Virus record (IMG/VR): IMGVR_UViG_3300012358_000006
Coordinates: 1 to 29,082 of that record
Direction: 5' to 3' (one strand)
Source: a virus
Length of the DNA: 29,082 nt
Positions within the stretch are counted from its first letter, which is position 1. Each line of letters opens with the position of its first letter. The translations under genes were made by a program, and so were the position numbers. Shown in pieces: positions 1 to 29,082 of the stretch. The notes under the pieces are model-generated. The model worked only from the letters and a program-made list of their open reading frames with translations. It searched no databases and was not told where the DNA came from.

Positions 1-159
1 AAGCCCAAGCAACGCGTCGAGATGGAAGCAGATGGTGGGTTCCGGACGATGCTTGCCAAGGCTTTGCTGATGCGGGATTCGGCGACAGGGCAACTCACAT
101 CCGCTCATCCGGTCATTGACCTTGAATCAGAGGAGTGGACCGATGAAGACGACGAGTGA
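1..159 (+). CDS. C-terminal end of an unidentified protein (partial)
   Basis: The first 159 bases are open in frame 1 and end in TGA, giving the last 52 residues of a protein whose start lies outside the window. The tail is rich in acidic residues (ESEEW then DEDDE just before the stop). The next gene starts inside it, at 143, so the two are translationally coupled. Position directly upstream of the terminase module would suit a small terminase or a packaging-associated gene, but no motif confirms this and I do not recognise the family. Confidence 0.7.
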   Translation, partial: KPKQRVEMEADGGFRTMLAKALLMRDSATGQLTSAHPVIDLESEEWTDEDDE

Positions 160-499
160 TGACCCGACGTGCGCCACGTGTGGGCGTCCGCACGGTGGGG
201 ACTACCAACCACGCCACCCATTCCGGTCCGAGGGCTCAGCGTTGGTCTGGGAACCTCCAAAAGGTGACGTGACGGCCAAGCCATCGCGGTTCCCCATCGA
301 TCCGGTGTTGCGCCAGGCGTTGGTTGATCGAGGCTTTATCACTCCACAAGACCTCAAGGACGCAGAGGCCAAGATACAAGCCGTAACCGGGGTGTTCCAA
401 GACGCGGTTCGTGACGGGGCAAAGGAAGAGGTGAACGACGATGGGGCAGCCAATTCCGGCGGCTGGGGCAGAGTTCGGCCTGACGCCACTACGCCCTGA
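143..499 (+). CDS. hypothetical protein with a short CxxC motif
   Basis: A 118-residue protein of unknown function. The start at ATG 143 is chosen over an upstream in-frame start at 116 because AGAGGAG lies just ahead of 143. It overlaps the previous gene by 17 bases and the next gene begins inside it. Near the N-terminus it carries CATCGRPHGG, a single CxxC that could be half of a zinc knuckle, but no second cysteine pair is present. The middle has a predicted helical stretch (DLKDAEAKIQAVTGVFQDAV). It lies in the small-gene cluster ahead of the large terminase, so it is probably co-expressed with packaging genes. The function is not known. Confidence 0.7.
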   Translation: MKTTSDDPTCATCGRPHGGDYQPRHPFRSEGSALVWEPPKGDVTAKPSRFPIDPVLRQALVDRGFITPQDLKDAEAKIQAVTGVFQDAVRDGAKEEVNDDGAANSGGWGRVRPDATTP

Positions 500-728
500 G
501 CTTCACACAACGGTGGTCGTGCCGTACACTTCGGAATCCATCGTGTCCGAGGGGGACTACACGAAAGGGACCGAGTTCGGTGGTGTGGATGGTGTGGTAC
601 AACCCCCTCCGCACCGGTCAACCGCAAGGGAACGTCGGTCGATGGTGATGTTCCTCGATCCGGCAGACCCCGGTGATGGATCGCCTGGTTCGCTGGCACC
701 ACCGGACCTGGAGGGCGACTTCACGTGA
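441..728 (+). CDS. hypothetical protein upstream of large terminase
   Basis: A 95-residue, proline- and glycine-rich protein without a recognised domain. ATG 441 is preceded by a purine-rich AGGAAGAGG about nine bases upstream. It overlaps the preceding gene by 59 bases in another frame, and its stop overlaps the GTG start of the large terminase (GTGA), a strong sign of coupled translation. Low complexity and lack of hydrophobic segments suggest a small soluble, possibly disordered protein. A packaging-related role is inferred from position only. Confidence 0.6.
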   Translation: MGQPIPAAGAEFGLTPLRPELHTTVVVPYTSESIVSEGDYTKGTEFGGVDGVVQPPPHRSTARERRSMVMFLDPADPGDGSPGSLAPPDLEGDFT

Positions 729-2107
729 CGTCGGTACTCTCCGAGGATGAGGTGGTCCTGTCCAAGGAAGAGTACTTCGACCTGACCGGATACACACCAC
801 ACCAAGGCCAACGGGTGATGCACTTCACTCCGGCCAGGTTCAAAATCGTTTCTTGCGGACGGCGATGGGGCAAGACGTTGTTCGGGGCGAAGGAAGCTGA
901 GCCTAACACGTTCGTCGCTTGCCCTATCACAGGTGAAGCACAACAAGGATGGATCATCGGTCCGCAGTACATGCACGCGGAGAAAGAATTCCGGATCGTT
1001 TACGATTCGCTCCGTAAGATGGGTGTGGACCGTGATTCCATCAAGTTCTTGAACAACGTAGAATCCGGTAACATGCACATCAAGACCAATTGGGGATTCG
1101 ATCTGCAATGCCGATCGGCAGCACACCCTGAAACCTTGGTTGGCGAAGGATTGAACTTCATTGTGATGGCCGAGGCCGGTCTGCAAAAACGGAGGACGTG
1201 GCAGTTCGTCCGACCGGCGTTGTCCGACCGTCGTGGTTGGGCCATCTTCACCGGGGTTCCTGAAGGGAAATCTGAACAATCGTTGCTGTACGCGTTGTAC
1301 CAGCGCGGGCAGTCGTCGCGTCCAGTGGACCGGGCATACAAGTCGTGGCGGATGCCATCGTGGACAAACACAATGGTGTTTCCCGGAGGCCGCAACGACC
1401 AGGAAATCTTGGACGCCGAAGAGGACTTGACCGAAGACGAATTCAATCGCCAATACGGTGCAGACTTCACCGAAAAAGTCGGTGCGGTCATGAAAGAATG
1501 GGACGACGATGTTCACCTTGGTGACTTCGATTACGTTCCGGCTTGGCCGTTGTACATGGCTGTTGACTACGGGTTCACCAACCCTTTTGTGGTGTTGTGG
1601 ATTCAAGAGAACCCCATCACAGGCGACCTCCGGGTGATCGGGGAACGTCGGTGGTACCAGGTGGACACCGAAGAGGTGTGTATCGACCTGTTGAATGACC
1701 ATTCGGGATTCGTGGCTGCATGTCGAGCCATCTACCCCGATCCGGCAGAACCGGACGACACGCGGACGATGGCGCGCAAGCTTCGGATTCCCACACGGAC
1801 GAACACCGGTGGTGAGTTGAAGATTCGTCTGGCATTGATCCGTCGTGTGTTGAAACTCCCTAAAGATGTGGCCATCGACCACCCTTCATACCGGCCCAAG
1901 TTGATGGTGGACCGGTCATGTCACGAGTTGGCTTGGGAAATGCGTGAGGGTTACCGGTGGCCTGAACATCGGTCTGAAGTGCGCAGTACATCGGAGAACC
2001 CGATCGACAAGAACAACCACGGTGTGGAGGCATTGGGTCGGTTCATGAAAGGCCGATACCGCACCGTCGTGCCTGGCCGAACCAACGTGACGAGTGCGAG
2101 GTGGTGA
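725..2107 (+). CDS. terL: terminase large subunit (DNA packaging ATPase/nuclease)
   Basis: This 460-residue protein is the motor that pumps DNA into the prohead and cuts the concatemer. The Walker A motif GRRWGKT lies at residues 45-51. A hydrophobic strand ending in an acidic residue (NFIVMAEAG, E150) fits Walker B plus the catalytic glutamate. The C-terminal RNase H-like nuclease domain begins with YMAVDYGF, whose D281 is the likely first metal ligand. The length is normal for a compact large terminase. The GTG start overlaps the stop of the previous gene, and the portal gene starts within a few bases of its end, the usual terminase-portal order. Identification is firm from motifs and context, but the packaging type (cos or headful) cannot be read from it. 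Confidence 0.95.
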   Translation: MTSVLSEDEVVLSKEEYFDLTGYTPHQGQRVMHFTPARFKIVSCGRRWGKTLFGAKEAEPNTFVACPITGEAQQGWIIGPQYMHAEKEFRIVYDSLRKMGVDRDSIKFLNNVESGNMHIKTNWGFDLQCRSAAHPETLVGEGLNFIVMAEAGLQKRRTWQFVRPALSDRRGWAIFTGVPEGKSEQSLLYALYQRGQSSRPVDRAYKSWRMPSWTNTMVFPGGRNDQEILDAEEDLTEDEFNRQYGADFTEKVGAVMKEWDDDVHLGDFDYVPAWPLYMAVDYGFTNPFVVLWIQENPITGDLRVIGERRWYQVDTEEVCIDLLNDHSGFVAACRAIYPDPAEPDDTRTMARKLRIPTRTNTGGELKIRLALIRRVLKLPKDVAIDHPSYRPKLMVDRSCHELAWEMREGYRWPEHRSEVRSTSENPIDKNNHGVEALGRFMKGRYRTVVPGRTNVTSARW

Positions 2108-2111
2108 AAGC

Positions 2112-3632
2112 GTGGCGACGAACGTCTTTACTCCGTACTCGACAGCAGCGGGGTTGTTCGGGCAGAAACCGGGATGGGTCACTGACGAACTGGATGTGAT
2201 GCGGATCCAGTCGTACCAGTTGTACGAGCAAATCTACTGGACTGTGCCGGACATTTTCAAGATTCAATTCAGAGGCACGAACGACAAGGCCATTTATCTT
2301 CCATCGGCTCGGACAGTGGTTGACACCACAGACCGGTACGCCGGGGCACAGTTCGCAATCAACCTCACTGACCGAGTGTCCGGTGCATCAGACTCGGCTG
2401 ATGTGGTGGCCGCTCGAGAAGTGCTCCGAGATTTGTTCGCACGCGAACGGTTCCGATCCAAGTTCGACGGTAACAAGCTGTACGGCATCATTCGTGGAGA
2501 CTGGGTGTGGCACATCACGGCCAATCCCAACAAGCCGCAGGGATCGCGGATCTCCATTGTGTCGATCGATCCGGCCATGTACTTTCCCGTCACGTCTGAT
2601 GACGACGTTGACGAAGTGATCGCGGTTCATCTGGCTGTCCAGATCTCGACACCCGATGGTGCCCGCATCCACCGGTTGACGTACCGCAAGGAACAATCAG
2701 CACCCGGGGTGTTCACCGGTCGGATCACGGTCGAGGAAGGATTGTTCAAACTCGACAAATGGGAGATGCCGGACACCAAACCGGATCGAGTCATTCAACA
2801 GCCGACTCAGCTTCCGGATTCCATCACGGCTATCCCGGTGTACCACGTGAAGAACTTTGAAGAGCCAGGCAACCCGTTCGGATCGTCGGACGTCCGGGGT
2901 TTCGAAGTCCTCATGGGGGCCATCAACCAGACGGTGTCCGACGAAGACCTGGCGTTGGCCCTCGAAGGCATCGGCATGTACGCCACAGATGCCCCAGAGC
3001 CCACGGACGATGATGGGGTGGTCGTGGGGTGGCGGTTGGGCCCCGGGCGCGTTGTGCACCATCCAGAGGGGTCTACGTTCAATCGTGTGGATGGCGTCAA
3101 ATCGTTCGGGCCGTACGGGGACCACTTCGACCGGTTGGTGTCGTCGCTTCGCCAGGCGGCAGCCACACCGGATGTCGCGATCGGCACAGTGAATGTCGAG
3201 ATCGCCCAGTCGGGTATCGCACTCGCTCTCCAGCTTTCACCGTTGGTCGCCAAGACGGAGAAAAAGAACCATCTGTTGATCGACGTGCACACTCAGATGT
3301 TCTTCGACATTTTGAACGGATGGTACCCGGCATACGAAGCCACATCGTTCGAGAACTTGCGGATCGAGGCAGCGTGTGGTTCGGCAGTTCCGGTCGATCG
3401 CGCCGAGCGATTCACTGAACTGAACGACATGTTGGATCGGAAGGTGATCGATCCGCAGTACTATCGTGACGAGGCGACAAAGCTCGGATACGTGTTCCCC
3501 TCCGACATCCAGAACCGGCTGGATGGCCAGGCTGAGAAGGATGCGGCCAACACCGCAGCGGCGTTCGGTGCGACTGCCCTTGCAGCCAACGCGAATGACA
3601 CCACACCCCCTGAGGGGAGTCCGACTCAATGA
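2112..3632 (+). CDS. portal protein
   Basis: A 506-residue protein in the standard position directly after the large terminase. Portal proteins form the dodecameric ring at the unique capsid vertex through which DNA enters and leaves. Portal-like features are the length, the N-terminal stretch DVMRIQSYQLYEQIYW, the central PVYHVKNFEEPGNPFGSSD region followed by a helix (VLMGAINQTVSDEDLALA), and an Ala-rich C-terminus (AEKDAANTAAAFGATALAA). GTG 2112 is preferred over GTG 2094 because GAGGTG sits eight bases ahead of it, leaving a four-base gap after the terminase. The 3' end overlaps the next gene by four bases (ATGA). Confidence 0.9.
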   Translation: MATNVFTPYSTAAGLFGQKPGWVTDELDVMRIQSYQLYEQIYWTVPDIFKIQFRGTNDKAIYLPSARTVVDTTDRYAGAQFAINLTDRVSGASDSADVVAAREVLRDLFARERFRSKFDGNKLYGIIRGDWVWHITANPNKPQGSRISIVSIDPAMYFPVTSDDDVDEVIAVHLAVQISTPDGARIHRLTYRKEQSAPGVFTGRITVEEGLFKLDKWEMPDTKPDRVIQQPTQLPDSITAIPVYHVKNFEEPGNPFGSSDVRGFEVLMGAINQTVSDEDLALALEGIGMYATDAPEPTDDDGVVVGWRLGPGRVVHHPEGSTFNRVDGVKSFGPYGDHFDRLVSSLRQAAATPDVAIGTVNVEIAQSGIALALQLSPLVAKTEKKNHLLIDVHTQMFFDILNGWYPAYEATSFENLRIEAACGSAVPVDRAERFTELNDMLDRKVIDPQYYRDEATKLGYVFPSDIQNRLDGQAEKDAANTAAAFGATALAANANDTTPPEGSPTQ

Positions 3633-5761
3633 CGATTTCAAAGATCGCAGTACATGGGTCGTTTGTCATTCCGTCAAGCGCCGGTGATATCTCGGCCGAG
3701 GGATGGGTGTCGTTCATCGCGCCGTCTGAGATCCGAGATCCGACATCGAACGTGATTCTGGTTCCGATCGAACAGCGATACCCGTTGGTGAATGGGGCGC
3801 TCAACGTCAACATCTACCCGACCAACCACCCGGACATGGCGCCTACCGGGTGGGCATACGCGGTCCGGTATCGGTTCTTCGCGCCTGGGTCGTCCACCGT
3901 GTATGGCCGGACATCGGACTTCAGCTTGGTCGTTCCTTACGACTGGGTCGGCACATTTGAGCTTGCGGATGTCGCTCCGTCCATCGCGGTCATTCCTCTG
4001 GTGTCATACGCAACGGCAAGTGATCTCAATGCATTGGAAGCCAGGGTAGCGACCCTCGAAGCGGGTGGAGGTGGCGGGGTGGCGGTCAATTCGGTATTCG
4101 GACGTACCGGTGATGTGGTGTCGGCTTCGGGCGATTACACCGGGAGTCAGGTAACCAACGCACCGGCTGGCAGTATTGCAGCGATCACGGTGCAAGGAGC
4201 GATCAACGAACTTGATTCCGAAAAGCTGAGTATTGCTACGGTTACCGCCAAAGGTGACTTGCTGGCTGCCACGGGTTCAGGCGTCATAGCCCGGGTTGGT
4301 GTGGGATCGGACGGGCAAGTCCTCAAAGCCAATTCCGGCGCATCCGCTGGGGTGTCATGGGGTGCCGGTGGGTCGACGTTCCAAGGAACCTGGGCAGCGT
4401 CCACGGTGTACGTTACCGGGGATCTCGTCACGTATGCCGGGGAACTGCTCATCGCTACGGCGAACCACACTTCGGGTGCTGGGTTCAGCCTCACGAACTG
4501 GACTGTCCTCAGTGGACGTCCTGGTGTCTACAACGTCAAGCTGTACGGCGCAAAAGGCGATGGTGCGACGGACGACACTGCGGCCATCAACGCAGCGATC
4601 ACTGCCGGGTTCAACGCGGGCACGTCGAATGGAACTTCATACGCCGAGATCATGTTCCCACCTGGTGAGTACGTGGTGTCCACGGCCACAACAAAAGGTG
4701 GGGCCACCCAAGGCAACGCGCAGATTCCCCTCCCGGTCGTCGCGAGCACGGCGGAGAAATTCACCCTGGTATTCTCCGGTGTGGTTGACTCCACAGCCTT
4801 CGTGCACTGGGAGCAAACGGTGGCTCAACGGAGTGGTACCGTCATCCGTTCTACGTTGACTGGCCTGGCGTTGGATGGAACGTGGGGTGCGCCTTCGGTC
4901 ATCGGTGGTCCGACCGTGGCGCAAGGTTCAGGCGTGTACAACAACATGAAGGTGGTGGTTCGAGGAATCACCATCATGGCGCCTTTCAATCCGGGCATCA
5001 TCGGACTCGATCTCAAGTTCTGTTCTCAAATGCACGTGGTGTCGTTGGCGTGTTTGGCCAATGCCCCGGCTGTCGGATCGCCATCAATCACCACACTGCC
5101 GACGAACGACCTCGGGATGGGATTGCGCGGCCCACAGAACGGCAACAACGACTGTTACATGATCGACGATTACGCCGTGGAGGGGTTTTACTACGGCATG
5201 CAATGGGGCGAGCATGTGGCCGCGTTGCGCATCGCTTCCGTGTATTGCCGGGTGGGCGTTTTCCTTGCCACAGGCGGGGGTTCGTACCACGGAGGAACGA
5301 TCGTGAACATGTCGGTCGAAGTTGCCGATGTCGCGATCCAGACAGCGGGTACTCCAGGATCGGCCTGGCCTGTGCATATAGCCCAGTTGGCTGTCGAGTC
5401 AGTGACCACGTCCGTGGATGACGGAAATGGCGTCCTGCACGGGATGATCTATTACACCGACACGTTGGACGCCGGTCCTTCGATGACCGGTGGGGCACAT
5501 GTGAAAATGATATGTGTCAGCCAGAAAGGCCAGCCGGGGACCAAGACCGCACCGGGCATCCCGTCATCTACCACACCGCTGGTGAACCCGTTCTGGCGGG
5601 ACTGCGCAGTGGTGGTGTCCGGGGGCACTGTGTCGGCCATCGCAGTTGATGGTGTCGCTACCGGGTACACCAACACTGGCCATACCGTGATTGTGCCTTC
5701 CGGAAAGTCGATCACGTTGACTTATTCGGTTACACCTTCATGGACGTGGACAGCGTTGTAA
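3629..5761 (+). CDS. tailspike-like protein with pectate-lyase fold domain
   Basis: This 710-residue protein looks modular. An N-terminal region of about 130 residues is followed by a short coiled coil (SDLNALEARVATLEAG) and a glycine linker. Next come tail-fibre-type segments (NSVFGRTGDVVSASGDYTG, then KGDLLAATGSGVIARVGVG) and a CBM5/12-like module near residues 250-290 (TWAASTVYVTGDLVTYAGEL). From about residue 300 the motif VKLYGAKGDGATDDTAAINA marks the start of a right-handed beta-helix domain of the pectate lyase 3 superfamily, used by many tailspikes to bind or cut surface polysaccharide. It starts in a four-base overlap with the portal. The place is odd: such proteins normally lie after the tape measure gene. 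Enzyme activity is inferred, not shown. Confidence 0.8.
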   Translation: MTISKIAVHGSFVIPSSAGDISAEGWVSFIAPSEIRDPTSNVILVPIEQRYPLVNGALNVNIYPTNHPDMAPTGWAYAVRYRFFAPGSSTVYGRTSDFSLVVPYDWVGTFELADVAPSIAVIPLVSYATASDLNALEARVATLEAGGGGGVAVNSVFGRTGDVVSASGDYTGSQVTNAPAGSIAAITVQGAINELDSEKLSIATVTAKGDLLAATGSGVIARVGVGSDGQVLKANSGASAGVSWGAGGSTFQGTWAASTVYVTGDLVTYAGELLIATANHTSGAGFSLTNWTVLSGRPGVYNVKLYGAKGDGATDDTAAINAAITAGFNAGTSNGTSYAEIMFPPGEYVVSTATTKGGATQGNAQIPLPVVASTAEKFTLVFSGVVDSTAFVHWEQTVAQRSGTVIRSTLTGLALDGTWGAPSVIGGPTVAQGSGVYNNMKVVVRGITIMAPFNPGIIGLDLKFCSQMHVVSLACLANAPAVGSPSITTLPTNDLGMGLRGPQNGNNDCYMIDDYAVEGFYYGMQWGEHVAALRIASVYCRVGVFLATGGGSYHGGTIVNMSVEVADVAIQTAGTPGSAWPVHIAQLAVESVTTSVDDGNGVLHGMIYYTDTLDAGPSMTGGAHVKMICVSQKGQPGTKTAPGIPSSTTPLVNPFWRDCAVVVSGGTVSAIAVDGVATGYTNTGHTVIVPSGKSITLTYSVTPSWTWTAL

Positions 5762-5781
5762 CCAAGCGGATCATGTGGCAT

Positions 5782-5804
5782 GGTGTTGGGGAACGAACAA
5801 CACC
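5782..5804 (+). repeat. 7-bp inverted repeat (hairpin) before the next start
   Basis: GGTGTTG (5782-5788) and CAACACC (5798-5804) form a perfect 7-bp stem with a nine-base loop, in the 59-base gap between the tailspike and the small acidic gene. There is no T-tract, so it is not a classical terminator. It may stabilise the mRNA end or affect translation of the next gene. Confidence 0.4.
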
Positions 5805-5820
5805 GATCCCAGGAGGGGAC

Positions 5821-5985
5821 ATGACCGACACCACGCTGCCGAACGTTCCGGTCGAAGGCGACGACGTTCCGCAGGCGGAGTACATCAGCACTGAGGACGT
5901 GGACGCGACCCACGCGGCAGAGGCCACGGACGAGGATGAGAGTCCGCTCGCGGACGACGTCTCCCCGGGCCACGACGCGTTCTGA
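5821..5985 (+). CDS. small acidic hypothetical protein (54 aa)
   Basis: ATG 5821 follows a near-perfect ribosome binding site (AGGAGGGG), which strongly supports this start and shows the gene is translated on its own. The 54-residue product is very acidic (many D and E, EDVDATHAAEATDEDESPLAD), has no hydrophobic segment and is probably disordered. An upstream in-frame ATG at 5740 lies inside the tailspike gene and lacks a good site. No family is recognised. It lies between the tailspike and MuF genes, immediately upstream of a large structured intergenic element. Confidence 0.7.
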   Translation: MTDTTLPNVPVEGDDVPQAEYISTEDVDATHAAEATDEDESPLADDVSPGHDAF

Positions 5986-6003
5986 TGGTGCGCGATAGCA
6001 TTT

Positions 6004-6100
6004 GGGACTAAACATCCCGTAAAGCCCCAGGGCCCGATCGCTCCCGTTCATCCCCATCCGGGAGAAATGTCTAGTCCCCCACTGGACGATCGGGCCCTGG
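6004..6100 (+). ncRNA. structured intergenic element, possible pseudoknot
   Basis: Two long complementary pairs interleave in this gap. CCAGGGCCCGATCG (6027-6040) pairs perfectly with CGATCGGGCCCTGG (6087-6100), a 14-bp stem. GGGACTAAACAT (6004-6015) pairs with ATGTCTAGTCCC (6067-6078) with one mismatch, and the second arm lies in the loop of the first stem, so both together make a pseudoknot. A further 6-bp hairpin, CTCCCG/CGGGAG (6041-6046 / 6059-6064), lies in the same loop and would compete with an extension of the outer pairing. No T-tract follows, so it is not a simple intrinsic terminator. Function is unknown: a regulatory RNA, mRNA-processing site or protein-binding element before the MuF gene are all possible. 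Confidence 0.5.
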
Positions 6101-6137
6101 TTGCAAGTCCGCATTTCATGTGGTCTGGGAGGTGTCG

Positions 6138-7076
6138 GTGGCATCCCCCAATCCGCAGAATGTTTACGGCAAGGTTCAACTGGCCTACGATGCCAAGCTG
6201 AATTCCATCCTGGAGCGAACCGCGCGGGACATCCAGTCACGCATTGCTCGGTTGCGTCCCGGTGTGGGAGGCGAGGTCCGTAAGGCACAGCTCAACTTGG
6301 TGTTGAACGAGATCCGGAACATCCAACAAGCCATGTGGGTGTCCAACGTCGGGCCGACCATCCAGCAAGGCAAACGTGCCGCTGCGAAGGCCGCTGAATC
6401 GGCCACAGAGGCGTTGGAACGGGTTTTGTACACCGCACTGCCCGAATCGGTGGCCGAGGCCGTCAGAGGCGGTCTGAGGACCACTGCGATGGCTGGTATC
6501 GAACGTGACCACGCACGGATACCCCGGGAGCTTTCCACACGGGTGTATCACGACTTCGTACTGACCAGCGGTCAGGTGGAGCGGACGATACGGTCTGGCT
6601 TGATAGCCGGACTGTCCGCGCGTGAGCTCGCGGCTGACGTATACCACTTCATCAGTCCGACCACGCCAGGCGGTGCGTCGTATGCTGCGATGCGCCTGGC
6701 TCGGACGGAAATCAACAACTCGTTCCATGAGCAGCAAAAGCTCGGTGGCCAGCGGCCCGGAGTCAAATCTGTGAAATGGAACCTGTCAGGTTCGCACGGG
6801 AAGCCGGATCTGTGCAACGTGTACGCGTCGCAAGATACCGACCACCTGGGTGGGGGGAAGTACAAACCGGGCAACGTTCCGGACAAACCACACCCTCAGT
6901 GCTTGTGTTACATGACGTACGACACCATGTCTCCTGAGGAATTTGCGAAGGGGATTGAGCAAGGGAAATTTGACAAAGAACTGGATGCTCGGATCAAGGC
7001 GAATCTGGATCGACTCGGGGTCAAGCGGATCCCCCCGGTGACCGTCAAGAAAACCAAAGCACCAGTGGCAAACTGA
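6138..7076 (+). CDS. MuF-like head morphogenesis protein
   Basis: A 312-residue protein of the Mu gpF / SPP1 gp7 family, minor head proteins that associate with the portal during prohead assembly. The C-terminal half shows the family signature: YAAMRLARTEINNSFHEQQ, then VKWNLSGSHGKPDLCNVYAS, then PHPQCLCYMTYDTMSPEEF, with conserved Cys and His residues. The N-terminal half is helical and alanine-rich. GTG 6138 is chosen over GTG 6120 and 6132 because GGGAGG ends five bases ahead of it. Its place between portal and scaffold is as expected, except that it is separated from the portal by the inserted tailspike and acidic genes. A hairpin follows its stop. Confidence 0.88.
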   Translation: MASPNPQNVYGKVQLAYDAKLNSILERTARDIQSRIARLRPGVGGEVRKAQLNLVLNEIRNIQQAMWVSNVGPTIQQGKRAAAKAAESATEALERVLYTALPESVAEAVRGGLRTTAMAGIERDHARIPRELSTRVYHDFVLTSGQVERTIRSGLIAGLSARELAADVYHFISPTTPGGASYAAMRLARTEINNSFHEQQKLGGQRPGVKSVKWNLSGSHGKPDLCNVYASQDTDHLGGGKYKPGNVPDKPHPQCLCYMTYDTMSPEEFAKGIEQGKFDKELDARIKANLDRLGVKRIPPVTVKKTKAPVAN

Positions 7077-7146
7077 CTCGGTTGTCTGTGATCGAAAATT
7101 TGGAACGGCTCGGACAAATGACGGCCGTCTGACATAAGTCAACACC

Positions 7147-7187
7147 CCATCCTCGGAAGGCATGATGCCCCCGGGGATGGTTTCAGT
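7147..7187 (+). terminator. hairpin, likely terminator or attenuator
   Basis: CCATCCTCGG (7147-7156) pairs with CCGGGGATGG (7171-7180) over 10 bp with one G-T pair, and the loop contains a smaller GGCAT/ATGCC hairpin. The stretch TTTCAGTTTAA follows. It sits in the 130-base gap between MuF and scaffold. It is probably a partial terminator that adjusts scaffold and capsid expression. Confidence 0.55.
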
Positions 7188-7206
7188 TTAACTTTCGGAG
7201 GGATCG

Positions 7207-8016
7207 ATGAGTCTGAGGCTCACACGCAAGGGGTTCATCACATCGGTTGACAACCTGCCCGAGATGCGCGGTCTGGCCGCGTACCTGGCCGGTCGTCGGG
7301 CGTTCCGGGATGATGCCGGACATGACACCGGAGCCGCATCGGGTGGTGACGATGACAACGCCGGGGAGGATGACGATCCCGACGACGAGGAAGACGAAGA
7401 CGAAACCGAGGATGACGACAAGTCGTCCAAGGGCAAGAAAAAGGGCGAGGACGACGACGAGGAAACCGTCCCCAAGTGGAAGTACGAAAAACTCCACAAT
7501 CGGATGACCGCAGCCGATCGCAACGCCCAAACCCTCCGGCAACAGCTCGAGGAATTGAAGAACAGCAAAGACATCAACGCAGACGTCAAGCGGGAACTCG
7601 AAGAGATCAAGTCGAACGTCGGCAAGGTGGAGAAAGAACGAGACGAACTGGTCGACAAGAACAAAGGGTTGACCATCAAGCTCGCAGCGGTGGCCATGTC
7701 CACGGTGGACGGCATGCCGCAGTGGGAAGACGTCGATGTGGCGCTCGGCCTGGCAGATCTGTCCGATGTGGACGTATCCGACGATGGCAAGGTGGACAAG
7801 CGGGCGCTCAAATCCGCGCTCCGGGCCCTGGCCAAGGAAAAGCCGTATCTCACCAAGAAAAAGGTCAAAGCATCGGCGGACGATGCCAATGAGCAAGGTG
7901 ATGGTACCAACGGTTCCACCGGCCCGAAGATGGCGGGCAAGCGCAAGGGTGATTCCGGCGCACCCGACCGGGCGGCACTGGCCGCGAGATTCCCCGCTCT
8001 GAACCGAGTGGGTTAA
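7207..8016 (+). CDS. scaffolding protein
   Basis: A 269-residue highly charged protein directly before the decoration and major capsid genes. Scaffolds guide capsid shell assembly and leave before DNA packaging. Features: a very acidic region at about residues 50-95 (DDDNAGEDDDPDDEEDEDE), then a lysine-rich patch, then a long coiled coil at about 95-160 (TLRQQLEELKNSKDINADV and VEKERDELVDKNKG), and a basic C-terminal part ending in RAALAARFPALNR. This composition is the usual one for actinophage scaffolds. ATG 7207 follows GGAGGG. No protease motif is seen, so the head protease, if any, is not fused here. Confidence 0.82.
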   Translation: MSLRLTRKGFITSVDNLPEMRGLAAYLAGRRAFRDDAGHDTGAASGGDDDNAGEDDDPDDEEDEDETEDDDKSSKGKKKGEDDDEETVPKWKYEKLHNRMTAADRNAQTLRQQLEELKNSKDINADVKRELEEIKSNVGKVEKERDELVDKNKGLTIKLAAVAMSTVDGMPQWEDVDVALGLADLSDVDVSDDGKVDKRALKSALRALAKEKPYLTKKKVKASADDANEQGDGTNGSTGPKMAGKRKGDSGAPDRAALAARFPALNRVG

Positions 8017-8093
8017 ACCAGCAACACTCCCGTGTGGTCTGTGGCCTCCGGGAATCCATACACCAATCCAGGCCACACTTCGAAGGGAGTGAC

Positions 8094-8507
8094 ATGGCAA
8101 GGTTCGACAAGTACGACCCGATCAGTGGCGGCTTCCGTGGGAAGCTGAAGGTCGCCCTGACGGTTTCGACTGCCCTCGACAAGGAACGCATCTTCGGCGT
8201 TTCCATCGAGGCGGCTACCGGACTGGTGGTCCTCGGCGGTGTGTCTACCGCCATCCGAGGCATCATCAACGTTCGGGAGTCCAAGGCAGCCGGCGAGATG
8301 GTGGACGTGATGACTCACGGGGAGATCGTTGACGCGTTCTTCCTCAACGACGGGTCGACTGCCACCGTTCTTGGAACTGTGTACTACGTGGACAACGTCA
8401 CGGGCGCCATCACGGCGACCACGACCAGCAACAAGGCAATCGGTGTCCGTGTGGCTGATGTTGCGCCTGACAAGGGTCGCATCATCATCCGAGTTGCGCA
8501 GCCGTAA
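8094..8507 (+). CDS. head decoration protein
   Basis: This 137-residue protein lies between scaffold and major capsid genes. It resembles DUF2190-type capsid decoration proteins in length and beta-rich make-up: IEAATGLVVLGGVSTAIRGI, followed by GEMVDVMTHGEIVD and a C-terminal AIGVRVADVAPDKGRIIIRV strand pair. Such proteins bind the expanded capsid surface and stabilise it. ATG 8094 follows GAAGGGAG, whereas an in-frame upstream start at 8034 has no such site. The 77-base leader contains an 8-bp inverted repeat (8040-8047 with 8070-8077). The family call is from position and character only. Confidence 0.65.
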   Translation: MARFDKYDPISGGFRGKLKVALTVSTALDKERIFGVSIEAATGLVVLGGVSTAIRGIINVRESKAAGEMVDVMTHGEIVDAFFLNDGSTATVLGTVYYVDNVTGAITATTTSNKAIGVRVADVAPDKGRIIIRVAQP

Positions 8508-8519
8508 GGAGGGTTGGAA

Positions 8520-9791
8520 TTGAACACGAAAGCTTCAACCCTCTGGCGTCCGGGTACCGGGTACGACCTGGTTTTCCCGGCCGGTGGGTACACGCAGAAC
8601 CCGCGTTCTCTGAAGCGTGGGATGGACGAACTGGTTGACCTCCGGGCCCTGGGCATCGTGCCCGGTATTTCCGGTGGTGCTCCGGTTCACGGCACGCACA
8701 CGGTCAGCGACGTCCTGACGCAACTCGCGGACGGCACCCCACTCAACGACGTGTGGGACACGTTCATGGCGTTGCTCAACGCCACGAACAGTTCCAGGCA
8801 AGCGCTCATCCAATTCCTCACCTACGCGGTTGGCCAGCCCACGGAGACCGTGGCACAGGTTGGCGATGGTGTGGATTTCGAGGACGCCACGGAGTTCGGT
8901 GTTCCGGTCGCCGGTCGTGTGCTTCCGAACTACTTCCAACTGGGGTACTCCTTCAAGTGGTATGACCTCGCGGGTCGGTACACGTGGCAGTACCTCAGCG
9001 AGGCGACGCAGCAAATGGTCGACTCGCTGGCCAACGCGGCAGTGGAAGCGTACTGGCGCAAGCTCATGGTCGAGATGATGAAGGCGTTGTTCTCGAACGT
9101 CAACACCACCGCGACCATCAAGGGGAACAACTACACGGTGTATCGGTTCTACAACGCGGATGGTACCGTTCCCCCGACGTACAAGACGAACACGTTCACG
9201 GGTTCCCACACCCACTACGTCCGTTCCGGTGCGGCTACGGTCGATTCCGGTGACCTGGACGAAATCGCCAACGACTTCGACATGCACGGGTACACCCAAC
9301 TACTCGGGTACACCCGGATCGTCATGGTGAACAAGGCCGAAGGCGATGTCATTCGGACGTTCAAGGCTGTGCAGAACGGTGGCACGGCCAAGTGGGATTT
9401 CCTCCCGGCGACCAATCAGCCGGGGACGTTCGTCAACCAGACCCAGATCGTGATGGGCCAGGGTCCGCCTGCCGGATCGCTCCGGGGTCTGACGGTCATC
9501 GGTTCGTACGGGATGCTCCTGATCGTACAGGACGACTGGTTCCCGGCAGGGTACATCGTCGGTGTCGCCACGGGTGGCGAGAACAACCTCACCAACCCGT
9601 TGGGTCTCCGGGAACACGCGAACGCCAACCTCCGGGGTCTGCGACTCGTCAAGGGTCGGACGCCGGATTACCCGCTGATCGATGCGTACTGGATGGCCGG
9701 CTTCGGCTTCGGCACCCGTCAGCGTGGCGGGGCATACGTCATGCAGATCGCTACGGCTGGTTCGTACGCCCCTCCGGCAGCGTACAGCTAA
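8520..9791 (+). CDS. major capsid protein
   Basis: This 423-residue protein is the most likely shell subunit: right size and position, preceded by a strong AAGGAGG site (8506-8512) suited to high expression. TTG 8520 is preferred to TTG 8514 because spacing to that site is seven bases rather than one. The N-terminus (NTKASTLWRPGTGYDLVFPAGG), the ALIQFLTYAVGQPTETV segment, the long helix ending in YWRKLMVEMMKALFSN and the C-terminal YWMAGFGFGTRQRGGAYVMQ fit an HK97-fold capsid protein. Codons are more uniformly GC-ending than in neighbouring genes, as expected of a highly expressed gene. No cleavage site for a delta domain is evident. Confidence 0.88.
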   Translation: MNTKASTLWRPGTGYDLVFPAGGYTQNPRSLKRGMDELVDLRALGIVPGISGGAPVHGTHTVSDVLTQLADGTPLNDVWDTFMALLNATNSSRQALIQFLTYAVGQPTETVAQVGDGVDFEDATEFGVPVAGRVLPNYFQLGYSFKWYDLAGRYTWQYLSEATQQMVDSLANAAVEAYWRKLMVEMMKALFSNVNTTATIKGNNYTVYRFYNADGTVPPTYKTNTFTGSHTHYVRSGAATVDSGDLDEIANDFDMHGYTQLLGYTRIVMVNKAEGDVIRTFKAVQNGGTAKWDFLPATNQPGTFVNQTQIVMGQGPPAGSLRGLTVIGSYGMLLIVQDDWFPAGYIVGVATGGENNLTNPLGLREHANANLRGLRLVKGRTPDYPLIDAYWMAGFGFGTRQRGGAYVMQIATAGSYAPPAAYS

Positions 9792-9876
9792 TCGGGTCAT
9801 CCCTGGGAGTTGCGTCGATGGGTTTCTGTTGGCGCAACACCTGGGGTTGTGCTCACTGACATCGAAAGGAAAGCAC

Positions 9877-10332
9877 GTGTCCCGACAGATCAACGTCAAC
9901 GACCCGGACTCGTGGAGCGACGAGGATCGTCTCTACCTCCGGGACCGGCTGGAATCCGTGCCGCCTCAGCATCGACATGTTCTGGCCACTCCGACGGCCA
10001 GCCCGCCTGGGGAAGCCGAGACCGTGGAAATCGCGCGGCTCCGGATGTTCCTCGAGAACAACTATCCCGAAGACATGGCCGCGATGGATCAGGGAGACAC
10101 GCCGGTTGGTGTGGCTATCCGACTCCTCACGACCGACGACACCACAGATCCGGATACTCTCACGAGTGCCGGGGACGACTACGACACGTGGAATGTGGCA
10201 GACCTTCGGGTCGAGGCGGATTCCCGTCGTCGCGAGAATCCCGAGGCCAACATCCCGGCCGACGTGTCAAAGACCAAGAAAGCCGACGTCATCGCGATTC
10301 TCCGGGATTACGACGCGAAGTACCCGGACTGA
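9877..10332 (+). CDS. hypothetical protein with SAP / Rho-N-like C-terminal motif
   Basis: A 151-residue protein after the major capsid gene. GTG 9877 follows AAAGGAAAG. The in-frame ATG at 9682 lies inside the capsid gene and is not used. The C-terminal 50 residues (WNVADLRVEADSRRREN, then KTKKADVIAILRDYD) match the helix-extended-loop-helix pattern of SAP or Rho-N domains, a small nucleic-acid-binding fold seen in actinophage structural proteins. The N-terminal part is acidic. Position suggests a head or neck protein that could touch packaged DNA, but this is inference. Confidence 0.7.
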   Translation: MSRQINVNDPDSWSDEDRLYLRDRLESVPPQHRHVLATPTASPPGEAETVEIARLRMFLENNYPEDMAAMDQGDTPVGVAIRLLTTDDTTDPDTLTSAGDDYDTWNVADLRVEADSRRRENPEANIPADVSKTKKADVIAILRDYDAKYPD

Positions 10333-10373
10333 CCGGACGCCCGAGCACGTATAGCCTCCACGTGTTTCGGGAA

Positions 10374-10410
10374 GGGTCGGGGATGGTGATTCGCGGCGCC
10401 ACCCCGACCC
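10374..10410 (+). terminator. GC-rich hairpin between head and connector genes
   Basis: GGGTCGGGG (10374-10382) and CCCCGACCC (10402-10410) form a perfect 9-bp stem with a 19-base loop in the 142-base gap. No T-tract follows. It could attenuate transcription from the highly expressed capsid gene into the connector genes, or protect the 3' end of the upstream mRNA. Confidence 0.5.
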
Positions 10411-10474
10411 GCTCAGATGGCCTGTAAGACGTTGATGGCCCCAATGGGGTCCCACACCATCCCAGGAGTGTGAA

Positions 10475-10786
10475 ATGGCCTCTACGGACGAACTGGCGGC
10501 CTTGCGCAGGGCCACCGCGTTGGATGCCGATGACACGACGTACACCGATGAACTGTTGTCGGCCATGTTCGCGTCTTATGGGTCGCTGTCGGCTACCGCT
10601 GCCCAGGTGTGGCGTGAGAAAGCCGCAGCAACGGCTGGCATGGTCGACACTACCGAATCCGGATCATCGCGGAAACTGTCGGACGTCCACAAGGGTGCTC
10701 TGACGATGGCTGCTGACTTTGATGGTGTGGATGTCACGGTCGAGCGTCCACGGCGGTCGTTCACTGTGGTGGTTGAACGGCAGTGA
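10475..10786 (+). CDS. head-to-tail adaptor/connector
   Basis: A 103-residue protein with an AGGAG site before ATG 10475. The middle and end are helical and contain the pattern seen in actinophage head-tail adaptors (AAQVWREKAAATAGMVDT, then ESGSSRKLSDVHKGALTMA). Adaptors form the ring below the portal. The next gene starts in a GTGA overlap with its stop, and the order adaptor, stopper, completion protein, tail terminator matches siphophages in general. Confidence 0.75.
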   Translation: MASTDELAALRRATALDADDTTYTDELLSAMFASYGSLSATAAQVWREKAAATAGMVDTTESGSSRKLSDVHKGALTMAADFDGVDVTVERPRRSFTVVVERQ

Positions 10787-11163
10787 CCACACCGGGGAAA
10801 GTGTTGGTCATCCAGCGTGAGATGACCAAGACATACATCGCGCAGGACCCAACCACGATTTCGTTGATTCCCACGGTGAAGACTCACACCGATTCAGGGT
10901 CACAGGTGGAAGAGGATGGTCCGGTCCGCGCACCTCAAACGTTCAAGCTCATCAGCATCGAGTTCACCCCGCAGGGAACTAATCCTCGCATCACCGTGGA
11001 TGGGGTGGAGCGCATCATTGGCTTTTACTTGTTGGGCGAATGGAGTGCCATCGTTGAACCCGGAGACCATTGGGTCGGTGATGACGGACGCAGGTACACG
11101 GTCATCGCAATGATGGATGGTCACGGGTACGAGACCAAAGCGGCAGTTGAGGCACATGGTTAG
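10783..11163 (+). CDS. head-to-tail stopper (head closure protein)
   Basis: A 126-residue beta-rich protein, start GTG 10783 overlapping the previous stop by four bases. Stoppers close the channel after packaging and form the docking surface for the tail. Segments such as KLISIEFTPQGTNPRITVDG and GEWSAIVEPGDHWVGDDGRR, ending in YTVIAMMDGHGY, give the small beta-barrel character of this family. The call rests on size, beta content and position between adaptor and completion protein, as no catalytic motif exists for the family. Confidence 0.65.
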   Translation: MTTPGKVLVIQREMTKTYIAQDPTTISLIPTVKTHTDSGSQVEEDGPVRAPQTFKLISIEFTPQGTNPRITVDGVERIIGFYLLGEWSAIVEPGDHWVGDDGRRYTVIAMMDGHGYETKAAVEAHG

Positions 11164-11530
11164 CGGCCTGAAATTCGACTACGATTCGTTGTCCCCGAAT
11201 CTGAAACGATTGTTGCCTGTGGTTGATGCAGCGGTAGACCTGACATTCGACCATTACGAGTCGGTGGCCGAAACCGACATGCGGACCAACGCGCCATGGA
11301 CGGACCGCACAGGCAACGCGCGAAACGGGTTGATGGCCAAGCACGACAGCACGCCGATGGTCAAGCACGAACTCACCTTGTACCACTCGATGCCATACGG
11401 ATTCTGGTTGGAGGTGCGATGGTCAGGAAGGTACGCCATCATCGGTCCCACGATGTTCAAGCTTGCACCGGATCTGACCAGAGCACTTACCTTGGCCATC
11501 GACGCAGCGGTTAAGAGGATGCCGGGATGA
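11156..11530 (+). CDS. HK97 gp10-like tail completion protein
   Basis: A 124-residue protein starting at ATG 11156 inside the end of the stopper gene. It has the pattern of HK97 gp10-like minor proteins at the head-tail joint: a helical N-terminus (LSPNLKRLLPVVDAAVDLTF), then NAPWTDRTGNARNGLMAKHD, then a strand region (YGFWLEVRWSGRYAIIGPT) and a final helix. The WTDRTGNAR segment and the YGFWLE strand are characteristic of this family. It overlaps the next gene by four bases. Confidence 0.75.
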   Translation: MVSGLKFDYDSLSPNLKRLLPVVDAAVDLTFDHYESVAETDMRTNAPWTDRTGNARNGLMAKHDSTPMVKHELTLYHSMPYGFWLEVRWSGRYAIIGPTMFKLAPDLTRALTLAIDAAVKRMPG

Positions 11531-11922
11531 GACAATACATCGCCCGAGCGTTGTGGTCCGATGCTCCACTGGGCACGTTGGGCATCACCAAGGCGGGTAC
11601 GTATTCCGGCGACGTCGACTCACCAATCCAACGGCCGTACATCGTGCTCCGGTGGCAAGAGGCGACCCCCGGTGTGGGAAGGTCCGAAACCAAGCAACGT
11701 GGACTGATCATCTACGTCCATGATGTCTACAATGACTACACCCGAATTGACGCCATAGTCCGGCGCATCCGCGAGGTGTTCGAAGCGATCGCTGGAGCTC
11801 GCACAGAAAGTGGTTGGGTTACCCAGGTTGACTGGGTGACTGATTCGGGTGACCTGTCAGACGACACCAGTAAGACCATCATGAGGACCACGGCATACAA
11901 CGTTGTCGGATCGGGGATGTGA
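11527..11922 (+). CDS. tail terminator protein
   Basis: A 131-residue protein in an ATGA overlap with the preceding gene. Tail terminators cap the growing tail tube and join it to the head. The alternating alpha/beta pattern fits (RPYIVLRWQEATPGVG, then RGLIIYVHDVYNDYTRIDAIVRRIREVFEAI and a final strand region), as does its place just before the major tail protein group. There is no enzymatic motif, so the assignment is by gene order and general character. Confidence 0.7.
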   Translation: MRQYIARALWSDAPLGTLGITKAGTYSGDVDSPIQRPYIVLRWQEATPGVGRSETKQRGLIIYVHDVYNDYTRIDAIVRRIREVFEAIAGARTESGWVTQVDWVTDSGDLSDDTSKTIMRTTAYNVVGSGM

Positions 11923-11926
11923 GGAC

Positions 11927-12310
11927 ATGGCACGGTATATCAAGTACGTCGGACTGTCGCACGTGCGGGAAATTCTCGACACCGAATGGGCGGCTCTCGA
12001 TCCACCTGTCGAGAATGACACACTCCGGTGGGACCGGGCCAACGGATGGACCATCCCGGCTGACCGGGTATCGGAAGATGCCTGGCCGTACATCGAAGCC
12101 GACAACGAATTGGTCCTGATCGACCGGGACTATCGAGGTCTGGCGGATGCCGATTCTGCCAACGCCGATGCCGAGTTGTTCCCTCCACTCATGACGGCCG
12201 AACAAGCGGAAGCATTCACGCCTACGACCGATGAATCCACGGCCGATGAGGAGGTCGAGGAACGTCCGGCAGATCAGTCGACCGGCTCTGTGTCGGTTGA
12301 CGACGAGTGA
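11927..12310 (+). CDS. small acidic tail-region protein (127 aa)
   Basis: ATG 11927 follows GAGGAC four bases after the tail terminator stop. The N-terminal half (ARYIKYVGLSHVREILDTEW) looks folded. The C-terminal half is acidic and low in complexity (DESTADEEVEERPADQSTG). Proteins of this kind are frequent next to the tail terminator in actinophages, without known function. The stop overlaps the next small gene (GTGA). Confidence 0.7.
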   Translation: MARYIKYVGLSHVREILDTEWAALDPPVENDTLRWDRANGWTIPADRVSEDAWPYIEADNELVLIDRDYRGLADADSANADAELFPPLMTAEQAEAFTPTTDESTADEEVEERPADQSTGSVSVDDE

Positions 12311-12414
12311 AACTGTCGTGGTTCATCCGTCCAGATTGGATGATGCGTAGGGCATACGCGATCGGCACGCTGGCCGGCGTGGTGTCTGTGTTTTCTCTTC
12401 GACTGTTCATGTGA
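12307..12414 (+). CDS. 35-aa single-span membrane peptide
   Basis: A very short gene: GTG 12307 overlaps the preceding stop in the coupling pattern GTGA and the frame ends at TGA 12412-12414. The product begins MKLSWFIRPDWMMRRAY and continues with a hydrophobic stretch (AIGTLAGVVSVFSLRLFM), giving one predicted membrane span with a basic N-terminal flank (inside-positive). The next gene starts nine bases after its stop. Overlap at one end and tight spacing at the other support real translation, but no function can be given. Confidence 0.5.
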   Translation: MKLSWFIRPDWMMRRAYAIGTLAGVVSVFSLRLFM

Positions 12415-12422
12415 GGTTACCC

Positions 12423-12638
12423 ATGGACTTACGCTGCCCATCGAAAAAGCACGGCGAACTATTGCAACCATCGAATGACGAAGGGGTTGTTGAGGTTCGT
12501 TGTGTATCTCGATGGTGTGGCGGTCGTTCGGGTGTGATCGTTTTGCATCGGTTCTCTACCCACACGGGAGAACTCATGCAGACGAATAAATACCAACAAC
12601 CCCCAACACAGGAAGGGAGAGTGGGGGATGGCACTTAA
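12423..12638 (+). CDS. Com-like zinc-finger protein
   Basis: A 71-residue protein. ATG 12423 follows GAGGTTA. The motif CPSKKHGELL followed by VEVRCVSRWCGGRSGVIVLH gives cysteines spaced like a zinc ribbon, and resembles small actinophage proteins with a Com-like (Mu Mom translational activator) zinc finger. The C-terminus overlaps the start of the major tail protein gene at 12628 by 11 bases, so its translation is coupled to that gene. A nucleic-acid-binding role, perhaps on mRNA of the tail operon, is suggested by the family and position but not proven. Confidence 0.7.
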   Translation: MDLRCPSKKHGELLQPSNDEGVVEVRCVSRWCGGRSGVIVLHRFSTHTGELMQTNKYQQPPTQEGRVGDGT

Positions 12639-13188
12639 CACCATTCCGCTGCCGTTTGGTCTGCGGGATGTGAAGATCACGCCGTACACGGACCTGACGC
12701 GTACGGTACTCGCTGGGTCATCGATTGACCTGCCGAACGCACAGACGTTCACATGGACCGAGACCGAGGATTACGAAGACCTTCGTGGTGACGACGCGCT
12801 CCAGACGTCGCACGGCAAAGGCCCAGTCGTGACATGGGATCTCGAGAGTGGCGGTCTGTCGTTCGAGGCATGGGCAGCAGTCGCGGGTGGCATCGTCACC
12901 ACGACCGGTGTCACGCCGAACCAGATCAAGACACATCGCAAAAGCGTGCTCGATGTCCGGCCGTTTTTCAAGGTCGAAGGCCAGGCCATCAGTGACAGCG
13001 GTGGGGATGTGCATGGTGTGGTGTACGCATGCCGCGCCACGGGGGATCTCAAAGCCGAGATGAAGGACGGCACGTTCATGGTGCCTGCCATGTCCGGCAA
13101 AGGTTTCGGGTCCAAACTGCTGTCTGGTCCGCCGGTCAATACGGCCTACGACTGGGTGCAGAACGAAACGGCGGTATCGATCCCATGA
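12628..13188 (+). CDS. major tail protein
   Basis: A 186-residue tube subunit candidate. It precedes the tail chaperones and tape measure, the normal place, and starts in an 11-base overlap with the zinc-finger gene; GGAAGGGAGAG lies upstream. Sequence features fit: early beta strands (LRDVKITPYTDLTRTVLAG), a GKGPVVTWDLESGGLSFEAW segment, and KAEMKDGTFMVPAMSGKGFG. The length is at the short end for siphophage tube proteins. The stop overlaps the next gene (ATGA). Confidence 0.82.
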   Translation: MALNTIPLPFGLRDVKITPYTDLTRTVLAGSSIDLPNAQTFTWTETEDYEDLRGDDALQTSHGKGPVVTWDLESGGLSFEAWAAVAGGIVTTTGVTPNQIKTHRKSVLDVRPFFKVEGQAISDSGGDVHGVVYACRATGDLKAEMKDGTFMVPAMSGKGFGSKLLSGPPVNTAYDWVQNETAVSIP

Positions 13189-13568
13189 CCGATTTCTCCG
13201 CCAACGTTCAGAAACCCGGACTTACTGGTATCGCCCCGACCTACAACGCGGTTACGGCTGCGGACAAGTTCACGGCGATTCCAAACGCGCGGTACATGCT
13301 CCACTACAAGAACGGTGCAACCGCGCAGGCCACCGGTGGATCTCCCAACAAGATCACGGATCCGACCACACCGATCCCGGGCAGTTCGTCGGCGTCGGCA
13401 GGATTCGCGGATGCGGTAACCCAAGCATCACCGGGTATGACCGCCACTTCCGAGTTCGTCGTGTGGATCGACAACTCCACACGGTTCCGTGATGCTACAG
13501 GATTCATCAACATGGTTCACCCCGGAACGTTGACCACGGTCACCGTGGCCATCTTCGGGCCGTTCTGA
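13185..13568 (+). CDS. tail-associated hypothetical protein
   Basis: A 127-residue protein, ATGA-coupled to the major tail protein. It is rich in Thr, Ala and Pro with several strands (GIAPTYNAVTAADKFTAIPN, ATSEFVVWIDNSTRFRDATG, LTTVTVAIFGPF). The character is that of a small beta-sandwich found after the tube protein in several actinophages. It may decorate the tail tube. No defined family is recognised. Confidence 0.65.
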   Translation: MTDFSANVQKPGLTGIAPTYNAVTAADKFTAIPNARYMLHYKNGATAQATGGSPNKITDPTTPIPGSSSASAGFADAVTQASPGMTATSEFVVWIDNSTRFRDATGFINMVHPGTLTTVTVAIFGPF

Positions 13569-13599
13569 TCCATCGACAACGGGTTTTAGGAGCACTGGG

Positions 13600-14190
13600 A
13601 TGCCACCCATCAAAAACACCTGGGGCCAGAATGACCCCGAAGGCACCATCCGGGTAATCACCACACCGAGCGGGAGCCAATGCTCTGCCGAACGTGTCGG
13701 CATGACTGGTCTGGTCCGAGCCGGTGTGCTCACCGAAGGCGACACGCTGACTGATCTCGTGGATAAGAAACACGTTCGCCGAGTTCGTGGGGGGAAGACC
13801 GCCGATCACGAACAGATCGACGTTATGTCTTTGGCTCGGGACCCGGAAGCCCTCGGACGCGTGGTCATGCTTGTTGACCGGGTGATGCCGTTCGTGGTCA
13901 AAGATCCCGTAGTGCGTTTGCATTTCGTGGAATTCACCGAACGTGCGCCGGACGGGGCGATGACCCGACGCCTGACCGACGAGGAACGGGCCACTGAAAT
14001 CGAGATCAGTGGATCGTGCATCTGGACCGATCAGATTCCTCTCGAAGACAAAATGTTCATCTTCAACTGGGCGGTGGGAGGTTCGGCCGACGCCGAGCGA
14101 TTTCTGTCACAATCCGAGGGTGCTGTGGCAGATGTGGCAGATGGCAAGGGCGTATCACGTCCGCCCAAGCGAACTACTCGCGCTAAGTAA
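13600..14190 (+). CDS. tail assembly chaperone, short product (gpG-like)
   Basis: A 196-residue protein upstream of the tape measure gene, the place of the tail assembly chaperone pair. ATG 13600 has TAGGAG seven bases upstream. The product contains helices such as LARDPEALGRVVMLVDRVM and DEERATEIEISGSC and ends in a basic tail (RPPKRTTRAK). Near the 3' end a tandem repeat GTGGCAGAT (14125-14133, 14134-14142) encodes VAD twice. The second chaperone domain is read in a different frame that overlaps the 3' end. Chaperones bind the tape measure during tail assembly and are absent from the virion. Confidence 0.82.
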   Translation: MPPIKNTWGQNDPEGTIRVITTPSGSQCSAERVGMTGLVRAGVLTEGDTLTDLVDKKHVRRVRGGKTADHEQIDVMSLARDPEALGRVVMLVDRVMPFVVKDPVVRLHFVEFTERAPDGAMTRRLTDEERATEIEISGSCIWTDQIPLEDKMFIFNWAVGGSADAERFLSQSEGAVADVADGKGVSRPPKRTTRAK

Positions 14191-14443
14191 AGATTCATAC
14201 CTGTCGTTCTCAGTGGACCGTGCGGTGTGGTTGTTCGGCCGGTCCGTGGAATATGACATGGATCAAGCTGAGGCTGCACTTCCGGAAAAAGCCGATCGGG
14301 CACGACGCACTGCCGCGCGTACTGCGGTGTTTGACGCATACATGCATTCCGGGGATGAGTCGTCACGGGCTGCACCAGTTCAAAAGGGACGGTTCGCCGA
14401 TCCCATGGTTGCAATCAAGGCGAGGAATCAATCCGGGAGGTAG
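13600..14443 (+). CDS. tail assembly chaperone, frameshifted product (gpGT-like)
   Basis: The T domain (ARAYHVRPSELLALSKDSY to the TAG at 14441-14443) is in the frame one base ahead of the first chaperone frame, with no good ribosome site of its own. Siphophages normally make it as a fusion by programmed frameshifting, most often -1. Here the required change is +1 (or -2). A +1 slip at CCC-A (14164-14167) would give 189 residues of the first frame followed by SELLALSK and 91 residues in total from the second, about 280 aa. Homologous G-T fusions support the biology. The exact site is inferred. Confidence 0.65.
14161..14168 (+). other. candidate +1 frameshift site
   Basis: In the first chaperone frame the codons are CCG CCC AAG. 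Proline tRNA on CCC can re-pair one base forward on CCA, after which AGC GAA CTA CTC continues the T domain. A CCC-type site is a known +1 slippage context in some phage tail chaperones. No canonical -1 heptamer would give the observed frame. Confidence 0.4.
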
Positions 14444-14449
14444 GTGCAG

Positions 14450-17122
14450 ATGGCTGGCAACTCCACCCTGGGGACGATCCGGGGTAAGATTCAAATCGAC
14501 TACGATGGTGCCGGGGTTGCACGAGCCGTCAGCGATCAAAACAAGCTGAAGGCGTCTGGCGGATCAACGTCCACGGCATTGAAGACGGTCAGTACAGCTG
14601 CGCTTGGTGCTGGGCTGGCCATCGCGGGTGGATTTGCTGTCGCCATCAATGCTGCGGCTGATTTCGAAAAAGGCCTGTCCAACATCAAGGCTGTTACCGG
14701 TGCGACAGCCAACGAGATGGAAGCGTTGCGGAAGAAAGCTCTCCAGCTTGGAGCCGATACGAAGTTCAGTGCTGGTGAAGCCGCACAGGCCATGGAAGAA
14801 TTGGCCAAGGCCGGCATTTCGACCACTGACATCCTGAACGGTGCTGCGGATGCGACAGTGGCCTTGGCGGCTGCCGGGGACATCGCATTGCCCGAAGCGG
14901 CGACTATCGCAGCCAATGCGATGAACCAGTTTGGGTTGGCGGCTAAAGAACTTCCCAAGGTTGCCGATCTGATCGCTGGCGCGGCCAACGCATCGGCCAT
15001 CGACGTGCACCAGTTCGGATTCTCGCTGTCACAGGTTGGTGCGGTTTCTCACCTTGCCGGTATCAGCTTCCGGGATACGGCTACGGCAATCGCCTTGCTC
15101 GGTAACGCTGGCATCGTCGGATCTGATGCCGGAACGTCATTGAAGACAACTCTACAAAACCTGATTCCAACGACCAAGACGCAAATCGCATTGGCTCGGG
15201 AACTGGGCATCATCACATCCGATGGGGCCAACCGTTTCTTCGACGCGACCGGCAAAGCCAAGTCGTTGGCCGAAATTAGCCAGGTGTTGCAGGACGCAAC
15301 GAAAAACTTGACCAAGGAACAAAAGCTGGCAGCGTTGTCAACGTTGTTCGGGTCCGATGCGATTCGGGCGGCTGCGGTACTGGCAGACAATGGCGCTGCC
15401 GGTTTCAACAACATGGCGTCCGCGATGGACAAGGTCAAGGCGGCCGACGTTGCAGCCACCAAGATGGACAACTTCAAAGGTTCCCTTGAACAGTTGAAGG
15501 GTTCTCTAGAAACCTTGGGCATCATCGTGGGTTCCGCGTTGTTGCCTCGGTTGCGATCGGTCATCGACACCTTCACCAAGTGGGCCAACGCGTTCTCCAA
15601 TCTCTCACCCCACACCCAAAAGACCATTGTGACCATCGTCGGAATCGCAGGTGCGATCCTGATTTTCGTCGGTGTGGTGGGGAAGATCATTGTCGCGATC
15701 AACGCATTCCGGGTGGCCTGGGTTGGTCTCAACCTGTCGTTCATCGCCACACCCATTGGTGCCATCATCACGGCGATCGTGATTCTCATCGGCGTGATCA
15801 TTTATCTGGCGTTGAAGACCAAGTTCTTTGAAACGATTTGGGGAGCTGTCTGGTCATTCCTGAAAACGATCGGAGCGTGGTTCGCCGGACCGTTCGCGAA
15901 TTTCTTCGTGTCGTTGTGGAACAAGATTGTATCGATCTTCACAGCGATTGCGAATTTCTTCGTATCGATCTGGAACTTCATCGTCGGGTTGTTCACGTTC
16001 TACTTCAACATCATCAAAACCATATTCAACTTCTTCGCTCCGCTGGTGCAAGCGGTGTTCGGCCTGATCGTGTCGATCATCCGCCTGGCGTTCTCGATCA
16101 TAGGCGCGATCATCGCGGTAGGCGTGGCGTTGTGGAAAGCATTGATCCAGCCAGTTCTGGACTTCATTTGGGGATACATCCAGTTCGTCCTCAACACGAT
16201 CGTGTCAGCCTGGAACGCGGCATGGAACTTCGTGTCATCGGTCATCCAGGCGGTGTGGGGATTCATCGGCCCGTACGTGATCGCCGCTGTCCAAGCGATA
16301 TACAACTTCATGGTGCCGATCATCAATGCGATCGTGAACTTCTTGACCGGAGCATGGAACTTTATCAAGGACACATCAACGTCGGTCTGGAACGCGATTT
16401 CAGGGTTCTTCGTCGGGTTGTGGAACTTCATCGTTGGATTGTTCGTAGGTGCGGTCAACAGGGTCATTGCCATCATCAATGGCGTGAAGACGGTGGTCGA
16501 TCGGATCAGGCAATTCTTCGATGGGTTGAAGAATGCCGCTTCCGGTGGTGTGGGATCGTTGATCTCGTTCGTGGCTGCGATCCCCGGGCGGATCCTGTCG
16601 GCACTGGGCAACCTCGGATCGTCGTTGGTGCAAAAGGGCCGAGATCTGATCCAGGGGTTCATCAACGGCATTGCCGGGATGGCCGGGCGTTTGCGGTCTG
16701 CCATCATCAGCTTGCTGCCTGGACCGTTGCGGTCATTCGCCAACTCGTTGGGCCTGGCGTCTCCATCCAAATTGTTCCGGCAGTGGGGCGTGTTCACGGT
16801 TCAAGGGTTCATCAACGGCCTGGTGGCGATGCAGTCCCGTTTGCAAGCCGCCATGAACGCCGTAGCCGGCTCAATCGCCGATCCGGGGGTGTTGGGTGCA
16901 ACCGTGGACGTTCGGGGCTCTGCGGCCACCTCAGGTACCTCTGCGGCGCCTCCCGCACCAACGGTCAACGTACGTCCGCAAGTGGTAGTCGTAGCCGACC
17001 TTGGGAACGGCGTGCGTGAGGTTGTTCGCCATACCGTGGCCGAGGAACCAGAGCTGGTCGCATCGTCCAGTGCCAAGGGAACCGAATACCGTGGGTTCTT
17101 GTCACCAGGGAGGAGTAAGTGA
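14450..17122 (+). CDS. tape measure protein
   Basis: At 890 residues this is the tail length ruler and DNA-ejection protein. The N-terminal region matches the TP901-type tape measure core (AADFEKGLSNIKAVTGATAN, then LGADTKFSAGEAAQAMEELA and AANAMNQFGLAAKELPKVAD). Residues about 390-670 are strongly hydrophobic with repeated Trp/Phe-rich segments such as NFFVSIWNFIVGLF and GFFVGLWNFIVGLF. The C-terminus has small-residue and Ser/Pro-rich stretches. By the usual 1.5 angstrom per residue rule the tail would be about 130 nm. ATG 14450 follows GGGAGG (14435-14440) at nine bases, better than GTG 14444. Its stop overlaps the next start by one base. Confidence 0.93.
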   Translation: MAGNSTLGTIRGKIQIDYDGAGVARAVSDQNKLKASGGSTSTALKTVSTAALGAGLAIAGGFAVAINAAADFEKGLSNIKAVTGATANEMEALRKKALQLGADTKFSAGEAAQAMEELAKAGISTTDILNGAADATVALAAAGDIALPEAATIAANAMNQFGLAAKELPKVADLIAGAANASAIDVHQFGFSLSQVGAVSHLAGISFRDTATAIALLGNAGIVGSDAGTSLKTTLQNLIPTTKTQIALARELGIITSDGANRFFDATGKAKSLAEISQVLQDATKNLTKEQKLAALSTLFGSDAIRAAAVLADNGAAGFNNMASAMDKVKAADVAATKMDNFKGSLEQLKGSLETLGIIVGSALLPRLRSVIDTFTKWANAFSNLSPHTQKTIVTIVGIAGAILIFVGVVGKIIVAINAFRVAWVGLNLSFIATPIGAIITAIVILIGVIIYLALKTKFFETIWGAVWSFLKTIGAWFAGPFANFFVSLWNKIVSIFTAIANFFVSIWNFIVGLFTFYFNIIKTIFNFFAPLVQAVFGLIVSIIRLAFSIIGAIIAVGVALWKALIQPVLDFIWGYIQFVLNTIVSAWNAAWNFVSSVIQAVWGFIGPYVIAAVQAIYNFMVPIINAIVNFLTGAWNFIKDTSTSVWNAISGFFVGLWNFIVGLFVGAVNRVIAIINGVKTVVDRIRQFFDGLKNAASGGVGSLISFVAAIPGRILSALGNLGSSLVQKGRDLIQGFINGIAGMAGRLRSAIISLLPGPLRSFANSLGLASPSKLFRQWGVFTVQGFINGLVAMQSRLQAAMNAVAGSIADPGVLGATVDVRGSAATSGTSAAPPAPTVNVRPQVVVVADLGNGVREVVRHTVAEEPELVASSSAKGTEYRGFLSPGRSK

Positions 17123-18009
17123 TGGATGCGGCAATGTATTTCGGTCGCCCTGGGGCATTGACCAAGTTGTATGACCCGACCGGAGGAATGCTCGCCACAC
17201 GGGACATCGGGACCACCACCTTCCAAACCGGGTCTGGTGGCGTGCGAGTGCAAAAAGGATTGAACGGTGTCCGGCAGTACGTGCTCAACTATGGAGCACT
17301 GGGTCGGGCATCGTTTGATTACCTCGCACAGTTCCATCAAGGACACATGGGTGTCGGGCCGTTTGTGTTTCTCGATCCCGGACGCCGGAACCTGTTGACA
17401 ACTAACCAGTCATCGAGTACGAGCGTGACCAATGACACGCGGGACTTCACGGTGTCGGGTGCTGGGGGAACCATCACGTCTGATGCGACCCTCACGACTC
17501 CGTTGCCCCGCACGTTGAAATGGTCTTTCGGGACCACCACACCAGCGGCGGCTGGCCTGTCTCTCGATAAGCCGTCGTCGGTGTGGCCTGGTATTCCTGT
17601 GACATCGCGTCCGTATACGTTCTGGTGCATGGTGGTCGGTGGGCCGGTCAATCTTCAGCTCTCGTTGAAATGGATGAACCTCGCCGGGGGGACTATCAGC
17701 ACATCGCTGTCTTCAATGGTGACGACATCGATTACCAACTGGCAGATGGTGTCGTTGCGTGCGTTGACCGTGCCCGTTGGTGCCGTGTGGGTGCAACCTG
17801 GTGTTGCGCCGGACGTCTCAACGATTGCATCTGGTGAGTCGTTGTTTTTCTCATCGTTCATGTTGAACGAAGGGGACAACCCTGATGACCGATGGGCGCC
17901 TGGCACCGGAGTGTATCCCGTTCAGGTGATGTCTGTTCCTGAGAGATATGGATTCGCGGAACCGGGCATGATGGTCAGTCCGTCGTTGGTGCTTCAGGAG
18001 GTGCGTTAA
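17122..18009 (+). CDS. distal tail-type minor tail protein with carbohydrate-binding-like domain
   Basis: A 295-residue protein immediately after the tape measure, the place of the distal tail protein. Residues 1-85 look like a Dit-type N-terminal domain (VRVQKGLNGVRQYVLNYGAL, GPFVFLDPGRRNLLT). The rest resembles a galactose-binding jelly roll (RPYTFWCMVVGGPVNLQLSL, GESLFFSSFMLNEGDNPDDRW), such as those that bind cell-wall glycans. The GGAGG site precedes ATG 17122, which overlaps the tape measure stop. The next gene overlaps by one base. It probably links the tail tube to the tail tip proteins. Confidence 0.78.
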   Translation: MDAAMYFGRPGALTKLYDPTGGMLATRDIGTTTFQTGSGGVRVQKGLNGVRQYVLNYGALGRASFDYLAQFHQGHMGVGPFVFLDPGRRNLLTTNQSSSTSVTNDTRDFTVSGAGGTITSDATLTTPLPRTLKWSFGTTTPAAAGLSLDKPSSVWPGIPVTSRPYTFWCMVVGGPVNLQLSLKWMNLAGGTISTSLSSMVTTSITNWQMVSLRALTVPVGAVWVQPGVAPDVSTIASGESLFFSSFMLNEGDNPDDRWAPGTGVYPVQVMSVPERYGFAEPGMMVSPSLVLQEVR

Positions 18010-21000
18010 TGCCCACCTGGGACGAACTTGATAGCGTGTCGTGGGATGTTCTGTACACGTACGACGATCCGCTACGGGACTACCGGCTGAATGTGGCGTA
18101 TGGCCTGGGAACGGTCACTCGCGAAGGGCCAACTGTCGCGGTGGATTGGTCCGGGGGCGGGTTCATCATCGACACCCTCGATGCCCCGTTTGCCAAGGAC
18201 AGATTCGATCGGGGATCGGCGTTCGCTGACACACAGCTCGTGACCAATACCGGGTTCGAGACCAACACTGCGACGTGGACTGGTGTGGGTGGGACATTGG
18301 CCCAGTCGAGCACGTGGAAGAAATCTGGATCGTTTTCTGCCCGTCTTACACCCGATGGGATATCGGTTGACAACATCATCTTGAATGATGAGATCCAGAT
18401 CGTGGCTGGTCGATGGTACAAGGTTGAGGGATGGTTGTTGAGCACGAACGGTGTTACGACAGCCGGAGTGTCCGTCAACTGGTATGACGCTGCGCATGCG
18501 TTTCTGTCGTTTTCCTCCCAACTGGCATCTCTCACAGCCAACGTTGAAAGGCAATGGTCGTACTACGCACAAGCACCAGTGAATGCTGCATACGCCCGAG
18601 TTCATCCGATCCAAACGGGCACTCAACCGGCAGGCAATCTGTTCTATGCCGATGACGTCAAATTCACCGGTGCTCCGGTGGGATCCATCGGTTGGACAAG
18701 CACATCGTTCGGCGACCCATGGACCACGACCGGGTCTGTTTTCTCGGTCAGTGACACCGAAGGATGGATCAGTTCTACCACACGAAACTCAATGCGGTCC
18801 GCCATCCTCGCCGGTGTGGTGAACAACGACTATGACGTCATGGCCAAGATACGGGTGCCATCGTTCGCGTTGACCGACAAGATCTCTGTATACCTGTTCG
18901 TTCGGTACCAAGACGCAAACAGCCATTGGCGGTACCGATTCGACTTCAATATTGACCAGATCATTGGATGGGGAGTCGAACAGGTCGTTGGTGGTGTGGT
19001 CACCGAGATATGGGCTGGGCTGGTGCCTTTGACCACTCACACCATAACCGACTGGTACTGGGTCCGTGCCCAAGGAAATGGGTCGAACATCCGGCACAAA
19101 TTGTGGAAGGATGGGGTCGCACAGCCGGACGATCCGCTGATCCTTGGGATCACAGACACGACGTACAACGGGTTCCCTGGGGCGATCGGCCTTGGCGTGG
19201 TGGTGGCCTCGGCAAACACGACTACATTGCCAGTCAATGTCGAGGTTGGACAGTTCTGGGCCGGTGCAAACGAACTGCTCGACAACGGCAATTCATCGGT
19301 CATCAAGTCGTTGGACGACGGGATGCCCCAAGGCGCCACCGATACGACCAACCTGGGCATTGGTGAGGCATCCGCTGCATTGACTTCGCCGATCGGGTCT
19401 CGGGCATCTGTGTATTGGTCGACGTTCCGCAATGACCAGCCGTATTCCGACATCGATCGGGACGTCCCCGGTGTGGCTATTTCGTCTGGTGCTGTGACGA
19501 GTGATGGTGTGCGCAATGTCCGGATGTTCACCGGGCAGATGGCAGATGTCGTTGTCACCGATGAAGATGTGACGATGAAGGCCGTCAGCCGTAACCGGTT
19601 GCGGATGTCTGTACCAGTGCAACCTCCAGCCGTGCATGGGTATTACGAAGGTGGCGAAGCGACATGGGCCATCGGGTACGCGTTGTTCAAGGCCGGATTG
19701 TACGTGGCTCCTCCGCCGATTCCGGGGTGTCGGTTCTACCAGCCGATGAGCGGGACATTGCACGTTTACATCCCTGACACCAACAACAAGCCGTTCATGT
19801 GTTCAATGGTGGTCTATCAAAGCCCATCCCTTCAGGTGTTCGGTATACCGTCGTTTGTGGACGGACCTTTTCCTGGTACGGCAGCACCAGATGTCCGCTT
19901 GGACACCACTGCGGCACGTCGTGTGGATGGCTATGTTCCAAACACATCATTGGCGCCTGGGGATGATTTCTGGTCTCAAACGGCGGCACAGGGGCGGATC
20001 GAATATTGGATCCGAGGCGATCCGGTGGATGTCGCCGGATCGATGAACCCCACTGAATCCGTGGTCGGTAGACTGATCATGTTCAATCCGAGCGTGTCTC
20101 GATATATCCAACTCGGTGTTGGTACCGCCACTCGATACCCGTCACTCAGTATCAGCGATGGCACCAATTCGCTATTGGCCACCCACACCACGCCGTTGCC
20201 GACTGACGGAAAATGGCATTTCCTTGCGGCCTCTTGGGATCTTCCCAACAACTCGTTGTGTCTCGCCATTGATGGCGTAACGCGATCATATCTGGCAGCA
20301 CCATTGAGTCAAGCCGCCCTTCCTGTGACAGACGACATACAACCTCCCGCCGTTAGTTCCAATGTCCCAATTGCAGAGGTGCGAGTCACATCTGGGCCTC
20401 TGGCGTCTAACAAACACTCGGCGTGGGTGCGGGACATCCCATGGTCGCCTGATGTGGTGATGCGTCGATCGTTTCTCACCACACCGGGGATCGCTGAGCC
20501 AGCACCAGTCGAGGCGTATGCTCTGATCAGCCGATATGCGCAGGCGGAGTTGGCACGAACAGGATTCGATGACCAGGATCGATTTCAATACCTTCCACTG
20601 TCGTATTTCGGGGAGGCCGCTCAACAACTGGTGGTCGAATCGCTGTCGACAACGACCAACCTGGGACGGGATTTCAAACCGGTCCGAGAGGTCAACCGGA
20701 CATACAACTTTGTCACTGTGAAGTACAAGCAAACCGAGGTTCAAGAGGTATTCGTCAAGGTGTATGAGAGTTCAAACCTCATTGCCTTGAACCCGGGAAC
20801 GACGGTTCTCGAATTGGCGACGAACAAACCGGCTGTTGAAGTGCGAAACTCCAATGCGCCTTTCACGGTGTTGGATGGTTCGACATTGGCTGCGTCTCCG
20901 CCATCGGATTCAAACGCCATCAACTACATCACGGCGAACACCTCGATAGATGGGTCGGGGACGTATGCCACTTCGGCAAACCTGATAGTCACGATCACGG

Positions 21001-21491
21001 CGTGGGATCCTGGTTCTGTCACGTTGTCAATTCTGAACATCTCCGGAAGTATTCTGTACGTCAGCAATAACGTCAACCTTCCGGCATTGGGGGTCGCTGC
21101 GAAGGCATTGACTGCGGTTGATGCTACGGTTACTGCGCAGAACAACGCATCGATCGTACAACGTGGACCTCGGTTGCTGGAAGCCGATATGCCAGCGATC
21201 ACGAATAACATCGATGCCCTTCGGGTAGCCAATGAGTTGGTTGCTCGATTGGGGTTTCCTCGGACAACGTTCACGTCTACCGCGTTTGGGGATCCTCGTC
21301 GGAACCCTACCCAACTCGTGAACGTATCCGATCCAGACAAGACCAACCTGTCTGGAACGTTCCGGATCACCGGAGTGAGTAACACCCAACGACAGGAAGA
21401 TCTCGACCAACGGATATCCGGAGAACAGGCATGGCCGGTGTTCGTGTGGGGCGTCAGCAATTGGGGCGAAGCCGTATGGGGAGAGGATTAG
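18009..21491 (+). CDS. large minor tail protein (tail tip, glycan-binding domains)
   Basis: At 1160 residues this is the largest gene here and a tail-tip hub candidate. From the N-terminus: a short unknown region; a CBM-like jelly roll from about 74 (VTNTGFETNTATWTGVGG); a concanavalin-like region at about 230-420 (YLFVRYQDANSHWRYRFDFN); a middle region of tail-associated character (about 430-620); a LamG-like segment at about 660-760 (DGKWHFLAASWDLPNNSL); and a C-terminal strand-rich domain ending in a Trp-rich tail (VFVWGVSNWGEAVWGED). ATG 18009 overlaps the preceding stop by one base. Several glycan-binding-like domains in one chain suggest receptor recognition at the cell wall. Domain borders are approximate and fold assignments are by eye. 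Confidence 0.78.
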   Translation: MPTWDELDSVSWDVLYTYDDPLRDYRLNVAYGLGTVTREGPTVAVDWSGGGFIIDTLDAPFAKDRFDRGSAFADTQLVTNTGFETNTATWTGVGGTLAQSSTWKKSGSFSARLTPDGISVDNIILNDEIQIVAGRWYKVEGWLLSTNGVTTAGVSVNWYDAAHAFLSFSSQLASLTANVERQWSYYAQAPVNAAYARVHPIQTGTQPAGNLFYADDVKFTGAPVGSIGWTSTSFGDPWTTTGSVFSVSDTEGWISSTTRNSMRSAILAGVVNNDYDVMAKIRVPSFALTDKISVYLFVRYQDANSHWRYRFDFNIDQIIGWGVEQVVGGVVTEIWAGLVPLTTHTITDWYWVRAQGNGSNIRHKLWKDGVAQPDDPLILGITDTTYNGFPGAIGLGVVVASANTTTLPVNVEVGQFWAGANELLDNGNSSVIKSLDDGMPQGATDTTNLGIGEASAALTSPIGSRASVYWSTFRNDQPYSDIDRDVPGVAISSGAVTSDGVRNVRMFTGQMADVVVTDEDVTMKAVSRNRLRMSVPVQPPAVHGYYEGGEATWAIGYALFKAGLYVAPPPIPGCRFYQPMSGTLHVYIPDTNNKPFMCSMVVYQSPSLQVFGIPSFVDGPFPGTAAPDVRLDTTAARRVDGYVPNTSLAPGDDFWSQTAAQGRIEYWIRGDPVDVAGSMNPTESVVGRLIMFNPSVSRYIQLGVGTATRYPSLSISDGTNSLLATHTTPLPTDGKWHFLAASWDLPNNSLCLAIDGVTRSYLAAPLSQAALPVTDDIQPPAVSSNVPIAEVRVTSGPLASNKHSAWVRDIPWSPDVVMRRSFLTTPGIAEPAPVEAYALISRYAQAELARTGFDDQDRFQYLPLSYFGEAAQQLVVESLSTTTNLGRDFKPVREVNRTYNFVTVKYKQTEVQEVFVKVYESSNLIALNPGTTVLELATNKPAVEVRNSNAPFTVLDGSTLAASPPSDSNAINYITANTSIDGSGTYATSANLIVTITAWDPGSVTLSILNISGSILYVSNNVNLPALGVAAKALTAVDATVTAQNNASIVQRGPRLLEADMPAITNNIDALRVANELVARLGFPRTTFTSTAFGDPRRNPTQLVNVSDPDKTNLSGTFRITGVSNTQRQEDLDQRISGEQAWPVFVWGVSNWGEAVWGED

Positions 21492-22094
21492 ATGGCAACA
21501 ACCACAACCCCGGTTCTCGGCTTGGTGAAACCCACACCAGGAACCGCTGAGCCATATAGCCGGGCAACTGAGAATGCGAATCTGGATGCGATCGACTCCG
21601 CCGTCGGAACGAAAACGTCCAAGTTCACCACAACTACGGTGGGCAATACGACAACCGAGACGTCGGTCATGTCGGTGTCCATTCCGGCCAACCCCCCGCA
21701 GGGCTCGATGTACCACATGCGGGTGTGGGGCACGTATGACAACGTAGCGTCGGCCACCAACTTCACGGTTCGGGTGAAGATAGGTGGATCGCAGTTGACA
21801 GCGGTCACAGTGAATACTCCGGCATCCGCACAGACGTTCAGTGGACTGTCCATCAACTTCGATGTCGTGGTAGCCACCACTGGAGCAGCCGGTACTTGGC
21901 GTGGTGAGTTGTGGGGCATCAAATCTGACAGTGCATCGGGTACGGGTCCACTGTTGGCCATTCCTGGTTCAGCCTTGACGAAGGATCAAACCGTCGCCAA
22001 CAACATGGAGATAACCATTCAATGGGCAGTCGCCAATGCTTCAAACGTCGTGCGTATTGACGGCGGTATCCACCGGCGACTGACTAATTCATAG
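21492..22094 (+). CDS. minor tail protein, possible receptor-binding domain
   Basis: A 200-residue protein whose ATG follows the preceding stop directly, with a GGGGAGAGG site. The first 45 residues (LGLVKPTPGTAEPYSRATEN, then ANLDAIDSAVGT) look like a short attachment helix found at the start of tail fibre proteins. The remainder is strand-rich (MRVWGTYDNVASATNFTVRV, LSINFDVVVATTGAAGTWRG) and could form a small jelly roll. It sits in the tail-tip group, so host binding is a reasonable inference. Confidence 0.7.
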   Translation: MATTTTPVLGLVKPTPGTAEPYSRATENANLDAIDSAVGTKTSKFTTTTVGNTTTETSVMSVSIPANPPQGSMYHMRVWGTYDNVASATNFTVRVKIGGSQLTAVTVNTPASAQTFSGLSINFDVVVATTGAAGTWRGELWGIKSDSASGTGPLLAIPGSALTKDQTVANNMEITIQWAVANASNVVRIDGGIHRRLTNS

Positions 22095-22112
22095 ACAAGG
22101 CTGGCATGTTGA

Positions 22113-22379
22113 GTGAAGAATTCCGCACTCCCCCCCGTGTTCCGCGACGTCGTGTTGTTGGGCCTGGGCACCTTCATGCTGTTTTGGCAGACGGTGATCG
22201 TGGAACCGGGCAAAGCAAGCGCATTAATCATCGGCGCAGCCCTGGCATGCTTGGGCATCACCACCGGATTCGGGATCCACAGTCTGCGCAAAGCTGGCAA
22301 CTCCGAAACCCCGGATACTCGCGCATCGTCATCATCGTCTCAATCTGCGTCCCCATCGCAATCGCAATCGCCTATGTAA
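22113..22379 (+). CDS. small membrane protein (88 aa)
   Basis: GTG 22113 opens a frame with two hydrophobic segments, near residues 11-28 (VVLLGLGTFMLFWQTVIV) and 35-53 (ASALIIGAALACLGITTGF). The C-terminus is an unusual run of Ser, Pro and Gln. This Ser-rich run coincides with the coding of a hydrophobic segment in another frame, so it may not be the selected reading. Its place between tail-tip and lysis genes suggests a lysis or membrane role, perhaps holin-like, but a clearer holin lies downstream. The ribosome site is weak. Confidence 0.55.
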   Translation: MKNSALPPVFRDVVLLGLGTFMLFWQTVIVEPGKASALIIGAALACLGITTGFGIHSLRKAGNSETPDTRASSSSSQSASPSQSQSPM

Positions 22380-22411
22380 TCCGGGTGGTACTCGATGGAA
22401 TCGGGTGGTAA
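22247..22411 (+). CDS. overlapping single-span membrane protein in alternate frame
   Basis: Inside the previous gene but shifted by one base (-1), this 54-codon frame ends in a clear transmembrane segment (IVIIVSICVPIAIAIAYVI) followed by RVVLDGIGW and TAA at 22409-22411, four bases before ATG 22416. ATG 22247 is the only start found in the frame and has no ribosome site, so the segment might instead be a -1 frameshift extension of the preceding protein. The hydrophobic reading is convincing because the same bases read as a meaningless Ser/Gln run in the other frame. Confidence 0.5.
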   Translation: MLGHHHRIRDPQSAQSWQLRNPGYSRIVIIVSICVPIAIAIAYVIRVVLDGIGW

Positions 22412-22415
22412 GCGG

Positions 22416-22655
22416 ATGCCCAACCGACCTGTAAGGTTGTGGCAAACTGCATTGAGCAGCGTGATTGTTCTGATCGTGCTGTTCTTTTGCGGTTTTTGGT
22501 ATGTGAATCGCGTCGTAGAACAGTCAAATCATCGATGGTGTGGGTTGCTCGTTCTATTGGATGACCGCAATCAGAAATTGCCTGAACCATCGGATCAAGA
22601 AACAGCGAAATTTCGACGCGAAATCCACGACCTTCGAGTGGGATATCGGTGTTGA
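22416..22655 (+). CDS. small membrane protein with ESNxRWCxLLVxLDD-type motif
   Basis: A 79-residue protein with a basic N-terminus (PNRPVRLWQ), one membrane span (LSSVIVLIVLFFCGFWYV) and a soluble C-terminal part (VEQSNHRWCGLLVLLDDRN, then KFRREIHDLRVGYRC). The layout resembles small membrane proteins found near lysis genes of other actinophages, without known function. ATG 22416 is chosen over ATG 22395 because it gives four-base spacing from the preceding frame, but both are possible. The next gene follows by 10 bases. Confidence 0.6.
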   Translation: MPNRPVRLWQTALSSVIVLIVLFFCGFWYVNRVVEQSNHRWCGLLVLLDDRNQKLPEPSDQETAKFRREIHDLRVGYRC

Positions 22656-22665
22656 GGGAGGGGCG

Positions 22666-23148
22666 ATGTATCAATACGTCCAAGTAGGACTCGGTCAGGT
22701 TGGCAGCCCGGACACCATGAACGGCGTGGGGAACCAGGTTCAATCATTGTCCGCTCCTGGATGGCAGCCATTCACTCCGGTGTTCACGACTTCGGGAACG
22801 CAGCCGACGATTGGCAACGGTGTCTACGTCGGACGATACCGGCGTGCGTCCGGTAGTGACCTCATCATCGCCGAGGCCAAGTTCACTTTTGGATCGACAA
22901 CCGCCGTTGGAACAGGATCAATTTATCTCAGTCTTCCTGTCCCAGCATCGGCTGGGGCATTGGCTTTTCCCAGCATGGGTGCCGCGAGAATTTTGGATGC
23001 CAGCTCGCAATTTTGGTCGGCTGTGGCGTATCTGGATACCGCGACTCGAGTGGCATTCATCGGAAACTCGGGAGGAGTAACAAATAGTTGGACTGCATGG
23101 GCGGTCAATGACGCATTCGCCTATTCGATCCAATATGAACCAGCGTAG
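22666..23148 (+). CDS. minor tail protein / receptor-binding-like protein
   Basis: A 160-residue protein; ATG 22666 follows GAGGGAGGGG. It begins with a short lead and then a tail-fibre-tip-like region: WQPFTPVFTTSGTQPTIGNG, then YRRASGSDLIIAEAKFTFGS and SIYLSLPVPASAGALAF. The pattern is close to trimeric receptor-binding domains of phage fibres with a GNG turn and repeated strands. It stands between the membrane proteins and the endolysin, which is common for receptor-binding genes at the end of the tail module. Confidence 0.68.
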   Translation: MYQYVQVGLGQVGSPDTMNGVGNQVQSLSAPGWQPFTPVFTTSGTQPTIGNGVYVGRYRRASGSDLIIAEAKFTFGSTTAVGTGSIYLSLPVPASAGALAFPSMGAARILDASSQFWSAVAYLDTATRVAFIGNSGGVTNSWTAWAVNDAFAYSIQYEPA

Positions 23149-23163
23149 AGGGGAGACAAGCGT

Positions 23164-23973
23164 ATGAGAATCAGCGGGATTCCGTACGTGCAAGGCCGAA
23201 ACCGGTACAACGATCCGGACGGCACCAAGTACGGGATCGCGATCCACAACACCAGTAACAACGCCTCAGCATTGGCGGAAGCGTCGTATGCCACGCGACG
23301 GACTGATGGTGTGTCGTCACATCTGTATGCAGATCGTACGGCGGTCATCCAGTCCATCGACACCAAAGACAAGGCGGGACACGCCGGATCGGCCAATGGC
23401 AACAACCATGGTGTGGCTGTCGAGATCACGGGTACCAATGACAAGTCTCGTCAGTGGTGGATCGACAACGTGAACTGGACGCTTCTCGGATCGTCGCTAG
23501 CGCAAGTCTGCCGGGCGTATGGCATCGCGGTGCGCCGGGCGTCCGTGTCCGAGATGCAATCAAATCCCAAGGTGAAGGCGTTTTACAGTCATGACGACAT
23601 GCGCCGGGCGTGGGGTGGTACCACCCACACCGACCCCGGGGGAAACTTCCCATGGGATTATCTCTTCGGTGCAATCAACCGGGCACTTGCCCCGCCTCCG
23701 GTATCATCCGGAGTTCAAGGAGATGATGACATGAAATTCCTGGCCCAAGATGGAGATGGAAACGTCTACGTCTGTGACTTCATTCACTCCCGGTGGGTGG
23801 ACAGCCCGCAACATCTGGGGGACATCGTTTACCTATCCGGCCAGTACGGAGTGGATCTCACTCCGCATGCCGGGGGTGAGAGCGTCGAGTGGACGGCCGA
23901 CGGCATCCGCAAGGGATGGGTCGAAGAGGCATTCGGGGTGCTGGTCGGTCCCCGTCCTCCGGTAAAGGAGTAA
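23164..23973 (+). CDS. endolysin, N-acetylmuramoyl-L-alanine amidase
   Basis: A 269-residue lysis enzyme. The N-terminal amidase-2 domain (residues about 15-175) carries H28 in GIAIHNTSN, SHLYADRTAVIQ (52-63), GVAVEITG (83-90) and SHDDMRRAWGGTTHTDPGG (142-160) with FPWDYLF. H28, H143 and D157 are the likely zinc ligands. It cuts the bond between muramic acid and the stem peptide. A linker at about 175-189 leads to a C-terminal domain of about 80 residues (MKFLAQDGDGNVYVCDFIHS onward), presumably for wall binding. ATG 23164 follows GAGGGGAG. An AAGGAG site with ATG precedes the C-terminal domain in frame (see separate entry). The holin follows by three bases. Confidence 0.92.
   Translation: MRISGIPYVQGRNRYNDPDGTKYGIAIHNTSNNASALAEASYATRRTDGVSSHLYADRTAVIQSIDTKDKAGHAGSANGNNHGVAVEITGTNDKSRQWWIDNVNWTLLGSSLAQVCRAYGIAVRRASVSEMQSNPKVKAFYSHDDMRRAWGGTTHTDPGGNFPWDYLFGAINRALAPPPVSSGVQGDDDMKFLAQDGDGNVYVCDFIHSRWVDSPQHLGDIVYLSGQYGVDLTPHAGGESVEWTADGIRKGWVEEAFGVLVGPRPPVKE
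23717..23733 (+). promoter_or_regulatory. internal ribosome binding site and start for endolysin C-terminal domain
   Basis: AAGGAG (23717-23722) stands eight bases before ATG 23731, in frame with the endolysin and exactly at the boundary between the amidase domain and the C-terminal domain. Such internal starts are known in some endolysins, where a separately made binding domain assembles with the full protein. The ATG at 23723 is in another frame. Confidence 0.55.
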
Positions 23974-23976
23974 CCC

Positions 23977-24366
23977 ATGGGGAAGTTCCGATTGCTCCGT
24001 GACCCGGTGTGGTACACAAATCTGTTGGCCGCGCTGGTAATGTTGATATCCACATTCTTCGTTCCACTCGCCATCGACCAACAGGGTGCCGTTAACGCGG
24101 TCGCTCTGGCCCTCGCGGCCATCTGGTCATCGTGGCGCGTGAGCGATGGACAACTGGCGTTGGTCGTCGGTCTGTTCAAGGCCATCATCGCGGTGGGGAT
24201 TTCGTTCGGCCTCCATCTGATCGATGTCCAACAGTTGGTCATCATGACCGTGGTGACTGCTGTGGGTTCTGGGTTCGTACGGACTCAGGTGGGTGCACCC
24301 CTTCCGCCTCCGCCATCCACAGCCAATCCCGTCACTCCGGTTGGCGGGGGTCCCCTCACCCGTTGA
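23977..24366 (+). CDS. holin
   Basis: A 129-residue protein with three predicted membrane segments: LLAALVMLISTFFVPLAI (about 15-33), AVNAVALALAAIWSSW (38-53) and LALVVGLFKAIIAVGISFGL (60-80) with a further hydrophobic stretch (QLVIMTVVTAVGSGFV, 86-101), then a proline-rich cytoplasmic tail. Holins form membrane lesions that release or activate the endolysin at a set time. The gene directly follows the endolysin; AAAGGAG overlaps the endolysin end and precedes ATG 23977. It is the last gene of the late operon and is followed by a strong hairpin. Confidence 0.85.
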   Translation: MGKFRLLRDPVWYTNLLAALVMLISTFFVPLAIDQQGAVNAVALALAAIWSSWRVSDGQLALVVGLFKAIIAVGISFGLHLIDVQQLVIMTVVTAVGSGFVRTQVGAPLPPPPSTANPVTPVGGGPLTR

Positions 24367-24374
24367 CCGGCTAC

Positions 24375-24417
24375 CTGCCCCCGGATCGTCGTCCCTCCCG
24401 CGATGGTCCGGGGGCAG
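24375..24417. terminator. bidirectional hairpin at end of late operon
   Basis: CTGCCCCCGGA (24375-24385) and TCCGGGGGCAG (24407-24417) form a perfect 11-bp stem with a 21-base loop, nine bases after the holin stop. A converging gene ends on the minus strand at 24460, so the hairpin can end transcripts from both sides. T-tracts are weak, as is common in high-GC phages. Confidence 0.75.
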
Positions 24418-24459
24418 AGTAGTATCCGAATCAGTTACGTTCGGCCTTGTGATAGCTCG

Positions 24460-24792
24460 TCAACTCCCCCACCCCGGGGGATTCTGAAACATCTTCGGGG
24501 TATTTTCTCGTGGGACAAGGTTGATGCCGAAGGTGTCGAACAACGCTCGGCTGATAGACGCACGCCATCCACGTTTCCTTTTCCCACACGCATGCACGAT
24601 GTTGCCCCGGTGGGGGTGACGCGACCATGCGCCTCCGGCTTCCTTGCAATATCCTGGGCATGTTGGTTCGGTGTTCGCTTTTGGAATTGGATAGATCCCG
24701 ACTAACCGGCCGACATCACCATCGGTGTATCGATCGCGAATCTGACGTGCTTCCTGGGGTGTGGTTGCGTAAACCATGACTACGAAGGGCAT
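24460..24792 (-). CDS. conserved-looking minus-strand protein (110 aa), possible zinc-binding
   Basis: This is the only clear minus-strand gene. ATG (24792-24790) has GGAG (24803-24800) seven bases upstream. The product reads as a sensible folded protein: MPFVVMVYATTPQEARQIRD, then GRLVGIYPIPKANTEPTC, PGYCKEAGGAWSRHPHRGN, IVHACGKRKRGW and ALFDTFGINLVPRENTPKMF. Cysteines and histidines (TCPGYC, HPHRG, IVHAC) could bind a metal. It converges on the holin and diverges from the downstream gene cluster. It resembles a family I believe occurs in other actinophages, without known function. A minus-strand -10-like TATCGT (24855-24850) is a weak promoter candidate. Confidence 0.72.
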   Translation of the reverse strand: MPFVVMVYATTPQEARQIRDRYTDGDVGRLVGIYPIPKANTEPTCPGYCKEAGGAWSRHPHRGNIVHACGKRKRGWRASISRALFDTFGINLVPRENTPKMFQNPPGWGS

Positions 24793-24857
24793 TCATTCGC
24801 TCCGTAAGACGTTGGCACGTGCGCGCCGGGTGGTTGGATGGGTCGACACACGATAAC

Positions 24858-24912
24858 GCCTTACGGACCGGCTCACGGCGATTTGACACTGGGGCAGCGT
24901 AAGGCATACGGT
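24858..24912 (+). promoter_or_regulatory. SigA-like promoter with inverted-repeat operator candidate
   Basis: TTGACA (24883-24888) and TACGGT (24907-24912, fitting TANNNT) are 18 bases apart, ahead of the histone-like gene. An 8-bp inverted repeat, GCCTTACG (24858-24865) and CGTAAGGC (24898-24905), brackets the -35 box, the second arm lying in the spacer. This is a plausible repressor site in the divergent region shared with the minus-strand gene. Confidence 0.6.
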
Positions 24913-24950
24913 GGCTTCACTACCGATCAATATCGAGGGGAATGATCCAC

Positions 24951-25553
24951 ATGGCGCGTCGTCGGGCGGCAGCACCCGTTGTCGAGGAAGTGTTCGAAGA
25001 GGTCGACGAGATCGAAGAGTTGGACGATCCGGCCGAGGAGGACGTGGACGATCTGGAAGAGCTCAAGGACGCAGAGCCCGAGCCGGCTCCGGTCCGCAAG
25101 CGCACCACCAAGACCGCACCCGCGAAGGCCGCCAAGGCGACCCCGGCCAAGCCGGTCAAGCGGGCACCGGTCGAAACGTCCGAGTCATCGGAGTACGATT
25201 CCAACTGGCTCGCGTCGTTCATCAGCGAAGAGACCGGGGTCGAGTATGATTCGCGCGGTATCCGGATGCTCCTCCGGAAGCTGGCCAAGGATGGCGCATT
25301 CGCTCGTGAAATCGGCACCGATCGGAGCCGGTACGTGTTCCCCAAGGGCGCCAACGACCCGATCGTCCGGCGGGTCATCAAGATGGTCAAGTCCGGCGAG
25401 GCTACGTCGATCAAGCGTGAGGGGTTGGACACGGTTAAGGCCGCCAAGGCCATCAAGACCGCTCCCGCCAAGACAGCTCCGGCCAAGGCTGCGAAAGCCG
25501 CCCCTGCCAAGGCCACCACCGCACGTCGCCGCACCCGAGCAGCGGCGGAGTAA
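24951..25553 (+). CDS. histone H1-like DNA-binding protein with central LRRxLR-type domain
   Basis: A 200-residue protein with three parts: an acidic N-terminus (EEVDEIEELDDPAEEDVDD, about 10-45), a lysine/alanine/proline-rich linker, a folded central domain at about 78-146 (NWLASFISEETGVEYDSRGI, then RMLLRKLAKDGAFAREIG, DRSRYVFPKG), and an H1-like tail (KAAKAIKTAPAKTAPAKAAK) ending in RRRTRAAAE. AKTAPAK-type tails bind DNA nonspecifically. The central domain resembles small actinophage HTH domains with a basic LRKL helix and an RYVF strand. AGGGG stands ten bases before ATG 24951; ATG 24942 is too close. It is likely a nucleoid-associated or DNA-organising protein made under its own promoter. 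Confidence 0.72.
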   Translation: MARRRAAAPVVEEVFEEVDEIEELDDPAEEDVDDLEELKDAEPEPAPVRKRTTKTAPAKAAKATPAKPVKRAPVETSESSEYDSNWLASFISEETGVEYDSRGIRMLLRKLAKDGAFAREIGTDRSRYVFPKGANDPIVRRVIKMVKSGEATSIKREGLDTVKAAKAIKTAPAKTAPAKAAKAAPAKATTARRRTRAAAE

Positions 25554-25602
25554 CGTCCGTTCGGTCTGGGGACGGATGGGGAACGGCGAGCGTCACAAGC
25601 GA

Positions 25603-25632
25603 TTGTAACCCCGGGTGTCTGCCCCGTATGGT
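25603..25632 (+). promoter_or_regulatory. candidate promoter in intergenic region
   Basis: TTGTAA (25603-25608) and TATGGT (25627-25632) are 18 bases apart. No gene starts just after it, and a terminator follows at 25704-25744, so it could drive a short non-coding RNA. Confidence 0.4.
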
Positions 25633-25637
25633 GGTCC

Positions 25638-25744
25638 CTACGGGTGGGTATGCACGGGCATGCGGGTAGTCAAACGCATTAGATGATGCGATGACCCGTT
25701 CTCGGGAGGGCAATTCGGCTTCGGTCGGGTTGTCCTCCCTTTTT
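25638..25744 (+). ncRNA. candidate small RNA between promoter and terminator
   Basis: The segment after the promoter-like element at 25603-25632 has no coding frame with a ribosome site and ends at an intrinsic terminator. It can fold: ACGGGT near 25639 can pair with ACCCGT near 25694, enclosing a CGCAT/ATGCG hairpin, ahead of the terminator stem. The result would be a transcript of about 105 bases. Existence is inferred from layout only. Confidence 0.35.
25704..25744 (+). terminator. intrinsic terminator with T-tract
   Basis: GGGAGGGCAA (25704-25713) pairs with TTGTCCTCCC (25730-25739) over 10 bp with one G-T pair, loop TTCGGCTTCGGTCGGG, then five Ts (25740-25744). It is the clearest classical terminator in the window and ends transcripts from the histone-like gene or the small RNA candidate. 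Its right arm overlaps the -35 box of the following promoter. Confidence 0.8.
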
Positions 25745-25758
25745 GCAGAGGGTATGAT
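25730..25758 (+). promoter_or_regulatory. SigA-like promoter overlapping terminator
   Basis: TTGTCC (25730-25735) and TATGAT (25753-25758) have an ideal 17-base spacer. The -35 box lies in the right arm of the terminator. The expected start, near 25765, gives a leader of about 25 bases to the lipoprotein gene, which has a GAGGAAGGGG site. Confidence 0.65.
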
Positions 25759-25789
25759 GGACGTGGATGGAAACCGAGGAAGGGGAATC

Positions 25790-26317
25790 ATGAGACCAAT
25801 CGTCATCGTGGTGTTTGCTTCATTGCTGATGGGGATGCTCACGGCATGCGACCCCAAGACATGTACCGGTATGAACGCCGATTGTACGGTTGCTCCGGTA
25901 GCACCAGCACCCGTGCAAACTGAGAAACAACCGGGTGCCACTGGGAAGCCCAACCCGAAGCCAGGTGACCCCAAGCCACCCGAACCCACACCATCGAACG
26001 TGAGATACGCGATAACGATGGAGTGTACGTGGAAAGGCGCACGGTGGATGTACATCACGCCGTGGATCGGGCAAAACCCCGTTAGGGGAACACCATTTGA
26101 GCGAAAGTACAAAGAGGAACGTGATCCGGGCGCAACTGGGGGGACATGGAGCGAGACGTACAGCGTGCCGCCTGACACCATCGTTGCGATTCAATGTGAC
26201 CCGCGTGAAGCACCGGCTGGTTTGAGCCAATGTCGGATCAAGAACTTCGGAACTCAGATGGATTACCGACAGGTGACCAATGGAGCTGTTCATTGCACAG
26301 GCCGCACGCCCAAATGA
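25790..26317 (+). CDS. phage-encoded lipoprotein
   Basis: A 175-residue exported protein. The N-terminus MRPIVIVVFASLLMGMLTAC is a lipoprotein signal peptide: basic R2, a hydrophobic core, and lipobox LTA-C20. The mature chain has a Pro/Lys-rich linker (KPNPKPGDPKPPEPTP) and a folded C-terminal domain with cysteines (MECTWKGARWMYITPW, VAIQCDPREAPAGLSQCRIK, VHCTGRTPK). ATG 25790 follows GAGGAAGGGG; an in-frame start at 25691 lies in the terminator. Phage lipoproteins often block superinfection (shown in Streptococcus TP-J34 Ltp and others) or shield the released virion's receptor, but here that is inference. It is expressed from its own promoter, apart from the late operon. Confidence 0.8.
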   Translation: MRPIVIVVFASLLMGMLTACDPKTCTGMNADCTVAPVAPAPVQTEKQPGATGKPNPKPGDPKPPEPTPSNVRYAITMECTWKGARWMYITPWIGQNPVRGTPFERKYKEERDPGATGGTWSETYSVPPDTIVAIQCDPREAPAGLSQCRIKNFGTQMDYRQVTNGAVHCTGRTPK

Positions 26318-26321
26318 GATG

Positions 26322-26336
26322 TGATAAGGTGGGGTC
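26322..26336 (+). promoter_or_regulatory. extended -10 promoter, possibly leaderless
   Basis: TGATAAGGT (26322-26330) fits an extended -10 (TGN-TANNNT), six bases before ATG 26337, so the transcript would begin at or near the start codon. No good -35 box is seen at 17-18 bases. GGTGGGG could also act as a close ribosome site on a longer transcript. Confidence 0.4.
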
Positions 26337-26639
26337 ATGAGGGGAAGCATCACAACAACGTCAATCGCACTGGTGATCGTCGGATTCCTGTCCATGGGCA
26401 GTTATGCCAAGTGTGGGGATCCCGGTCCGGCTGGTCCTGGTGGCGAAGGTGACCAGACCATCGTTACCGATCGGACCAATCTGGACAACGGGTTGCCCGG
26501 GTGTGAAAAGATTGGCGGACCGACGAGCAAGTGCCGCCGCGTACGGATCTGCGTGAAGAGCGGGGGTTGCAACGACTACGCGCCGAGCGAGGTTGTGGAT
26601 TGCCCGGTCGGAGCGCAATGGCCGAAGTGCAAAAATTGA
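26337..26639 (+). CDS. small secreted cysteine-rich protein
   Basis: A 100-residue protein with a signal peptide (SITTTSIALVIVGFLSMGSYA, core about 9-22, possible cleavage after SYA at 24). The site lacks a lipobox (YAKC), so it is probably secreted rather than lipidated. After the signal comes a collagen-like run of Gly-X-Y triplets (GDPGPAGPGGEG), then a cysteine-rich part (GCEKIGGPTSKCRRVRICVK, SGGCNDY, VDCPVGAQWPKCKN). Seven cysteines suggest disulfide bonds. It lies 19 bases after the lipoprotein gene and probably shares expression or uses the promoter just before it. Function unknown. Confidence 0.7.
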   Translation: MRGSITTTSIALVIVGFLSMGSYAKCGDPGPAGPGGEGDQTIVTDRTNLDNGLPGCEKIGGPTSKCRRVRICVKSGGCNDYAPSEVVDCPVGAQWPKCKN

Positions 26640-26643
26640 CCTG

Positions 26644-26673
26644 TTGACGTGACGGGCTGGATGCTCGTACGAT
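26644..26673 (+). promoter_or_regulatory. SigA-like promoter
   Basis: TTGACG (26644-26649) and TACGAT (26668-26673) lie 18 bases apart, just after the secreted-protein stop. The start site near 26680 gives a leader of about 25 bases with GAGGAGGA before ATG 26705. Confidence 0.68.
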
Positions 26674-26704
26674 AGGTGTGGGCATCCAAACCGAGGAGGA
26701 CGAC

Positions 26705-27634
26705 ATGGCGATCAACCTGGACGACATCGACGCGATGGACGTCACGCACATCGATCCGGACACTGAAGTTGCCAGGCGGCGGAGTGACGTGACGGCACGA
26801 CTGGCCAACCACGCGCGTACCGCGACGTACCAGGCACCGGTCAACCACGCAACCCCGAAGATGATCGGGTACGTGATGGTCCTCCTTCGCAAGTTGGCCA
26901 CCCACAACCCCAGTGTGGAAGCCATCGCACGCGAATGGTGGATGCGGCACGCAATCTGCGACACCGACGACGCAACGCGCGTGATCGGGTCTGATCTCCC
27001 GTTCGACAAGGTGTCGGAAACCATCACGAAGCTCAAGGGTCACCTGGACGCACCCGCTCAGATGGCCGTGGAGGCGACGGAACCCCCCACACCATCCACA
27101 CCGATCGTTGACGGCCGTTCACCGTTCCACGTGGCTCTGGAGGCCGTTCCCGAGGGTCGCTACGCGTTGCCCGTGTTGAACGACGATGGCACGCCGGACG
27201 GGGACAAGCACCGGTATTTCAAGGTCGCGGTTGGCAAGCGGTCAAACCGGAAGTACATGGTCGAAGGGCACGGCGGGGGCAACGGCGATCTGTCGTGGGG
27301 CGGCCTGGTTCCGTTCGAGCATGGTGCCCTCGCCATCGCGCAACGCCTGGCCGCTGGGTGGTCCGACGCGATGGTGTTGTTCGGCCTCAAAACGTCGCAC
27401 TGCGGGGACTGCGGCCGGTCGTTGACCAACGACGAGTCGCGCCGTGTGGGGATCGGTCCGTACTGCCGGGGCAAGTCCATCTGGGCCGGTATGCCGTGGT
27501 ACGACGGGGACACCCCGACCGAGGACGCTCGGGCCAAGGGTGAAGATCGATATGTTGGTCGGAAGGATCACTCGGCGTGCACCCACCCGCGTACCGCTGC
27601 CGGACGTGCGGCCTGCCGGAAGGACCGTGGTTGA
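26705..27634 (+). CDS. DUF6011-type zinc-ribbon protein
   Basis: A 309-residue protein. ATG 26705 follows GAGGAGGA. The N-terminal part (ATPKMIGYVMVLLRKLATHN onward) is helical. The C-terminal part has a compact domain (RYFKVAVGKRSNRKYMVEG, FEHGALAIAQRLAAGWSDA), then HCGDCGRSLTNDESRRVGIG with PYCRGKS, the CxxC...GxGPxC signature of DUF6011, often present in actinophage proteins. The last stretch (SACTHPRTAAGRAACRKDRG) has more cysteines. The family is linked to nucleic-acid or nucleotide metabolism in annotations, without a proven activity. It has its own promoter. Confidence 0.78.
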   Translation: MAINLDDIDAMDVTHIDPDTEVARRRSDVTARLANHARTATYQAPVNHATPKMIGYVMVLLRKLATHNPSVEAIAREWWMRHAICDTDDATRVIGSDLPFDKVSETITKLKGHLDAPAQMAVEATEPPTPSTPIVDGRSPFHVALEAVPEGRYALPVLNDDGTPDGDKHRYFKVAVGKRSNRKYMVEGHGGGNGDLSWGGLVPFEHGALAIAQRLAAGWSDAMVLFGLKTSHCGDCGRSLTNDESRRVGIGPYCRGKSIWAGMPWYDGDTPTEDARAKGEDRYVGRKDHSACTHPRTAAGRAACRKDRG

Positions 27635-27651
27635 GAATCAACCGAACGGAT

Positions 27652-27677
27652 GAGGTGCCCGCCTTGCGCGGGCCCTC
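27652..27677 (+). terminator. hairpin between DUF6011 gene and next gene
   Basis: GAGG-T-GCCCGC (27652-27662) pairs with GCGGGCCCTC (27668-27677), a 10-bp stem with one bulged T and a five-base loop, 17 bases after the stop. No T-tract follows. It overlaps the -35 box of the following promoter. Confidence 0.55.
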
Positions 27678-27693
27678 GTCGTAAGGTTATAGT
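27664..27693 (+). promoter_or_regulatory. promoter for leaderless gene
   Basis: TTGCGC (27664-27669) and TATAGT (27688-27693) have an 18-base spacer. Only six bases separate the -10 from ATG 27700, so transcription should start at the ATG itself. CGTAAGG stands directly upstream of the -10, as in the promoter at 24883-24912. Confidence 0.62.
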
Positions 27694-27699
27694 CTCCCC

Positions 27700-27990
27700 A
27701 TGACAACGACGCGGATCAACCACACCGGACACAACCACCCGAACACCACGGCTGCCCGTACGGCGTGCCGGAACGAACTTCGTGCGGCTGACGCTGCGAT
27801 TGACACGCACTACGCGATGATTCCGGTTGCGGACTCTGTATTCGCGCCATACCGGCCGATCACCCCGAATCTGTTGGGCACTCCGAAATGCCGTTGCTGC
27901 GGCAACATCGTTACCGAGTCGGACATCGTTGGGCCTAACGTATACGGCGCATGTGGTCCGACGTACTGCCACTACGCGGACGCCAACTGA
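27700..27990 (+). CDS. hypothetical zinc-ribbon-like protein, probably leaderless
   Basis: A 96-residue protein. There is no ribosome site before ATG 27700, while a good -10 ends six bases ahead, which fits leaderless translation, common in actinobacteria. The N-terminus is rich in Thr, His and Asn (MTTTRINHTGHNHPNTTAAR). Further on, TPKCRCCGNIVTESDIVGPN and VYGACGPTYCHY hold two CxxC-like pairs and could bind zinc. The function is not known. Confidence 0.65.
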   Translation: MTTTRINHTGHNHPNTTAARTACRNELRAADAAIDTHYAMIPVADSVFAPYRPITPNLLGTPKCRCCGNIVTESDIVGPNVYGACGPTYCHYADAN

Positions 27991-28003
27991 CGCTCACGCT
28001 CGT

Positions 28004-28035
28004 GGGTTGACAACCCGTGTAACATCGTTCATACC
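28004..28035 (+). promoter_or_regulatory. promoter candidate with palindrome over -35
   Basis: TTGACA (28007-28012) lies inside a palindrome GGGTT-GAC-AACCC (28004-28016). The best -10 at 17 bases is CATACC (28030-28035), a poor match. The palindrome may be a repressor site that masks the -35 box. It precedes the HTH-like gene at 28076. Confidence 0.45.
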
Positions 28036-28075
28036 CGGGCGGGCACCCGGGGAACCGAGGAAGGGGACCACCTCC

Positions 28076-28489
28076 ATGGACAGTCGTGCAGTCGCCGATG
28101 CATTGGGCACCGACACCAAAACGTTGCGCCGGTTTCTCCGGTCATCGACCTCATCAGCTGAGCCGGTCGGATCAGGCGGACGGTACGTGTTCAATCCTGA
28201 CCAACTTCCCACCATGCGCACAGAGTTCGATGCGTGGTGCGTGTCAGGCGCCAACAAGCCGGCTGCGGTTAGCCAGGTGAAACGGGGACGCCGGACCGGT
28301 CGCACCCAGGCGGAACGTGACGCAGCCGTGTGGGCCGAAGAGGGCGACATCGTGTTGCCCGACATCCGGAACCCTGCCGTTCGCCAGGCCGTACGTGCGG
28401 CTGCCAACGCCCGAGTGGAACGTCTGGAATCGTTGCTCCGGGATCGTGGCCTGCACGTCTCACAGATGCGTGACCGAGTGCTTGCGTGA
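28076..28489 (+). CDS. HTH-like DNA-binding protein
   Basis: A 137-residue protein, ATG 28076 with AAGGGG nine bases upstream. The N-terminus (DSRAVADALGTDTKTLRRFL, then EPVGSGGRYVFNPDQL) has the helix-turn-helix-like pattern with LRRFL recognition helix followed by an RYVF strand, shared by small actinophage DNA-binding proteins. A basic linker (KRGRRTGRTQ) and a long C-terminal helix (NARVERLESLLRDRGLHVSQ) follow, suggesting dimerisation. It may act as a regulator or nucleoid-type protein. A palindrome in its promoter could be an autoregulatory site. Confidence 0.68.
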   Translation: MDSRAVADALGTDTKTLRRFLRSSTSSAEPVGSGGRYVFNPDQLPTMRTEFDAWCVSGANKPAAVSQVKRGRRTGRTQAERDAAVWAEEGDIVLPDIRNPAVRQAVRAAANARVERLESLLRDRGLHVSQMRDRVLA

Positions 28490-28515
28490 CGACGCGTGGC
28501 ACCTCACGGCGGACT

Positions 28516-28552
28516 GGCCCCTATGCCATTGGAGGATGGTGTGGGGGCCTTT
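28516..28552 (+). terminator. hairpin with short T-tract
   Basis: GGCCCC (28516-28521) pairs with GGGGCC (28544-28549); an inner stem (TGCCAT with ATGGTG, two wobble pairs) extends it, and TTTCT follows. It stands 26 bases after the HTH-like gene stop. Confidence 0.6.
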
Positions 28553-28638
28553 CTGCGACCCATTTCCTCGAAGACGCAATCCTAGCATGGCAGGCGCATG
28601 CTGGTGCCCGTAGATTCGCCGCTAGACCTCAACCTTTC

Positions 28639-28651
28639 GTCTTACGAAGAC
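28639..28651 (+). repeat. palindrome in leader of the last gene
   Basis: GTCTT-ACG-AAGAC is a perfect inverted repeat in the 253-base gap before ATG 28743. It lies just ahead of TTGACC (28652-28657), for which no convincing -10 follows; a TANNNT-type TAACGT at 28690-28695 has no matching -35. The gap thus holds a terminator, this possible operator and a promoter that cannot be fixed. No further gene is supported. Confidence 0.35.
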
Positions 28652-28742
28652 TTGACCGAAAAGGGGAGGTGCGGTTCTCCGGAGGCGGGTAACGTAGTTG
28701 GTGTGAGGGGAACGGAATTCCCCCGGAACCGAGGAGGACACC

Positions 28743-29082
28743 ATGAACGCCACCTACGCGATCGTCACCCCCGACAACTACGCGACCATCGACAAGGGCG
28801 CGATGATCGAGGTCCGGACCGTGAAGGGCGACGTGACCGAAGGTCAATTCGTTTCGATCAACACCAAGGGGATCAACGTCAAGACGGACACCGGGCGGAT
28901 GGTTTCCCGATCGCTGAACGCGGTTGCCCAGGTGGCGCTGATCCACACCACGCCCAACACTCCGGCTGACCTGTTCGTCGATGGCGTGACCTACACGGCG
29001 GCTGCGGTTGCGGCGGCCCTGGACATGTCGGCCTACGACCTGCGGGTTCAGCTGCGGACGCTGGGCATGGGCGTTGGTAAGG
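28743..29082 (+). CDS. DNA-binding-like protein, N-terminal part (runs off window)
   Basis: ATG 28743 follows GAGGAGG. The frame stays open to the window end, giving 113 residues of a longer protein. The first 70 residues form a beta-rich domain (YAIVTPDNYATIDKGAMIEV, then GQFVSINTKGINVKTDTGRM and NAVAQVALIHTTP). A second domain begins at VDGVTYTAAAVAAALDMSAY with DLRVQLRTLGMG, again the small HTH-like pattern seen in two other genes of this window. The unusually GC-rich, well-adapted codons suggest good expression. Product and length cannot be settled. Confidence 0.7.
   Translation, partial: MNATYAIVTPDNYATIDKGAMIEVRTVKGDVTEGQFVSINTKGINVKTDTGRMVSRSLNAVAQVALIHTTPNTPADLFVDGVTYTAAAVAAALDMSAYDLRVQLRTLGMGVGK

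Follow-up and report, generated by a model that had tools for sequence, protein, structure and literature searches.

Studies of host range in tailed phages usually look to the genes after the tape measure. Displaced tail genes are already known: they are found upstream of the terminase gene in Arthrobacter phages of cluster AQ (PMC5513430) and in the right arm of mycobacteriophages of cluster S (PMC9872701), and cluster O phages have other genes between portal and protease (PMC4351075). The closest described proteins to the spike reported here are fibres of Streptomyces phages (phiC31 gp49, TG1 gp18, Vash gp18, Lilbooboo gp18 and SoJo gp21), which consist of an N-terminal domain of about 120 residues and then a shaft. 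In all five phages this domain stands at the head of the final tail-module gene, adjoining the endolysin gene; phiC31 gp49 itself is annotated only as a putative tail fibre. The locus we describe shares with clusters S and AQ the presence of a tail gene outside the tail module, but theirs have non-structural genes around them or precede the terminase, and ours is between portal and MuF. No description of an exchangeable host-recognition slot beside MuF was found in the limited set of open-access papers searched, and a lineage-specific head-module slot for a tail-fibre-type gene would be a new variation on displaced tail genes.

The stretch of DNA analysed (the window, 29,082 nucleotides) comes from an uncultured siphovirus and is recorded as a 29-kb fragment. 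Its 5′ part holds terL (725-2107), portal, spike, a 54-residue acidic ORF, a stem-loop, MuF, scaffold, decoration protein and major capsid protein (8514-9791). Its 3′ part holds neck genes, major tail protein, chaperone, tape measure (14444-17122), Dit-like (17119-18009) and Tal-like (18009-21491) genes, fibre tips, endolysin and holin, the last part of this order being assigned by position and sequence. The spike gene (3629-5761, plus strand, 710 residues) sits between genes on the same strand for a portal protein of 512 residues (2094-3632; phrog_64, E 1e-33) and a MuF-like minor head protein of 318 residues (6120-7076; phrog_17987, E 2e-40; phrog_25879, E 3e-34). The former MuF family is labelled ‘head maturation protease’, and phrog_25879 and phrog_1657 are labelled ‘head morphogenesis’. 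The spike ATG overlaps the portal stop codon (ATGA, 3629-3632) with GGGGAG about 10 nt upstream, an overlap indicating that the spike is translationally coupled to the portal. A second IMG/VR contig of 7.6 kb, L013, has the same gene order and junctions, with 12 differences in an overlap of about 6.8 kb, which argues against an assembly artefact. A sequence-only reading of the window had placed a tailspike-like gene here, with a 54-residue acidic gene and a structured element beside it; the ORF, both flanks and the junctions of the second contig agree with that placement, and both small neighbours were found. The usual tail-tip position, directly 3′ of the Tal-like gene, is held by a fibre-like protein of 200 residues (21492-22094, plus strand), which has homologues in the same place in the relatives L066 and L079 (E 5e-54 and 5e-62).

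The spike is modular, all of its segments being given here on the plus strand. Residues 1-130 (3629-4018) form a predicted beta-sandwich anchor domain of the phiC31 gp49 tail-fibre type, assigned from profiles, an AlphaFold model and fold matches. A short helix with a heptad pattern follows (residues 130-145, 4016-4063; LNALEARVATLEAGGGGG); it is modelled with modest confidence, is a probable trimeric coiled coil and leads into a Gly-rich linker. Residues 153-252 (4085-4384) are fibre shaft repeats (phrog_5596) of wide distribution, and around 50 IMG/VR contigs have mainly this segment in common with the spike. The CBM5/12-like module that the sequence-only reading had proposed is located at residues 254-285 (4388-4483), where the match to Pfam PF02839 (CBM_5_12; E 1e-5, 25.7 bits) lies slightly below the Pfam cut-off of 26.2. 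The presumed beta-helix of the same reading corresponds to a pectate-lyase-like region (residues 301-639, 4529-5545) with a clear Pect-lyase_RHGA_epim motif (PF12708, E 6e-12) at its start only, residues 301-354. The fold of this region is not confidently modelled: the full-length prediction is confident for residues 1-120 only and gives pLDDT <50 for residues 301-640. Related PDB entries (5m5z and 3eqn) cover residues 295-361 only, that is, the opening motif of the presumed beta-helix. A minor tail protein, Frankenweenie gp167, is 28.6% identical to residues 337-607 in the beta-helix region. The tailspike of Dickeya phage RC-2014 matches a different part, the C-terminal 71 residues alone (46.5% identity, E 2e-6), and residues 640-710 (5546-5758) represent a domain that Dickeya phage tailspikes have as well. 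The Pfam matches in the spike are PF12708 and CBM_5_12, and no collagen repeat was found. From this architecture we infer that the spike is probably a trimer and that its beta-helix probably binds a polysaccharide of the host surface and probably cleaves it. Judged by its sequence, the spike shares an anchor with the phiC31 gp49-type fibres and is not a full-length member of that group: phiC31 gp49 and SoJo gp21 have collagen-like shafts, whereas the spike has the CBM5/12-like module and the beta-helix motif.

Residues 1-130 had been described from the sequence as unlike known fibre segments, which does not hold. A tblastn search matches the phiC31 gp49, TG1, Vash, Lilbooboo and SoJo fibres. 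Anchor profiles, built without the window to avoid circularity, match the window spike in turn: the profile of the five Streptomyces phage N-termini at E 7e-8, that of fibre N-termini from four IMG/VR relatives (L067, L084, L096 and L099) alone at E 5.5e-6 and that of all nine sequences at E 8e-14. None of 500 shuffled spike N-termini was matched by the profiles, and the domain was not found in other proteins of the window. AlphaFold predicts residues 1-130 to be a beta-sandwich (pLDDT 77, pTM 0.70), which is seen again in the full-length model, and named viral matches in the fold search are mostly actinophage tail fibres. Searched by sequence against the PDB, the anchor profile matched nothing even at E 10.

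The domain has been placed repeatedly, and differently, within the superfamily to which the window belongs. Portal and capsid homologues in named phages come almost all from actinophages; portal homologues occur in 152 phage records, every one of them an actinophage, and by host the homologue records comprise 63 from Mycobacterium, 46 from Gordonia and 38 from Microbacterium, with a few from Curtobacterium, Micrococcus, Nocardia and Arthrobacter. Portal identity to named phages is 33-38% among the matches listed. The announcement of Xenia2 reports the same portal and capsid phams in clusters AC, AE, D, DG, DV, GG, EF, H, U and R (PMC11385102), and the superfamily includes the SEA-PHAGES clusters DV, EF, R and U together with others. 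Three fibre positions carry the anchor domain: between portal and MuF (window and L013), between MuF and scaffold (L067, L084, L096, L098 and L099) and upstream of terL (L088, L090, Curtobacterium phage Shrew gp43 and Microbacterium phage Huwbert gp32); L134 and L138 match the anchor profile weakly. The fibres of L067, L084, L096 and L099 resemble the spike in their homologous N-terminal domain and head-module location, and differ from it in lying between MuF and scaffold. Those of L067 and L099 also have a CBM5/12-like match; no beta-helix motif was detected in these two. We note that two further proteins between MuF and scaffold, in L127 and L133, were called fibre-like from sequence alone and matched no family.

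A scan with the portal profile gave 80 relatives, which were dereplicated at 95%; 58 have both portal and MuF. Portal and MuF were supposed in the sequence-only reading to be normally adjacent. This describes about half of the dereplicated relatives (gap <100 bp in 31/58), but the gap exceeds 500 bp in 17/58. In the portal tree the window forms one clade with L066, L079 and L081 (support 100/99), its three nearest relatives by portal, and L067, L084, L096 and L099 form a separate clade (100/99). The portal-MuF slot is filled in all three nearest relatives and its contents, assigned manually on the basis of ORFs and family matches, differ. Their cassette begins with a phrog_1084 protein of 112-114 residues and then a phrog_644 protein of 140-212 residues; L066 and L079, where the contig is long enough, have a further distal protein of 409-560 residues, and the contig of L081 ends before MuF. 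None of these slot proteins is related to the window spike, so that close relatives hold non-homologous surface proteins in the same slot. Proteins akin to the phrog_644 one are encoded in the tail modules of two Gordonia phages, Sixama (gp104) and Orchid (gp37). L080, sister to this clade, has a gap of 0.66 kb with a non-fibre ORF. A resemblance between the L080 protein upstream of terL and the L079 slot protein (E 1.7e-17) was discarded, as it rests on low-complexity repeats.

Gordonia phages of cluster DV provide a further set, with homologous portal and capsid. Here too the slot genes come after portal (DoobyDoo gp4, an esterase; Sadboi gp4/gp5; DaviePasture gp4), and they combine a constant N-terminus with a swapped distal enzyme or fibre: the first 100 or so residues of the gene right after portal are kept (43-75% identity, four compared) and the rest is exchanged, the distal parts being esterase, lipase, ‘minor tail’ or ‘tail fiber’. 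That N-terminus stands directly after portal in at least 27 records among the matches listed. Unlike in the window, its anchor is of the phrog_13286 type and several more genes precede MuF. The slot is characteristic of the window's clade, its contents having been replaced wholesale between relatives; more generally, the fibre-gene position follows descent within a clade and varies from one clade to another, and content changes within a position. The suggestion of an exchangeable receptor or depolymerase module is therefore upheld. As for the other possibility raised with it, that relatives simply carry the same gene in the same place, the slot is indeed an ordinary lineage trait, but the gene it holds varies between phages. 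Exchangeable genes for host recognition thus occur also among or beside the head genes in this superfamily, which takes in clusters such as DV, EF, R and U as well as many uncultured relatives; they are found at three alternative positions, and annotation or host-range studies limited to the tail module will miss them.

The account we favour, with some reserve, is that the window carries an exchangeable tail-fibre or tailspike gene in a head-module slot and that its product is an accessory receptor-binding spike, probably attached to the tail. A displaced tail-fibre gene would have been kept in the portal-MuF slot and would be read with the head operon via its overlapping start codon. The spike, with its beta-sandwich anchor, short coiled coil and shaft, carbohydrate-binding module and beta-helix, would supplement the fibres encoded in the customary position behind Tal. 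We infer that it docks on the virion tail via its N-terminal domain, as the phiC31 gp49-type fibres would. The tail is favoured because the best-placed homologues of the domain are the last genes of tail modules, and because the first PDB fold match is a tail fibre, that of the cyanophage A-1(L), with Bxb1 tail-tip chains among the next. We estimate tail attachment to be roughly two to three times as likely as attachment to neck or head.

The sequence-only reading had suggested attachment near the head or neck, and a fibre on the portal, neck or capsid, its gene place reflecting co-assembly with the head, is the strongest competitor, though in our judgement an unlikely one. Relatives repeatedly hold fibre-type genes beside portal, MuF or scaffold, an arrangement that would also fit neck attachment. 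Neck fibres are real: those of A-1(L) dock on the pentadecameric neck ring via their N-terminal 125 residues (PMC10966104). The fold itself cannot tell tail from neck, since none of the PDB matches is strong (best E 2.6e-3) and among them are both the A-1(L) neck-fibre anchor gp82N (8keg_a, prob 0.97, E 0.057, with the tail-fibre chain 8kec_b scoring better) and the DEV collar (9cod). Nor is gene proximity a guide to attachment, because in A-1(L) the numbering puts the neck-fibre genes (gp80-82) a long way from the genes for the neck (gp5 and gp7). The wider distribution of the anchor does not support attachment to the neck or head: in relatives the domain is found well upstream of terL, and in phages of the phiC31 type it is found on fibres whose genes close the tail module at its 3′ end. 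Profiles of the window portal and MuF gave nothing convincing against phiC31; no MuF-like gene is listed among the phiC31 head genes, yet the phage carries the anchor domain, and it therefore appears that the domain need not dock on MuF. The tape measure alone is clearly shared between the window and phiC31 among the virion proteins tested. Dit and Tal show no detectable sharing, hence no common docking partner was found. The broader proposal that phages of the superfamily have glycan-active fibres at the neck or on the head vertex, held there by a beta-sandwich anchor of the tail-fibre type, we regard as more doubtful still. If true, it would explain why fibre genes gather around portal, MuF and scaffold and not after Tal, and a neck location of the proteins would revise the current view of which parts of a siphovirus bear glycan-active fibres.

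Set against the account of a tail-attached spike from a standing slot is a one-off recent acquisition of a foreign tailspike by this phage alone, which we consider improbable. The beta-helix region has no IMG/VR homologue, with the patterns used, beyond the second contig L013 and no match in bacterial and archaeal genome contigs, and the distal part is unique to the window's virus in the sets searched. The pattern across the clade already weakens such an origin: the slot is filled in 3/3 nearest relatives and the N-terminal domain is common to superfamily members. Base composition, too, gives no sign of recent foreign origin, the GC and GC3 of the spike (0.59/0.68) matching those of portal (0.58/0.71) and MuF (0.59/0.69). 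Least probable of all, in our view very improbable, is that the position has a non-virion role in which the 54-residue ORF and the stem-loop act as a promoter or attenuator setting the level of MuF and scaffold, the spike being merely tolerated. The stem-loop between spike and MuF is strong: perfect 14-bp arms (6027-6040 and 6087-6100) form an inverted repeat with hairpins inside it (6027-6100), and the segment around it (5983-6125) has a folding energy of -61 kcal/mol (z = -4.3), lower than that of 200/200 shuffles. Against a regulatory role, positions 5700-6200 have no Rfam match, and the element is absent from the other relatives among the fetched loci, where it is private to the window's virus; the filled slots of L066 and L079 are without it. 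We also rejected a reading of the stem-loop as the end of a mobile element, since the window, apart from the element's own arms, contains no further copy and the relatives contain none. The 54-residue ORF (5821-5985, plus strand) is preceded by an AGGAGG Shine-Dalgarno sequence and encodes 16 Asp/Glu and no Lys or Arg; other small acidic ORFs, too short for a claim of homology, lie between the cassette and MuF in L066 and L079.

The MuF gene in two of the nearest relatives by portal, L066 (13747-15414) and L079 (14597-16306), is of a long form encoding 555-569 aa. In L066 the protein ends in a glutamine deamidase domain of the papain fold (PF15644, Gln_amidase; E 1e-11), which the window MuF (318 aa) lacks; the L079 C-terminus is similar in appearance to that of L066. 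Effector domains at the MuF C-terminus are an already known theme.

The phrog_644 protein in the portal-MuF interval of L079 is kin (E 3e-28) to gp6 of the satellite phage MiniFlayer (L169, 5186-5620), whose gene adjoins that of the major capsid protein. Very basic proteins occupy this interval in other relatives, L069 (2241-3428), L070 (11680-12606), L117 (10432-11634) and L120 (11629-13074), all carrying the motif GRxLSxATRxKISxxLKGNKNA. Basic proteins are likewise observed there in Gordonia phages LittleFella and DoobyDoo. Such proteins are possibly internal DNA-binding head proteins. Small proteins, by eye of JAB/MPN-like metalloprotease type and annotated as ‘tail protein’ or ‘metalloprotease’, precede MuF in L123 (5014-5352), L150 (3379-3783), L008 (3802-4197) and L003 (6411-6800); the window has none. 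Between the window's 54-aa ORF and MuF lies an inverted repeat (6027-6100) whose 14-bp arms match perfectly and enclose two hairpins, for which neither an Rfam family match nor a counterpart in the other fetched loci was found.

A fibre gene also sits between the capsid and neck genes of L070 (16565-17725). Judged by eye, its product appears to have a C-terminal domain in common with the L067 fibre (13331-14809). The two N-termini differ, which again points to anchor/tip shuffling.
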